From Nitrosomonas sp. (GTDB lineage Bacteria; Pseudomonadota; Gammaproteobacteria; Burkholderiales; Nitrosomonadaceae): DNA of 64,000 nucleotides. The DNA lies in NCBI RefSeq assembly GCF_019635155.1, contig NZ_JAHBZY010000006.1, positions 1 through 64,000 on the forward strand, read 5' to 3'. The notes below the pieces were generated by a model. It saw nothing but the letters and a program-made list of their open reading frames with translations. It did not search any database and was not told the origin of the DNA. Every line of letters starts with the position of its first letter. Position 1 is the stretch's first letter. Positions 1 through 64,000 of this stretch are shown piece after piece. Made by a program: the position numbers and the translations under genes.

Positions 1-133
1 TGGAAAACCCGGGGCGATTCACGTATCTTCTGGAAATTTAAGCAAGAAAATCTGAGGGGTGATTACTAAAGCGATCTTCCGCACTAATCCAGCCTGACTC
101 AAACTGAAGAGTCTCCGGAAAAACCGGAATCAT

Positions 134-1405
134 TCAAAATTCATTTCCCCGGCTGTTATCAACATCATCCGGGCTCACCAAGCTGCCGGAATTTCCCCAT
201 GCGTTCCTGATGTAAGACACTACCTGAGCAATTTCAATATCGCGAATGAAATGTTGATAGGGTGGCATGCCGTAGGGTCTCGGATTGCCTGCCGTGGCAG
301 GCGGATACCCGCCATACAGCACGCTGCGGATTGCGTTCAGCGGGGAACTCATGGTTACACTCCGGTTTCCGGCCAGCGGGGGGTATATTTTTGGCTTGCC
401 TTCCCCGGATTGACCGTGGCAGTCCTGACAGTGTTTTTCATATACTTCCTGTCCGAGCGCTAGATATTGGCGGACCCGTTCCGGTATTTTCCGGGCTTTT
501 CTAGGTTCTTTGGCATGGTCTTTTTTCTCACCCAGGGATTGAAGATAAACCGCTATCGAGCGGATATCATCGTCTGACAGATACTGCAGACTTTGCCGGA
601 CGATCGTCGCCATAGAACCGGAAGTTACGGCATGGCTGTTTATCCCGGTGGATAGCAGTTCCACAATGTCTTCGATCGGCCATTCACCGACTCCGGCTTC
701 CAGCGGGGAAATCAAAGAGGGTGCATACCAGTAGCTACCCATGATTTTACCTCCGGTTAGCTGATCGTCCTGGCTGGCGCCCCATACATTGCGGGGCATA
801 TGACAGGCGTTACAGTGTCCGAGTCCTTGAACCAGATAGTTACCCCGGTTCCATTCAGCGCTTTTCGATTTGTCCAGTTGATAGACGCCTTCTTTGAAAT
901 ACCACTTCCGCCAAAGAAACAGGAGTGTCTGGTTATCGTAAGGCGAACTGATCTTGTGAGGCGGGTTGGTCTGCACGACGGGCGGCAGTGAACGCAAATA
1001 CGCAAAAATCGCATCGGCATCCGGCCGGGTGACTTTGGTATATTCAGTATACGGAAAAGCCGGATACAAATAGCGGCCATCCTTCGATTTTCCGTAATGC
1101 AGCGCCTGCCAGAAGTCCTCGCCGCTCCAGCGGCCGATCCCGGTTTCGTTATCCGGTGTGAGATTCGATGTGACGAATTCACCGAAAGGCGTATTCAGCT
1201 TGCGCCCGCCCGCATAAGGTTCTCCTCCTCGCGCGGTATGACATCCCATGCAGTTGCCCGCCCGGGCGAGATATTCTCCACGCTGAACCTGTTCATCGGA
1301 ATCAACCAGCGTTTGAGCCGATGCCATTTGCATCAAGGATAGCAACCCGCCTGCAATACAAGCGGCAAATTTGTTTGCAAGCCTTGCTCTATTTGAATTT
1401 CTCAT
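134..1405 (-). CDS. Tri-haem cytochrome c, alcohol/gluconate dehydrogenase cytochrome-subunit type
   Basis: This is a predicted periplasmic electron carrier of 423 residues. An N-terminal signal peptide (about residues 10-30, ending ASA) is followed by three CxxCH haem sites: CMGCH near 52, CNACH near 198 and CQDCH near 326. Three class I cytochrome c domains in this spacing are typical of the cytochrome subunits of membrane alcohol, aldehyde or gluconate dehydrogenases, but no dehydrogenase subunit is visible here, so the electron donor is unknown. The reading frame is open further upstream, but the start at 1405 is chosen because it precedes the signal peptide and overlaps the stop of the upstream cytochrome gene as ATGA, indicating translational coupling. 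Family call confident; partner unknown. Confidence 0.85.
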   Translation of the reverse strand: MRNSNRARLANKFAACIAGGLLSLMQMASAQTLVDSDEQVQRGEYLARAGNCMGCHTARGGEPYAGGRKLNTPFGEFVTSNLTPDNETGIGRWSGEDFWQALHYGKSKDGRYLYPAFPYTEYTKVTRPDADAIFAYLRSLPPVVQTNPPHKISSPYDNQTLLFLWRKWYFKEGVYQLDKSKSAEWNRGNYLVQGLGHCNACHMPRNVWGASQDDQLTGGKIMGSYWYAPSLISPLEAGVGEWPIEDIVELLSTGINSHAVTSGSMATIVRQSLQYLSDDDIRSIAVYLQSLGEKKDHAKEPRKARKIPERVRQYLALGQEVYEKHCQDCHGQSGEGKPKIYPPLAGNRSVTMSSPLNAIRSVLYGGYPPATAGNPRPYGMPPYQHFIRDIEIAQVVSYIRNAWGNSGSLVSPDDVDNSRGNEF

Positions 1406-2121
1406 CGCGATACCCCCTTTCCGGACAAAATGGTCTGGCAACGTTGCGCCAGTTCCGGCGCAAGCGTTTCCGTTCCGGCGGATTGTCCCGATACCGGCAG
1501 CCCGGGAAGCCACAGTGCCAACGCATTCACTTCTTCCTGGGTCAGCTTTTTGGCTATTTCCGACATGCAGTCGGGTGTTTGGCCGCGCATGATTCCGCCA
1601 TTGCGCCAGCCGCCGAACTGTGCGGCCAGATAAGCATGCGGCAAACCCAGCAGACCGGGAATAGCCGGTTGCATGCCCATCAATGCTTCGCCATGACAAG
1701 CATTGCATGCCGGCAGATTGCGTTCGGGGTCGCCGGAATACACCAGTGTTTCCACGGATTGTGTTTCAGCAGATGACAGCGCAGGTGCTACCGGTTCCAC
1801 ATAAGTGTAGGGCTGGGAAGCAAAATACTCTGCGATTTCCCGCATGTATTCATCCGACATGTTTTCGAGCAAAATGGCCATCGGCTGATAATAGCGCCGC
1901 CCATCGCGAAAATTACGCAACTGATTATAAAGATAACCGGCCGGTTTGCCCGCAATACGCGGGAAATAAGCATCCCGGTCTATCCGGTCAGCATCTCTAT
2001 GGCAGATGATGCACGGCTTTATGCGCTCATCCAGGGTATCGGGTATTTCGGATGATGCCGGCTCGGCAGCATTTGCCAGCCCGGAAATCATCGCTAACAA
2101 GATAAAAGCAAAAGATTTCAT
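1402..2121 (-). CDS. Di-haem cytochrome c, c4-like
   Basis: The 239-residue protein has a cleavable signal peptide (MKSFAFILLAMISGLANA) and two CxxCH motifs, CIICH near residue 37 and CNACH near 140, each in its own class I domain as in cytochrome c4. It should be periplasmic or membrane-attached and shuttle electrons between a quinol- or substrate-oxidising complex and a terminal acceptor. It is the first gene of a two-gene unit; its stop overlaps the start of the tri-haem cytochrome by 4 nt, so the two are probably made together and may form one complex. The specific redox partner cannot be told from the window. Confidence 0.85.
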   Translation of the reverse strand: MKSFAFILLAMISGLANAAEPASSEIPDTLDERIKPCIICHRDADRIDRDAYFPRIAGKPAGYLYNQLRNFRDGRRYYQPMAILLENMSDEYMREIAEYFASQPYTYVEPVAPALSSAETQSVETLVYSGDPERNLPACNACHGEALMGMQPAIPGLLGLPHAYLAAQFGGWRNGGIMRGQTPDCMSEIAKKLTQEEVNALALWLPGLPVSGQSAGTETLAPELAQRCQTILSGKGVSR

Positions 2122-2388
2122 TGATACGTGGACCCATGAAAAATAATTAAAATACCGGTAAACCTTCAGAATTCTTTCTTGAAGATCCGTATGGGCGTCA
2201 AGCTATTCTGTGGAACGAGCGTGTAATGCGATCTATTATTCCAGCAGCCGACGTGCAGAGTCGCAGTGTATATCACTACCTGTAATCCAAACAACCGGAT
2301 AGAAAACCTGGTTAATCGTGAGCGGCTGTATGTAACTCATCCGTTATTCCAATGGTGTTTACCGGGGTGAAAGTTTTGCTCTTGCACC

Positions 2389-3312
2389 TCAATCCGCTGC
2401 CAGTACCCGAATATGCGCCGCCACGCATCGCGCCAGCGATTTTAATTCATACCCGCCTTCCAGTGCCGAGACGATGCGGTCTTGTGCGTATTTTGCGGCA
2501 ATGGCTTTGATTTGCCGGGTGACCCAGCCATAATCGTCATCATCCAAGTTCAATTGCGCCATGTCGTCGTCTTGGTGCGCATCGAAACCGGCGGAGACGA
2601 AGATCATTTCAGGCTTGAAGCGATTGAGTGCCGGGAGCCAGTGATCGGTGACGGCCTGGCGGAATATCGCGCCATTACTGCCGCGTGGCAGCGGTACGTT
2701 GATCATGCGCTCGGTGGCGCTGTTGGCGCCGCTGTAGGGGTAAAAAGGGTGTTGGAACGTCGAACACAGCATGATCTGCGGATTGTCGCGGAATATTTCT
2801 TCGCTGCCGTTGCCATGGTGTACGTCAAAATCCAGAATGGCGACGCGCTGCAAATGGTATTGAGCGATGGCATGCGCTGCGCCTGCCGCGATATTATTGA
2901 ACAAACAAAAACCCATGGCGCGATCCGATTCGGCGTGATGGCCAGGCGGACGGACGGCACAAAAAGCGTTTCTAACTTGACCGCTCAGCACCAGATCGGT
3001 CGCTAAAATGACGGCCCCGGCGGCGTGTAATGCGGCGCTCAATGAAAACGGATTCATCGCGGTGTCGGCGTCCAATGCGACTAGCCCGGCAGCCGGAGAG
3101 GCCTGATGGATGCTTTCGATATAGTCCGGGGTGTGCACCCGTGCGAGCTGTGTGGTGGTTGCCAGCGGTGCTTGGTATCGTTGCAATTGCCCCAGCAAGC
3201 CGGTTGCTTGCAATTCGTTATCGATGGCGATCAACCGTTTCGGGCATTCCGGATGGAATGATCCCATTTCATGTTTGAAACAATCCGGATGAGAAATATA
3301 AGCGGTTGGCAC
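2389..3312 (-). CDS. Histone deacetylase family protein (AcuC/HDAC-like amidohydrolase)
   Basis: The 307-residue protein has the complete zinc-dependent deacetylase core: RPPGHH (tandem His 125-126), LDFDVHHGNG (metal Asp 161 or 163 and His 165) and AGFDAH (metal Asp 244). Bacterial members remove acetyl or other acyl groups from polyamines, small molecules or protein lysines in the cytoplasm; the natural substrate here is unknown. It is a standalone gene with a 267-nt gap on the downstream side and a divergent gene upstream, so context does not suggest a pathway. Length and motifs are those of an intact enzyme. Confidence 0.85.
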   Translation of the reverse strand: MPTAYISHPDCFKHEMGSFHPECPKRLIAIDNELQATGLLGQLQRYQAPLATTTQLARVHTPDYIESIHQASPAAGLVALDADTAMNPFSLSAALHAAGAVILATDLVLSGQVRNAFCAVRPPGHHAESDRAMGFCLFNNIAAGAAHAIAQYHLQRVAILDFDVHHGNGSEEIFRDNPQIMLCSTFQHPFYPYSGANSATERMINVPLPRGSNGAIFRQAVTDHWLPALNRFKPEMIFVSAGFDAHQDDDMAQLNLDDDDYGWVTRQIKAIAAKYAQDRIVSALEGGYELKSLARCVAAHIRVLAAD

Positions 3313-3481
3313 GCGGTTTTCCGTTTCGATGAAATTTCAAAGTGTAGTGATCATACCGGTATTCTCCGGCAGTCACAAAATGTAAAGATTATTCAATCAA
3401 CCCGGTATACCGTGATAAATTATCAGCAAACTGAATTTTTGTGTAATTGTATTTTTCGTCATATCTAATGGGGAGTTATTG

Positions 3482-4540
3482 ATGAACGATTTTATTAGCA
3501 ACATGCTGAAATTTCTTTCGATCGAGTCGCTGATGGAGAAAGGCTGGTTGGAACTGGCGCAAATTATCATGCCGCTTTTTTTATTATTTTTAACGTTTTT
3601 CGGACTGAGTTTCTATATTCAACATAAACGATGGAAAGCGGTCGCTTCGGTAATCTGTGCGCTGGTCGCTTTTGTTTATCTGCCGTATGAGTTTTACCGC
3701 CAATCGATGGTATCCGCCCGGGCGCATACGAATGTGGGTGAGATTCAGCAAAATTTGCAGGAATTTATGGATTCGGCCAATTTGACGCATGTGAAAGGTA
3801 TTGCGGATAAAGGAGCGGCTGCGAGCGTATTGGACGAAATGATTCATGGCATTAAGTCGGATAAGAAAAAGGAATTGATACTGATTTCCTGGCTGGTGGC
3901 GGAAAGTGAAAAGAACGCGCTGGCGCAAATCGACGGCAAGCAAAAAACGCTGACTGACGATCTCAAGTCCGATTTGGCGGCGGCGAAAGTGGAAATTATC
4001 GACTCGCATCCGCCGGTCGAGAAAATTTCCGAGACGATCGTGAGAAAGCTGGATGACGATGTCAAAGTGCTGGTTGAAAAGAAAATGCAAGCTTTCAAGG
4101 AGGAACTTGACGGTTCCTTGGATGGTTTTAAAGACAGCATCAATACCTTCGTGCAAGGAGAACTTAATAATTACCAGACAAAGTTGGCGGGCATTACGCA
4201 ACAAAATGTCGATGAGCTGAGAAATGTTTCCAATCGAGTCAGCCAGTCGCTTGCCGAACAAGTTAAAAAAGTCAATCAGGAGTCATTGAAAAAACTGGAT
4301 GACACCAAAGAAAGCATTGAAGGGCTTGGCGCCGCTTCGGATAGCAGCTTAAGAGGCATTACGCAGCAAATGAAGCAGCTATCGGCATCTCTCGAAACCG
4401 CGCAGAAAATCGCGCAGAAAAGAAACGATATCCTGTTTGAATATAACGAATGCATGCGAACGACGGGAATGTTGGATCTGGGCGGCAAAGGAGAGCAGTG
4501 CAAATCCAAGTATCAGCAAGATTTGGCTGGTTTAAAATAA
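3482..4540 (+). CDS. Unrecognised membrane-anchored coiled-coil protein
   Basis: I do not recognise a family for this 352-residue protein. Two hydrophobic segments lie near residues 25-45 and 53-70. The rest is long, charged and heptad-rich (from about 150 to 325), with many Lys, Glu, Asp and Gln and hardly any Cys, as in a rod-like coiled coil. This resembles the architecture of RmuC-like or chemotaxis-like scaffold proteins, but no HAMP, nuclease or signalling motif is visible. The ATG at 3482 is preferred to the overlapping TTG at 3479 because a GGGGAG ribosome-binding site precedes it. It stands alone, followed by a convergent K+ channel gene. Confidence 0.6.
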   Translation: MNDFISNMLKFLSIESLMEKGWLELAQIIMPLFLLFLTFFGLSFYIQHKRWKAVASVICALVAFVYLPYEFYRQSMVSARAHTNVGEIQQNLQEFMDSANLTHVKGIADKGAAASVLDEMIHGIKSDKKKELILISWLVAESEKNALAQIDGKQKTLTDDLKSDLAAAKVEIIDSHPPVEKISETIVRKLDDDVKVLVEKKMQAFKEELDGSLDGFKDSINTFVQGELNNYQTKLAGITQQNVDELRNVSNRVSQSLAEQVKKVNQESLKKLDDTKESIEGLGAASDSSLRGITQQMKQLSASLETAQKIAQKRNDILFEYNECMRTTGMLDLGGKGEQCKSKYQQDLAGLK

Positions 4541-4594
4541 CCGATCGCGCATCAACTGATGGTTCGTTGCTTTGCAACCGACCATCAGATTGCT

Positions 4595-5068
4595 TCAATC
4601 TTCCGAATTTCGCCCCGATTGTGTTAACAAATGCGGCCATAACCGCTGCATTGCCAGAAAGGTAAAGGACGCCGACCAGGTAATCAACGCCAGGCCGGCC
4701 AGACCTTCAGCCGCACTCAACATGCGGATGGCGCCGACAGGCAGCAAGTCGCCGAACCCGACAGTGGTGTAAACGACCGATGAGAAATAAACAAAATCGA
4801 AGAAGTTACCTTCATCCATACCGGTGATGTGACCCAATCCGGCGCCCTTCTGCATCAGCATGTAACCTAACGCGAAAATCATTATCTCCAGTACATGCGC
4901 CAGCAGCAAGCTGAGCATCACGACCAGCACGCCGATGCGTTTGTGCACATGGATGCTTACGGTACGGCCCAGAAAACGGAGTGTTTCATAGTGCAATATC
5001 ACACATACAGTCACGACCGATACCGAGATTGCAAGTGCCAAGAGATGGTAAGCGTGTTCGTTCATCAT
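4595..5068 (-). CDS. Small two-TM potassium channel (Ion_trans_2 type)
   Basis: The 157-residue protein has an N-terminal membrane helix (about 9-26), a second hydrophobic segment (46-72), a pore loop with the selectivity filter TVGFGD at 102-107 and a following membrane helix (115-137). TVGFGD is a K+ channel signature, so the protein should form a tetrameric pore in the inner membrane. There is no C-terminal RCK/TrkA_N domain, so gating by cytoplasmic ligands is not obvious. It is convergent with the coiled-coil gene and divergent from the YiiX-like gene. The first of two adjacent ATG codons is used; the second is equally possible. Confidence 0.85.
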   Translation of the reverse strand: MMNEHAYHLLALAISVSVVTVCVILHYETLRFLGRTVSIHVHKRIGVLVVMLSLLLAHVLEIMIFALGYMLMQKGAGLGHITGMDEGNFFDFVYFSSVVYTTVGFGDLLPVGAIRMLSAAEGLAGLALITWSASFTFLAMQRLWPHLLTQSGRNSED

Positions 5069-5320
5069 TCAAAAGGATCGATTATTGTCACACAATGGAT
5101 GGCGAATACATATAATAGAATTTAATTGGGATTTTGTTTTGGCGAAATACTGATTAATTGCTGGCAAAGCAATTTGTTATGTGCTGCGTTGGATGGTGCT
5201 TGGAGATTTTCCTGTCTTGATGATATTCCGTTTCTTGCGCTCCATCCGTTGTGCATCGCATCTTGCTCGGCTGGGTAATCAGCATTTTCCCGGATAATTG
5301 ACGCCACATAAGGGAATGGC

Positions 5321-6121
5321 ATGGGGCAAGTGACGGAGTTCGTAGGAAGCCGGTTAGCACGGTTTTTGACCAAACCGGTGCGGCAGAATGTTCAGGTGGC
5401 GACAGTCAACCAGGAACAATTAGCGACAACGCTTCAACCGGGCGATGTATTGCTGGTCGAAGGCGATACCCGCATCAGTGTTGCTATCAAATATCTGACG
5501 CAATCGACCTGGTCGCATGCCGCATTGTATATCGGAGATGTTTTGCCGCACGGTGCGCCGTGGGAATTGCCAAAGGTATTGATTGAAGCGGATTTGAAAG
5601 AAGGCGTGCGTGCCATCACCTTGGCGCATTATGCGCAAATGCACACGCGTATCTGCCGGCCGGTCGGGCTGAGCACTGAAGATCGCAAGCGGGTCGTTGA
5701 TTTTGCGATTTCACGCATGGGCCACCAATACGATCTTAAACATATCTTTGACTTGTTGCGCTATCTGTTGCCAACAGCACCGGTGCCGACTCGATTTCGC
5801 AGACGCCTGCTGGCGCTCGGAAGCGGTGATCCGACGCGTGCGATTTGTTCAACGTTGATTGCGCAAGCATTCGAGTCCGTGCGGTACCCGATTCTGCCGG
5901 AGGTTCAGCGTACCTGGTCGAAGGATCCCACGCATGCCGATTGCTATGCGGAGATCTATCACATTCGCCACCATAGCTTATTTACACCGCGCGACTTCGA
6001 TATTTCGCCGTACTTCGATATCATCAAACCCTTGCTGGAAAACGGTTTCGATTACCGCAAGCTTGCCTGGAGCGATGCGGACCGGGAAGACGATTCTTGC
6101 GGGTGTGATTCGCCCGGATAA
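5321..6121 (+). CDS. YiiX/YebB-like permuted papain-fold (NlpC/P60-related) cysteine hydrolase
   Basis: The 266-residue protein begins its fold with GDVLLVEG, followed by a catalytic-type His in WSHAALY (His 66) and a later Cys in AICSTLIAQAFE (Cys 176). His before Cys is the circularly permuted order of the YiiX/YebB group, whose members act as amidases or acyltransferases on cell-wall or lipid-linked substrates. No signal peptide is evident, so it may act at the cytoplasmic face. The start has AGGGA about 6 nt upstream. Its tail is convergent with the BT1 transporter gene. The family assignment is good; the substrate is unknown. Confidence 0.7.
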   Translation: MGQVTEFVGSRLARFLTKPVRQNVQVATVNQEQLATTLQPGDVLLVEGDTRISVAIKYLTQSTWSHAALYIGDVLPHGAPWELPKVLIEADLKEGVRAITLAHYAQMHTRICRPVGLSTEDRKRVVDFAISRMGHQYDLKHIFDLLRYLLPTAPVPTRFRRRLLALGSGDPTRAICSTLIAQAFESVRYPILPEVQRTWSKDPTHADCYAEIYHIRHHSLFTPRDFDISPYFDIIKPLLENGFDYRKLAWSDADREDDSCGCDSPG

Positions 6122-6182
6122 AGATCTATGCGCGACTTTACTGATGAGAAGGAAAGTACTGTATCGAGTTGCCCGCAAATCG

Positions 6183-7835
6183 TCAGGCATTACGAAAGCG
6201 CGAATGCTTAACGATTAGAATCGTAACCAACGGCAAAACAAAACCAATAATCGTAACGGTAATCAACAAATGCCCGAGCTCGCTGTAATCGGCGGGTATG
6301 GTGATTTGGCCGGTCGCCGCGTCCTTGACTTCGCGTTTGACTTCGTAGATCTGATTGAGATATTTCGTGCCCAGTTGCGAAGCCGATAAGGCCAGATTGG
6401 TAAAAGAGGCCATTACTGCGAAGAAGGTGGCTTTGAGTTTTTCCGGTGCGGAATTGGCGATCCATGCCAACATCGGAATCATTGCGATTTGTCCCAACGG
6501 TGATTCCAATGCCGTATCGATCAGTGCGATAAACCGAGCATCGACCACCCCGCCTGTCATCGCTGCAGTCCATTCGTGCAAGCCAAAATACATGCCGATG
6601 ATCGGGAGAGACAGAAAAGTGCCGGCAACGGTCAGAAAACCGATGATGTAGGCGATCGATCGTTCCGCCATAAAACGGCGGAAAATGAACATGCCAAATA
6701 AAGTCAGGGTGGCACCGACAAGCGATAGAACGGCAAGAAACTGCTGGTCAAATCCCAATTCGTCGATCATCCACCAAGTGGAACCGGCACCAGGGCCGGG
6801 AATAGCGCGGAAAATAAAAATCATGACCGCGGTGCCAACCAGAACGTTACGAGCTTCGGGCTCCAATTCCCCGGTCAAACGCCACATCAGAAAGAGGATA
6901 ATCGTCAGGGAGATAGCAAAGATGATTTCCTCGCCACCGGATATCCGGCTTAAACCGACGCTCAACGAGATAATGGTAAAAGCCAATCCGCCGCCAAGAA
7001 TCCACCAATTGACTGACGGCGATTCGGAATGAACGGCCAGCAATTTGTCGATTTCTTGCGAACTGTGACCCAATGCTAGAAACCGTTTTCTCTCCTGTCG
7101 ATGCAACCAGGACGCGAATACGACACCCAAAATGGAGATCAGCGGAATAATCAACGCTAGTTCGTAAACGAGCAAATATACCGCTTCTTTTTCGGCTTCC
7201 GGCAATGCTCCTGCATCACGCAGCAGAAAAACATTGGCGACAGAGACCAGGACACCGCCACCGATAATCGCGACGCGGCCTAGGGTTTGCATGGTGACAT
7301 GCATCAGTTTCCGTTTTTCCAAATCCAGCTTATTGCCATTTTCATCGACTCGCGGTACCGCTTCTACAGTCATGGCATCGGCCACGACATCCTGCAAAAC
7401 ATAGCCGATGGGCGCCAGCAGCGCGGAAATGACATACCAAGTTTCAACAGGGGCGATGGCGGCCATCGCTTCCGTGTGTCCCAGCAAGCCGATCATGATC
7501 AGCAAGCTCAGCATGATCAAACTGGCGCCGAGATACACCAGTAAGCTTTTCCAACGCCATATCAAATCAACCAAATGCCCCATCGGCATTTTGAGCGCCC
7601 AGGGCAGCATCATCCAGAATCCGAGCATAGCCAGAAATTCGGCGGATAATCCCAGCTTTTCCTTGACGTAGAAGGTGCCGACGATACCGGTCAAACCGGA
7701 AATACCAGCGGCGACATACACCATCAAAGGCGGTAAATAAGACAATCGCATTTCACGGCCAAGCGCCAGAATATTGGCGCTGAACCACTGTGCGATGACT
7801 GACAAAAAACCGGTTGCCGGTAGTGGATTTTTCAT
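6183..7835 (-). CDS. BT1 (folate-biopterin)-type major facilitator transporter
   Basis: The 550-residue integral membrane protein has about 12-14 hydrophobic helices. The stretch LQDVVADAMTVE near residue 150 and the surrounding layout resemble the BT1 branch of the major facilitator superfamily, whose eukaryotic members carry folates and biopterin; bacterial members are mostly uncharacterised. The gene starts 39 nt downstream of the DegS-like protease stop on the same strand, so the two may be co-transcribed. The substrate is not predictable from sequence. Confidence 0.65.
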   Translation of the reverse strand: MKNPLPATGFLSVIAQWFSANILALGREMRLSYLPPLMVYVAAGISGLTGIVGTFYVKEKLGLSAEFLAMLGFWMMLPWALKMPMGHLVDLIWRWKSLLVYLGASLIMLSLLIMIGLLGHTEAMAAIAPVETWYVISALLAPIGYVLQDVVADAMTVEAVPRVDENGNKLDLEKRKLMHVTMQTLGRVAIIGGGVLVSVANVFLLRDAGALPEAEKEAVYLLVYELALIIPLISILGVVFASWLHRQERKRFLALGHSSQEIDKLLAVHSESPSVNWWILGGGLAFTIISLSVGLSRISGGEEIIFAISLTIILFLMWRLTGELEPEARNVLVGTAVMIFIFRAIPGPGAGSTWWMIDELGFDQQFLAVLSLVGATLTLFGMFIFRRFMAERSIAYIIGFLTVAGTFLSLPIIGMYFGLHEWTAAMTGGVVDARFIALIDTALESPLGQIAMIPMLAWIANSAPEKLKATFFAVMASFTNLALSASQLGTKYLNQIYEVKREVKDAATGQITIPADYSELGHLLITVTIIGFVLPLVTILIVKHSRFRNA

Positions 7836-7874
7836 AGGGTTGTGAAGTTTCTTATTTAAGTTTTTTGAATAGCG

Positions 7875-9014
7875 TTATTTTTGTTTAGGCCGGACACCGA
7901 CTTTGACCGGGATGGATTTTTCCTGTTTGTTGCGTATGACCGTAATCGTTACGGTTTTTCCAGGTTCTAAGGCTGCAACCGTTTTGAGTATTTCCGATGT
8001 GCTATTTACCGGTTTTCCCTCGACAGCGGTTAAGATATCGCCCGGTTTGATTCCAGCCTGATCCGCGGGCCCTTCTTTGAGGGTGTTGGCGATTAACGAT
8101 CCCACCGGTTGTGCTAAGCCGAAGGATTCAGCCAGTTCCTGGGTCATGTCTTGCATGGTCACACCTAACCAGCCGCGCGTGACGCTACCGGACTGTATGA
8201 TTTGTTCCATGATTTGCTGGGCGTTATGGACCGGAATCGCGAAACCGATTCCCAGGGAACCACCACTGCTGGAATAAATGGCGGTGTTGATGCCGATCAA
8301 GTGCCCTGATGTATCCGTTAACGCACCTCCGGAATTACCCGGATTGATGGCGGCGTCGGTTTGGATAAAGTCTTCGAAAGTATTGATGCCGACCCGGCTT
8401 CTGCTTAAAGCGCTGACGATCCCCATGGTGACGCTCTGACCGACACCGAATGGATTGCCGACGGCCAGCACCACATCGCCGACTTTAACGTACTGCGATT
8501 GTCCGAATGTGATTGCCGGCAGATTTTTTAAATCGGTCTTGAGGACTGCCAGATCGGTTTCCGGATCCGAGCCGATTAATTTTGCTTTGGCTTTGCGGCC
8601 ATCGACCAGCGCGATTTCAACTTCGTCGGATGCTTCGATCACGTGGTGATTGGTCAGGATATAACCATTATTGCTGACGATGACGCCGGAGCCCAGACTG
8701 GAGGTGCGACGTGTCCGTGACTCGAATTGATCGCCAAAAAATCGGCGGAACGATGGATCGTTTAGCAAGGGGTGGAGCGGCTCTTTGATTTCCTTGCTGG
8801 TAAAAATATTGACGACCGACGGTATGGCCGCTTCCGCAGCATTAAAGTAGCTATCCGGTCTTGGTGTTTCTACAACAGGCACCGCTTCCTTTATGGTTAC
8901 GATTTCTCCGCGGGGTCTCCACGACAGTAAATCAGGCCGCAACGTCGATACGGTAAAAAAAATAGCCAGAAAAATTGTTGCTGTTTGTGCAAAAATCAAC
9001 CAAAGTCTGTACAT
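7875..9014 (-). CDS. degS: DegS/AlgW-like periplasmic serine protease with one PDZ domain
   Basis: The 379-residue protein has an N-terminal membrane anchor (about 5-24), a trypsin-like S1C domain with catalytic His 124 (TNHHVIE), Asp 154 (ETDLAVLK) and Ser 228 (GNSGGAL), and a single C-terminal PDZ domain (about 275-375). One PDZ plus an uncleaved anchor is the DegS/AlgW layout; in relatives this protease cuts an anti-sigma factor in response to misfolded outer-membrane proteins. No rpoE or rseA is in the window. It is divergent from nif3 with a 61-nt shared upstream region and is followed by the BT1 transporter. Confidence 0.85.
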   Translation of the reverse strand: MYRLWLIFAQTATIFLAIFFTVSTLRPDLLSWRPRGEIVTIKEAVPVVETPRPDSYFNAAEAAIPSVVNIFTSKEIKEPLHPLLNDPSFRRFFGDQFESRTRRTSSLGSGVIVSNNGYILTNHHVIEASDEVEIALVDGRKAKAKLIGSDPETDLAVLKTDLKNLPAITFGQSQYVKVGDVVLAVGNPFGVGQSVTMGIVSALSRSRVGINTFEDFIQTDAAINPGNSGGALTDTSGHLIGINTAIYSSSGGSLGIGFAIPVHNAQQIMEQIIQSGSVTRGWLGVTMQDMTQELAESFGLAQPVGSLIANTLKEGPADQAGIKPGDILTAVEGKPVNSTSEILKTVAALEPGKTVTITVIRNKQEKSIPVKVGVRPKQK

Positions 9015-9075
9015 CAGTGTGGTTACTCCAAAATCAATTTACTGCAAAGTAGTTTATGCACCAAGGAGAGCGTTA

Positions 9076-9822
9076 ATGCATCGAGATGAACTGGAAAATC
9101 ATTTGAATCAATTGTTGGATATTTCCCGCTTTCATGATTATTGCCCAAATGGCTTGCAAGTGGAAGGGCGCGGTAACATTCAAACCATTATCAGCGGTGT
9201 CACGGCTTCGTTGGATTTGCTGCAAGCTGCGATTGCAGCTAAAGCGGATGCGATTCTCGTGCATCACGGCTATTTCTGGCGTGGCGAAGACATGCGCATC
9301 ACCGGCATGAAAAGCCGCCGCATTGCGTTACTGCTGAATCAGCAACTCAATTTGTTCGCCTATCATTTGCCGCTGGATGCGCATCCGCATTTGGGCAATA
9401 ACGTGCTATTGGGGAAAAAATTGGGTTTGATCGAGACCGGCCGTTTCGGTGAACAGGATGTTGGAATTATCGGGGAATTGCCGCAACCCGTTACCTTATA
9501 TTCATTCAGTCATAAAATTTCTCGAACTTTGTTGCGTAAGCCCATGATTATCGGCGACCCGGAGAAAACGATCCGGCAAATCGCTTGGTGCACCGGTGCT
9601 GCGCAAAGCTATTTTGAGTCAGCTATCCGGCAGAGAGTCGATGCTTATTTGACCGGTGAAATTTCCGAGCAGCACGTGCATATCGCTCGCGAATCGGGTG
9701 TTGCATTCATTGCGGCGGGACATCACGCAACCGAGCGCTACGGCGTACAAGCGGTTGGCGATCATATCGCGCAAAAATTCGGTATTCGCCATCAGTTTAT
9801 TGATATCGAGAACCCGGTGTAG
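9076..9822 (+). CDS. Nif3-like dinuclear metal-centre protein (YbgI family)
   Basis: The 248-residue protein matches the Nif3/YbgI family, a hexameric ring protein with a two-metal site built from conserved His, Asp and Glu (HHGYFWRGE near 73, YHLPLDAHPHLGNN near 96 and GHHATER near 215). It is sometimes annotated as type 2 GTP cyclohydrolase I, but its true role is unsettled. The frame is open upstream to 8893, but the ATG at 9076 is chosen because AAGGAGAG lies just before it and the conserved fold begins there. The neighbour pairing with a DegS-like protease is common in betaproteobacteria. Confidence 0.88.
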   Translation: MHRDELENHLNQLLDISRFHDYCPNGLQVEGRGNIQTIISGVTASLDLLQAAIAAKADAILVHHGYFWRGEDMRITGMKSRRIALLLNQQLNLFAYHLPLDAHPHLGNNVLLGKKLGLIETGRFGEQDVGIIGELPQPVTLYSFSHKISRTLLRKPMIIGDPEKTIRQIAWCTGAAQSYFESAIRQRVDAYLTGEISEQHVHIARESGVAFIAAGHHATERYGVQAVGDHIAQKFGIRHQFIDIENPV

Positions 9823-9883
9823 TTTAATGAATGGCGAAGAATATTTGCTTTATGTTTTATGCCGGCGGTTTTAGCGTTGTGAA

Positions 9884-9997
9884 TTATGTGTTTTGATCAT
9901 CATCCTTTTTCTTTTTTTTGCCGGAAAACATGGTCCACCAGATAATGAAAAGAAAAAGACCCAATGCAACTGCCGCTTCGACTATGAGTAACCACAT
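9884..9997 (-). CDS. Small single-TM protein, 37 residues, unrecognised
   Basis: A 37-codon frame on the minus strand between nif3 and mltA encodes one hydrophobic helix (MWLLIVEAAVALGLFLFIIWW) followed by a strongly basic-then-acidic tail (KKKKKDDD). This is a plausible small inner-membrane protein. Its start lies 52 nt from the divergent mltA start. No strong ribosome-binding site is visible, so expression is uncertain. It was read directly from the sequence as a short frame; the helix-plus-charged-tail composition is the main reason for keeping it. Confidence 0.4.
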   Translation of the reverse strand: MWLLIVEAAVALGLFLFIIWWTMFSGKKKKKDDDQNT

Positions 9998-10049
9998 TTT
10001 TAGAGTTTGTTATCAAAATTCACGAGATTTCTACTTTAACCAAAATCCG

Positions 10050-11252
10050 ATGAAAAACCAATTAAGTTTTGCTATTTTGCTATGCTCGCTGTTGGCCGGA
10101 TGCGCGACTGAATCCGTGAGTCCTGTGGTAGCGCCCGGTAAGCCTGCGGAAACGGCGATGCCAGCACTGCCTCTGGACAAACCGTTTACCAAGTCCATTC
10201 AAAAGAAAGTGGCCTGGTCCGCGTTGACCGGCTGGCGGGATGATGATCTGTTGCCAGCTTGGCGAGCATTTCAGAAAAGTTGTCTGGCTTTGAATAAGCA
10301 ACCGGCATGGAAGGAATCGTGCCGGCAGGCATCGCTGCTTAAGCAACCTGATAATGCGGCGGTAAGAAAATTTTTTGAAGCTAATTTTACGCCTTATCAA
10401 ATTATCAATACCGATACTACTGAAGAAGGATTGGTGACCGGTTATTACGAGCCGTTGCTTAAAGGTAGCCGCAAACCTTCCAGTCGTTACCGTTTTCCGA
10501 TCTATGCCGCTCCCGATGATCTATTGACGATTGATTTGGGTGCAGCTTATCCGGAGTTAAAAGATTTGCGTTTGCGCGGCCGATTGGACGGACGCAAAGT
10601 GGTTCCTTTCCATTCCCGCGCCGACATCATGAATAACCCGAAGCTGCTGGATGGTTACGAGCTCTTATGGGTGGAGGATGAAGTTGAGTTATTTTTTCTG
10701 CACGTGCAAGGTTCCGGTCGAATCGTTTTTGATAATGGGGAGATCATGAAAGTAGGGTTTGCGGACCAAAACGGCTACCCCTACAATTCGATTGGTAAGC
10801 TTCTGGTAGAGCAGGGTGAATTGCCGCTCGAAAAAGCCTCCATGCAAGGGATTAAACAGTGGGGGCAGCAAAACCCGAAGAAATTGCCGGAGCTGTTGCA
10901 ACAAAACGCGCGTTACGTATTTTTCCGTGAATTGCCGTCCGATTTATCAGGGCCGGTCGGTGCATTGGGTGTGCCATTGACCGCGGGTCGCAGTATCGCA
11001 ATTGATCCGCAGTCCATTCCGCAGGGAGCGCCGGTGTTTTTGTCGACGACTTGGCCAAATACCAATAAGCCATTGAACCGCCTCATGGTTGCTCAGGATG
11101 TGGGTGGCGCGATCAAGGGTGGAGTACGCGCCGATTTTTTCTGGGGCTTTGGGCATGAAGCCGGAAATCAGGCAGGTAAAATGAAGCAATCGGGAAAAAT
11201 GTGGGTGCTGTTGCCGCGTGATTATCAATTTCCGCTGGTGACCCGGCAATAA
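10050..11252 (+). CDS. mltA: Membrane-bound lytic murein transglycosylase A
   Basis: The 400-residue protein starts with a lipoprotein signal peptide ending in LLAGC (Cys near residue 15), followed by the MltA barrel and the 3D domain (DVGGAIKG...RADFFWGFG). The catalytic-type Asp is near residue 350. It should be an outer-membrane lipoprotein that cleaves the glycan strands of peptidoglycan to 1,6-anhydromuropeptides. The frame is open to 9918, but only the ATG at 10050 gives a proper lipobox signal. No good ribosome-binding site precedes it. It ends at a bidirectional hairpin shared with dsbC. Confidence 0.93.
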   Translation: MKNQLSFAILLCSLLAGCATESVSPVVAPGKPAETAMPALPLDKPFTKSIQKKVAWSALTGWRDDDLLPAWRAFQKSCLALNKQPAWKESCRQASLLKQPDNAAVRKFFEANFTPYQIINTDTTEEGLVTGYYEPLLKGSRKPSSRYRFPIYAAPDDLLTIDLGAAYPELKDLRLRGRLDGRKVVPFHSRADIMNNPKLLDGYELLWVEDEVELFFLHVQGSGRIVFDNGEIMKVGFADQNGYPYNSIGKLLVEQGELPLEKASMQGIKQWGQQNPKKLPELLQQNARYVFFRELPSDLSGPVGALGVPLTAGRSIAIDPQSIPQGAPVFLSTTWPNTNKPLNRLMVAQDVGGAIKGGVRADFFWGFGHEAGNQAGKMKQSGKMWVLLPRDYQFPLVTRQ

Positions 11253-11253
11253 A

Positions 11254-11284
11254 AAAGGCCTGCTGATTTTCTCATCAAGCCTTT
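11254..11284. terminator. Bidirectional hairpin between mltA and dsbC
   Basis: Arms at 11254-11266 and 11272-11284 pair at 11 of 13 positions around a 5-nt loop. They are flanked by an A-run on the left and a T-rich stretch on the right, so the hairpin can stop transcription from both convergent genes. Confidence 0.7.
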
Positions 11285-11297
11285 CTTGTTTTTAGGA

Positions 11298-12020
11298 TTA
11301 TTTGCTTTTAGCTGCGCTATTTAATTTTTCTTCGATTGTTGCGGCCGGAATCATGCCACCGACAATCGAGCCATCCGCAAAAATCAGGGTCGGTGTGCCC
11401 GATACTTTATTTTCGCGACCTGATTGAACCAAGGTTTCCAGCGGTGTTTCACAATCTTTCGACGATGGTGCAACGCTTCTCAGCATGAAATCTTCCCATG
11501 CTTTGATCGGATTGCTGGAGCACCAGATTTTCGCTGATAATTCCATCGAACCTCGCAGTACCGGATACAACAGGTTATAGACGGTTACATTGGTAATGTT
11601 CAACAATTCTTTTTCCAATTGTTTGCAATACGGGCAATTAGGGTCGGTATAAACCGCTAATTTCCGGCTGCCGTCGCCTTTAACCGCTTTGATCGCGTAT
11701 TGCAGCGGTAAGGTGTCGAAAGGAACGCGCCGAGCGGCTTTGATTTCCTGAATGCGTTCGTTCGTCATACTTACACGGGTTTTAGTATCGATCACGTGAC
11801 CAAAGAAAAAATAATCGGCTTTGTCGTCGGTATAAAAAACTTCATCGCCTACCACTACTTCGTACAGACCCATGAATGGAGTTTTCTTGATGCTATCAAT
11901 TTTCTGACCGGCAAAATGAGGTTCAATCGCTTTTCTCAAAGCTTCTTCATCGGCGTGTACAGCTGTTGAGAAAGCACCTAAAATTAATAGATAAATGAAA
12001 AGCTTCAAGTGCATTGCCAT
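11298..12020 (-). CDS. dsbC: Thiol:disulfide interchange protein DsbC
   Basis: The 240-residue periplasmic protein has a signal peptide (about residues 4-23, ending VHA), an N-terminal dimerisation domain and a C-terminal thioredoxin fold with the CPYC active site at 129-132. DsbC isomerises wrong disulfides in exported proteins. The cis-proline region (SGTPTLIF) is present near residue 208. It follows the UbiH-type gene by 25 nt on the same strand and is probably co-transcribed. It may assist maturation of the c-type cytochromes and other disulfide proteins made by this cell. Confidence 0.93.
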   Translation of the reverse strand: MAMHLKLFIYLLILGAFSTAVHADEEALRKAIEPHFAGQKIDSIKKTPFMGLYEVVVGDEVFYTDDKADYFFFGHVIDTKTRVSMTNERIQEIKAARRVPFDTLPLQYAIKAVKGDGSRKLAVYTDPNCPYCKQLEKELLNITNVTVYNLLYPVLRGSMELSAKIWCSSNPIKAWEDFMLRSVAPSSKDCETPLETLVQSGRENKVSGTPTLIFADGSIVGGMIPAATIEEKLNSAAKSK

Positions 12021-12045
12021 AATAACTCCAGTTTAAAAATAATGA

Positions 12046-13212
12046 TTAGTTCAGGGCGTGTTGCATTAATCGATTCTTAATCAGCGGTAGCCGATCGGTG
12101 ATTTCGAGTCCGAGATTGCGCAAACGCGCCATGGTCGGATTAGAATTGTTAAACAATTTTTGTAAGCCATCGGTCACCACTTCTAAAGCGAAAATGTCCT
12201 CCTTGCGGGCTAGCTCGTAACGTCTTAGTACCATCGGATCCCCGCAATCCGTATGGTTATATGCTTTGAGTATTGCCGCTAATTCGCGTGTATCACGCAA
12301 ACCCAGATTTACGCCTTGTCCGGCTAATGGGTGGATACCATGGGCAGCGTCACCGATCAGTACTAGGCGTGGTTTGGTTAATTTCTCTACGTGTACAAAA
12401 TTTAATGGAAATCCGACCGGGGGTGTAATTAATTGTAACTTTCCAAGCGTGTGAGACGAAGCTTCTTCCACTCGCCGACACAACTCTTCCGCTGACAGTT
12501 GGGTTAGAAAAGCTGCATGATCTTCAATGGTAGACCAAACCATCGATACTCGTTTATCGGGAAGCGGTAACAAGGCGAGTATTCCATCCCGGCGAAACCA
12601 TTGATGCGCGATTTGACGATGTGCTTGTTCGGTACTGAAATTGGCCACCACGCCGATCTGATGATAGGCATGCTTCGTTACATTAATTGCCGCTTGTTGA
12701 CGCACCCAGGAGTTTACGCCGTCCGCTCCAACCAGTAATGCCGCTTCTAGCAGTCTGCCATCTTCCAACTGAACTTCGACGTGCGATTCGAACCATTGGA
12801 TCGCGGTACATTTCGCAGGACAAAATATTTGAATGTTGTCGTTAGCGGATTGAAGAACTTCCCATACGGCTGCTTGCAGTTGGCGGTTTTCAATTATGAA
12901 TGCCAGCTCCGGGATGCCAATTTCATAAGCGCTGAAATTAATGCGGGCAGTGCTATCGTCACCGAAAACTAACATTTCATGCACCGGTGCGATGCGTTCG
13001 TCATCCATGAGCGGCCATGCGCCGATGGCTCGTAAGAAAGCAGCGCTTCCCGGGCTGATTGCATAAACCCGGTTATCCCAGCTGTCATTCCGAGGTATCG
13101 CCGCAGCAAGATGGGGCTCAACTACAGCAATTTTTAAGTCGCAATCTTTTAATGCCGCTGCCAGACCGGCTCCAACAAGTCCGCCACCAATAATTATCAG
13201 ATCGAATTTCAT
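12046..13212 (-). CDS. UbiH/COQ6-family FAD-dependent ubiquinone-ring hydroxylase
   Basis: The 388-residue protein has an N-terminal FAD-binding motif (IIGGGLVGAGLAAAL), the second FAD motif GDAAHGIHPLAGQGVNLGLRD near residues 284-304 and a DG motif near 165. This is the flavin monooxygenase family that hydroxylates the ubiquinone ring (UbiH, UbiF, UbiI, UbiM). Which position it hydroxylates cannot be decided from sequence alone, so no specific symbol is given. It is the first gene of a pair with dsbC. Confidence 0.85.
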   Translation of the reverse strand: MKFDLIIIGGGLVGAGLAAALKDCDLKIAVVEPHLAAAIPRNDSWDNRVYAISPGSAAFLRAIGAWPLMDDERIAPVHEMLVFGDDSTARINFSAYEIGIPELAFIIENRQLQAAVWEVLQSANDNIQIFCPAKCTAIQWFESHVEVQLEDGRLLEAALLVGADGVNSWVRQQAAINVTKHAYHQIGVVANFSTEQAHRQIAHQWFRRDGILALLPLPDKRVSMVWSTIEDHAAFLTQLSAEELCRRVEEASSHTLGKLQLITPPVGFPLNFVHVEKLTKPRLVLIGDAAHGIHPLAGQGVNLGLRDTRELAAILKAYNHTDCGDPMVLRRYELARKEDIFALEVVTDGLQKLFNNSNPTMARLRNLGLEITDRLPLIKNRLMQHALN

Positions 13213-13301
13213 GGGATGGATTATACCACTGCTTTGTCAGATCCTTAGTCTTGACAAGACATTATCCCAAGGGCAAAATGCCCGGCTTGTGTTTTGCATG
13301 T

Positions 13302-13377
13302 GGCGAATTAGCTCAGTGGTTAGAGCAGCGGAATCATAATCCGTTGGTCCGGGGTTCAAATCCCTGATTCGCCACCA
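13302..13377 (+). tRNA. tRNA with anticodon CAU (elongator Met or Ile2)
   Basis: A 76-nt cloverleaf folds fully: 7-bp acceptor (GGCGAAT/ATTCGCC), D arm GCTC/GAGC, anticodon stem GCGGA/TCCGT with loop ATCATAA, T stem CGGGG/CCCTG with loop TTCAAAT, and an encoded CCA. The anticodon is CAT. It is not initiator tRNA: the anticodon stem lacks the GGG/CCC triplets and the acceptor starts with a G-C pair. The G-T pair closing the anticodon stem and the TTGGTC variable region resemble the lysidine-dependent Ile2 type, but elongator Met is equally possible by eye. Confidence 0.93.
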
Positions 13378-13720
13378 GTCGGTGAGTGCTAAAAAAAGAA
13401 ATATGATCATTGATAAGTGCATATTTCTTCTATTGAATTCAAAATTTCTTGCAATAATCACACCAAGATGCCAGTCGCTTTGATGCCCATGCCGGGCATC
13501 TGAAGTGTTTCGTGACTGTTCTTTTCTATCCGGTTTTTGGATTTTTTCTGGCACCGCATAGCAATTATTGTTTGTGTTTCCGAGTGATGTAAATAAGTCT
13601 TTTATAACCAAATTCACAGTGTTATACTTGCCGACTTTTGTTGCGCTTTGTTTATTTGAGCGGCAATGAGCAGGTGTTAATTATATTTATCAATCTACAA
13701 TATGAGGGTATTGCCTATTT
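13378..13720. other. Intergenic region between the CAU tRNA and rpsU
   Basis: No credible gene is present. A hairpin with perfect 7-bp arms GATGCCC (13482-13488) and GGGCATC (13494-13500) around 5 nt lies mid-region, with no T-run after it. A TATACT -10-like element at 13623-13628 could drive rpsU, but no good -35 is seen. An antisense frame here runs through the tRNA and is discounted. Confidence 0.5.
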
Positions 13721-13933
13721 ATGACAACAATTAAAGTTAAGGAAAATGAACCATTCGAAGTAGCTATGCGTCGCTTCAAACGTTCTATAGAAAAAACAGG
13801 GATTTTGACAGAATTACGCGCACGCGAATTTTATGAAAAACCGACTGCGGAACGTAAAAGAAAACTGGCAGCAGCTGTAAAAAGAAACTATAAGCGCTTG
13901 CGTAGTCAATTGCTACCGCCTAAACTTTATTAA
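13721..13933 (+). CDS. rpsU: 30S ribosomal protein S21
   Basis: The 70-residue basic protein has the S21 pattern: [16 protein letters not shown], then [17 protein letters not shown] and a lysine/arginine-rich tail. It binds the 30S platform and aids initiation. It is the first gene of the macromolecular-synthesis cluster (rpsU, yqeY, dnaG, rpoD), which couples translation, replication and transcription factors in one region. Confidence 0.96.
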
Positions 13934-14047
13934 GTTATCTTAAATAATAAACTGGAACGGAACACATTGTAAAATAAAGCTATCGTATAATTCTGTTCCG
14001 AATGTTTCATTAGAATTAGAAGTGACCTGCTTACGTTAAAACAATAT

Positions 14048-14494
14048 ATGAGTTTGAAGGAAAGAATCTCCGACGATTTGAAATTGGCAATGCGAGCAGG
14101 CAATACGAAGCAGCGGGATACGATTCGTTTACTTCAAGCAGCGATAAAACAACGCGAAGTCGATGAACGTATCACATTGGACGATGCGACAGTGATTGCT
14201 GTAATCGAAAAAATGCTTAAGCAGCGGAAGGATTCGATTGCACAGTACGAAGTGGCTGAACGCTCCGATTTGGCAGAAATTGAGAAGGATGAAGTCGCCA
14301 TTTTAAGTGCTTATATGCCGCAACCGTTCTCTGAATCTGAAATTAATAATTTGATTATTGCAGCTATTTCAGAAACTGGTGCCATGGGGATGCAAAACAT
14401 GGGGAAAGTTATGGCCATTCTTAAGCCCAAACTTGCCGGGCGGGCGGATATGGCACAAGTATCAGCGCTTATTAAAGCAAAAATATCATCCTGA
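14048..14494 (+). CDS. GatB/YqeY domain protein
   Basis: The 148-residue protein matches the YqeY family, with MSLKERISDDLKLAMRAGN at the start and a C-terminal helical domain (AISETGAMGMQNMGKVMAILKPKLAGRADM). The domain is related to the tRNA-binding tail of the GatB amidotransferase subunit; a precise function is not established. It sits between rpsU and dnaG, the usual place in many proteobacteria, with a 114-nt gap to rpsU and 79 nt to dnaG, probably in the same transcript. Confidence 0.9.
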   Translation: MSLKERISDDLKLAMRAGNTKQRDTIRLLQAAIKQREVDERITLDDATVIAVIEKMLKQRKDSIAQYEVAERSDLAEIEKDEVAILSAYMPQPFSESEINNLIIAAISETGAMGMQNMGKVMAILKPKLAGRADMAQVSALIKAKISS

Positions 14495-14573
14495 CATCCC
14501 GTTTATTTAAAATAACCGCAGTTCTCATAACTTATTTATACTTGGAGCTAAGCATTTTTTATAGCTCTAGGAA

Positions 14574-16376
14574 ATGATTCCTCAGTCTTTTATTCATGAC
14601 TTACTCAATCGGGTGGATATTGTTGATACGATTGATCGTCATGTTCCTTTGAAAAAAGCGGGCGCTAATTTCGTTGCCTGTTGTCCGTTTCATAACGAGA
14701 AAACCCCTTCTTTTACAGTCAGCCAGACTAAACAGTTTTATCATTGTTTTGGTTGTGGTGCGCACGGTAACGCAATCAATTTCATAATTGAGTACAATGG
14801 CTTAGGGTTTGTTGAGGCAGTGCAGAGTCTGGCGGGATATGCTGGAATGGAGGTGCCTCTGCAGTCGAACGACAACTCTCCTAAGCATATTGTTTCAAAT
14901 GATCTATCGCAAGATCCGGGAAATAACCAAGATCATGAGAGTGACGTGATAGTTTCGAAAGACTTGATTAATGCCATGCAGATTGCAACCCATTATTATC
15001 GTGAGCAGCTCAAACTTTCCGAGAAAGCGATTTTTTATCTTAAAAAACGTGGCATATCAGGAAAAACTGCGGCGCGATTTGCCATTGGTTATGCGCCCGC
15101 TGCTTGGCAGAATCTGGAGGCGGTTTTTTCTGATTACTCCTCTGAAAGAATTCGCAGGATATTGATGCAAGCAGGCTTGGTCATTATTAACGATGATGCC
15201 AAACAATATGATCGTTTCAGAGATCGAATTATGTTTCCGATTCTTAATCAAAAAGGACAAATTGTCGGTTTCGGTGGAAGGGTTCTTGCGCAGGAAGAGC
15301 CAAAATATCTGAATTCTCCCGAAACAACTTTGTTCGAGAAAGGACGAGAACTGTATAATTTTTTTTCGGCGCGCCGTGCTATCCGTGAGGCGAATTGCGT
15401 AATCGTTGTGGAAGGATACATGGATGTGATCGCGCTGTCACAACATGGTGTTGATAATGTTGTGGCTACCTTGGGTACGGCGACTACCAGCTTTCATGTG
15501 CAGAGATTGTTACGTCAAACGGATAATATTATTTTCTGTTTTGATGGTGATCGGGCGGGGAGAAAGGCGGCATGGCGAGCACTGGAGAATAGCTTGGAAT
15601 TGCTTACGGATGGTAAATACCTGGGATTTCTTTTTTTACCGGAAGGCGCTGACCCGGATAGTTACGTAAATCAATATGGAAAAGAATCTTTTGAGAAGCA
15701 AATCGCACAGGCAATGCCTCTATCAGAATTTTTTTTTAAGGAACTATGTACGGGAATAAAGCTGCAAACCGGTGAAGGTCGCGCAAAATTAGTTAAGGAT
15801 GCGAAACCATTATTGCAGCGAATAGTGGCGCCGGCATTGTCATTAATTTTGAAGCGGCGTTTAGCGGAGCTGAGTGAGCTTGCTGATAAAGAATTAGATG
15901 CTTTGTTGCAGATTAAGCGTGTTTCCGAAGTCAAGAAGGTCGGAAATAATGAAAGAAAGCGGATGGTCACATTGTATCGGCGATTGATCCGGATATTGCT
16001 GTATGACCCCAGCTACGTAACTAAACTTGACCGGGATTTATTTGTCAAATTGCATGAAAAAAATGAAGAAACAGCTGCTTTGGAAGCATTGTTTGTTTTT
16101 TTTGATGCACATCCACATTTGATTGAAAAAAGCTCGGTATTCTCAATAGCAAGCTACTTTCAAGATAGTCCCTATAAAACGCTGCTGGAGAGTATCGAGT
16201 GCGAAACTATGGAATGGAATCATTCAACGGCTATCGAATCCGAATTTTCAGATACCTTGAAAAAATTGAGACTTATGCAGTATAAGGAACGGATAACCGA
16301 ATTACAGAGTAAGTCGTTGAATATGCTGAGCGATGAGGAAAAAATGGAGTTGCAACAATTAGTTAAGCAGCAATAG
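14574..16376 (+). CDS. dnaG: DNA primase
   Basis: The 600-residue protein has the three primase parts: a CHC2 zinc finger (CCPFHNEKTPSF then HCFGCGAHG, about residues 40-65), the RNA-polymerase/TOPRIM core (FGGRVL, VVEGYMDV near 280 and CFDGDRAGRKAA) and a C-terminal helicase-binding domain. It makes RNA primers at the replication fork with DnaB. Length is normal. It is followed after 69 nt by rpoD on the same strand. Confidence 0.96.
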   Translation: MIPQSFIHDLLNRVDIVDTIDRHVPLKKAGANFVACCPFHNEKTPSFTVSQTKQFYHCFGCGAHGNAINFIIEYNGLGFVEAVQSLAGYAGMEVPLQSNDNSPKHIVSNDLSQDPGNNQDHESDVIVSKDLINAMQIATHYYREQLKLSEKAIFYLKKRGISGKTAARFAIGYAPAAWQNLEAVFSDYSSERIRRILMQAGLVIINDDAKQYDRFRDRIMFPILNQKGQIVGFGGRVLAQEEPKYLNSPETTLFEKGRELYNFFSARRAIREANCVIVVEGYMDVIALSQHGVDNVVATLGTATTSFHVQRLLRQTDNIIFCFDGDRAGRKAAWRALENSLELLTDGKYLGFLFLPEGADPDSYVNQYGKESFEKQIAQAMPLSEFFFKELCTGIKLQTGEGRAKLVKDAKPLLQRIVAPALSLILKRRLAELSELADKELDALLQIKRVSEVKKVGNNERKRMVTLYRRLIRILLYDPSYVTKLDRDLFVKLHEKNEETAALEALFVFFDAHPHLIEKSSVFSIASYFQDSPYKTLLESIECETMEWNHSTAIESEFSDTLKKLRLMQYKERITELQSKSLNMLSDEEKMELQQLVKQQ

Positions 16377-16445
16377 CAGTTACATAGTGTTAGTCGTATC
16401 AAATTTTGATACAATTCCAAACTTTGAGCGTCTTATTAACAAATT

Positions 16446-18722
16446 ATGTATTGGGAATCCAATATGCCAAAGAAAGCGGTCGGGTCGGAAAATAAAGAAG
16501 TTGTTAAAAATTTAGCATCCAAGAAAGAAAAAATTTCCGGGAAGGAAATGATTGGGAAGGGAGAACTTGAAAAATTAGCAGCAAAATCTGAAAAGAAAAT
16601 AAAAGTGACTAATAAGAAGACAGTAGAGAAAGTGGAAAACAGTGATGTTGCCGCAGAAATGGTTTTTTCCGCTGGCACGAAGCAAGTGAACAGCGATGCT
16701 TCTCAAACAACAATGTCCGATTTTATTAATGCTGAATCTAATGATGGTAAGAAACCAAGGGGAAGAACACCCAAGAAAAATAAAGTAAATGCTGCAATAG
16801 ATCAATTAGGCGCTGTGGGAACCATTTCAGCTATTGAAAGTGGTAATCCGCAACCACAAGATATTGAAGCACGCCGCATGCGTTTAAAAATGCTGATCGG
16901 CTTAGGGAAAGAACGTGGATATCTGACGTATGCAGAAATAAATGATCATTTGCCCGATGATATGCTTGATGCTGAACAGATAGAAGGCATCATCAGTATG
17001 ATCAATGACATGGGCATATCGGTACATGATGAAGCGCCTGACGCTGAAACATTGCTAATGTCAGATGCAGCAACAACTGTGGCCGATGAAGATGTCGCGG
17101 AAGAAGCCGAAGCGGCGCTTTCGACGGTAGACTCCGAATTTGGCCGTACAACGGACCCCGTCCGTATGTATATGCGCGAAATGGGCTCGGTTGGATTGCT
17201 CACCCGTGAAAGCGAAATTGAGATTGCAAAGCGCATAGAAGGCGGGTTGCGGCACATGATTCAAGCAATTTCAGCCTGCCCTCCTATTATTGGGAAGATT
17301 GTTGATCTGGCTACGGAGGTCGAGAAAGATATCATTCGTATTGATGAGGTAGTCGATGGTCTCTTGGACGCAAATGCGCAAGAAATCATCAACGAAGAAT
17401 TCTCGGAAGAATCACTTGATCAAGAATTAGCTTCAAGCGATCTTAGTGACGAAGAAGAGGAAGATGACGGTGATGGTTCTGCAATTGCGAGCGCTGATCT
17501 GTTAAAGTTAAAAGCGGATGCACTAGAGCGTTTTTCGGTTATCCGAGAAATCTATTATGAGATGCAAACGGTGCTTAATAAGGACGGTTCTTATCATCAA
17601 GCGTACCTTGATTTGCAGGAAAAAATTTCATCGGAATTGATGGGCATCCGCTTTTCTGCAAAAATGGTAGAGAAACTTTGTGATACACAACGTGATTTGG
17701 TTGGCGATGTGCGGAATTACGAGCGAAGAATAATGGATTTGTGTGTATCCAAAGCAAAGATGCCAAGAAATCATTTCATTAAAACTTTCCCAGGAAATGA
17801 AACCAATCTTGATTGGATAGTTGACGAAATCAATACTGGAAAGCCATATAGCCAGTCGCTTGAACACTATAAACCCGCGATTCTCGAGGAGCAACAGAAA
17901 TTGTTGGCGCTACGGGATATGATCGGCATTCCAATCAAAGATCTCAAGGAGATCAATCGCAGAATGTCGACTGGCGAGGCAAAGGCACGGAGAGCCAAAC
18001 GTGAAATGACAGAAGCGAATTTACGTTTGGTTATTTCTATTGCTAAGAAGTACACCAATCGTGGTCTGCAATTTCTTGATCTCATTCAAGAAGGGAACAT
18101 CGGTCTGATGAAGGCGGTTGACAAATTCGAATACCGCCGCGGTTACAAATTTTCAACTTATGCGACTTGGTGGATACGCCAAGCAATTACACGATCTATC
18201 GCCGACCAAGCGAGGACAATCCGGATACCGGTGCATATGATCGAAACCATCAACAAAATGAATCGTATTTCACGCCAGATTCTGCAAGAGACTGGACAAG
18301 AACCAGAGCCGGCTGTATTGGCGCAGAAAATGGAAATGCCGGAGGAAAAGATCCGAAAAATTCTTAAAATCTCGAAAGAACCCATTTCGATGGAAACACC
18401 CATTGGTGACGATGAAGATTCACACTTGGGTGATTTTATTGAAGACTCTGCAACGATGGCACCTGCCGATGCTGCAGTTTATGCGAGCTTACGAGGGGTG
18501 ACTAAGGATATACTGGATTCGTTGACGCCTCGCGAGGCCAAGGTGTTGCGTATGCGCTTCGGTATAGAAATGAACACTGACCACACCTTAGAAGAAGTGG
18601 GTAAACAATTCGATGTTACCCGTGAACGCATTCGCCAAATCGAAGCAAAAGCATTGCGTAAACTGCGCCACCCGGCACGTTCGGAACGGTTACGGAGCTT
18701 TCTGGATACTGGCAATAATTAG
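16446..18722 (+). CDS. rpoD: RNA polymerase primary sigma factor RpoD (sigma-70)
   Basis: The protein is up to 758 residues. A lysine-rich N-terminal extension (about 1-120) is followed by region 1.1, an acidic non-conserved insert (about 320-345, [10 protein letters not shown]), region 2 ([56 protein letters not shown]), region 3 and region 4 with a HTH ([20 protein letters not shown]). It directs RNA polymerase to housekeeping promoters. An alternative start at 16464 (MPKKAV) is equally likely because neither ATG has a strong ribosome-binding site. The CAU tRNA follows after 11 nt. Confidence 0.95.
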
Positions 18723-18733
18723 TGAAAGGTTTA

Positions 18734-18810
<77 letters not shown>

Positions 18811-18817
18811 GAAATCA

Positions 18818-18848
18818 AGAGGTTAGATTAATTTCTAGCCTCTTTTTT
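18818..18848. terminator. Rho-independent terminator after the tRNA, overlapping the integrase stop
   Basis: AGAGGTTAGA at 18818-18827 pairs with TCTAGCCTCT at 18834-18843 (one wobble) around 6 nt and runs into a T-tract ending at 18848. It stops rpoD-tRNA transcription. The integrase stop codon lies inside the right arm, and because this DNA is beyond the attachment core it came in with the element. Confidence 0.8.
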
Positions 18849-19860
18849 CTTTTTGATGTGACAAAATTGTGTTATCTAGGATATTAGAAACCAGCTCGGC
18901 ATGCTGCATGAGTTGCGGTTTCGATAGGTGTGCATACCGTCTCACCATTTCTTCCGATTCCCAACCACCGAGTTCCTGCAGTACATTCATGGGCGTGCCC
19001 TGTTGAGCTAACCAGCTTGCCCAAGTATGGCGCAGATCATGCCATCTAAAGTTTTCTATCCCTGCTCGTTTTAATGCTAATTTCCATGCACGGGTATTTA
19101 CCCATGCAATCGGGTTGCCGCGAAATGTAAAAACCCTGTTTTGATGCTTACCGACTTGCCGAAGTAACACCGTTATCGCAACTGAATTAAGTGGAACATG
19201 AATTGCTTTTCTTGCTTTGGCTTGATCGGGATGAATCCATGCAGCCTTACGTTCAAGATCAACCTGATTCCATTCCAGATTAATAACGTTTGATTGTCTC
19301 AAGCCAGTTGATAAAGCAAATATCATCATGTCCTGCTGATGTTGTGGCAATTCATTAAGTAATCTTTTTACTTGCTCAGGAGTTAACCACCGAATACGGC
19401 GCTTAGGTTCTGGGAAAAGCCTGATTTTTGGAATTTTTTCCATCCATTCCCAATCATGGCATGCTTTCCGCAGAATTGCCCTTATCAGCGCTAAATAGCG
19501 ATTTGCCGTTGATGGGCTTGTATCCTTTGCTTTTGCATGTGCAATGTGATCAATTAATTCGCGATCAATTTCGTGCAATTGCCTATTACGTAAGAATTGC
19601 TGTAACCATCGAAGTTTTTCTTTATCGCGCTCATGAGTAGCTTTGTGCTGTGTTTCTATTAGAAACTTACATGCTGCTTCATCCCATGTGTGCTCCGGTT
19701 TTTCCCCCAATCGCTGAATGCGCCAGGATTCAGCTTTTAACTTGTCGTGGTACTCTTGCGCTTGGGTTTTGTCGGCTGTGCCAGCAGAGCATCTAACACG
19801 CTCTCCTGCAGGTGTGGTGAACGCGATCCACCACGTATTACCGCGCTTGTAGAGTGGCAT
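18835..19860 (-). CDS. Tyrosine site-specific integrase
   Basis: The 341-residue protein has an N-terminal arm-binding and SAM-like domain (about 1-150) and a catalytic domain with the expected residues: Arg 188 (ALSTGLRQSNVINL), Lys near 215, His 274 and Arg 277 (HDLRHTW), Trp 300 and the nucleophile Tyr 309 (RRYAHLS). It should recombine the island between the tRNA site and a circular form. It lies directly inside the left attachment repeat. The start at MPLYKRGNTWW is typical of the family, so the 124-nt out-of-frame overlap with the upstream excisionase-like gene appears real. Confidence 0.93.
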   Translation of the reverse strand: MPLYKRGNTWWIAFTTPAGERVRCSAGTADKTQAQEYHDKLKAESWRIQRLGEKPEHTWDEAACKFLIETQHKATHERDKEKLRWLQQFLRNRQLHEIDRELIDHIAHAKAKDTSPSTANRYLALIRAILRKACHDWEWMEKIPKIRLFPEPKRRIRWLTPEQVKRLLNELPQHQQDMMIFALSTGLRQSNVINLEWNQVDLERKAAWIHPDQAKARKAIHVPLNSVAITVLLRQVGKHQNRVFTFRGNPIAWVNTRAWKLALKRAGIENFRWHDLRHTWASWLAQQGTPMNVLQELGGWESEEMVRRYAHLSKPQLMQHAELVSNILDNTILSHQKEKRG

Positions 19861-20069
19861 ATGTTTACCTCCTTTTCTGAAACCACTCGCAACGCTTGCC
19901 GAGGGCTAGAATACTGTGATCTGATGTGTTCAACAAGATCATCAAGAATAAATACCCAGCATTTACCCAATTTTGCACCGGGTAATTTCCCAGACTTTGC
20001 ACGACGGCGCACTTCTTCTGGGTGCATCTTGAGAAAATTGGCAGCCTCAGTGAGTAAAAGTGTTTTCAT
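19737..20069 (-). CDS. Excisionase-like helix-turn-helix protein
   Basis: The predicted protein is 110 residues from the internal ATG at 20069. Its first 60 residues (MKTLLLTEAANFLKMHPEEV, then RRRAKSGKLPGAKLGKCWVF) form the MerR-like winged HTH seen in excisionases and AlpA-type regulators. The C-terminal half is Ser/Thr/Lys-rich and unrelated to that fold. Its end overlaps the integrase start by 124 nt in another frame, so int and this gene are tightly linked and probably co-expressed. It likely bends att-site DNA to favour excision or regulates the integrase. Confidence 0.75.
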   Translation of the reverse strand: MKTLLLTEAANFLKMHPEEVRRRAKSGKLPGAKLGKCWVFILDDLVEHIRSQYSSPRQALRVVSEKEVNICHSTSAVIRGGSRSPHLQESVLDALLAQPTKPKRKSTTTS

Positions 20070-20340
20070 AACGCATGGGTTTGTTGGGATTGTTAAAATC
20101 AAAATTTCTCTTGATATAACCTTCTTTAGAAACTTGCCATAAAGGAAAGGTAAGCATCGAAATTAATGTTTGACGGCAGCGAGTTGAAACTTCAGTCGGC
20201 TGAAAACACAACACTGTCCATGCTTCATAAAACAAACTTGGATTAATCTGATGCGGGAGAACACCAACCCGATTGGCATCAGCAAATAGATTTGCAAGTT
20301 CACCCATTGCCCAATCAAGATCATCCGCTTCAAATTTCAT
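20047..20340 (-). CDS. Unrecognised 97-residue island protein
   Basis: I do not recognise this protein. It is 97 residues from the ATG at 20340 (MKFEADDLDWAMGELANLFADANRVG), with an acidic helical first half and a basic, asparagine-rich end. The frame extends upstream to 20400, but the start at 20340 is preferred because it gives a short 11-nt overlap with the end of the replication gene. Its stop region overlaps the excisionase-like gene by 23 nt. This overlapping chain (rep, this gene, xis-like, int) argues that it is translated. It may be an accessory replication or copy-control protein. Confidence 0.55.
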   Translation of the reverse strand: MKFEADDLDWAMGELANLFADANRVGVLPHQINPSLFYEAWTVLCFQPTEVSTRCRQTLISMLTFPLWQVSKEGYIKRNFDFNNPNKPMRYENTFTH

Positions 20341-21382
20341 CGGATTTTCCCTTTGTGCGTAAGTAATGATCTGTAGCGGCAAGACGCCGGGGAATGGCAT
20401 GCCGTTTTAGCTGTTCTACGATGAGTTCCGCACTGCCTTCGCGTTGCAGCATGACATTGAGCAGTGCACCATAAGCAGTTGAGGCAACCTGCTTCAAACG
20501 TTCATAGCTGATCCGATCTTGTTCTTTAATCGTATTGATGCGAGAGACTCGATCAGATACCCAGGATAGGCAAGGATAGGCACCCGCAACATACTCACCT
20601 GGATGCAGCAAAACTTCCCAAGGAATAACGCGATCTTTTGCATGAAGTTCAACTTCCCAGCGTACCCAAGGACTGGATGGATCGCCTAACTGCTTACCTT
20701 TTTCATAAATCCTGATGAGCTTGCCATTTTTACGATTACCGACATATACACTACGGCCAGAGCCATCAGGTTTAATCCAGTTTCCACGCTGTGTAAGTTT
20801 CGGTTCTCTGCCGCCGTGTTTAAAGTGGCCTTGCATATAAAATTCAATGGCCATATCGACAGAATGAACGCCGTTGAAATCATCCACCGCGCCATCCCAG
20901 CGAGTAATGCGCGCTCGAAGTTGATCTCTCAGGTATATAGCAAAAGATTGCCAATCAGAAATTAATGCGCAACCTTCGCCGGGTAGGGACAGGAAAGCAG
21001 TGTTATTTTGGCCGCCGTATGCGAATAAAACGCAGCCATGATCGAATTGAAAGGAATATTGCCAACCGTGAAGCCCCCGCTGCTGGTCGGTCATTCCGCC
21101 CAAAATGCCCTTAGTCGCCTCACTAAAGGATTTAAAAAATTCTAATGGATTATTATTTTCTGGATGAAAAGGGAAGGAAACATTCAGCCAGTCAGTTAAG
21201 GCCGCCTGTGATTTATTTTTTTCTCCGGTGGGACTTTCCCCCCGTATTACCGTACGGGGGGTATCATAGCCGCAGTCCGCTGCGCTGTCCTGCGCTGCGC
21301 GCTCGGACAGTCGCGCGTCAGCGAAAGAATCGCTGTTAGCATCATTACAATTGCAAAAAGTTTTATACGTGGGGTGTTTCAT
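20330..21382 (-). CDS. Replication initiation protein (Rep_trans/RstA-like, rolling-circle type)
   Basis: The protein is 350 residues from the ATG at 21382. The core (TDWLNVSFPF, ARITRWDGAVDDFNG, SVYVGNRKNGKLIRIYEKGKQLGDPSSPWVRWEVELHAKD) matches replication initiation factors of plasmids and filamentous phages such as RstA of CTX-phi, which nick one strand to start rolling-circle replication. The catalytic Tyr cannot be assigned with confidence. The frame is open to a TTG at 21418, but that TTG is the -35 of a strong promoter, so the start at 21382, about where transcription should begin, is preferred. The N-terminal 60 residues are low-complexity and contain a DNA hairpin (21238-21261). Confidence 0.82.
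   Translation of the reverse strand: MKHPTYKTFCNCNDANSDSFADARLSERAAQDSAADCGYDTPRTVIRGESPTGEKNKSQAALTDWLNVSFPFHPENNNPLEFFKSFSEATKGILGGMTDQQRGLHGWQYSFQFDHGCVLFAYGGQNNTAFLSLPGEGCALISDWQSFAIYLRDQLRARITRWDGAVDDFNGVHSVDMAIEFYMQGHFKHGGREPKLTQRGNWIKPDGSGRSVYVGNRKNGKLIRIYEKGKQLGDPSSPWVRWEVELHAKDRVIPWEVLLHPGEYVAGAYPCLSWVSDRVSRINTIKEQDRISYERLKQVASTAYGALLNVMLQREGSAELIVEQLKRHAIPRRLAATDHYLRTKGKSDEI
21238..21261. repeat. Perfect 9-bp GC-rich hairpin inside the rep 5' region
   Basis: CCCCCCGTA at 21238-21246 pairs perfectly with TACGGGGGG at 21253-21261 around the loop TTACCG. It lies within the poorly conserved N-terminal part of the rep coding region. It could be a nick-site or single-strand-origin hairpin, or a translational control element. 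Confidence 0.6.
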
Positions 21383-21428
21383 GCTCTGCACTATACACAA
21401 GCACATGCAGAGCGTCAATCACCCCACG
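21368..21428. repeat. 61-bp interrupted palindrome over the rep promoter
   Basis: Two nested inverted repeats share one centre at 21398: outer arms CGTGGGGTG (21368-21376) and CACCCCACG (21420-21428), 9 of 9 matched; inner arms GCTCTGCA (21383-21390) and TGCAGAGC (21406-21413), 8 of 8 matched. The inner arms cover the promoter. The structure could be an operator for a dimeric regulator, the double-strand replication origin, or both. Confidence 0.8.
21390..21418 (-). promoter_or_regulatory. Sigma-70 promoter for rep, probably leaderless
   Basis: Reading the minus strand, TTGACG (21418-21413) and TATAGT (21395-21390) are separated by exactly 17 nt. Only 7 nt lie between the -10 and the ATG at 21382, so the first transcribed base should be at or next to the start codon. 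The inner palindrome arms overlap both boxes, so a repressor bound there would block RNA polymerase. Confidence 0.75.
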
Positions 21429-21440
21429 ATAAATTACTTC

Positions 21441-21758
21441 TTAATCTACTTGTGGAGTGCGAATATTAGCAATTTCACCCTTAACAGCTTTCCAATAGCT
21501 GCTTACCTTTTGAACAGCTCTCCAGGCAAGTGACTTGTGCGCGAGCACCCCAATATCAGGCATATGCACTCTGAAATCCAGATCCAAAAGCTGTTCATAT
21601 TTTTTAATACTTTTTCTGTCATGCATCAAAAGAATGATTTTCCAGCCTAATTGGCGGCCAATGTAAAAGCATCCAATAGCATGTTCAAGATTCATCACAT
21701 CGCCGCGATATAATTCAATACGAGTTTTAATATGTTCTACAATTTCGTTTTCAGTCAT
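21441..21758 (-). CDS. Unrecognised 105-residue island protein
   Basis: I do not recognise this protein. From the ATG at 21758 (MTENEIVEHIKTRIELYRGDVMNLEHAIGC...) it is a 105-residue, mostly helical and basic protein with no membrane segment. The frame is open to 21779 but MTENEI is a more natural start. It lies just upstream of rep on the same strand, separated by the palindromic promoter, so it is the best local candidate for a rep regulator, although no HTH is obvious. No clear ribosome-binding site is seen. Confidence 0.5.
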   Translation of the reverse strand: MTENEIVEHIKTRIELYRGDVMNLEHAIGCFYIGRQLGWKIILLMHDRKSIKKYEQLLDLDFRVHMPDIGVLAHKSLAWRAVQKVSSYWKAVKGEIANIRTPQVD

Positions 21759-21906
21759 GATGGTATTTAAAAAAAACAATATAGAGTGGGGTGAATTGTA
21801 CTCTCCTTTTTGGCACTAAAGATTCACTGCATTCTATTAGAAGCACAAAACCGTACTCAGTAAAGGATGTGTAGGTTAAAAACGATAGTAGAGTGGGTTC
21901 GGCCAG

Positions 21907-21953
21907 CATGCCCAGTTTCATGGGCATGGCCTTGCGCCGGGTCGACCGGCGCA
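21907..21953. repeat. Two adjacent perfect hairpins
   Basis: CATGCCC (21907-21913) pairs with GGGCATG (21922-21928), and TGCGCCGG (21933-21940) pairs with CCGGCGCA (21946-21953). They are only 4 nt apart and much more GC-rich than their surroundings. Tandem hairpins like these can serve as single-strand origins or packaging signals in rolling-circle elements, which is a possibility only. Confidence 0.6.
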
Positions 21954-22007
21954 CCCGAGAAGCGGTTTCTTTTCAATTAAGCTAGATTATTTACTGCAGT
22001 TTTAGTA

Positions 22008-22039
22008 GGTCGTATGTTCGACTCCTATCAGCAACACCA
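22008..22039 (+). repeat. Diverged tRNA 3'-end-like sequence (possible internal att remnant)
   Basis: Thirty-two bases ending in ACACCA match the T-arm, acceptor and CCA end of the 18734-18810 tRNA at 24 of 32 positions without gaps. The T loop TTCGACT and four of five T-stem pairs are kept. The rest of a tRNA is absent. It lies at the junction between the rep module and the defence module. Confidence 0.45.
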
Positions 22040-22158
22040 TAGGTTCAATAATTTTGCAGAATTCGACTCAACTATAACTTTAAGTTCTAGTTAGTAATGG
22101 TCTAGTTGAGCATATATTATGTATGCAGAGTATTGACAAGAGTTCTCACACCAATCTA

Positions 22159-23118
22159 TTAAGAATGAATCTTTTCGTAAATGTACTGATCGTAGGTATT
22201 TTCCAAGAAAATGCGAAGTGAGGTTGGACATCTGACACGTGGAGCTAGTATAGGCATCGCATTTCCAGTACCAATAGTAATTCGTACCTTTGGTGGTGTA
22301 GAGAATTTCGCAAAAAATAGCGGCAAGGAACGATGAATTTCTTGAGCAAATTCAACCATGAACCACAAAAGATACTTTCCACGAATGAATCTTCCAGCGT
22401 TACCTTTTTGACGAAATTCTTTTTCTACTTTAGATAACTCAATCTGATCAGAAGCGGGCAAATTTACGCATTTAGCAGCATGTTGTAATCGCGATAAACC
22501 TGTCGCAAATTTATCTTTTAGGCTTATTTTTCCATCAGAAAAAATGAAGAAGTCTTTAGGAAGAATACTATCTAAACATGGCCGCATACCATTGCGTTTC
22601 CAAAGAATAACTTGAACCATTATTAAAAGCATTGCTTCTTGAAAAAATACCAATGCAGAAAGAAATCGCTGCTTAATGGCATCCTCCTCTTGGGAATTAA
22701 GGTTATTAATATTAAGTATTTCTTCAAGAAGTCGTTTCAGAACATCATAATTAGCTACATTGTTTTCAATGGAATAATTGTCGGTAATGTACAGATTCAC
22801 AGGAGCCATGGACGATTCTTGAAGGAAATCTGAAAGATCTCGGTCAACAAAAAAACAAATTCTCTTGCGTGAAAATCTTTCCCAATTGAAGATAGCTAAT
22901 ACTTTTAGTACATTGTCTTTTCGACCAGCTGGGATTAACTCAACTTCCCATCCTTCAGGCAACTTATGCTCAATCAGTCCTCGGTAAAACATCGGATCTT
23001 CTTTTCCTTCGATTATTCCGTAAACAACATTAGCATTAGGTTTGTAACGTAGAAGAAATTCATGATAAGCAGCAATCTCGCTATCAAGTGCTTCTGCATG
23101 AATTTGAAGCATTGACAT
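22159..23118 (-). CDS. ariB: DUF4435 TOPRIM-like protein, PARIS effector AriB
   Basis: The 319-residue protein has the DUF4435 pattern: IIEGKEDPMFY (catalytic-type Glu 37) and FFVDRDLSDF (Asp 92 and 94) on TOPRIM-like strands, followed by a helical C-terminal half. In the PARIS anti-phage system, AriB is held by the AriA ATPase and released when a phage anti-restriction protein is sensed; it then acts as a nuclease on host tRNA and stops growth. Here it directly follows an AriA-like ATPase gene with a 10-nt gap on the same strand, the expected order. Intact in length and motifs. Confidence 0.78.
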   Translation of the reverse strand: MSMLQIHAEALDSEIAAYHEFLLRYKPNANVVYGIIEGKEDPMFYRGLIEHKLPEGWEVELIPAGRKDNVLKVLAIFNWERFSRKRICFFVDRDLSDFLQESSMAPVNLYITDNYSIENNVANYDVLKRLLEEILNINNLNSQEEDAIKQRFLSALVFFQEAMLLIMVQVILWKRNGMRPCLDSILPKDFFIFSDGKISLKDKFATGLSRLQHAAKCVNLPASDQIELSKVEKEFRQKGNAGRFIRGKYLLWFMVEFAQEIHRSLPLFFAKFSTPPKVRITIGTGNAMPILAPRVRCPTSLRIFLENTYDQYIYEKIHS

Positions 23119-23128
23119 TTCTAGTTCC

Positions 23129-24502
23129 TTAAATGCTTACAAATTCACCAAGAGAATAAGCATAGTTCCGCAATTCGTTCTCGTAAATAAAAGGGGAATG
23201 CGTGACAGCAACAAGACCCTTGCAAAACTGCCCAGAACGAATGTCGGTAAGAAAACGACGCTGCCAAGGAACTGACAGCGACAACTCTGGTTCGTCAATT
23301 AGGACAAAGAAATTTTGTTGCCCTGATAAATAGAGATGGCTGAAGAGCGAAACAATTTGTTTTTCACCTGAAGAAAGATCGCTCAGTGTAATCGACCGCT
23401 CAACCTGCAATTCGTCTGTAGGGATAATAGAAAAGCTAAATGTTGAGCTGTTGTAGACGAAACGCTTATCTACAATATACTCTGAACACAATTCGCAGAA
23501 TGCAGAAATCTGCTTTTCATTTTCTTGAAGTGATTGTTGGAATCCCAGCAATTTAAGAAAGTAGTGGTAGATGATCTTCTCATGTTCCTCAGTAGGAGCA
23601 TCAGCAGAACGAGCTGAGCTAATGAAACTAAAGAGATGATCCTTATGAGTTTTTGTAAGAATACTTTCGTGGATTCTGTCAAGTACAGCTCTAACAGTGT
23701 CTTCAGAAACATTAGCTATCTCTTTCATTCCAACATTCTGATACTCTCGATCAATCACATCACCCAAGTACCTAAGTGTCAAATTATTCAAGTTTTCACG
23801 AGCGAACTCTTTTAATCGTTCTAATGTGCGATCAACTGCATCTTGAACGTCTTTCATGCCGAATTCAACAAGTTCAATGTAAGCCTCTCCTGCTTCTGAT
23901 TGGCGAAATCGGTTTCTATGGCGCCGAAAGTCATCTGGGTCTACACCTTCAAAAATACTGTTCAATTCACGTTCAATACGCCGGTAGGTTGGCAGATATA
24001 AAACTTGGGCTCCAATTGCTTCATGAATACGATTAATAGTTTCTTGAAGTTCCTTTTTGGAGCCTTTGGGAAACTCTTCGAAAAACTCCATTTGTCTAAC
24101 TAAAATCGCTGGTGGTATGGCAAGGCGCTCGCCAGCACGTTCAAGCTCAATACTAACCCTTTCGAAATCTCCCTTTTCAAGAAGCTCCATGACTCTACGT
24201 CGAATCGATGGGGGTAACTCAGCGAGGTATCGGCGATCAACTCCTTTGAAAGCTTTGACAATTTCTTCGTGAGAAACTTTGTGTTCTCTACCGTTTATTG
24301 TCGCTATAATAGAATCAAAACGAAATTGAATTAATGAAAGCCAGCGTCCAGAGAGGAAGTGAAACAGGATACGAAGAAAAGTTGTTTTACCTGAACCATT
24401 CTCACCGACAAGTATCAGTGTATTTTCTTTAATAGTAATATCGACGTTTTTACGCCCATGGAGTCCAATAATCCGGAATCGTTCGAGTGTACTATTTATC
24501 AT
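23129..24502 (-). CDS. ariA: AAA ATPase (ABC/SMC-like), PARIS sensor AriA
   Basis: The 457-residue protein has Walker A GENGSGKTT (33-41), the ABC-type signature LSSGEKQ near 376-382, Walker B VLIDEPELS (400-408, catalytic Glu 404) and an H-loop His 435 (VAVTHSPF). The middle is a long helical insert. This compact SMC/Rad50-like ATPase next to a DUF4435 gene is the PARIS layout, where AriA forms a hexameric scaffold that senses phage anti-restriction proteins and releases AriB. Other AAA/TOPRIM pairs (OLD-like) are the main alternative. It opens the two-gene operon; its upstream 307 nt is AT-rich. Confidence 0.78.
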   Translation of the reverse strand: MINSTLERFRIIGLHGRKNVDITIKENTLILVGENGSGKTTFLRILFHFLSGRWLSLIQFRFDSIIATINGREHKVSHEEIVKAFKGVDRRYLAELPPSIRRRVMELLEKGDFERVSIELERAGERLAIPPAILVRQMEFFEEFPKGSKKELQETINRIHEAIGAQVLYLPTYRRIERELNSIFEGVDPDDFRRHRNRFRQSEAGEAYIELVEFGMKDVQDAVDRTLERLKEFARENLNNLTLRYLGDVIDREYQNVGMKEIANVSEDTVRAVLDRIHESILTKTHKDHLFSFISSARSADAPTEEHEKIIYHYFLKLLGFQQSLQENEKQISAFCELCSEYIVDKRFVYNSSTFSFSIIPTDELQVERSITLSDLSSGEKQIVSLFSHLYLSGQQNFFVLIDEPELSLSVPWQRRFLTDIRSGQFCKGLVAVTHSPFIYENELRNYAYSLGEFVSI

Positions 24503-24809
24503 GGTAGCCTTTTTCTAAACATTCAAAATATAACTCACATGGATTTTTGAAGAGATTACGGTTAATGTGGGATAGCATTTTTTAATAAATAACAAATAAT
24601 AAACGCGAATATTAACAGACTCTATCATCTTAAAAATCACTGAAAATCATTTCCAATAAACAAATTGCCATGTAAAGCCACTAATTTTATTGATGAATTG
24701 AAATTTGAAGTGCAATTTTTAGCAATTTATTAATGCCATTGTTTTTGAACATTTGTGTATTTCATATGTACTATATTCATTTCTCTTCAATGATAAAGGG
24801 TGAAATAAC
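24503..24809. other. AT-rich divergent intergenic region between ariA and the antitoxin
   Basis: No gene is seen. It contains the putative promoter of the toxin-antitoxin pair on the plus strand and must contain the ariA promoter on the minus strand, for which no clear boxes could be picked. Composition is markedly more A/T than the flanking chromosome. Confidence 0.5.
24745..24774 (+). promoter_or_regulatory. Putative promoter of the toxin-antitoxin operon
   Basis: TTGAAC (24745-24750) and TACTAT (24769-24774) are 18 nt apart and lie 35 nt upstream of the antitoxin start. The boxes fit sigma-70 reasonably but not perfectly. Confidence 0.45.
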
Positions 24810-25061
24810 ATGAGCCGCTTGTCTATCGACCTGACACCAGAGCAGCATCAGAAGATTAAGGCTGTTGCTGCTTTACAAGGAAAATCAATTAAAGAATATG
24901 TGCTTGCTCAAATTCTACCTACATCTTCTGATGAAGACATGGCTTTGAATGAACTGGAAACGCTTCTGGATGAACGTATTAAATCAGCTAGAGCTGGGAA
25001 AATCAGCAAGAAATCTGTAGAAGAAATCTTTCAAGAAGCATATAGCGAAAGTACCAAGTAA
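24810..25061 (+). CDS. Ribbon-helix-helix antitoxin (ParD/RelB-like)
   Basis: The 83-residue protein starts with a ribbon-helix-helix type DNA-binding segment (SRLSIDLTPEQHQKIKAVAALQGKSIKEYVLAQ) and ends with a charged helical tail (residues 45-83) that would wrap the toxin. Such antitoxins repress their own promoter and neutralise a ParE/RelE toxin. The stop codon TAA shares its last base with the ATG of the next gene, indicating translational coupling. AAAGGGTGA precedes the start. Confidence 0.82.
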   Translation: MSRLSIDLTPEQHQKIKAVAALQGKSIKEYVLAQILPTSSDEDMALNELETLLDERIKSARAGKISKKSVEEIFQEAYSESTK

Positions 25062-25375
25062 TGCCTGGTTACGAACTTACTGTTCTTGCTGAAGAAGATT
25101 TGAGAGCAATCGCGCGTTATACGGTTAATACGTGGGGAATTGAGCAAGCAAAACATTACGAAACCTTGCTGCTAAAGCGATTCCAAGAGATCGCTCAAGG
25201 AAATATTACGCCAAGAGTATTTCTAAAAAACAGATCAGATTTATTGTTTACGCATTGTGAACATCATTATATTTTCTATTGGCAGCCAAAAAACAAAGAG
25301 GTGCCAATTATTTTGGCAATTTTGCATGAGCGGATGGATCTCATGCAAAGACTTAAGAATCGACTGGCGACATGA
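25061..25375 (+). CDS. ParE/RelE-superfamily toxin
   Basis: The 104-residue protein fits the RelE/ParE fold: LTVLAEEDLRAIARYTVNTWGIEQAKHYETLLLKRF in the first helices and HHYIFYWQ...VPIILAILHERMDL in the C-terminal strands. ParE members block gyrase and RelE members cut mRNA; the LHERMDL ending favours ParE, but this is not certain. It overlaps its antitoxin by one base. Located at the right end of the island, it may stabilise the element against loss. Confidence 0.82.
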   Translation: MPGYELTVLAEEDLRAIARYTVNTWGIEQAKHYETLLLKRFQEIAQGNITPRVFLKNRSDLLFTHCEHHYIFYWQPKNKEVPIILAILHERMDLMQRLKNRLAT

Positions 25376-25548
25376 AGCATAACCAGGTTTACAATGACAG
25401 AATCAAATAAAGTGTTAAGTTGATTGTGCCAAATTTGTGTCACGCCTGTTTGTGAATCCCCTAATTTGGGGTTGTATGACAATGATTTTATATGTGGCAA
25501 GCGCTTTAAGTTGTTGTTTAATATATATAGATGGCTATAAGGCTGTGT

Positions 25549-25589
25549 CTCATAATCCCTTGGTCGTTGGTTCGAGTCCAACCAGACCC
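25549..25589 (+). repeat. Right attachment repeat (41 bp, tRNA 3'-half copy)
   Basis: Identical to 18766-18806. The bases before it do not form a tRNA 5' half, and GCTA replaces ACCA after it, so this is an attachment remnant and not a working tRNA gene. Confidence 0.92.
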
Positions 25590-25594
25590 GCTAG

Positions 25595-25630
25595 AAAAAG
25601 CACTTTTGTTTTTAACAAAGTGCTTTTTTA
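25595..25630 (+). terminator. Rho-independent terminator after the right attachment site
   Basis: AAAAAGCACTTT (25595-25606) pairs perfectly with AAAGTGCTTTTT (25617-25628) around 10 nt. Lying outside the element, it is probably the original terminator of the tRNA gene, displaced by the insertion. Confidence 0.82.
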
Positions 25631-25716
25631 TTTTGTAGATAAATGTTGTTAACGCAGGCAAGAGTGATTTCTAAAAGACTCTTGAATCTGAAACCTAAAT
25701 ACAGTAAGTTTTTCGG

Positions 25717-26334
25717 ATGAAGCGAGCTAAAACCAGTAAAGCTTGGATGAAAGAGCATGTTAACGATTTTTTTGTGAAACAAGCAAGAAAGGAGGGCTAT
25801 CGTTCACGTGCGGCTTACAAATTATTGGAGATTACCGAACGAGATCATATTTTGAAATCTGGGATGATTGTAGTTGACTTGGGTGCTACGCCGGGTAGCT
25901 GGTCGCAGGTTGTCAGCCAAAAAGTCGGTCGTCAAGGCAAAGTGATAGCGCTAGATGTTTTAGAAATGATGCCATTGCCAGGTGTGGAGTTTATTCAAGG
26001 CGATTTTACGGAAGAAGTTGCGCTAATTGAATTAAGGAAACGACTTGACGGATATCACCCAGATCTGATTATTTCGGATATGGCGCCCAATATGAGCGGT
26101 ATTGCCATTAGCGATCAAGCGAGAAGTATGTATCTGGCAGAGTTGGCATTAACCTTTGCATTGGAACAACTGAACTATAGCGGAAACTTTTTAGTCAAAG
26201 TTTTCCAGGGAAGGGATTTTGATCAATTTCTTCGTGATATGCGAATCGGATTCAAAAATGTCATGATACGGAAACCGAAAGCCTCTCGCGATCGAAGCAA
26301 TGAGCTATATTTGTTGGGTCTCGGGAAAAAATAA
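25717..26334 (+). CDS. rlmE: 23S rRNA (uridine-2552 2'-O)-methyltransferase
   Basis: The 205-residue SAM-dependent methyltransferase of the RrmJ/FtsJ family has [11 protein letters not shown] with a catalytic-type Lys, [12 protein letters not shown] (SAM site), DMAPNMSG with the catalytic Asp, and LVKVFQG with the second Lys. It methylates U2552 of 23S rRNA late in 50S assembly. It precedes ftsH by 170 nt, the standard pairing in proteobacteria, and is the first chromosomal gene right of the island. Confidence 0.95.
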
Positions 26335-26504
26335 TAATTCCTATTGAGGAATGAATGGATCTGCTTAGGAATAACAGTAACAATAAAGTAGTATGACTGT
26401 GTAAGAGTGGATTTATTGAACATAACAAGTAGTTTTCTGTTATATTTTTAAATAGAGTTAGAATGACTAATCAATGATGTTAAGGTGCAAACCAAGGAGC
26501 TATC

Positions 26505-28424
26505 TTGAATAATCTAATTAAAAATATGGCCATTTGGCTGGTAATTGCACTAGTGTTGATGACTGTATTTAATCAATTCAGTGTTCGCCAACCGGCACAA
26601 GTGCCTATGGAATATTCTCAGTTCATTTCTGAGTTGAACCAAGGAAGAATCGCAAAGGTTGTGATTGAAGGTCGTACCTTAAGAGGTACAAAATCGGACG
26701 GTAGGCGCTTTACAACTTACGCACCTTCCGATCCGTGGATGGTCAGCGATTTGCTCAAAGCGGGTGTAATTGTTGAAGCCAAACCTGAAGAAGAACCTTC
26801 CATGTTAATGAGTATTTTCATCTCATGGTTCCCAATGTTGCTGTTGATTGCAGTATGGATTTTCTTCATGCGCCAAATGCAAGGCGGAGGGCGTAATGGC
26901 GGTGCTTTCTCATTTGGGAAAAGTAAGGCCCGCATGCTCGATAAATCGGCCAATACCATTACTTTTAATGATGTTGCCGGTTGTGAAGAAGCTAAGGAAG
27001 AAGTTGCTGAACTTGTAGAATTCTTGCGCGACCCTACCAAGTTTCAGAAACTCGGTGGACGTATTCCTCGTGGTGTGTTGATGGTTGGCAGCCCGGGTAC
27101 AGGTAAGACATTGCTTGCGCGCGCGATTGCGGGTGAAGCGGGAGTGCCATTTTTTAGTATCTCAGGTTCTGATTTTGTTGAAATGTTTGTCGGTGTTGGT
27201 GCATCGCGCGTGCGGGATATGTTTGAGCAAGCGAAAAAGCATGCACCGTGCATCATTTTTATCGATGAGATTGATGCGGTCGGCCGTCAACGGGGGGCTG
27301 GTTTAGGTGGTGGTAATGACGAGCGTGAGCAAACACTGAACCAGTTACTGGTCGAAATGGATGGTTTCGAAGGTGCGATGGGTGTCATTGTGATTGCGGC
27401 GACCAATCGCCCGGACGTATTGGATCCAGCATTGCTGCGTCCCGGTCGGTTTGACAGGCAAGTGACTGTACCTCTGCCGGATATTCGTGGCCGTGAGCAA
27501 ATTTTGCAAGTGCATATGCGCAAAGTACCGCTTGCGCCGGATGTGAAAGCGGAAGTCTTAGCGCGTGGTACACCCGGTATGTCTGGCGCGGATTTGGCCA
27601 ATCTGGTTAATGAAGCGGCACTGTTTGCTGCGAGGAGTAACAAACGTCTGGTTGACATGGAAGATTTTGAGCGTGCGAAAGATAAAATTTTCCTGGGAGC
27701 CGAACGCCGTTCCGCGGTAATGCCTGAACATGAACGTAGAAATACTGCTTATCATGAATCCGGGCATGCGGTGGTCGGTTATCTGCTGCCTAAAAACGAT
27801 CCGGTGCATAAAGTTACCATTATTCCTCGTGGTCGTGCTTTGGGAGTTACGTTTACCCTTCCTAAGGAAGATCGCTTCGGAATGGAACGTGAACAAATTT
27901 TACAAATGATCTCGATGATGCTTGCCGGTCGCATTGCCGAAGAAGTATTTATGAGTCAGATGACCACTGGTGCATCGAATGATTTTGAACGTGCAACTGA
28001 TATGGCCCGACAAATGGTTACTCGTTGGGGTATGTCGGATGCGCTGGGTCCAATGGTCTATGGTGAGAATGAAGGCGAGGTTTTCTTGGGTCGTTCAGTT
28101 ACCACGCATAAGAATGTCAGTGAATCAACGATGCAGAAAGTTGATACGGAAGTTCGTCGGATCATTGATGAGCAATATGCATTGGCGCGAAAACTGATCG
28201 AGGAAAATAAAGATAAAATCGAAGTGATGGCTAAAGCTTTGCTGGAATGGGAAACCATCGACAGCGATCAGATCAAGGATATTATGGATGGTCGTACTCC
28301 GCGTCCGCCGAAACCGCCACAATCCATGTCTTCAACAACGGATGGTGAAGCTTCATCAGCGGAAAGCGAAGGACAACAAAGCAACGAACCAACACCGAAT
28401 GAAGTCGTTAAAGAAGCTGATTAA
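26505..28424 (+). CDS. ftsH: ATP-dependent zinc metalloprotease FtsH
   Basis: The 639-residue inner-membrane protease has an N-terminal helix (about 6-22), a periplasmic domain, a second membrane helix (about 100-120), an AAA domain with Walker A GSPGTGKT (about 193) and Walker [11 protein letters not shown], and the zinc site HESGH near residue 417. It degrades damaged membrane proteins and regulators such as LpxC and sigma-32. Translation starts at TTG 26505 with AAGGAG placed 5-6 nt before; no ATG is available near the conserved N terminus. It ends at a strong terminator. Confidence 0.96.
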
Positions 28425-28443
28425 CCGCTGATAATTTGATGAT

Positions 28444-28476
28444 ACGGGATACGATGTAATATCGTATCCCGTTTTT
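28444..28476 (+). terminator. Strong Rho-independent terminator between ftsH and folP
   Basis: ACGGGATACGAT (28444-28455) pairs perfectly over 12 bp with ATCGTATCCCGT (28461-28472) around GTAAT, followed by a T-run. The folP start lies only 26 nt beyond the T-run. Confidence 0.9.
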
Positions 28477-28502
28477 ATTTTCTTAACGTTTGTACCACTG
28501 CT

Positions 28503-29342
28503 GTGACATTCTCGCTTGATCAACTTCCCTCACTAGACCGTCCATTGATAATGGGAGTTGTCAACATAACGCCCGATTCCTTTTCGGATGGCGGACTTTA
28601 TTTTTCCACGCAGCAAGCCATAGCCCATGCCAACTATCTGATTTCAGAAGGTGCGGATATTCTTGATATCGGTGGAGAATCTACCAGACCTGGGAGTCAA
28701 CAAGTTGACGTTGATGAAGAATTAAAGCGCATAATGCCCGTTTTGGAAGCACTCGCTAATACGGATATTCCAATTTCTGTTGATACTTCCAAACCCGAAG
28801 TGATGCGGCGTGCGATTGCAGCGGGTGCTCAGATGATTAATGACGTGCATGCGCTTCGTAGTCCGTATGCACTGGAAGCCATAGCTTCGCATACACAGGT
28901 AAAGATTTGTCTGATGCATATGCAGGGTACGCCACAAAATATGCAGATTGGCCCTAAATATCAGGATATTGTGACTGAAGTAAAAGAATTTCTGCAACAG
29001 CGCATCCAAACTTCGAACGCATGGGGGATTTCGAAAGACCGATTGGTGATCGATCCTGGATTTGGTTTCGGCAAGACACTCCAGCATAATCTGACATTAT
29101 TGAATCATTTGGATAAATTTACAGAATTGGGAATACCTGTTTTAGCGGGTTTATCGCGTAAATCCATGTTGGGCGCTATTACAGGAAATGAAGTGAGCCA
29201 GCGACAGCACGAGAGTATTGCAGCCGCCTTGCTTGCGGTCATTAAAGGTGCCAAAATTGTGCGGGTACATGATGTTAAAGCAACCAAGGATGCGTTGGCT
29301 ATCTATCAGGCGATGATTCAGCAAGATGGCACAAACCAATAG
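28503..29342 (+). CDS. folP: Dihydropteroate synthase
   Basis: The 279-residue TIM-barrel enzyme has the two family signatures, [11 protein letters not shown] near residue 23 and [11 protein letters not shown] near 57, plus KPEVMRRA and [11 protein letters not shown]. It joins p-aminobenzoate to hydroxymethyl-dihydropterin in folate synthesis and is the sulfonamide target. Translation starts at GTG 28503; no nearby ATG fits. It follows the ftsH terminator closely and is followed by glmM after 41 nt, a conserved order. Confidence 0.95.
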
Positions 29343-29383
29343 CAGCAGCCGGATTTATTTCCAATTACCGAATATTTATCAAA

Positions 29384-30745
29384 TTGACTAAGAAATATTT
29401 TGGAACCGATGGTATAAGAGGCCGGGTAGGTAAATTTCCCATTACTCCGGATTTTATTCTGCATCTAGGCTACTCTGCCGGTAAAGTTTTAGCAGCGGCA
29501 GATTGGCATTTAATGGAAGGCAAGCGTCCAACCGTTCTGATTGGAAAGGACACGAGGGTATCCGGTTATATGCTTGAATCCGCCTTGGAAGCAGGATTAT
29601 GTGCCGCAGGAGTGGATGTCATTCTATCGGGTCCAATGCCGACTCCAGCCATTGCTTACCTGATTCGTGCACTTCGGCTGCAGGCAGGTATCGTCATTTC
29701 GGCTTCACATAATTTGTTTGAAGATAATGGTGTGAAGTTTTTTTCGGCATCCGGTAGCAAACTTCCAGATGAAATGGAACACAAGATTGAAGCTGAATTA
29801 AGCTCGCCGATTGAGACCAAACCTTCCATTCAACTGGGAAAGGTGCAAAGAATCGATGACGCCGCCGGTCGTTATATCGAATTCTGCAAGAGCACTTTTC
29901 CTTATCATTTGGATTTGCGTGGACTACGTATCGTCGTCGATTGCGCGCATGGAGCGGCGTATCATATTGCCGGACACGTTATGCACGAGCTGGGTGCCGA
30001 TGTCGTCACAATAGGTGTTCAGCCTAACGGACTGAATATTAATCTTGAGTGTGGTGCTACGCATTGTGCGACATTGCAGAAAGCTGTCAAGCAGCACCGT
30101 GCAGATCTCGGTATTGCATTGGATGGTGATGGTGACCGTGTCATGATGGTGGATAAACTCGGCAGACTTTATGATGGCGATCAATTAATTTACATTATTG
30201 CCAAACACCGCTTGCAGAAGAAAATACTCTACGGGGGAGTTGTCGGCACATTGATGACCAATTTGGCAATCGAGCATCAGTTTAATAAATTGCGTATACC
30301 GTTTCTTAGAGCGAATGTGGGCGATCGATATGTTCACGAATTGTTGCGAGAAAAAAAATGGCAGCTTGGCGGAGAAAGTTCAGGACATATTCTTTGCATG
30401 GATAAGCATACGACAGGGGATGGTATTATCTCAGCACTACAAGTACTTTATGCGCTTCGTGATACGCGCAAGACTTTGGCAGAATATATGCGCGGTGTCG
30501 TTTTATTTCCGCAGCGTCTGATTAATGTAAGAGTTTCCAAATCATTCAATCTTAATACAAATAAGGCGGTCGGCGCGGTAAGAAAAGAAGCTGAAGCCGA
30601 CCTGGGCGATGAAGGGCGTTTGCTGATTCGCGTTTCGGGAACGGAGCCGCTCATTCGAGTGATGGTAGAAGGAAAATCCAAACAGAAAGTCAATTATTGG
30701 TCGGAACACATTGCTGGTGTTATCCAAAAAGCATGCGCCGGCTGA
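29384..30745 (+). CDS. glmM: Phosphoglucosamine mutase
   Basis: The 453-residue protein starts [15 protein letters not shown] and has the phosphoserine loop [12 protein letters not shown] (about 103), the metal loop [11 protein letters not shown] (about 245) and the sugar-binding GGESSGH (about 328). It interconverts glucosamine-6- and glucosamine-1-phosphate for peptidoglycan and lipopolysaccharide precursors. Translation begins at TTG 29384, the only codon that places the conserved start correctly. Normal length for the family. The pairing with folP is standard. Confidence 0.95.
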
Positions 30746-30837
30746 ATGTTCTATGGAAACCGGGCATTGCAAATTCATGCGATCAGTAAGTTTCTTGCGG
30801 GATCCGCAATCATTTAATTTTTTAACAAAACAGAAGA

Positions 30838-30871
30838 TTGTCATAATATTGTAACAATTCTGAAATACGAT
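30838..30871 (+). promoter_or_regulatory. Pho box and -10 of the pstS-like gene
   Basis: TTGTCATAATATTGTAAC at 30838-30855 matches the 18-bp PhoB consensus at 14 positions. A -10-like TACGAT lies at 30866-30871, 10 nt downstream, the spacing used by PhoB-activated promoters in place of a -35. Confidence 0.7.
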
Positions 30872-30924
30872 ACCGCATCGTTTTTGGGGTGTTCGATACT
30901 TTCTATAAAATGGAGCGCGAAGTA

Positions 30925-31923
30925 ATGATTAATTTTTCAAACCTGCGGTTTTTTCTCGCAGTTGCACTGTCAGTAGGTGCGACCAATGCGGTCGTGGTCA
31001 ATGCGACACCGATCATAAAGATTGATGGCTCAAGTACTGTTTTTCCGATTACTGAAGCTGTTGCGGAAGATTTTCAGATCGCTAAGCGAGGTTCGATCCG
31101 GGTTACTGTTGGTATTTCAGGAACGGGGGGAGGGTTTAAGAAATTTTGCCGTAACGAAATTGATATTGTGAATGCTTCCCGTCCGATTACAGAATTGGAA
31201 ATGGAGGCTTGCAAACGGGAAGGCGTGCAATTTATCGAAATGCCCATTGCTTTCGATGCTTTAACAGTCGTTGTTAGTCCCCAAAATACCTGGAGCAAAA
31301 CCGTTACCGTTGAAGAGTTAAAAAAAATATGGGAACCCGCGGCGCAAGGTAAAGTGACAAACTGGAATCAAATTAATCCAGCCTGGCCTGACAAAAGAAT
31401 TAAGCTTTATGGGCCGGGTGCGGATTCCGGAACCTTTGAGTATTTTACTGAAGCAATCGTTGGTAAAGCAAAGTCAAGTCGTGGCGACTATACCGCTTCA
31501 GAAGATGATAATGTGCTGGTTCAGGGCGTTGCGAGCGACATTTATGCACTCGGATTCTTTGGTTTTGCGTACTATATCGAGAATAGCAATAAGATTGATG
31601 CTGTAGCGATCGATAGCGGCAATGGTGGTGTACTTCCCTCGGCCGAGACTGTAGAAAATAACAGTTATAAACCATTGTCGCGTCCGATATTTATATATAT
31701 CAACGCGAAATCAACTGATAAACCGGAAGTGAATGAATTCGTGAACTTTTATATGAAGAATGCAACGGAACTGGTAACGGAAGTGAAATATTTCCCGCTT
31801 TCCAAGGAAGTTTATAACCTCAATATCGAGCATTTGAACAAAAAGAAACTGGGTACTGTATTCAAGGGAACTGGAATCGATATACGATTGGAAGACATTC
31901 TGAAATTGGAATCCAGCTTATAA
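30925..31923 (+). CDS. pstS: Phosphate-binding periplasmic protein, PstS family
   Basis: The 332-residue protein has a signal peptide (about 5-30, ending VNA) and the PstS-type phosphate pocket: IDGSSTVFPITEAVAEDF, GISGTGGGFKKFC and GPGADSGTFEYF. It should bind phosphate for a PstCAB transporter, but no pstC, pstA or pstB follows. The frame is open to a GTG at 30889; the ATG at 30925 is preferred because GGAG lies 9 nt before it and the signal peptide starts there. A Pho box upstream supports control by phosphate starvation. Confidence 0.88.
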   Translation: MINFSNLRFFLAVALSVGATNAVVVNATPIIKIDGSSTVFPITEAVAEDFQIAKRGSIRVTVGISGTGGGFKKFCRNEIDIVNASRPITELEMEACKREGVQFIEMPIAFDALTVVVSPQNTWSKTVTVEELKKIWEPAAQGKVTNWNQINPAWPDKRIKLYGPGADSGTFEYFTEAIVGKAKSSRGDYTASEDDNVLVQGVASDIYALGFFGFAYYIENSNKIDAVAIDSGNGGVLPSAETVENNSYKPLSRPIFIYINAKSTDKPEVNEFVNFYMKNATELVTEVKYFPLSKEVYNLNIEHLNKKKLGTVFKGTGIDIRLEDILKLESSL

Positions 31924-31974
31924 ACTCAGTTACAATCGTGTCATAGCACATCATTTTTAGGCACTGTATTCAGT

Positions 31975-32047
31975 AATAAGAAAGGAAGTTCTGATCGACT
32001 CGCGAGCTGCTATTGGCTTAGAATTGGTCAGTACTTCTTTTCTTATT
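31975..32047. repeat. 20-bp imperfect inverted repeat upstream of cysG
   Basis: The arms at 31975-31994 and 32028-32047 match at 18 of 20 positions and enclose 33 nt that include the palindrome CTCGCGAG. The hairpin ends just 20 nt before the cysG start and has no T-run, so it is more likely a structured leader or a small repeat element than a plain terminator. Confidence 0.6.
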
Positions 32048-32067
32048 TTCAAAGCGAATATGCTGCG

Positions 32068-33504
32068 ATGCCAATGGATTTTCTGCCCATTTTTTTAAAA
32101 ATAACAAACAAAGCCTGCCTGGTTGTCGGTGGTGGTGAAGTTGCTGTACGCAAAGTGATGTTGTTACTACAAGCAGGAGCGCAGGTTTCTGTAATAGCTC
32201 CGAAGATCAATGACGCATTAACTGAGCTTGTTGCCCGAGGCACCATCGTACATCGTGCGGAGCTTTTCCAATCCGCGCATTTGCACGATCAAACATTGGT
32301 CATCGCTGCTACCAGCGATCACGCATTGAACCAGAAGGTATCCGAAATTGCTCAGCAGTTGCATATTCCAGTCAATGTCGTGGATAACCCGGAATTATGC
32401 ACTTTTATTATGCCGTCCATTGTTGACCGATCTCCTTTACTGATTGCCATATCCAGTGGCGGACAATCGCCGGTACTGACTAGACTGTTACGTGCGCAAC
32501 TGGAAACTATCATACCTGCCGCCTACGGGCGGCTCGTTGCGATGGCCGGGAAATTCCGTGAATACGTCAAGCAACGGATTATGCATCCGGATAAGCGCCG
32601 TTTATTCTGGGAAGAAGTTTTGCAAGGGCAACTGACAGAGTTGGTATTGGCTGGAAAGGATAAAGCAGCAGAGGAATATTTGCTGCAATCTCTTGAACAG
32701 GGAAGAAATAACCCTCCGTATGGTGAAGTCTATCTCGTTGGTGCAGGGCCGGGTAGTCCGGATTTACTGACATTTCGCGCCATGCGCTTGATGCAACAAG
32801 CCGATGTAGTGGTTTATGATCGACTGGTTTCTCCAGAGATTCTAAATATGGTGCGCCGTGATGCGACTCGTATTTATGTCGGTAAGGAGCGTAACCGGCA
32901 TACCTTGCAACAGGAATCGATTAATCAACTGCTGGTCCGGTTAGCCCGGGAAGGCAAGCGGGTGCTGCGCTTGAAAGGCGGTGATCCATTTATATTTGGC
33001 CGTGGTGGCGAAGAAATTGAAACTTTGGCATCTCATCATATTCCCTTTCAAATAGTACCTGGAATCACCGCGGCTTCAGGCGTCGCGGCCTATGTCGGTA
33101 TACCACTGACACATCGGGATTATGCGCAATCGTGTATTTTTGTGACCGGTCATCTCAAAGATGGCACAATCGATTTGGATTGGCCGCAGCTTGCGCGGCT
33201 GAATCAAACCATTGTCATTTATATGGGATTGCTCGGTTTACCAATGCTTTGTCAGCAATTGATGATTCACGGTCTGCCTGATTCCACGCCTGCCGCAATT
33301 ATTCAGCAAGGCACCACGCAGAAACAGAAAATTGTTATCGGGACGCTGCAGACATTGCCGAAGCTGGCTGAAGACGCGCATTTGACTCCGCCTACATTAA
33401 TCATCGTCGGAGAAGTGGTAAAATTACACCAGCATCTGGCATGGTTTGAACCAACGGAAGAAACTTCCGCAGCTGAGATCATCGCAATGAACTCAGATAG
33501 CTAA
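32068..33504 (+). CDS. cysG: Siroheme synthase CysG (trifunctional)
   Basis: The 478-residue fusion has an N-terminal precorrin-2 dehydrogenase/ferrochelatase domain (ACLVVGGGEVAVRKVMLLL, about 16-34) and a C-terminal uroporphyrinogen-III methyltransferase domain (YLVGAGPGSPDLLT near 223 and VRLAREGKRVLRLKGGDPFIFGRGGEE). It makes siroheme for sulfite and nitrite reductases. Start at 32068, with MDFLPIF two codons later as alternative. It is followed after 26 nt by yhbY. A long inverted repeat lies just upstream. Confidence 0.95.
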   Translation: MPMDFLPIFLKITNKACLVVGGGEVAVRKVMLLLQAGAQVSVIAPKINDALTELVARGTIVHRAELFQSAHLHDQTLVIAATSDHALNQKVSEIAQQLHIPVNVVDNPELCTFIMPSIVDRSPLLIAISSGGQSPVLTRLLRAQLETIIPAAYGRLVAMAGKFREYVKQRIMHPDKRRLFWEEVLQGQLTELVLAGKDKAAEEYLLQSLEQGRNNPPYGEVYLVGAGPGSPDLLTFRAMRLMQQADVVVYDRLVSPEILNMVRRDATRIYVGKERNRHTLQQESINQLLVRLAREGKRVLRLKGGDPFIFGRGGEEIETLASHHIPFQIVPGITAASGVAAYVGIPLTHRDYAQSCIFVTGHLKDGTIDLDWPQLARLNQTIVIYMGLLGLPMLCQQLMIHGLPDSTPAAIIQQGTTQKQKIVIGTLQTLPKLAEDAHLTPPTLIIVGEVVKLHQHLAWFEPTEETSAAEIIAMNSDS

Positions 33505-33530
33505 GAGTTTAATGAATTTAAAAGGGATTT

Positions 33531-33887
33531 ATGCTAACAATTACAGTAACTCAGCGGCGTGAACTGAAAGCTCAAGCGCATGCATTAAATCCGATCGTCA
33601 TGATAGGGAAGTCTGGATTGTCCGCTAACGTTGTTGGAGAAATTGAACGCGCATTATCGAGTCATGCCTTAATAAAAATTAAGGCTCAGGTGGATGATCG
33701 CGCAGCCAGAGATGTTGTGCTGGAAGAGATATGCCAGTTGACCAATGCCGCGCCGGTACAACATGTGGGGAAAGTTTTTGTTATTTATCGCCCCAAACCG
33801 GAAGAAATAGAGAAAAAACTGGAACGTGTACCTTCCAAGAAGAAACGTCCGCCTTTACGTAGAAAGCGGGATTTTCAGAATGAATGA
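33531..33887 (+). CDS. yhbY: Ribosome assembly RNA-binding protein YhbY (CRM domain)
   Basis: The 118-residue basic protein has the CRM-domain pattern RRELKAQAHALNPIVMIGKSGLS with the GKSG loop, LIKIKAQ and a lysine-rich tail (KKKRPPLRRKR). YhbY binds the pre-50S ribosome. Its place near rlmE, ftsH and greA matches the conserved neighbourhood, though greA here is convergent, ending 12 nt away with no visible terminator. Confidence 0.93.
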   Translation: MLTITVTQRRELKAQAHALNPIVMIGKSGLSANVVGEIERALSSHALIKIKAQVDDRAARDVVLEEICQLTNAAPVQHVGKVFVIYRPKPEEIEKKLERVPSKKKRPPLRRKRDFQNE

Positions 33888-33899
33888 ACGTATCGGCAT

Positions 33900-34376
33900 T
33901 TAGATGTATTTGACATCCAGTATTTCATATTCGCGAATACCGCTTGGTGCCTGAACTTCTGCGATATCGCCAGCATATTTTCCGATCAAAGCTCGTGAAA
34001 TGGGAGAACTGATAGAAATTTTTCCATCTTTGATATCCGCCTCGTCGTCTCCAACGATTTGATAAGTAACTATTTCACCGTTTTGCAAATCCTCCAGTTC
34101 GACAGTGGCGCCGAAAACGCAAGCGCCATCTGCATTGATAAGCGCCGGGTTAATGATTTGGGCGCTGGAGAGTTTGTTTTCCAGTTCAGCGATACGTCCT
34201 TCAATAAAACTTTGTTTTTCCTTGGCAGCATCGTATTCGGCATTTTCTGAAAGATCACCATGTGAACGCGCTTCAGCAATTGCAGCAATAACCGCAGGGC
34301 GATGTACCGTTTTCATCTCATGCAGTTCTTTGCGCAAGGCTTCCGCTCCCGCTACCGTTAATGGAATAGTACTCAT
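33900..34376 (-). CDS. greA: Transcription elongation factor GreA
   Basis: The 158-residue protein has the GreA layout: an N-terminal coiled coil ([45 protein letters not shown]) with the catalytic acidic tip and a C-terminal FKBP-like domain. It rescues backtracked RNA polymerase by stimulating transcript cleavage. It follows carB by 52 nt on the same strand, so carA, carB and greA may form one transcript, an arrangement common in proteobacteria. Confidence 0.96.
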
Positions 34377-34428
34377 TGTAATTTCTTACCTTTTATGTTC
34401 ATCTACTGATTAATTGTACTGGAGTGAA

Positions 34429-37400
34429 TTACACGTGCTCTTGTGTTTTAAGCTGTACATGCAATTTTTGCAAGTTATATGTTTGCAATTCACGTTTGTC
34501 GGTGATACCCATACAAGCGGCACGCGCACCTGCCAGCGTTGTATAGTAAGTTACTTTCGCTTGAAGTGCAGCATGGCGAATCGAATAAGAATCCCGTATC
34601 GCGCTGCGGTGATTTTTCACTGTATTGATAATCAAGCTGATTTCGCCATTTTTAATCATATCAACAATGTGGGGCCGGCCTTCCGCTACTTTATTAATGA
34701 TATTAACGTTAATTCCGGCTTCTGTGATGACTGCGGCAGTACCACGTGTAGCATAAAGGGAGAAGCCAAGTTCTGCAAGGCTTCGTGCGATTTCAATGGC
34801 GTGTAGTTTATCTGATTGCCGTACACTGATAAAAATCTTTCCGGAAGTCGGCAGGCGCACGTCGGTAGCTAGCTGGGATTTAACAAATGCTTCCGCAAAA
34901 GTAGCGCCCATGCCCATGACTTCTCCGGTTGACTTCATTTCGGGGCCCAATATGGTATCAACGCCGGGGAGTTTAATAAAAGGAAAAACAGCTTCTTTGA
35001 CTGAAAAGTATTGAGGAATTACTTCCTGGGTAATGCCTTGGTGGATCAAAGATTTGCCGACCATACAGCGTGCTGCGATTTTGGCAAGCTGCAAACCGGT
35101 TGCTTTGGAAATGAACGGTACTGTCCGGGATGCTCTGGGATTGACCTCGAGCACATAAACCGTATCGTCCTGGATGGCAAATTGGACGTTCATTAATCCC
35201 AGCACATCTAAAGCTCGCGCCATTTCAGCCGTTTCGCGGCGCAGCTCATCAAGAATCTCGGGCGCCAGATTGAAGGTCGGTAAAGAACAAGCGGAATCAC
35301 CGGAGTGAACGCCGGCTTGTTCGATATGTTCCATGATTCCACCGATAAGCACGGTCTCACCATCGTAAATAGCATCGACATCCACTTCGGTGGCATTGGT
35401 CAAGAAATGATCCAGCAATACCGGCGAATCGTTCGAGACTTTCACAGCCTCCCGCATGTATCGCTCCAAATCGGCTTTCTCATGAACGATTTCCATGGCT
35501 CTTCCACCCAAAACATAACTGGGCCGGACTACCAGAGGGTAGCCGATTTCCTCGGCGGCAATCAGTGCGGCTTCAGGATTTCGTGCGGTACGGTTAGGTG
35601 GTTGATGCAACCCTAATTGTTGCAACATTTGCTGGAAGCGCTCACGATCTTCGGCACAATCGATCATGTCCGGGCTGGTGCCGATAATCGGAACGCCGTT
35701 GGCTTCCAGATCTCGAGCAAGTTTTAACGGAGTTTGACCACCATATTGCACGATAACGCCATCGGGTTTTTCGACAGCTACGATTTCAAGTACATCCTCA
35801 AGCGTCAGCGGTTCAAAATACAAGCGATCCGAGGTATCGTAATCGGTTGAAACCGTCTCCGGATTACAATTGACCATGATGGTTTCAAAGCCATCTTCAC
35901 GTAATGCTAACGCAGCATGAACGCAGCAGTAATCAAATTCGATGCCCTGACCGATACGGTTAGGGCCGCCACCCAATACCATGATTTTCTTTTTGCCAGT
36001 CGGATTGGATTCGCATTCGTCTTCGTACGTGGAATACATGTACGCGGTACTGGTTGCAAATTCGGCAGCACAGGTATCGACGCGCTTATAAACCGGATGC
36101 AGATTATGGAGATGGCGGTGCGCGCGGACAGCCGTTTGGTCGGTATTGAGCAATTTTGCTAGACGACGGTCGGAGAAGCCGCTGCGTTTGATTTTACGCA
36201 AGGTTTGCCGGTCCAGATCCGTTAATTTGGTGGTTTTTACTGTTTGTTCTTGCTGGATGAGGTTTTCGATTTGCGCCAGGAACCAAGGATCGATATGCGT
36301 CAATTGGTGAATTTCATCCAATGATAATTGGCAACGGAAGGCATCGGCAATATACCAAATCCGGTCGGGACCTGGATTGGCGAGTTCGGAGCGTATCGTT
36401 TCCAGATTATCGGTTTTCTCGTCCAAGCCGTCGACACCGGTTTCCAATCCCCGCAGGGCTTTTTGCAGCGACTCTTGGAAAGTACGGCCAATCGCCATCA
36501 CTTCCCCGACGGACTTCATTTGCGTTGTCAGCCGATCATTGGTTTGCGGAAATTTCTCAAATGCGAAGCGTGGCACCTTGGTGACGACATAATCTATGGT
36601 CGGTTCGAACGAAGCCGGCGTGACGCCGCCGGTAATATCGTTTCCCAGTTCGTTCAAAGTGAAGCCGACGGCCAGTTTTGCAGCTATTTTGGCGATCGGG
36701 AAACCGGTTGCTTTGGACGCTAATGCGGAAGAACGCGACACCCGCGGATTCATCTCGATAACCAGCATGCGGCCATCGTGCGGATTAATCGCAAATTGCA
36801 CATTGGAGCCGCCGGTTTCCACACCGATTTCACGTAATACCGCAATGGAAGCATTACGCATGAGTTGATACTCTTTGTCCGTTAGCGTTTGTGCCGGTGC
36901 GACGGTGATCGAGTCGCCGGTATGGACGCCCATTGGGTCGAGATTCTCGATGGAACAGATAATGATGCAATTGTCGTTTTTGTCACGCACGACTTCCATT
37001 TCAAATTCTTTCCAGCCAATGACAGATTCTTCGATCAATAATTCTTTGGTAGGGGAAGTTTTCAAGCCGCGCTCGCAAATATCCAGAAACTCTTCGCGAT
37101 TATAGGCAATGCCGCCTCCGCTGCCGCCCATCGTAAATGAAGGACGGATAATCACCGGGTATCCCAGCATCGCTTGCACTTGCAGCGCTTCCTCCATGCT
37201 GTGAGCCACGGCGGAACGAGCGGAATTTAAATCGATGCGCGTCATCGCCTGTTTAAATTTTTCCCGGTCTTCAGCCATGTCAATGGCTTCGCGCGAGGCG
37301 CCAATGAGCTCGACGCCGTATTTTTCCAGCACGCCATGTTTGACCAGATCCAACGCGCAATTCAACGCCGTTTGCCCGCCCATGGTTGGCAGCAATGCTT

Positions 37401-37650
37401 GCGGACGTTCGATTGCGATGATTTTTTCCAGCATTGTCCAAGTAATGGGCTCGATATAGGTTGCATCCGCCATTTCCGGGTCCGTCATGATGGTTGCCGG
37501 ATTCGAATTGACCAGAATGATGCGATAGCCTTCTTCGCGCAGCGCCTTGCAGGCTTGCACGCCGGAATAATCGAACTCGCAAGCTTGACCAATGATAATG
37601 GGACCGGCACCGATGATGAGTATGGATTGAATGTCGGTACGTTTAGGCAT
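34429..37650 (-). CDS. carB: Carbamoyl-phosphate synthase large subunit
   Basis: The 1073-residue protein has two homologous ATP-grasp halves ([13 protein letters not shown] in the first, [11 protein letters not shown] in the second), an oligomerisation domain between them and a C-terminal MGS-like allosteric domain (about 935-1060). It makes carbamoyl phosphate for arginine and pyrimidines from bicarbonate, ammonia and ATP. It follows carA by 29 nt. Full length, no disruption seen. Confidence 0.97.
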
Positions 37651-37679
37651 ACTTATTTTTGGATGAATACTGAATGTTG

Positions 37680-38840
37680 TTAAGGATGATCGTGAAGATT
37701 GTTTTTGTAATGCTGCATCATAGCGATGAATTTATCGAACAAATAATCGGCTTCATGCGGACCCGGACTGGCTTCCGGATGGCCTTGAAAGCAGAAAGCC
37801 GGTTTATCGGTCAGTTCAAATCCCTGCAGACTGCGATCGAATAGCGATACGTGAGTAATACGGACATTGGCAGGCAAGGTGTCGGCATCGACAGCGAAAC
37901 CGTGATTTTGGCTAGTGATGATCACTTTTCCTGTGGCGAGATCCTGGACCGGGTGATTGGCGCCATGATGACCGAATTTCATCTTGACGGTGCGTGCGCC
38001 GCTGGCAAGTCCAAGCAACTGATGACCAAGGCAAATTCCAAAAATCGGAATGTTTTTCCGCAACAATGTTTGTGTTGCGGTGATGGCGTAACCACATGGT
38101 TCCGGATCACCGGGGCCATTCGAAAGAAAAATCCCATCGGGTTGTAATTTGAGAATTTCTTCAGCCGATGTTTGCGCGGGTAAAACGGTTACTTTGCATC
38201 CGCGTTGCGCCAGTTTGCGCAGAATGGTGCGTTTAATGCCGAAATCATAGGCGGCGACATGAAATTCCGGATTTTCCCGTGACCGAAAACCGGATTCGAG
38301 CGACCATTCACCTTCTGTCCAGGAATACGCCTGGCGACAACTGACAACTTTGGCGAGATCCATTCCGGCTAGCCCGGGGAATGTTCTCGCAGCTTGAAGC
38401 GCTTGTTCCTCGTCAATGGATCCTGCCATGATACAACCGGATTGCGCGCCTTTTTCCCGCAGAATGCGCGTCAATTTCCGGGTGTCGATTTCCGCAATTG
38501 CGACAACATTCTGATGTTTAAGAAACTCGGATAACGTATGGGTTTTGCGGAAATTGCTCGCGAGGAGCGGTAGATCGCGAATTACCAGGCCGGCAGCATA
38601 TACCTTGTTAACGTTACCGGATTCATAATCTTCCAAATTGGTGCCGGTGTTGCCAATATGCGGATAGGTCAAGGTGATGATTTGTTGGCAATAAGAAGGA
38701 TCGGTTAAAATTTCCTGATAACCGGTCATTGCCGTGTTGAATGCCACTTCACCGGTATTGATGCCTTCAACACCAATAGACACGCCACGAAAAATTGTTC
38801 CATCGGCAAGTGCGAGGATGGCGTGCGGTCGTTGTGACAC
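37680..38840 (-). CDS. carA: Carbamoyl-phosphate synthase small (glutaminase) subunit
   Basis: The 386-residue protein has a class I glutamine amidotransferase domain with the catalytic Cys in [13 protein letters not shown] and the His-x-Glu in [12 protein letters not shown]. It releases ammonia from glutamine and channels it to CarB. It opens the carA-carB-greA unit. The N-terminal domain ([14 protein letters not shown]) is intact. Confidence 0.97.
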
Positions 38841-39211
38841 AAAAACTCCTTGGAAACTGACAAGATCTGGAAAAAGGACCGGACAATCGCTAAAAAGCCC
38901 TGGCTATTGAAGATCGAATTATACGTGAAAACGGTTTGTTTTTGTATGCGCGCAGTTTCACCGTACTGTTTGGTTTTTTGATAAGTTAGGTTAATCTGAC
39001 CGCTTGTTTCGTGGATTTATTCAAGCTAGGGAAGTATCGATTGATTTACTGTGCGCGCTAATCGTCGGTTTTCTAAATTAGTTGAGTATGGTTTTGTTTC
39101 AATGCAATTGCCAGGTAGTATTATGAGTGTGAGTTTCCGGGCAATAACCATGATTTTATGGAAGGCGTCGGCGGATAATAATGTCATCAAAATAAAATTA
39201 ATTATTAAATC
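38841..39211. other. Divergent intergenic region between carA and the PH-domain gene
   Basis: No gene was supported. A minus-strand TATAAT lies at 38918-38923 and could be the carA -10, although no good -35 stands 17 nt before it. No ARG box or other operator could be confirmed. Confidence 0.45.
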
Positions 39212-39679
39212 ATGCATGTTTTTAAATCTAAAATTGACAGATGGATATTGGTTTGCTTCATTCTGTCGGTTATCGCTTGTCTGATGGGCGTATCGGTCAT
39301 GCTTAAGATTGGTGGAACCGCCAATTATGTGATGATTGCCGTCATTATTATCGCCGGTATCGGTTTTCCTTTATGGATTTTGGCATCAACCCGATACATC
39401 GCCGATCAGGAAAATCTTAAAATTATCAGCGGTCCGTTTTCGTGGATTATTCCGATTCAATCGATAATATCCATCCAAGAAACGCAAAGTGCGATAACAA
39501 GCCCGGCTTTATCGTTCGATCGTTTGGAGATAATCTATGGCGAAGATAAAGCCATTGTCATTTCACCGCTTGATAAAGCAGGATTGATCGAGATGCTGGG
39601 GCATGAGAAATTGATGGTTGTTGATAAGATTTCAAAGAAGATCTCGAAGAAAAATAAAAAGAACCGGAAAAACGGATGA
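39212..39679 (+). CDS. PH-domain membrane protein (bPH_4 type)
   Basis: The 155-residue protein has two membrane helices (about 10-32 and 39-58) followed by a PH-like domain (LWILASTRYIADQENLKIISGPFSWIIPIQSIISI), the arrangement of bacterial bPH_4 proteins. Function of these is unknown. The tail is highly basic (SKKISKKNKKNRKNG). It is followed after 30 nt by the GGDEF-EAL gene on the same strand. Confidence 0.65.
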   Translation: MHVFKSKIDRWILVCFILSVIACLMGVSVMLKIGGTANYVMIAVIIIAGIGFPLWILASTRYIADQENLKIISGPFSWIIPIQSIISIQETQSAITSPALSFDRLEIIYGEDKAIVISPLDKAGLIEMLGHEKLMVVDKISKKISKKNKKNRKNG

Positions 39680-39709
39680 TTGTGACGGAATTGATATTAT
39701 GAGGGAATC

Positions 39710-42028
39710 ATGGTTAATGCTCATCGAACAAAGTCTCAACTGCTAGAAGAACTGCGGCAATTACATTCCGAACTTGCCGAAGTCAAGTTGATGACAGAAA
39801 AACGAACCCATGAACTTTACGTCAGTGAAGAACGATTTTCTTTGGCTATGCGAGGCGCTAACGATGGGCTCTGGGATTGGAATCTGGAGACGGATGAAGT
39901 TTATTATTCGCCGCGCTGGAAGAGCATGCTGGGTTTTGATGAAGGCGAACTGGAGAATAATTTAAATACGTGGGCGCGCTTGGTTCATCCGGATGACAAG
40001 GAAGTCGTGCTGGGAAAGGCTCATGATTATATTGATGGCCGCAAAGATTCTTTCGAAGTGGAAATGCGCATGCATCATAAAGACGGGCATGAAGTATTTG
40101 TATTATCGCGGGCGTTTTTAGTAATCCGTGAATTCGACGGTAAACCGCTCCGCCTGGTCGGAACGCACGTCGATATTACCGAACGTAAAGAAACCGAGGC
40201 TTACGAAAGCAAACAAGCCGAGATACTGGAAATGATCGCGATCGGCCGTCCGGCATCTGAGATTTACGATGCGATTGCGCTCATGTACGAAGCCCGGCAT
40301 CCGGGAATGCGTTGCTCGATGCTGGAACTGAGCGGCAACAAGCTGATGCACGGCGGAGCGCCGAGTTTGCCGAAAGAATATTGTAAAGCTGTTCACGGTT
40401 TGGAAAACGGACCGAGCGTCGGATCCTGCGGCACATCGACTTTCACGGGGCAGCGGGTTCTGGTGGAAAACATTGAAACCGATCCCAAATGGGAAAAAAT
40501 CAAGCATTTCGCATTACCGCATGGCATGCGTTGTTGTTGGTCCGAGCCGATTAGAAATTCCGAAGGAAAGGTTCTGGGCGCGTTTGGCATGTATTACGAC
40601 CACCCGGCGTTGCCCGATGAACAGGAATTGAAAGACCTTGTTGCTGCAGCCAGGTTGACTGGAATCGTGATGGAACGCGATCAAGCGCAAAAGCGCATAC
40701 GCCGGTTGGCTTATACCGATGAATTGACCGGCTTAGCCAGCCGCGCTTCTTTTATTCAGCACCTGGAAGAAGTCACCAAAGCTTCCATTCGGCATGGCCG
40801 CCATTACGGACTGCTATACATTGATCTGGATGATTTCAAAAGTGTGAACGACAGTCTGGGGCACGATGCCGGTGATTTGCTGCTTCAAGCGCTGGCGCAG
40901 CGTTTAGTGGCCACATGCCGTGAGTCCGATTTTGTTGCGCGGCTGGGCGGCGATGAATTTTGTATCCTGATCGAAGAAATAGAACAAGATTATGCCGCTA
41001 ATGTGGCCAAACGCTGTCTTGAAGCAATTTCCCAACCGATCGAAATTTATTCCAGGAAACTGACACCGACTTGTAGTATCGGGATCGCCTATTTTCCTGA
41101 TGATGCAGAAGATTCGTCGGCTTTGTTGAAAGCGGCGGATATTTCGCTTTACACCGCCAAAGACGATGGCAAAAATCATTATGCATTTTATCAGGCAGAG
41201 CTTACCCATAAAGCGGAGTATCGTTTTCAAATCGAACAGAGTTTGAGGGAAGCGATTGAGAAACAGCAGTTATCGCTGGTTTTTCAGCCTCAGATTAATA
41301 TCGAAAGTGGCGAAATTTTCGGTGTCGAAGCGCTATCCCGATGGCTTCATCCCCAATTGGGTCAAGTTCCGCCGAGCGATTTTATCGCTACCGCTGAAAG
41401 GATTGGCATGATTAAACCTCTGACCGAATGGGTGCTGCGAACCGCGTGCGATCAACTGGTCGCATGGAAGGAACAAGGATTATGCTCGCTTCGTGTAGCG
41501 GTCAATATTTCTCCCAGTCTTTTTCTCGATAACGCATTTGTGCGACTGATCAAACGGATTATAGATGAAATCGGAATCGCTCCGGCTGAATTGGAACTGG
41601 AAGTGACCGAAGGGGTGGTGCAAACCGATCCGCGGAATCTTGCAATCTTCCAGGACTTGAAAGACTTGGGCGTGTTGTTATCCATTGATGATTTCGGAGC
41701 CGGTTATTCATCCTTTGCGTCATTAAAGCATCTCAAAGTGGATTATCTGAAAATCGACAAATATTTTATTGACGATATGCTGGTCGACAGCAAAACGTTT
41801 ATTTTGATCGGCTCGATGGTGGAAATGGCACAGAAACTGGGGTATGGAATCATCGCTGAAGGTGTTGAGAAACTGGAACAACTTGATATTCTGAGGAACC
41901 TTGGCTGTGAAATCGTGCAGGGTTATTTGTTCAGTAAACCAGTTAATGCCATAATCCTCTCGGAATTGCTCCACAATGAAACGCACAGAGAGATTCTTGG
42001 TCAATGCCGGATGGATAAAATTGTGTAA
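39710..42028 (+). CDS. PAS-GAF-GGDEF-EAL cyclic-di-GMP protein
   Basis: The 772-residue soluble protein has an N-terminal coil, a PAS domain (about 45-165, with LWDWNLETDEVYYSPRW), a GAF domain (about 170-325), a GGDEF domain with the intact motif GGDEF at 413-417 and an RxxD inhibitory site (RESD) five residues before, and an EAL domain with EAL at 540-542 and DDFGAGYSSF. Both catalytic motifs appear intact, so it could make or break cyclic-di-GMP; which activity dominates is not predictable. No membrane helix, so the signal is cytoplasmic. Confidence 0.92.
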   Translation: MVNAHRTKSQLLEELRQLHSELAEVKLMTEKRTHELYVSEERFSLAMRGANDGLWDWNLETDEVYYSPRWKSMLGFDEGELENNLNTWARLVHPDDKEVVLGKAHDYIDGRKDSFEVEMRMHHKDGHEVFVLSRAFLVIREFDGKPLRLVGTHVDITERKETEAYESKQAEILEMIAIGRPASEIYDAIALMYEARHPGMRCSMLELSGNKLMHGGAPSLPKEYCKAVHGLENGPSVGSCGTSTFTGQRVLVENIETDPKWEKIKHFALPHGMRCCWSEPIRNSEGKVLGAFGMYYDHPALPDEQELKDLVAAARLTGIVMERDQAQKRIRRLAYTDELTGLASRASFIQHLEEVTKASIRHGRHYGLLYIDLDDFKSVNDSLGHDAGDLLLQALAQRLVATCRESDFVARLGGDEFCILIEEIEQDYAANVAKRCLEAISQPIEIYSRKLTPTCSIGIAYFPDDAEDSSALLKAADISLYTAKDDGKNHYAFYQAELTHKAEYRFQIEQSLREAIEKQQLSLVFQPQINIESGEIFGVEALSRWLHPQLGQVPPSDFIATAERIGMIKPLTEWVLRTACDQLVAWKEQGLCSLRVAVNISPSLFLDNAFVRLIKRIIDEIGIAPAELELEVTEGVVQTDPRNLAIFQDLKDLGVLLSIDDFGAGYSSFASLKHLKVDYLKIDKYFIDDMLVDSKTFILIGSMVEMAQKLGYGIIAEGVEKLEQLDILRNLGCEIVQGYLFSKPVNAIILSELLHNETHREILGQCRMDKIV

Positions 42029-42108
42029 GCGGGTGTGACTGGAAATTGACTGCCACCCGGAATCCGGCTCTATTGAGCAAGATTCCCGGCTGAGTTACAA
42101 AAAATGAA

Positions 42109-42714
42109 TTAAGCGTTTGTTTTTCTACTGCGCAGCATGAAACCCAGCATTCCTAAGCCTGCGAGCAGCATCGCGTAGGTTTCAGGCTCCGGAACGGCGG
42201 ATACCGATACGTTATCGAGCAATAGCCCGACATTATCTCCACCCAGATTCTCAAAGCTGAAGCCATAAACACCCGAAGCCGACGGGGTGAAACTCAGATC
42301 ATATGCTGTCAGCGGGGCGCTACCGCCTAACGTAACCGACGTACTGGCGGTACCGAAATTGATGTCGACGGTTTCAGTCGAGCCGCGCTGGCTGCCGGCC
42401 AAGTCGAATGACAGTGTATAGGTAACACCACTGATTAAATTGACGCTATTGGCAAAAACACCGCTATTACTGGTGCTACCATCCAAATCGATATAGTTTC
42501 CATTGCCGGGTAAAATATCGTTGAAACCGGTTCCGATTAAATCAACCGTGCCGCTGGAAACTGTCCATCCGCTTGCAACAGGCGGCGTCCAATTGAGTGT
42601 CAATGGCGAGTAGCTATCGAAATTATCGGAAAAAATAGTGACTGCCGCACTGGCAGGCGCTGCGAATATGGTGGTTATCGCTGCTGCAATAACAGTTGAT
42701 TTGAGTTTATTCAT
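42109..42714 (-). CDS. PEP-CTERM sorting-domain exported protein
   Basis: The 201-residue protein has a signal peptide (about 1-23, ending ASA), a beta-rich domain (ITIFSDNFDSYSP to about 165, carbohydrate-binding-like) and a C-terminal VPEPETYAMLLAGLGMLGFMLRSR tag: PEP motif, membrane helix and basic end. Such proteins are sorted and processed by an exosortase and usually displayed or released with exopolysaccharide. The start at ATG 42714 has GGGAG upstream; an in-frame TTG at 42726 is not favoured. No exosortase is in the window. Confidence 0.9.
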   Translation of the reverse strand: MNKLKSTVIAAAITTIFAAPASAAVTIFSDNFDSYSPLTLNWTPPVASGWTVSSGTVDLIGTGFNDILPGNGNYIDLDGSTSNSGVFANSVNLISGVTYTLSFDLAGSQRGSTETVDINFGTASTSVTLGGSAPLTAYDLSFTPSASGVYGFSFENLGGDNVGLLLDNVSVSAVPEPETYAMLLAGLGMLGFMLRSRKTNA

Positions 42715-43068
42715 GGAATCTCCCAATTATTTTTTTGGTTAATCGATGCATCTAATTCGTTGAGCCGGGTGTGATGTATTTGTTATCGCAATTACAAGCG
42801 ATTGTAAGTATTGCTTTATTAACCCACATTCCCAATCATGATGGTAGTCATCGGATTATGCGGATGCAATAGCTCATGACTCCCGATTTTTTCTAGTACA
42901 TTTGTCCTATTTTTTGCAGTGGCTCATGGTCATAGAGTCAGCGATTCACCGGAATAGACTTGTGCAAGTGACGGCAAAAGACATACAATGACGTCCTCGT
43001 TTTAGTAATGAAACCAATCAATTGAAGTCTTGCCGCTGTTGGCGCGTGCGCATCTTCTTACCCGGTAA
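42715..43068. other. Divergent intergenic region, PEP-CTERM gene to secreted-protein gene
   Basis: No gene, terminator or clear promoter was identified in this stretch of 354 nt. It should hold promoters for both flanking genes. Confidence 0.4.
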
Positions 43069-43782
43069 ATGAATCAACACTTTTCTAATCAACTTTATCT
43101 GTTTGGCATCCTGTTTCTGTGGTGTTGGACATCGTTTGCCGTTGCGGATGAAAAAATTGTCCACGTCATCGATTTTTCTGGAAAGTCGAATGGCAGCGCC
43201 ATTTCCTGGCTGGAGGAACGAGGATTCGAGTTACAGTTGGATGCCAAAAAATTGAACCCGAGATTTGAAAATGATGCCTTGGTGATCAGCGCTGACGGTG
43301 AAATGGCCGGATTGTTTGGGTTGCAGCTGCAGCAACAGAATTTTATTCACAATGTTAAGCGCGTGGAAATCGTTTGGGGCGTGAATAAGTCTCCACAGGG
43401 TGCCAATTGGAATGAAGGGATTAACAGCGTGCCCATTGCCGTGATGTTGTCATTTGGAACTGAAAAACTTTCAAGCGGTTTGCCTTTCGGTGTCTATGAA
43501 GCCCCCTATTTTTTGAGTCCTTTTATCGGCAAAGCGGATGAAGTGAATCGCATGTATGTGGGCAAGCTATGGAAAAAGGGCGGGCGGTATTTTTGCGTGG
43601 CTTCCGGCGATCGTCCGGGTACGGTCATTACCACCGATTTTGAAGTCGACGAAAAATTCCGCGCTACTTTCAAGCACACTAAAACGCCGCCGATTACAGG
43701 GATCGCTTTTCAAGCCAATACCAACAATACCCAAGGCGGCGCCGAGGCGTTTATCAAGAAGATTACCTTTTTATCCCACTAG
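43069..43782 (+). CDS. Unrecognised secreted protein, 237 residues
   Basis: No family is firmly recognised. A signal peptide (about 7-27, ending VADE) precedes a beta-rich domain with VEIVWGVNKSPQGANWNEGINSVPIAVMLSFGTEKL and SGLPFGVYEAPYFLSPFIG. This vaguely recalls the DUF3047 group, but I cannot confirm it. Its sequence is otherwise free of repeats and disulfide pairs. It should be periplasmic or secreted. It is convergent with a small membrane protein gene. Confidence 0.6.
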   Translation: MNQHFSNQLYLFGILFLWCWTSFAVADEKIVHVIDFSGKSNGSAISWLEERGFELQLDAKKLNPRFENDALVISADGEMAGLFGLQLQQQNFIHNVKRVEIVWGVNKSPQGANWNEGINSVPIAVMLSFGTEKLSSGLPFGVYEAPYFLSPFIGKADEVNRMYVGKLWKKGGRYFCVASGDRPGTVITTDFEVDEKFRATFKHTKTPPITGIAFQANTNNTQGGAEAFIKKITFLSH

Positions 43783-43788
43783 AATTGA

Positions 43789-44145
43789 TTATTGGCTTGA
43801 TTCGTTCTGATAATCTGTTAATAGCCCGACCGCAATAATGACGATTCCGGCGGCGACATAAAAATTGCGCGCAATTTCATCGGTGGAAAAACCTAAAATA
43901 AAGGGTATCGCAACCAATGTAGGTCCGACAATACGTTCAATCCATCCATGGATTGGGAATGGGATGATTTTCACGATGCCTAAAGGAAAATCGGATGCTA
44001 GGGTGACCATCAAATGAACGACAGCCAGGCAATATGCTAATAAGGCAGGTAGCTGATTCAGTTCAAATAATGTCGGTGCCAGCGAAAACAAAAATACGGT
44101 GAGAATATCGAGATAACCATGTATACGCGGTGAGATTAATGTCAT
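43789..44145 (-). CDS. Unrecognised four-helix membrane protein
   Basis: The 118-residue protein from the ATG at 44145 has four hydrophobic segments (about 12-28, 34-52, 74-90 and 96-112) and few charged residues. It is similar in size to SPW-repeat type membrane proteins, but the family is unclear. Start chosen because AGGAG lies 9 nt upstream; an in-frame ATG at 44178 lacks one. It lies downstream of a Crp/Fnr-type gene, separated by about 110 nt. Confidence 0.55.
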   Translation of the reverse strand: MTLISPRIHGYLDILTVFLFSLAPTLFELNQLPALLAYCLAVVHLMVTLASDFPLGIVKIIPFPIHGWIERIVGPTLVAIPFILGFSTDEIARNFYVAAGIVIIAVGLLTDYQNESSQ

Positions 44146-44258
44146 GCCAATGCTCCTGTGTGAAAAACGGCCAACCACTGCGGTTGCCCTCTATATCACA
44201 GTAATACAGCATTGGTGCGGTGTCTGTTAGCTACATAACACAATTGCGCGAATAGATG

Positions 44259-44921
44259 TTATTTTGAGCGGTAAGCGTTAGTGAGTGCGGTATCGTTGAT
44301 GCAGATCTGGTCACGGGTATAGTCAAGTATGCCGTTGCTTCTGAAATTGTTTAGTAGGGTGCTGACGACTGAGCGGCTGGCACCGATCAGATCCGCCACA
44401 TCTTGCTGCGTTAAATGGATTTCCAATGCATAACCATGCGAGCATTCTATTCCAAACATGTCAGCCAATTCCAAAAGCGTTGTTGCAAGGCGCATCTCGA
44501 CCGGTTGCGTTAAAATGGTTCTGAGTTTGTGTTCGATGTTTTGCTTTCGTGCGTAAGTTTTCTCAAAAACAGGCCATAGCAATTGCGGGTGTTGTAGCAG
44601 CAGAATCTTAAAATCGTGATGCGACATTTGATAACATTGCACATTTCCAATCGCTTGTGCGGTTTCTTCCATTGTGTGAGGTTCGGGGTGATTGGGTAAA
44701 AAACCCAGGACTTCTCCCTTTTTAATTAACGCGATAGTGACCTCAGTTCCCTGTACTGTCAGATACGATAACTTTACGATTCCACTTTTGATCCAAAACA
44801 CATGCGAGTTTGATTCACCCTGACAATACAGAGAGTTCTTGCTCGCAATATCGATTTCACTGATAGAAGGAAATTCATGTTTAAATTGCGCCACATTGGT
44901 TTCGAAAAAATCATCCGTCAT
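44259..44921 (-). CDS. Crp/Fnr-family transcriptional regulator
   Basis: The 220-residue protein has an N-terminal cyclic-nucleotide-binding beta-roll (CQGESNSHVFWIKSGIVKLSYLTVQGTEVTIALIKKGEVLG) and a C-terminal winged HTH (HLTQQDVADLIGASRSVVSTLLNNFRSNGIL). It lacks the N-terminal cysteine cluster of Fnr, so it is not an iron-sulfur oxygen sensor. Ligand and targets are unknown; the adjacent small membrane protein is a possible target. Confidence 0.9.
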   Translation of the reverse strand: MTDDFFETNVAQFKHEFPSISEIDIASKNSLYCQGESNSHVFWIKSGIVKLSYLTVQGTEVTIALIKKGEVLGFLPNHPEPHTMEETAQAIGNVQCYQMSHHDFKILLLQHPQLLWPVFEKTYARKQNIEHKLRTILTQPVEMRLATTLLELADMFGIECSHGYALEIHLTQQDVADLIGASRSVVSTLLNNFRSNGILDYTRDQICINDTALTNAYRSK

Positions 44922-45151
44922 CGGAGTAACTATTGTTAAGTCTTACAAAGGATCGGGTGTTGCTCCCCTATTCATATTCGCACCATCATGCAGCGATAAA
45001 ACACAGGGACTGATTTCATTATTTGGACAATCCGGTTATGCATATAACAACTTGTATTCCGGTTTGGGAGTGACTTTACGAACTCTAATTAATTATTATT
45101 TAATCAATGACATAACGCATTGTTGAATATGGTGACGATAAATGCCGATCG

Positions 45152-46978
45152 TCACCCCACCACAATCTCGATCAACACCTCGTTCGGATTCACTGATTCG
45201 CCTTTGATCACGTGTACGGCTTTGACGATACCGCTGATCGGAGCGGTGATTTCGGTTTCCATTTTCATCGCTTCGGTGATTAACATCGGTTGCCCGGCTA
45301 TAACTTTTTGGTCGACTTTGACGAGCACGTCGAGGATGTTACATGGCATGCTGACAACGACGTCGCCTTCATTGGAAGGGCTGCGGCGTTTACTGCCGAT
45401 GGTGCTTTTGACGGCGCCTTGAGTGCCGCCATCGAGCACGATTTCATCGAGCGTTTCGACGACGATTTCTTCCGGCATGCCGTCGACCATGAAATAAAAA
45501 TGCCGTAGCGTGTCATTCTTGGGACCGGTACCGGTGACTTTGACGTGATACGACTCGCCGTGCAACGCTACGTTGAATTCGGTGGGCGCTTTTTGTAAAC
45601 CATCCGCTGCTGTCGTTGTGACTTCTAGCGGTTCGGGAACCAAATGGCCGGTCGAGCGCAATTCCAGAAATTGCTTGCCAATTTCCGGGAACATGGCATA
45701 GCTCAACACGTCTTCATCGTTGAGCGCCAAATGGCCGATTTCATGGCGCAGATTGTCGAATTCCGGTTTCAACAAATCCGCGGGGCGGCAGTCGATGATT
45801 TCTTCCTTGCCGATGGCGCGTTTTTGCAGTTTCGTATCAATCGGCGCCGGTGCTTTACCGTAGCCGCCCTGCAGGTAGCGTTTGACTTCGTTGGTGATGG
45901 TTTCGTAGCGTTTACCGGTGAGTATGTTCAGCACGGCTTGCGTGCCGACGATTTGCGAAGTCGGCGTAACCAGCGGTGGATAACCCAAGTCTTTGCGCAC
46001 GCGCGGAATTTCCGCGTAGACTTCGTTGATGCGATCCAGGGCGTTGCGTTCCTGCAATTGATTGGCCAGATTCGAGATCATGCCGCCGGGTACCTGGAAT
46101 ACATGCACGCGGGTATCGACGCCGGTGAATTCGCTCTCGAAACGATGATACTTTTTACGTACTTGCGCAAAGTGATCGTTCACTTCTTGCAGTCTTTGCG
46201 GATCCAAACCGGTGTCATAGTCCGTGCCTTGCAATGCCATCACCAGGCTTTCGGTCGGCGGATGGCTGGTGCCGCCCGACCAGGATGATAGGGCGGTGTC
46301 GATATGCCGGCAACCGGCTTCGATAGCTTTAAGCTGGCACATTTCCGCCAACCCGGCGGTCGCGTGCGAGTGCAGGTGAATCGGTAAATCAATCGTGTCT
46401 TTCAATGCTTTGACTAACTCGCTGGTAGCATAAGGCGTTAACAATCCGGCCATATCCTTGATGGCGATCGAATCACAGCCCATAGCCGCCAGATCTTTGG
46501 CAAGGGACACGAAGCTGTTGATATCGTGCACCGGGCTGGTGGTGTAACAGATCGTGCCTTGCGCGTGCTTGCCGGTTTCCTTGGTTGCTTCAATCGCGGT
46601 TTTGAGGTTACGCACATCGTTGAGCGCGTCGAAAATGCGGAATACATCCATGCCGTTGGCTGCGGCGCGGTTGATGAAGGCGCGGACCACATCGTCGGAA
46701 TAATGCCGGTAACCGAGGAGATTCTGTCCGCGCAACAACATTTGCAACGGTGTATCCGGCAGTGCGGCTTTGAGCTTGCTCAAGCGCTCCCATGGGTCTT
46801 CTTTCAAGAAGCGCAGACACGCGTCGAAAGTGGCACCCCCCCAGCATTCCAACGACCAATAACCGATCTTGTCCAGCATCGCGCAAGCCGGCAGCATGTC
46901 TTCGGTGCGCATGCGCGTGGCGATCAAGGATTGGTGCGCGTCGCGCAAAATAACATCGGTGATATGAACTTTTTGCAT
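45152..46978 (-). CDS. pycB: Pyruvate carboxylase subunit B (oxaloacetate decarboxylase alpha-like)
   Basis: The 608-residue protein has a carboxyltransferase barrel (RDAHQSLIATRMRTEDM, metal-site HSHATAG, AIKDMAG with the carboxylated Lys) and a C-terminal biotin domain with EAMKMETE near residue 575. With the biotin carboxylase encoded just upstream it would form a two-subunit pyruvate carboxylase that makes oxaloacetate. The alternative, a sodium-pump oxaloacetate decarboxylase, is less likely because no beta or gamma membrane subunit is present. Gap to the upstream gene is 32 nt. Confidence 0.9.
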   Translation of the reverse strand: MQKVHITDVILRDAHQSLIATRMRTEDMLPACAMLDKIGYWSLECWGGATFDACLRFLKEDPWERLSKLKAALPDTPLQMLLRGQNLLGYRHYSDDVVRAFINRAAANGMDVFRIFDALNDVRNLKTAIEATKETGKHAQGTICYTTSPVHDINSFVSLAKDLAAMGCDSIAIKDMAGLLTPYATSELVKALKDTIDLPIHLHSHATAGLAEMCQLKAIEAGCRHIDTALSSWSGGTSHPPTESLVMALQGTDYDTGLDPQRLQEVNDHFAQVRKKYHRFESEFTGVDTRVHVFQVPGGMISNLANQLQERNALDRINEVYAEIPRVRKDLGYPPLVTPTSQIVGTQAVLNILTGKRYETITNEVKRYLQGGYGKAPAPIDTKLQKRAIGKEEIIDCRPADLLKPEFDNLRHEIGHLALNDEDVLSYAMFPEIGKQFLELRSTGHLVPEPLEVTTTAADGLQKAPTEFNVALHGESYHVKVTGTGPKNDTLRHFYFMVDGMPEEIVVETLDEIVLDGGTQGAVKSTIGSKRRSPSNEGDVVVSMPCNILDVLVKVDQKVIAGQPMLITEAMKMETEITAPISGIVKAVHVIKGESVNPNEVLIEIVVG

Positions 46979-47010
46979 AGATTTTCCTTCGCTATCCGAT
47001 ATTCCGGATG

Positions 47011-48429
47011 CTATAAGCCGGTGTGCGACGCGACTACCGCGGCGATGACGCTTGCCAGCACTTCCGGCCTGGGTTTATCGGAATAATTGATGAGATTCGG
47101 GTTTTGCTCGACAAAACCGGTGTTGAATTTGCCGGCGCGGAATTGCGGGTGTTTCAGAATCTTCAAATAATACGGAATCGTGGTTTTGATGCCGAACAAT
47201 CCCATGTCGCGCAAGGCGCGCTGGCCACGCTTGATGACATCTTCCCAGGTTAAGGCGCTGACAATAACTTTCGCGACCATCGAATCATAATACGGTGGAA
47301 TTTCGTAACCGGTGTAAATCGCCGCATCGGTGCGTACGCCCGGGCCGCCGGGTGCGTAATAGCGCGAAATACGGCCAAAACTCGGCAGGAAATTGTTCTT
47401 CGGATCTTCGGCGTTGATGCGAAACTGGATCGCATAGCCGCGCCGCGCGATTTCTTCCTGTTTGAATCGCAGCGGTAAACCGGCGGCAACGCGGATTTGT
47501 TCTTCGACGATGTCGACGCCGGTGACGGTTTCGGTGATGGTGTGCTCGACCTGCACGCGTGTATTCATTTCCATAAAATAAAACCGGCCATCATCGTCGA
47601 GCAAAAATTCTACGGTTCCGGCGTTGGTATAGCCGACCGATTTCGCCGCGATCACCGCAAGACCGCCGAGATACTGGCGTTGCGCTTCGTCGAGCTGTGG
47701 TGATGGCGCAATTTCAATGAGTTTTTGATTGCGGCGTTGAATCGAGCAATCGCGTTCGTACAGATGAATCACATTGCCGTGATGATCGGCCAGTACTTGC
47801 ACCTCGATATGTTTCGGATTGACGACGCATTTTTCCAGAAACACATTGGCGCTACCGAAGGCCTTGGTCGCTTCGGAAATGACCCGGCTGTAATTGCGTT
47901 TTAATTCCTCGGCGTTGTCGCAGCGGCGAATACCGCGCCCGCCGCCGCCGGATGTTGCTTTCAACATTACTGGATAACCGATCTTTTCGGCAACTTGCGA
48001 GGCCTCGTCAATCGAATGCAAATTACCGTCCGATCCCGGTGTGACCGGTATGCCGGCAGCGATCATCGCGCTGCGTGCTTCGGTTTTATCGCCCATGCGA
48101 TGGATCACTTCCGGCTTGGGGCCGATGAAAATCAATCCACGTTCCTTGCATGCACGCGCGAATTGCGCATTCTCGGACAAGAATCCATAACCCGGATGCA
48201 CCGCATCGCAACCGATCGCTAATGCTAAATCGACTAATGCATGAATATTGAGATAACACGCCATCGGTTCACTGCCGATGCAATACGATTCGTCCGCTTT
48301 TTTAACATGCAGGGCAAAGCGGTCTGTTTCGGAATAGATGGCTACCGAGCGGATGCCCATTTCAGCACAGGTGCGAATGATGCGTACCGCAATTTCACCA
48401 CGATTGGCAATAAGAATTTTGCGTAACAT
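47011..48429 (-). CDS. pycA: Pyruvate carboxylase subunit A (biotin carboxylase)
   Basis: The 472-residue protein starts MLRKILIANRGEIAVR and has the ATP-grasp core GGGGRGIRR, the biotin carboxylase motif FYFMEMNTRVQVEHTITE and the C-terminal domain. It carboxylates biotin on its partner. A frame extends to 48459 but the ATG at 48429 fits the family start. AccC of acetyl-CoA carboxylase is the closest relative; pairing with a PycB-type gene instead of accB suggests the pyruvate carboxylase role. Confidence 0.9.
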   Translation of the reverse strand: MLRKILIANRGEIAVRIIRTCAEMGIRSVAIYSETDRFALHVKKADESYCIGSEPMACYLNIHALVDLALAIGCDAVHPGYGFLSENAQFARACKERGLIFIGPKPEVIHRMGDKTEARSAMIAAGIPVTPGSDGNLHSIDEASQVAEKIGYPVMLKATSGGGGRGIRRCDNAEELKRNYSRVISEATKAFGSANVFLEKCVVNPKHIEVQVLADHHGNVIHLYERDCSIQRRNQKLIEIAPSPQLDEAQRQYLGGLAVIAAKSVGYTNAGTVEFLLDDDGRFYFMEMNTRVQVEHTITETVTGVDIVEEQIRVAAGLPLRFKQEEIARRGYAIQFRINAEDPKNNFLPSFGRISRYYAPGGPGVRTDAAIYTGYEIPPYYDSMVAKVIVSALTWEDVIKRGQRALRDMGLFGIKTTIPYYLKILKHPQFRAGKFNTGFVEQNPNLINYSDKPRPEVLASVIAAVVASHTGL

Positions 48430-48766
48430 AAAGTTTAAGCGTTTAAATAATGATCGCACATATTCTACTCGATCAGTTCCACTATTTTATCCGACATTCT
48501 GCTTTACACCAGCCATCAACGATAAATCGTGATAAACCAGCCATTCGGGGCGGCGCTGAAATTAAATGTTAGCCGGTTGTATCTATTATAAAAAATATGA
48601 GATACCAAACAAATCCATAAAATGACATTTGTTTCTTAATCTGGCAAAACAGGAAATGGTATAAAATAAACGAAAAATATGAAACATATCGATCAATTAA
48701 ACATACACTTATTCTTCTCAGTATGTTAATCAAGCTTCGTTAACCAAGGTTTGTGGAACTATCATT
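48430..48766. other. Divergent intergenic region, pycA to S49 peptidase
   Basis: No gene was found. A TATAAA -10-like element lies near 48661 on the plus strand, with a weak -35 (TTAATC) 18 nt before it, a possible promoter for the peptidase gene. AT-rich. Confidence 0.4.
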
Positions 48767-49717
48767 ATGGCGGAACCGGAAGTAAAAAAAGAAAATTGGG
48801 AAAAAGATTTGTTGGAAAATCTTGCGCTATCGTCTTTGCGGGAACAGCAGCGGGCCCGTAGGTGGGGGATATTTTTTAAATTACTGACGTTCGGTTATCT
48901 ATTCATATTGTTGTTTGTCGGGATGGGCTGGATCGAAGATGGAAAAGTACGGATCGCGGAGAAACATACGGCGATTATCGACTTGGAGGGAATGATTGTT
49001 CCCAATGGTATGAGCAGCGCCGACAAGATCAATGCGAGCTTGCGTTCGGCGTTTGAGGACAAGAGTACTAAAGGCGTGATTCTGCGCATTAACAGTCCCG
49101 GAGGAAGCCCTGTTCAAGCGGGACATATCAATGATGAGATTCGCCGCTTGCGTGCTAAATATCCGGAAATTCCGGTTTATGCAGTGGTCAGTGACATCTG
49201 TGCATCCGGTGGTTATTATGTGGCTGCTGCTGCGGATCAAATTTATGTTGATAAAGCGAGTTTGATCGGATCAATCGGTGTCTTGATGGATGGTTTTGGT
49301 TTTACCGGCACATTGGAGAAGCTGGGCGTTGAACGGCGGTTATTGACTGCCGGTGAGAATAAAGGGTTTCTCGATCCTTTTTCACCGCTGGATCCGGCTC
49401 AAAAAGCGCATGCGGCCACTTTGTTGCGAGAGATACACGAGCAATTTATTCACGTTGTGAAATCGGGCAGAGGGGAACGCCTGAAAGACGCGCCGGAATT
49501 GTATAGTGGAATTGTTTGGACTGGACAGAGAAGCATCGATTTGGGGCTTGCGGATGCGCTGGGTAGCGCGGACTATGTTGCCCGCGAAGTGATCAAAGCG
49601 GAAACCCTTGTGGATTTTTCACCGCGTGAAGGATTGTCGGATGTATTTGCTAAACGATTCAGTCAAATTGCATTGAATTTATTGTCTGAGAGTGGCGGAT
49701 TCTGGACGCTCAAGTGA
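48767..49717 (+). CDS. sppA: S49-family signal peptide peptidase (SppA-type)
   Basis: The 316-residue protein has one N-terminal membrane helix (about 36-57) and an S49 domain with the nucleophile Ser 147 (ICASGGYYVAAAAD) and a general-base Lys near 199. It is the short, single-domain form. It should degrade cleaved signal peptides in the inner membrane. It stands alone between two divergently or convergently placed genes. Confidence 0.92.
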   Translation: MAEPEVKKENWEKDLLENLALSSLREQQRARRWGIFFKLLTFGYLFILLFVGMGWIEDGKVRIAEKHTAIIDLEGMIVPNGMSSADKINASLRSAFEDKSTKGVILRINSPGGSPVQAGHINDEIRRLRAKYPEIPVYAVVSDICASGGYYVAAAADQIYVDKASLIGSIGVLMDGFGFTGTLEKLGVERRLLTAGENKGFLDPFSPLDPAQKAHAATLLREIHEQFIHVVKSGRGERLKDAPELYSGIVWTGQRSIDLGLADALGSADYVAREVIKAETLVDFSPREGLSDVFAKRFSQIALNLLSESGGFWTLK

Positions 49718-49830
49718 TTTGATTCGTTTAGGGACGTTCTGAAAAATGATTGCATTTGGTCACGTTGCGTTGAAATCGGACTTGGAATGCTTGCTTTTTC
49801 ACCTGATTTTACCTTTCTGACGATCAATGG

Positions 49831-50727
49831 CTAGTTTCCACTGATTATTTCCGTCAATGTGCGTTGAACACCGGTTTGCCAATCGGATAATTGCAACCCC
49901 ATCGCTTGTTTCAGTTTACCGGTATCCAGGCGGGAGTTGAACGGACGCTGGGCGGGTAGTGGAAATTCGCTGGTTGGTATGGGTTGCAAGCTGCCGGAGT
50001 GAACTTTCAGAGGATAGTTTGAAGCTTCTGCTCCTGCCAGGATGACCTGGGCGTATTCAAACCAAGAAGTATAGCCGTTTGCAGTCAAATGATAGATGCC
50101 GTTTGCCAGTGGTTGGCGCCCGGGCAGCAGCGCGTATGCGGTGATATCGGCAATCAATTCCGCGCCGGTCGGTGACCCGATTTGGTCGTTTACGATTTTG
50201 AGCGAATCACGCTGCTGCGCCAGACGCAGAATGGTTTTTATAAAATTGTTGCCGAAAGTTGCATAGACCCAGCTGGTACGAAAAATCAAATGCGAGCAGC
50301 CCGATGCGTGGATGTGTTGCTCGCCTTCAAGCTTGGTTTGACCATAAACATTCAAAGGCTCCGGAGGATCGGTTTCAACAAACGGCCGATCGCCACTGCC
50401 GTTGAACACATAATCAGTTGAGTAGTGGACGAGCCGGGCGTTTAAATGGCTGGCTTCTTGCGCCAGCAATCCAGGTGCCTCGGCGTTCAGAGTACGGGCC
50501 AGTGCCGGTTCCTGTTCGGCTTTGTCGACTGCAGTGTAGGCGGCGGCATTGACAATGATATTGGGTTTTAAGGTCCTAATGGTGCGTTGGATTCCGGAAA
50601 GATCGCGGAAATCGCCGCAATAATCGGTACTGTTTGAACTAAGCGCGATGAGATCGCCTAACGGTGTCAGGCTGCGCTGTAATTCCCAACCGACCTGACC
50701 ATTTTTGCCGAACAACAGAATTTTCAT
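49831..50727 (-). CDS. rfbD: dTDP-4-dehydrorhamnose reductase
   Basis: The 298-residue extended SDR has an NAD(P) site GKNGQVGWEL near residue 7 and the YGQTKLEGE catalytic Tyr-Lys near 127. It makes dTDP-L-rhamnose, the sugar donor for lipopolysaccharide or exopolysaccharide. The start at ATG 50727 is preferred to an open extension to 50775. It follows rfbB with one base between stop and start. rfbA and rfbC are absent from the window. Confidence 0.93.
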   Translation of the reverse strand: MKILLFGKNGQVGWELQRSLTPLGDLIALSSNSTDYCGDFRDLSGIQRTIRTLKPNIIVNAAAYTAVDKAEQEPALARTLNAEAPGLLAQEASHLNARLVHYSTDYVFNGSGDRPFVETDPPEPLNVYGQTKLEGEQHIHASGCSHLIFRTSWVYATFGNNFIKTILRLAQQRDSLKIVNDQIGSPTGAELIADITAYALLPGRQPLANGIYHLTANGYTSWFEYAQVILAGAEASNYPLKVHSGSLQPIPTSEFPLPAQRPFNSRLDTGKLKQAMGLQLSDWQTGVQRTLTEIISGN

Positions 50728-50728
50728 G

Positions 50729-51784
50729 CTATTGTCGGCCGTGATAGTTTTTTTCCAGCCATGTCCGGTATGCACCGGTCTGGATATCCGCGATCCACTG
50801 CGGATGATTCAAATACCAAGCAACGGTTTTACGAATCCCGGTATCGAAGGTCTCAGCCGGTTTCCAATTCAATTCCCGTTCTATTTTTTGTGCATTAATC
50901 GCATAGCGCCGGTCATGACCTGGCCGGTCTTTAACATAGGTAATCAAATGCTGGAAGTTGGAACCGGGGCGATATTCCTCTAATAATGCGCAAATCGTTT
51001 GTACGATTTCGATATTGGCCTTTTCGTTCCAACCGCCGATGTTGTAGGTTTCGCCGGGTATGCCGGCCTCCAGTACGCGGCGGATAGCCCGGCAATGATC
51101 GGTGACATACAACCAATCGCGGATTTGCAAACCATCCCCATATACAGGTAACGATTTCCCCGCTAACGCATTGGCAATCATTAGCGGGATCAATTTTTCC
51201 GGGAACTGGAAAGGACCGTAATTATTTGAACAGTTGGTTGTCAGTACCGGTATTCCGTAGGTATGGAAATAAGCGCGCACTAAATGATCGCTGGAAGCTT
51301 TGCTGGCTGAGTAGGGGCTGTTGGGTTGATAACCGTGTGTTTCGGTAAACGCCGGGTCGTTTTTCTCTAATGTGCCGTACACCTCATCGGTGGAAACATG
51401 CAGAAAACGGAAATTGGCCCGGGAACCGGATTCCAATCCAAACCAATAAGACCGGACCGACTCCAGCAGGCGGAAGGTGCCAAGGATATTGGTTTGAATA
51501 AAGTCTTCCGGTCCATGAATTGAGCGATCCACGTGACTTTCCGCAGCCATGTTGATGATCGCGCGCGGTTGATGTTCATTCAAAAGCCGCGATATCAGTT
51601 GCGTATCTCCGATATCGCCCTGTACGAAAATATGCCGCGAATCCTCGGATATGGATGATAGATTCTGCAAATTGCCGGCGTACGTCAATTTGTCGAGATT
51701 GATGATTGGTTCGTCGGATTGTGCTAACCAATCCAGTACAAAATTACTACCGATGAATCCGGCACCTCCGGTAATTATGATCAT
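50729..51784 (-). CDS. rfbB: dTDP-glucose 4,6-dehydratase
   Basis: The 351-residue extended SDR has [12 protein letters not shown] at the N terminus and the catalytic [19 protein letters not shown] carries the acid-base residues. It dehydrates dTDP-glucose to the 4-keto-6-deoxy sugar, the first committed step to dTDP-rhamnose. It is translated just before rfbD, so these two steps are coupled. Confidence 0.95.
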
Positions 51785-51860
51785 TCGAATTTCCTGGAAG
51801 AATAAGTTGGTTTCTTAAAGGTTATGATGAAGTGTATGATGCCTTGCTATCGTACTATCT

Positions 51861-53219
51861 TTATTCATGATTCCAAATCGGTACTATTCCGATGTCATTC
51901 GATTTTACTTGGAATTCGCAATCGATACCGATTCCCGGCACCCATATAAGTTGCTCATTACAAAATAATAATGGCATGATTTGCCGCCGCCAGGGTGGTA
52001 TGGATGCTTCCTGTAACAGATTCTTCAAGTTTCTTCGGGGGCGATTGCAAGCGGGTTTGAAATACTCTCCGCCTTGCCGTGTTCGTATTGTAATCCGTTC
52101 ATTGGCTATTTTTTGTTGATCAATGCCTTGGTTTTTTATGCGCATAAACATAATCTTGCTTTTTATAGGGTCGAGTGTTAATTCCGCTTCTCCATGCCAG
52201 CAATATTGGCAGTACTGTGGGGTTGCGACTGAAGCGTGTTTGGTTAAAACGTGAACGAGCCCTTGGTAGCAACGGATCTCAGCATGGCCAAAATGGATAT
52301 GGATTTGACGATCGACTTGGGCTGACAACAACTGCCGCAAAATATCTTCTAATTTTACCGAACTGGGAAGCGGAATATTGTGTCGAGACAGGTGATAACG
52401 CAGAAGATTTTTGGCGCGAGTATAGCTTAGTGCTCGCAAATTTTCGAGGGAGAGTTTACCTGAGATCAGACAATAGTCATGATCGATTTCTGCCAACTCA
52501 TCAAGTAGCAAAGAAGCTTCTGATAAGTGACGGCTGGTACGGAGTAATGTTTTGGCATAGCTCGGGTAGCGTTTTTTTAGAACAGGGAAGATCTCATGGC
52601 GCAGGAAGTTCCGATTGATTGCGATATCGTCGTTGCTCTCATCATGAATCCAATCAAGCTGATTTTGCCGTGCGTACGTTTCTATTTGTTCTCGCGAGAC
52701 ATTCAATAGCGGCCGCAGCAGCTGCGAAGTGGATGCGGCGGATTGTTTTCTAATCAAAGGCATGCCGCTCAAACCTTTAATGCCGGCGCCGCGTAGCAAT
52801 TGCAACAAAAGTGTTTCAGCTTGATCGTCCAGATGCTGCGCCAATACGATATAGTCGGTTGGTATCTGATCGAATACGCGATAACGTTCTTCCCGCGCGA
52901 TGGCTTCGAGACTGGTGCCGGTTTTTTTATGAATCTTCAAATATGCGACATGAATGGAAATGCCATGGCGATGACAAAGATTACAACAAAACTGACTCCA
53001 GTGCATTGCGTTGCGGCTGATGCCATGATTGACATGAACCGCATAGAGTGAAAAAGGTATTTTCCCGGAGAGTTTGGAAAGCAAATGCAGCAAAACAACG
53101 GAATCAACGCCACCGCTTAAAGCAATGGTTAATCGGCTATCGGGTTTGATATGTGCATGTAGTGCTTCTTGAACATTACACAGCAAGCTATTCGACTTTG
53201 ACTTCCTTAAATGCGCCAT
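51861..53219 (-). CDS. tilS: tRNA(Ile)-lysidine synthase
   Basis: The 452-residue N-type ATP pyrophosphatase has the PP-loop SGGVDS at 35-40, the lysidine synthase central domain and the C-terminal tRNA-binding domain. It turns the CAU anticodon of the minor isoleucine tRNA into lysidine-AU, which converts its identity from Met to Ile. Two CAU tRNAs lie in this window and one or both may be its substrate. Its start overlaps the end of accA by 32 nt. Confidence 0.95.
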
Positions 53220-54156
53220 ATGTCATCAGCCGATCCAGGCGCCTCTCCAGCAGCGTTTCAATGGGTTGATCTTGGAGTTTACGCAGAGATTCTTGTAAAA
53301 CATTTTTTACGGATTGCATGATTGCCGGATAATCACGGTGTGCGCCTCCTATGGGTTCGGCGATGATGCTGTCGATTAAATTCACCGCTTTTAACCGATC
53401 GGCGGTAATGCCCATGATCTCCGCAGCTTCCGGCGCTTTGTCGGCACTTTTCCATAAAATGGATGCGCAGCCTTCGGGAGATATCACCGAGTAAGTCGCA
53501 TACTGCAGCATGTGAATGACATCACCGACCGCGACCGCCAAAGCACCGCCTGAGCCGCCTTCGCCAATAATGACGCAGATAACTGGAACACGCAATTCTG
53601 CCAGAACGTATAGATTCTTGCCGATAGCTTCCGATTGTCCGCGTTCTTCAGCGTCAATACCGGGATAAGCGCCAGGAGTATCGATAAAAGTAATGAGCGG
53701 AATTGAAAATTTTTCAGCTAAGCGCATTAGGCGCAGTGCTTTGCGATAGCCTTCCGGTTTGGGCATACCGAAGTTGCGATAAATTTTTTCCCGGGTATCT
53801 CGTCCTTTCTGATGACCGATCACCATCACGGTTTGACCGTTGAATCTTGCCAAACCGCCGGCAATGGCGTGATCGTCAGCAAAATTACGGTCGCCGTGCA
53901 GCTCTTCAAAATCGGTAAATAAATGCTCAATATAATCGAGTGTATAGGGCCGCTGCGGGTGCCGCGCGACTTGCGAAATTTGCCATGGCGTCAGCTTGGT
54001 GTATACATTTTTCGTTAGAGAAAGGCTTTTGGCTTGTAAACGAGCGATTTCGGCTGAAATATCGAGCGCTGAATCGCTTTGCGCAAAGCGTAATTCTTCG
54101 ATTTTCGATTCAAATTCCGCAATATTCTGCTCAAATTCCAGAAAAGTGATTTTCAT
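53188..54156 (-). CDS. accA: Acetyl-CoA carboxylase carboxyltransferase subunit alpha
   Basis: The 322-residue protein starts [23 protein letters not shown] and has the crotonase-like carboxyltransferase core ([63 protein letters not shown]). It pairs with AccD to make malonyl-CoA. The ATG at 54156 fits the family start; an upstream in-frame ATG at 54177 is less likely. Overlap with tilS indicates co-translation, a common pairing. Confidence 0.96.
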
Positions 54157-54341
54157 GTGAACTAGGGAAAAATCCAAAAGTGTGATGATACAGGATTTGT
54201 AAATAAATCTGCATGGCGAGTAAAACGAAATCGGGCGATTTCGTTTATCTGGTTTAATGAGGTTATTCCAGTAAAATGAATTCGTTCCGGGTACAGTAGA
54301 ATTGTTCTTTATTCGTGTTAATTATCAAGGAGCAACTTGGG

Positions 54342-54857
54342 ATGAAACGACGCACATTTCTTCAACAGATTGCTGTGCTACCAATTTTATCGACGTGGTT
54401 ACCTATTCGAGTGTTTGCAAGCGATATCGCACAGGGGACGGTTCAGCCGCTAAAAAAACCTCATCATGCATGGCGTGAAATTTTATCGCCTGAGGCATTT
54501 CAGGTGCTATTCGAGGAGCATACCGAGGAACCGGGCAGCAGCGTGCTGAATGGCGAGTACCGGGAAGGCACCTATATTTGTGCCGCGTGTTATTTGCCAC
54601 TATTTGAGAGCGCGCATAAATATGAAAGTGGCACCGGATGGCCAAGTTTTACTCAGCCGATAGCCGGACATATCGGAACCAAGCGTGACTATTCATTAAT
54701 CTTTTTACGTACCGAATATCATTGCGCCCGTTGTGGCGGACATCAAGGGCACGTGTTTAAAGATGGACCGTCACCACGAGGTGAACGATGGTGTAATAAT
54801 GGAGTGGCGCTACAGTTTGTATTGCAGTCTGAGCCTTTACCCGGATTGAGAAGCTGA
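54342..54857 (+). CDS. msrB: Exported methionine-R-sulfoxide reductase MsrB
   Basis: The 171-residue protein starts MKRRTFLQQIAVLPILSTWLPIRVFAS, a twin-arginine-like signal peptide, followed by the MsrB fold with zinc cysteines in ICAACY and CARCGGHQGH and the catalytic Cys in ERWCNNGVALQF. It reduces oxidised methionine in exported proteins. AAGGAG precedes the ATG at 54342; a longer frame from 54315 would bury the signal peptide and is rejected. No msrA is adjacent. Confidence 0.88.
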   Translation: MKRRTFLQQIAVLPILSTWLPIRVFASDIAQGTVQPLKKPHHAWREILSPEAFQVLFEEHTEEPGSSVLNGEYREGTYICAACYLPLFESAHKYESGTGWPSFTQPIAGHIGTKRDYSLIFLRTEYHCARCGGHQGHVFKDGPSPRGERWCNNGVALQFVLQSEPLPGLRS

Positions 54858-54955
54858 GGTTGTAGTTGTTATAAGGTGCTGAGAATTTGTTTAGGGTTAT
54901 TCCGCGCGCCTTCGTTTGAAAATATTATAAAAAACTGTAAGGGATTCAATACTAA

Positions 54956-56080
54956 ATGATGGAAACGATTTCTCTCGGAGGTTTGACCCCGAAAGTTTTT
55001 TTGCGTGATTATTGGCATAAGCAGCCGCTATTGATAAGAAATGCACTTCCCGGTTTTAAAGGTTTGCTGTCGCGCGATGAGTTGATTTCGCTGGCGTGCT
55101 GTGAAGATGCTCAATCACGTTTGGTTGTTCAGAAAAACGGTCAATGGCGGCTTAAACATGGACCGCTCAATGATCAGGATTTTACAAGATTACCCAAAAA
55201 ACAATGGACTCTGTTAGTCCAGGATGTGAATCACTTTCTTCCATCGGCCCGGGAGTTGTTATCCAGGTTTCGCTTTATTCCCCATGCGCGATTGGATGAT
55301 TTGATGGTGAGCTATGCACCGAAGGGGGGCGGCATTGGGCCGCATTTTGATTCTTACGATGTTTTTTTATTACAAGGGCAGGGATCAAGGCGTTGGCAGG
55401 TATCGGCTCAGTTGGATGATGCTTTCGTTGAGAATGCGCCGCTCCGTATACTGAAGAATTTTTATCTGGAGCAGGAATGGGTGCTGGAAACAGGCGATAT
55501 GCTCTACTTGCCTCCCAAGTACGCACATAATGGTATTGCGGAAGATGATTGCATGACGTATTCGATTGGTTTTCGTGCACCCAGTTATGAAGAGTTGCTG
55601 ACGCAATTTCTGGTTTTTCTGCAAGATCGGATTTCAGCGGAGGGGCGGTATTCGGATCCTGACCTGCAATTGCAATCCCATCCATCCATTTTGAGCGCAG
55701 CAATGTTGTCGCAGGTACAAATGATACTGCGGAAAATTAAATGGAATCGGAATGATATAGAAGATTTTCTTGGAATTTATCTTTCGGAGCCAAAGTCACA
55801 TGTTTTTTTTGAGCAGCCTGCAGAGCCGATGCGGTTGCGTGATTTTATTCAATTAGTTTGTAAAAACGGTATAGAACTTGATTTGAGAAGTAGAATGTTA
55901 TGTGTTCGCAATAAATTTTTCCTCAATGGTGAGGTTTTTTCTGGGAGTGTCGAGGCGTATCGGATATTAATAAAACTTGCGGATAATTATGAATTGACGG
56001 CGATCAAAAACATGGATGATGAAACCGGGGGAATCCTCTATCAATGGTATATGAATGGTTACATTAATCTGAAGAATTAA
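54956..56080 (+). CDS. JmjC-type ribosomal oxygenase (RoxA/YcfD-like)
   Basis: The 374-residue protein has the cupin JmjC iron site His 130, Asp 132 (GPHFDSYDVF) and a distal His 191 (YLPPKYAHNG) plus a C-terminal winged helix. Bacterial members hydroxylate an arginine of ribosomal protein L16. Two adjacent ATGs at 54956 and 54959 are equally usable. It stands alone downstream of msrB. Confidence 0.9.
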   Translation: MMETISLGGLTPKVFLRDYWHKQPLLIRNALPGFKGLLSRDELISLACCEDAQSRLVVQKNGQWRLKHGPLNDQDFTRLPKKQWTLLVQDVNHFLPSARELLSRFRFIPHARLDDLMVSYAPKGGGIGPHFDSYDVFLLQGQGSRRWQVSAQLDDAFVENAPLRILKNFYLEQEWVLETGDMLYLPPKYAHNGIAEDDCMTYSIGFRAPSYEELLTQFLVFLQDRISAEGRYSDPDLQLQSHPSILSAAMLSQVQMILRKIKWNRNDIEDFLGIYLSEPKSHVFFEQPAEPMRLRDFIQLVCKNGIELDLRSRMLCVRNKFFLNGEVFSGSVEAYRILIKLADNYELTAIKNMDDETGGILYQWYMNGYINLKN

Positions 56081-56211
56081 TTCCTTATAATATTTTATTG
56101 ATGATGCGATGTATCATCAAATGGATGATTGGCATAGTGTTAAATTTGTATAATCCGGAAAGTTCGATTATCCTATCGGCGTAAACCAAAATGGAAAACA
56201 TGGGAGATTAA

Positions 56212-56361
56212 ATGCTGAGATTTTCACTTGTGGCGCTTGCTTTCGCGATATTGACTTTAAGTGCATGTGAAGGAAAGAAAAGTCTTGATGGTTATCCGAT
56301 GGATAAACCGCCTCCATCAGCTTATGCACCAAGAGATTCTGAGCCTGAAGAATTGAAATAA
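56212..56361 (+). CDS. Small lipoprotein, 49 residues
   Basis: A short frame encodes MLRFSLVALAFAILTLSAC, a lipoprotein signal peptide ending at the lipobox LSAC, and then a 30-residue charged, proline-rich tail (EGKKSLDGYPMDKPPPSAY...). GGGAGA precedes the start. Similar short lipoproteins (LptM-like) help LptD assembly in other bacteria; that role here is a guess. Its signal peptide resembles that of the next gene. Confidence 0.6.
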   Translation: MLRFSLVALAFAILTLSACEGKKSLDGYPMDKPPPSAYAPRDSEPEELK

Positions 56362-56697
56362 ACAGGACAAACAGAATTGATAAGCCCAAAAGTCACGAAC
56401 TCTCTTTTTTGAGAGTTTGCGATCAGTTGATCGATAGCTTAAACGTAAGGATTCTGATTACATTTAATATCGATCAAACTCTTGAAGTTCCTTTTTAACC
56501 TAGAGTACAGAAGTTGAAAATGGACTTGCAGAAAAAAGGAAGTCATTTAAATAGATATTACTTATCTAAGCGATGTAATCCTTAAGAGCAGATATCTTCC
56601 GAGTAACTTTCCATTAAGCATATGAATACGCTTGGTGGTTGTTTAAATTCGTTATATACTGCAAAACTTTTAAGAACTTTTATAAGGAAAATTTACA
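56362..56697. other. Intergenic region between two small lipoprotein genes
   Basis: No gene seen. It has a hairpin AACTCTC/GAGAGTT around TTTTTT at 56398-56417 and a short palindrome CGATCA/TGATCG immediately after. Neither has a T-run of the usual terminator type. Confidence 0.5.
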
Positions 56698-56919
56698 ATG
56701 AAATACTCACTTCTGGCTGCTGCATTGTTTGCCTTGACCTTATCTGCGTGTGGTGGTGCAAAAAATCAAGCGTTACCTGAAACTGAAAGAGAAAATTATG
56801 AAAGAGCCCTCCGCGGGGAAGATCCTGACTGTCCTCATGGAATCGATGCGAATGGCAACTGCTTGAAAGAAGGTGCGGATGCTCGTCCTTATGGTGGAAC
56901 AAGCAAACCAGGACATTAA
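56698..56919 (+). CDS. Small lipoprotein, 73 residues
   Basis: The protein begins MKYSLLAAALFALTLSAC, a lipoprotein signal with lipobox LSAC, followed by an acidic mature part with a DPDCPHGIDANGNC segment that could bind a metal or form a disulfide. I do not recognise a family. AAGGAAAATTTACA precedes the ATG. It ends before a strong terminator shared with bamC. Confidence 0.65.
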   Translation: MKYSLLAAALFALTLSACGGAKNQALPETERENYERALRGEDPDCPHGIDANGNCLKEGADARPYGGTSKPGH

Positions 56920-56950
56920 TTGATAGCGAAGTAAGCCGCTCATCATAATA

Positions 56951-56978
56951 AAAAACCGCCTAACAAGGCGGTTTTTTA
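56951..56978. terminator. Bidirectional Rho-independent terminator
   Basis: AAAAACCGCC (56951-56960) pairs perfectly with GGCGGTTTTT (56967-56976) around 6 nt, with A- and T-runs on the two sides, so it works for the small lipoprotein gene and for bamC. Confidence 0.9.
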
Positions 56979-57010
56979 TTTCTTATCTCGCTGAATCGAT
57001 ACATTGTTTT

Positions 57011-58168
57011 TTATTTTAGCTGTTCGTGCAATAACTTAAGAATCCGCGCGGTTGTGACGGAATTTACAGCCGATCCGTCATCGTTTGATAGTGTAACCTT
57101 GCTTGAATTCGTTCCGGCATTATGAACATGGATGCGATATTTTGCAGCTTTTGTATTGTCTTTATCACCGCTTCGCCAGAACATGATATTTGAGAGAATC
57201 CCTTCATCATCGCCTTTTTTCTTACTGTCTTTGTCGAGACTAACAAAACGTACGTAATATATACCTTCTTCCCGATTACGATCTTCTACGGTAAAGCCGA
57301 TGCGATCAAGCGCCAAGCCAACGCGCCGCCACGATCTGTCGAACGTTTCATAAACAATCAACGAAGTTCCTTCATTGTCAATAAAGGCGCGTTCGTAGGT
57401 ACTACTTCTACCCGTGGTTAATTCCAGTTTTGCTTTTTGTTCTTCCACTCCGAAGCGTATCATTAAACGTGATAGCATTTCCGCTTCCAAATCAGGATCC
57501 GCCGGACGGGGCTGCCAGATTGATCGATTGAGGTTGCCGCCTTCCAAAACTTCGATCATGCCACGATGACTAATATAGATTTCGGTATTACCCGTCTCAC
57601 TGCGTTCAAGGCGAGTACGGAATTTATCCCGCTCGGCGGTGGAATAAATACTATCCAAGAAAGTGGAAATGAAAGAGCGAATGAGGTCCTGAGGAATTTT
57701 TGCGCGATTTTCCGCCCAGTCGGTTTCCATAATTCCGGCTTCCGGAATCTCGATTTTGATCAAGAAACCTAATTCCTGCCAAAATTCCTTTACAACCGGC
57801 CATACGAGTTCGGGAGATTGTGGTACTACCAACCATCGCTGTGTTCCGGATCGCTCAATATGTACATTTTGTACCGATGATGGCAATAAACTGGACGTAC
57901 CGGCTGTTTGTTGTCCGCCGCGTTCACTACTGTAAGAAGAGAAAGTGGTACTGCCGGATGAGCTAAGTTCCGGGATTGAATAGCGTTCGTCGACTGCCGG
58001 TTGCACCAGATCGGGTGGAATATCCAGCGGAGGTAATCGTCCCGCCGATTTATAATCAATCGTTTTGGTATCCGGAAACAGGTCGATTGTTTTGCAGCCT
58101 ATTTGGATTAATGAAAGCGACAATACTGAAGATGTTACGATTACATTGCGCCAATTCATTTTTAACAT
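57011..58168 (-). CDS. bamC: Outer-membrane assembly lipoprotein BamC
   Basis: The 385-residue protein starts with a lipoprotein signal peptide with lipobox QIGC (Cys near 25). The long unstructured segment (about 30-95, PPLDIPPDLVQPAVDERYSIPE) and two helix-grip domains are those of BamC (NlpB), part of the BAM complex that inserts outer-membrane proteins. The ATG at 58168 begins one base after the dapA stop, so the two are translationally coupled; a longer frame to 58192 would lie inside dapA. Confidence 0.9.
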   Translation of the reverse strand: MLKMNWRNVIVTSSVLSLSLIQIGCKTIDLFPDTKTIDYKSAGRLPPLDIPPDLVQPAVDERYSIPELSSSGSTTFSSYSSERGGQQTAGTSSLLPSSVQNVHIERSGTQRWLVVPQSPELVWPVVKEFWQELGFLIKIEIPEAGIMETDWAENRAKIPQDLIRSFISTFLDSIYSTAERDKFRTRLERSETGNTEIYISHRGMIEVLEGGNLNRSIWQPRPADPDLEAEMLSRLMIRFGVEEQKAKLELTTGRSSTYERAFIDNEGTSLIVYETFDRSWRRVGLALDRIGFTVEDRNREEGIYYVRFVSLDKDSKKKGDDEGILSNIMFWRSGDKDNTKAAKYRIHVHNAGTNSSKVTLSNDDGSAVNSVTTARILKLLHEQLK

Positions 58169-58169
58169 C

Positions 58170-59057
58170 TTACCTCTTTGATTCGTGAACACTGGCTGAT
58201 TGCATGGCTTGACGGATAAGTTGATGGTATTTTTCGGATAGAGGCGTTAGAGGTAAACGGATCCCATGACCAATTAATCCCATTTGTGTAACAGCCCATT
58301 TGACCGGGATTGGGTTCGCTTCAATAAATAGATCGATATGCAAGCGTAACAGTTTGTTGTTTATTTCACGTGCAGTATTGAGATCGCCCGATAGAGCCGC
58401 AGTGCACATATCATGCATCATACGAGGCGCGACATTGGCAGTAACCGAGATGACACCGGCCCCGCCTAAAAGTAGCAGCGCCAATGCACTGGCGTCATCG
58501 CCGCTATAAATGGAAAACCCGCGCGGTGCTTTGAGTAATAATTCGGTGCCTCGGCCAATATCGCCGGTTGCATCCTTGATCCCGATAATATTGGGAATTT
58601 GGGCCAAGCGTAATGCGGTTTCGTTATGAATGTCGGCAACTGTTCTGCCGGGTACATTGTATAGAATTTGTGGGATGTCGACCGCTTCGGCGATTGCTCT
58701 AAAATGTTGATAGAGTCCTTCCTGAGTAGGCTTGTTGTAATAGGGCGCAACCGAAAGGCAGGCATCAACACCCGCATTTTTAGCATGAATCGATAAGTCG
58801 ATAGCTTCACGTGTTGAATTGGCGCCAGTACCCGCGATGACCGGGATGCGCCCCGCAACATGGTCCACTGTAATCTGCATCAACGAATGATGTTCTTCAA
58901 AATCAACAGTCGGTGATTCACCTGTGGTGCCAACCACAACCACGCCATCGGTACCCTGTTCAATGTGGAAATCGAGAAGGGAGCGGAAATGATCCAAATC
59001 CAACCCACCTTCTTCATCCATGGGAGTTACGATAGCGACCAAGCTACCTTTAAACAT
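58170..59057 (-). CDS. dapA: 4-Hydroxy-tetrahydrodipicolinate synthase
   Basis: The 295-residue TIM barrel has the Schiff-base Lys 161 ([10 protein letters not shown]), Tyr 133 (LYNVPGRT) and the TTGES motif near 44-48. It condenses pyruvate with aspartate semialdehyde, the first step to diaminopimelate and lysine. It leads the dapA-bamC pair, the same order as in enterobacteria. Confidence 0.96.
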
Positions 59058-59201
59058 GACAAGCTTCCCAGTTAAAAAAATACATTCTACCCGAATCTGG
59101 TCTTAATTAAGCAGCCTCACGAGCTATCCAGGCAAACCAATGGCTTGCCTGTAGCGCGGCAATCATTTGATATGTCATTACAAGTCATTGAAGATAATAA
59201 T

Positions 59202-61787
59202 CTATTGTGTTTCCTTGGTGAAGCTGATGGCGTCATTTTTGAAATCAACCCGGATCGTGTCTTTTGCAACAAAATGACCTTCCAGAATTTCTTTAGCGAG
59301 CGGATTCTCAATTTGTGCCTGAATGGCTCGTTTGAGAGGGCGCGCACCAAATATCGGATCAAAACCGGCTTGTGAGATCGCCGATAACGCCGCATCACTA
59401 ACTTCCAGCTTCATTTCAAGTTTGGCCAACCTGGTTTCCAAGTTGTGCAACTGTATTCTGGCAATTGATTGGATATGTTTCTGATCCAGCGGATGGAAGA
59501 CCACGACCTCATCAATCCGGTTAATAAACTCCGGCCGGAAGTAGGTTTTGACTTCGCTCATGACTGCATTTTTTATCGTCTGATATTCACCGCCGGACAT
59601 TTCTTGAATCATCTGCGATCCCAGATTCGAAGTCATTACGATCACGGTATTCTTGAAATCGACCGTGCGTCCTTGGCCATCAGTCATCCGTCCATCATCC
59701 AACACTTGCAATAACACATTAAAAACATCCGGATGCGCTTTTTCTATCTCGTCGAGCAGAATGACCGAATACGGTTTTCTACGGACAAGTTCGGTTAAAT
59801 AGCCGCCTTCTTCGTAACCGACGTATCCAGGTGGTGCACCGATCAAGCGGGCAACGGAGTGTTTCTCCATGAATTCTGACATATCGATCCGGATCAAATG
59901 ATCTTCGGAATCAAACAAGAATCCCGCGAGCGCTTTACAGAGCTCTGTTTTACCAACGCCGGTAGGACCAAGAAACAAGAATGATCCGTACGGCCTGTTA
60001 GGATCGGATAAACCAGCGCGTGACCGGCGAATTGCATCGGATACCAATCGAACCGCTTCATCCTGTCCGACTACCCGTTCATGCAGTTTCTGTTCCATGA
60101 GCAGCAATTTTTCACGCTCACCTTGCATCATTTTGGCTACCGGGATGCCGGTTGCACGCGACACGACCTCGGCAATTTCCTCGGCGCCGACTTGGGTGCG
60201 CAGTAACTTGTTTTGTCCGCCTTCAGCTTCGTATTGCGCAGCTTCCTTCAATTTGGCCTCAAGCTGCGGAAGTTTGCCGTATTGCAATTCGGCCACTCTG
60301 TCCAACTTGCCTTCCCGCTGGAATTTCATCACTTCCGCTTTCACGTGATCAATCTCTTCCTTGATGCTGGCCGCACCCTGCGCTGCACCTTTCTCGATTT
60401 TCCATACTTCTTCAAGGTCGGCGTATTCGCGTTCAAGTTTCTGAATTTCGTCTTCGATCAGTGTCAGGCGTTTTTGCGAAGCTTCATCCTTTTCTTTTTT
60501 CACCGCTTCGCGTTCGATCTTGAGCTGAATCAAGCGGCGATCCAGTTTATCCATTACCTCGGGCTTGGAATCGATTTCCATCTTGATGCGTGCGGCTGCT
60601 TCATCGATCAGATCAATGGCTTTGTCCGGCAGGAAACGGTCGGTAATGTAGCGATGAGAAAGCTCTGCCGCTGCGACGATAGCCGGATCGGTGATTTCCA
60701 CGCCATGGTGTAGCTCGTATTTTTCCTGCAAACCGCGAAGTATCGCAATTGTGGCTTCTACCGTTGGTTCTTCCACTAATACTTTCTGAAAGCGCCGTTC
60801 CAGCGCAGCGTCTTTCTCAATATACTTGCGATACTCATCCAATGTTGTGGCCCCGATACAATGCAACTCGCCACGCGCCAAAGCAGGCTTCAGCATGTTG
60901 CCGGCATCCATGGCGCCCTCTGCTTTACCGGCACCTACCATGGTATGTAGCTCATCGATGAATACAATGGTTTTTCCTTCGTCTTGCGCAAGTTCCTTCA
61001 GCACGGTCTTGAGACGCTCTTCGAATTCCCCACGATATTTTGCACCCGCTAATAGCGCTGCCATATCTAGCACAAGGACACGTTTATCTTTAAGGCTTTC
61101 GGGTACTTCTCCGTTAATGATGCGCTGGGCAAGTCCTTCAACAATAGCGGTTTTACCGACACCCGGTTCTCCGATCAGCACCGGATTATTTTTGGTGCGA
61201 CGCTGTAACACTTGAATGGCACGGCGAATTTCATCGTCGCGTCCGATCACCGGGTCCAGTTTTCCCTGCCGAGCCCGCTCGGTAAGATCCAAGGTATATT
61301 TTTTGAGTGCTTCACGGCTACCTTCGGCTTCTGCGCTGCTGACTTGTTCTCCTCCCCGTACGGTGTTAATGGCTTTTTCCAAAGCGGAGGCACTGACACC
61401 ATGTTGTTTCAGCAACGTACCGACTTCACCTTTGTCTTGTGACGCCGCCAACAGAAACATCTCGGATGCGATAAATTGGTCGTTGCGTTTCTGTGCCTCT
61501 TTATCAGCCAAGTTGAGTAGATTATTCAGAGTGCGGGAAATAGTAATTTCTCCGCCGGAGTTTTCTACTTTTGGCAGACGCTGAATGCTTTGTTTGATGC
61601 TATCAAGTAAAGGTGCGGTGTTGACGCCGGAACGCTGTAATAAGGATAGCGTGCCGCCATCTTCTTGTTGCAATAATGCCAACAGCAGATGTTGAGGTTC
61701 GATAGTTGGGCTATCTTGACCGATTGCAATACTTTGTGCATCAGCAAATGCTTGTTGGAATTTGGTAGTAAGCTTGTCGAAACGCAT
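59202..61787 (-). CDS. clpB: Chaperone ATPase ClpB
   Basis: The 861-residue disaggregase has an N-terminal Clp_N domain, two AAA modules (Walker A GEPGVGKT near 207 and GPTGVGKT near 608) and the coiled-coil middle domain (about 410-525) that separates ClpB from ClpA and ClpC. It works with DnaK to rescue aggregated proteins. A sigma-32 promoter lies about 32 nt upstream of the start. Confidence 0.97.
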
Positions 61788-61818
61788 TAAATTCTCCCAT
61801 CGTAGGTAACTGATGCTT

Positions 61819-61846
61819 ACGTGGGGGAAAGGTGCGAAATTTCAAG
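61819..61846 (-). promoter_or_regulatory. Sigma-32 heat-shock promoter of clpB
   Basis: On the minus strand, CTTGAAA (61846-61840) and CCCCACGT (61826-61819) are separated by 13 nt, matching the heat-shock consensus CTTGAAA and CCCCATNT. The clpB start is 32 nt downstream of the -10. Confidence 0.82.
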
Positions 61847-61852
61847 TGGGGA

Positions 61853-64000
61853 TTACATTATTGAATGGATAGCGCGAATTTTGGTTTTTTGCAGAACCGG
61901 TTTGAGCATGTTTTCGATTTCCAGTGCTGGAACCGGTTTGCTGAAATAATAACCTTGGTAATGATTGCATTTTTGTTCGGTAAGGAAAGCTAACTGCTCT
62001 TCTATTTCAATTCCTTCCGCGATGACATCCAATTCAAGGCTATGCGCCATTGCAATAATCGCCGCAACAATGGTTCGATCATTTTTGTCCGTGACGATGT
62101 CGCGTACAAAAGATCGATCGATCTTAAGCGTATGAATAGGGAATTTCTTCAAGTAACTGAGACTCGAGTAACCGGTTCCAAAATCGTCAATGGAAATATG
62201 TAATCCCATTGCATGCAGGCTGCTCAACGTTTCCACTACTTTCTCAATATTGTCGATCAACATGCTTTCTGTAATTTCCAGCGAAATATATTTTGCATCC
62301 ACCCCGGTTTCTCTGAGGATTTGTGCGATATTGGTAATGAGATCTTTATCGCGGAATTGCCGTGCAGATAAATTAATCGCAATTCGGGGTACGTAATAGC
62401 CTTGATTTTGCCATGCTTTAATTTGCACGCAGACGGTTTTTAAAACCCATTCGCCGATGGGAATAATCAATCCGGTTTCTTCCGCCAGATTGATAAATTT
62501 GTCAGGTGATATCAATTGATGCACCGGGTGCCGCCAACGCAACAACGCTTCGAGTCCATACAGATGATGATTGGGCATATCCATCACGGGTTGGTAATGC
62601 AGTATCAGTTCGTTCCGCTCCATCGCATAACGCAGATCCAGGCTCAAAGTGTGTCTTTCATATGCTGACTTGTTAAGCTCATCGGTAAAGAACTGGTAAT
62701 TGTTACGGCCATTTTCCTTGGCATGATACATGGCGACATCGCTGTTTCTCAGTAACGTTTCGGCGGTGCTGCCATCATTGGGAAATACCGCGATGCCGAT
62801 GCTACCGCCGATATGAAGCTCGTTGCCATGGATATAAAATGGCTGTATCAGAGAATCCAGGATTTTTTGAGCAACTTTCGCGGCGTCCAGCGATTCGGCG
62901 ATGGAATTGAGCACGACAATAAATTCATCACCGCCTTGGCGGGCTACGGTATCTTCGGTACGGACACAGAATTTTAATCGATTGGCGACTGCTTTAAGCA
63001 ATAAATCCCCGATATCATGCCCGAGTGAATCATTAATCGTTTTGAAACGATCCAGATCGATAAATAGAACCGCCATTTGCCGTTGCCGCCGCGTATCATG
63101 CACCAATACTTGTTCGACACGGTCCTGCAGCAAGTTGCGATTCGGAAGACCGGTTAATGCATCGTGAGTTGCCATCTCAATGATGCGTTTTTCGGCTTCT
63201 TTGCGCTCATACCATCTGCCAAGGTCGTGAACGATGGTGCCGATCAGATTCTTCTGATAAACCAATCCATGCGGAACTTCGTGCATGAAAGCCAACTGCA
63301 ATGATCCACACTGCTGGCCATTTGCGATAATTGCAGCTTCAATAGTATTGGGCAGGTTTTCTCGATATCCGGGTGTGGTAATCTGTTTATTCTCAAGACT
63401 GATTTTGGCAACGACCATTTCTTGGGTTTCGAAGACTGACAATAAGAAACTTAGAATATTTTTACAGGTTTCTTCTATGCATTGATCTTGCGCCAGATAA
63501 TTTCGAATTTTTTCCAGGCAAATATTTTCTTTTAATCGTTCATTCAAATAGGATTCTTTTTGTTTAATGGATCGTTGGATAAAAGGCATTGTCATCCAAT
63601 GGATTACCGCAATTCCGAACAATAAAATCAGGGTCAGATAAGTGATAATTATCTTGACTTGATGCGTGAAGTAGTTATTGAGTTCATTTTTATCAATCTT
63701 TAGTGCGGCGCCAAGTCCGTAGGCGACAGGCGCATGTGCGGCGACGACATCAACCTGCCGGTAATCCTTAAGGAGTTTCGTACCGGTTTCACCATTTAAA
63801 GCAAAATGAATCGGTAGCGGCTTATTATTTATGACGCGCGATACCCGCTTAAATTGATTGCCGTCAAAAGCACGCAGAAAACAATCCATTTCGAGGTCAC
63901 TGTTTGCTGCTGGAGCACAAAGTAAAAAATCCCCGGTTTTACCTACCAGAGGCGTATCGGTGAAAATGCGTGTGAGGCCTGATAGCTGTTCTTCGGTGGT
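61853..64000 (-). CDS. Membrane-bound GGDEF-EAL cyclic-di-GMP protein (5' end beyond the window)
   Basis: At least 715 codons; the frame stays open to the last base of the window, so the start lies beyond 64000. The visible part has a periplasmic sensor tail (RIFTDTPLVGKTGDFLLCAP, dCache-like), a membrane helix (about 30 residues ending WMTMPF), a GAF-like linker, a GGDEF domain with the motif intact and an RxxD site (RTED) before it, and an EAL domain (GLEALLRWRHP, DDFGTGYSSL). Both active sites look functional. Confidence 0.9.
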   Translation of the reverse strand, partial: TTEEQLSGLTRIFTDTPLVGKTGDFLLCAPAANSDLEMDCFLRAFDGNQFKRVSRVINNKPLPIHFALNGETGTKLLKDYRQVDVVAAHAPVAYGLGAALKIDKNELNNYFTHQVKIIITYLTLILLFGIAVIHWMTMPFIQRSIKQKESYLNERLKENICLEKIRNYLAQDQCIEETCKNILSFLLSVFETQEMVVAKISLENKQITTPGYRENLPNTIEAAIIANGQQCGSLQLAFMHEVPHGLVYQKNLIGTIVHDLGRWYERKEAEKRIIEMATHDALTGLPNRNLLQDRVEQVLVHDTRRQRQMAVLFIDLDRFKTINDSLGHDIGDLLLKAVANRLKFCVRTEDTVARQGGDEFIVVLNSIAESLDAAKVAQKILDSLIQPFYIHGNELHIGGSIGIAVFPNDGSTAETLLRNSDVAMYHAKENGRNNYQFFTDELNKSAYERHTLSLDLRYAMERNELILHYQPVMDMPNHHLYGLEALLRWRHPVHQLISPDKFINLAEETGLIIPIGEWVLKTVCVQIKAWQNQGYYVPRIAINLSARQFRDKDLITNIAQILRETGVDAKYISLEITESMLIDNIEKVVETLSSLHAMGLHISIDDFGTGYSSLSYLKKFPIHTLKIDRSFVRDIVTDKNDRTIVAAIIAMAHSLELDVIAEGIEIEEQLAFLTEQKCNHYQGYYFSKPVPALEIENMLKPVLQKTKIRAIHSIM

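Follow-up and report, generated by a model that had tools for sequence, protein, structure and literature searches.

OLD and GajA each carry an ABC ATPase and a Toprim domain in one protein, and PtuA, found in Septu and in retron systems, is an ABC ATPase whose partner is an HNH nuclease. The PARIS system of E. coli (AriA–AriB; PDB 8ux9 and 8v46) is encoded by adjacent genes, an ABC ATPase gene followed by a DUF4435/Toprim gene. Rousset et al. 2022 (PMC9122126) give a rule for the two-gene form, by which the ATPase scores at least 32 to AAA_15 or at least 27 to AAA_21 and its partner at least 27 to DUF4435. PARIS on satellites has already been published (PMC9122126), as have defence slots on very small satellites: the account of PICMIs, whose core genes are integrase, AlpA and primase, names PARIS among the cargo (PMC10803314).

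An adjacent ATPase and DUF4435 gene pair

Within the 64,000-nucleotide stretch of Nitrosomonas sp. DNA analysed here (the window), an ariA-like gene for a 457-aa ABC-type ATPase, the presumed sensor (23129-24502, minus strand; ORF, PADLOC, Pfam and fold searches), is followed by an ariB-like gene for a 319-aa DUF4435/Toprim protein with E37, D92 and D94 (22159-23118, minus strand; PADLOC, Pfam and structure model). Both reading frames are open, and the spacing of 10 nt and the three acidic residues are as described in a sequence-only reading that had proposed a PARIS-like pair. Against Pfam, the ATPase scored 56.6 bits to AAA_21 (cut-off 27) and 50.7 bits to AAA_15 (cut-off 32.1) and its partner 65.4 bits to DUF4435 (cut-off 27), and the top PADLOC matches were AriA (2.1e-27) and AriB (2.4e-19), respectively; the two sets of results are not independent, because three of the PADLOC models resemble Pfam copies, judging from model lengths. 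With these scores and the short gap, the pair falls within the two-gene rule as given in PMC9122126. A promoter consensus scan returned nothing promoter-like upstream of ariA.

The pairing of the ATPase with a DUF4435 protein is not a matter of chance. Among the best 80 of 118 viral loci from an AriA-profile search, 64 have an ORF matching the AriB profile, which lies on the same strand and -120 to +300 nt from the ATPase in 61; of the 16 loci with no such ORF, L117 has a PADLOC AriB. In the 86-row AriA tree described below, each of the 43 proteins in the window's clade has a DUF4435/AriB partner. The current Pfam DUF4435 model matches the AriB proteins of the window and of the viral locus L045, and the PADLOC AriB model matches these together with L117, L125 and L126, the E. 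coli-type proxies, whose AriB proteins gave no match to the current DUF4435 model at E 0.01.

The motifs anticipated in the ATPase were all found: Walker A GENGSGKTT (33-41), an ABC-like signature LSSGEKQ (376-382), Walker B VLIDEPE and the H-loop THSPF. In an alignment of 32 proteins, K39 is kept in 31 (one gap), and LSSGEKQ, D403, E404 and H435 are kept throughout. AriA is the top match of the window ATPase in PADLOC, PDB-sequence and fold searches, and its predicted structure resembles solved AriA more closely than it does the ABC ATPases of other defence systems. The partner is modelled as a Toprim protein, and among solved structures AriB itself matches the model best, with a Foldseek TM of only 0.54-0.56 and 11-17% identity in structure alignments; a phmmer search of the PDB gave no match, solved AriB included, and profile comparison with solved AriB reached only E 0.058.

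The profile alignment with E. coli AriB, in which we counted E. coli residue numbers along the printed chain, places E37 on E26, D92 on D88 and D94 on E90, and sets the SIEN motif of the window protein (E118) on E. coli SLEN. Across 39 aligned AriB proteins, E37, G38, D41, D92 and N119 are invariant; at position 94 one protein has E and the other 38 have D, and at position 118 one has D and the other 38 have E. As reported in PMC12409363, cleavage by E. coli AriB is abolished by E26A, K60 and K64 are modelled gripping the anticodon loop, and defence is lost when both lysines are changed (K60A/K64A). K67 of the window protein corresponds to K64, at a position that is K or R in 39/39 proteins, and in our reading of the profile alignment no lysine stands opposite K60.

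The pair shares with E. coli PARIS its gene order, similar protein sizes, predicted folds and catalytic residues, and differs in the low identity of AriB and in the clade of AriA. With PARIS and DUF4435 profiles matching, a Toprim model that matches AriB, best matches to AriA and AriB and not to OLD-family proteins, and the Toprim Glu and Asp retained, the membership in PARIS proposed from the letters is well supported. Other identities were considered and rejected: OLD or Gabija, as ATPase and Toprim are separate genes and the flanks hold Rep_trans, o112 and ParD with no GajB helicase; and Septu or retron PtuAB, as the partner is DUF4435 with no HNH protein (PtuB). OLD, Gabija and Septu all scored lower than AriA in profile and fold searches, although OLD, GajA and PtuA share the ABC ATPase fold with the window pair and OLD also shares the Toprim fold.

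Relatives and phylogenetic position

The closest relative found, locus L002 of the MAG YF3.bin57, has an AriA 81% and an AriB 62% identical to those of the window, followed by the viral contig IMGVR_UViG_3300031413_000366 (L045; 55% and 39%), which, from its ORF translations, looks like a tailed-phage contig. No tRNA gene was found at either locus. Further relatives lie on plasmids of Gloeocapsa, Leptospira, Paraburkholderia, Leptotrichia and Pantoea. On the Paraburkholderia plasmid (L006, 4956-7787), one AriA-like ATPase gene is followed by two DUF4435 genes. A three-gene run at L038 (1036-4602), comprising an FtsK/SpoIIIE-like ATPase, an AAA_15/AAA_21 ATPase and a DUF4435 protein below the cut-off, is possibly a further variant of the architecture.

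Near home the pair is rare. A protein search found AriB in 3 of 125 family genomes, the window's own counted, and DUF4435 in 4 of the 125 (above the cut-off in 3); in a phylum sample of 398 genomes, AriB occurred only in the window's own, and the AriA profile at 1e-40 detected 4 of 399 genomes of an order sample, again counting its own. A tblastn search of phages with AriB gave no match, nor did a DNA search of E. coli genomes for an E. coli-type reference with L117 as query.

To place the ATPase, we used an 86-row AriA tree built from one ORF per locus (330 aa or longer, E ≤1e-15; lesser loci dropped) with L125 and L126 added, in which L117, L125 and L126 stand as proxies for E. coli-type PARIS in place of a full E. 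coli sequence; L125 was picked for its 60% identity to a fragment of E. coli AriA. The window falls in a 43-row clade (SH-aLRT 100), and the three proxies fall in a separate one. A careful tree of 41 chosen rows of the 86 recovered 26 rows of the window's clade together (99/98), with the proxies excluded. Forcing the window's four-row group together with the proxies was rejected (AU p 9.9e-6), in a test with long branches and a group named after the first tree. With the proxies as reference, the window AriA lies outside the E. coli-type clade. The description of the pair as a diverged member fits this DUF4435-paired clade; in the phylogeny that had been suggested, run here with the three proxies standing in for the named PARIS clades, the pair is separate from the E. 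coli type.

The tRNA-Met island and its family

By its sequence features, the surrounding island is a real 6.8-kb integrative element in tRNA-Met with the PARIS pair as cargo, in line with the earlier proposal of an island lodged in a tRNA gene. The tRNA-Met (18734-18810) is overlapped in its 3' half by attL (18766-18814, plus strand), one copy of a 49-nt direct repeat whose second copy, attR (25549-25597, plus strand), marks the distal end; the copies are 96% identical, with two mismatches. Between them lie a tyrosine integrase (18835-19860, minus strand; Phage_integrase 115.7 bits, PHROG integrase 1.7e-67), a 117-aa ORF, a Rep_trans/RstA-like replication initiation protein (20330-21418, minus strand; PF02486 103.4 bits, phrog_453 1.5e-73) that resembles inovirus and plasmid Rep proteins, the small backbone ORF o112 of no assigned function (21441-21779, minus strand), the PARIS pair, a ParD-like antitoxin (24810-25061, plus strand; PF09386 123.8 bits) and a ParE-like toxin (25061-25375, plus strand; PF05016 43.4 bits). 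Neither small ORF has a Pfam match over the cut-off (o112: DUF1699, 15.9 bits, cut-off 33.4). G+C content is 38.7% in the pair, 44.4% in the backbone and 46.1% in the window.

Like P4-like satellites and PICMIs (PMC9122126, PMC10803314), the island belongs with small integrative elements that have a swappable defence slot, PARIS included, whereas its backbone has a Rep_trans (RstA/inovirus-type) initiator and its site is tRNA-Met. A PICMI identity was rejected: no primase or AlpA was found among the island proteins scanned, leaving the integrase as the sole member of the core set out in PMC10803314, with Rep_trans instead. At the distal flank of the island (25549-26334, a region that starts with attR), attR is followed by rlmE-ftsH. 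We queried 60 other genomes of the genus with RlmE and viewed 29 loci over about 1.5 kb per side, some ending at contig ends; rlmE is followed by ftsH in 29/29, and neither tRNA-Met nor rpoD appears upstream of rlmE in any of the 29 within that distance, so that an uninterrupted junction was not found and the flank may be rearranged. Inside the island, between Rep and AriB, a stretch at 22004-22039 resembles both the tRNA-Thr 3' end of L039 and a segment of L029 (86% over 36 nt in either case); it may be the remnant of an att site from an ancestor once in tRNA-Thr, where L036 and L039 are located now.

The recurrence of this backbone elsewhere with other cargo goes beyond what the sequence-only reading had described. 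Rep was found in 13 of 125 family genomes, the window's own counted, and we compared the window element with 11 loci (L027-L036 and L039) from 10 of the 12 other Rep genomes, G091 supplying two; G037, G118 and two weaker copies in G122 were left out. Integrase, Rep and o112 (beside Rep, 31-43% identity) are present in 12/12 elements. The remaining backbone counts are lower bounds, several loci ending at contig ends or at the 14-kb limit: a second att copy in at least 7 of the 12, an intact tRNA-Met (ARAGORN) beside the integrase in at least 6 and ParDE in at least 5. ParE-to-att spacing is 174 nt in the window and 174-199 nt in L027-L030. The L031 integrase is split over two frames. L027 has two tandem integrase genes (7849-10558), 87% and 90% identical to that of the window, and perhaps holds one element stacked on another at a single tRNA-Met.

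The scan of cargo proteins covered 9 of the 11 loci (L036 by Pfam only), leaving out L033, whose slot ends at a contig end, and L039. The slot holds GmrSD with both domains in L028 and CBASS in L029 (cyclase 6e-122 and two Cap15-type proteins), so that, with the window, firm defence systems occupy 3 of 10 scanned slots. A HEPN protein in L030 and a subtilase in L035 are just suggestive of defence. No recognised defence system was found in the scanned slots of L027 (one weak PADLOC match, 6.8e-4), L031 (DUF6731), L032 (a peptidase M19 ORF bordering the contig end), L034 and L036. Slot genes without a Pfam family in L027 (4189-5465), L034 (8965-9708) and L036 (640-1581) are candidates for new defence genes.

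A nearly invariant 100-nt double hairpin lies upstream of o112 and Rep (feature coordinates 21900-21958, no strand given) and is kept in 11 of the 12 elements, being absent from L039. Both sides have changed in only 1 of 24 pairs, and the conservation is therefore one of sequence and no proof of structure. The hairpin would fit a candidate rolling-circle replication origin or packaging-type signal. A 26-nt hairpin pattern, allowing up to three mismatches, occurs once in the host's contigs and was not seen at the resident inovirus, whose contig is incomplete. That putative filamentous phage, represented by inovirus-type genes for a Zot-family protein and a minor head protein at a contig end (G000:C5, about 95000-97400; L165), is a possible helper. 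Our search of open-licence papers found no description of an element with this backbone. We tentatively entertain the idea that the island represents a family of filamentous-phage-type satellites, so far undescribed, in ammonia-oxidiser-like bacteria, defined by integrase, RstA-like Rep, hairpin and one interchangeable defence slot, here filled by a PARIS of non-E. coli type, and maybe packaged by the resident inovirus.

Proposed mechanism, alternatives and significance

If the pair works as in E. coli, its assembly, the freeing of AriB, the cut in tRNA and the resulting defence would proceed as follows. ATP-bound AriA would form a multimer, by the PARIS model a hexamer, that keeps the Toprim protein AriB inactive; binding of AriA by a phage protein, probably an anti-restriction protein or other DNA mimic, would free AriB, which would then dimerise and, through a predicted two-metal site of E37, D92 and D94, nick tRNA in the anticodon arm and so halt translation before phage release, with abortive infection as the outcome. 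The earlier suggestion of a trigger or tRNA target differing from that of E. coli is plausible. The host tRNA-Lys(UUU) reads U36AAUC/C41 at the cleavage site (slash), versus U36AAUC/A41 in E. coli; C41 is found in E. coli tRNA-Asn, which is reported to be cut much less than tRNA-Lys (PMC12409363), and the E. coli rule predicts that the host tRNA-Lys(UUU) is a weak target at most. The host genome encodes HsdR N-terminal domains in two places, one of them borderline, and may thus have a first-line restriction for phages to block. It also has two ammonia-monooxygenase-family genes, so the host is probably an ammonia oxidiser of Nitrosomonas type. Altogether, we put at roughly 80% the probability that these two genes form a PARIS anti-phage system separate in clade from that of E. 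coli, that it is the cargo of a tRNA-Met element and that it acts by this mechanism. Weighing against this reading are the faint likeness to solved AriB, the separate clade, the missing lysine opposite K60, the lack of a promoter-like site upstream of ariA in the consensus scan and C41 of the host tRNA-Lys.

Three other explanations were weighed. The ATPase might be a generic OLD, Septu or Gabija-type protein beside an unrelated DUF4435 neighbour, and many PADLOC AAA profiles, such as PtuA, GajA and MAD3, do match it more weakly; yet AriA ranks first in the three kinds of search named above, the DUF4435 partner accompanies each member of the clade, and no HNH or UvrD-like partner turned up in a scan of 10 proteins from the island and its surroundings, which leaves this account highly improbable. 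It is unlikely that a sensor ATPase frees a Toprim effector, as in PARIS, and that this effector cuts DNA like OLD and not tRNA. Nor do we favour a role confined to the island, in which the pair would exclude rival elements or form a maintenance module with ParDE and would not serve general host defence. The pair does adjoin ParDE, the integrative element that carries both also encodes a replication initiator, relatives of the pair are located on plasmids and viral contigs, and a commentary classes PARIS with toxin-antitoxin systems (PMC11455837). However, either E. coli gene could be deleted without toxicity, whereby the authors of PMC9122126 exclude a toxin-antitoxin system, and GmrSD or CBASS occupies the slot in two sister elements, so that such a role appears improbable.

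The pair is an ordinary but distant relative of PARIS, a known system by which bacteria sacrifice themselves to stop viruses, and lies on a small mobile island whose kin carry other defence genes in the slot. Given the published satellites with PARIS and with defence slots, it is no new kind of system; what may be new is the filamentous-type backbone that recurs with a defence slot. As the window's clade, half of the AriA-like ATPases in the tree (43/86), contains none of the E. coli-type proxies, triggers and tRNA targets may vary more than is apparent from the E. coli system. The island family offers a natural swap experiment, in which one backbone, often at one site, carries PARIS, CBASS, GmrSD or other cargo.
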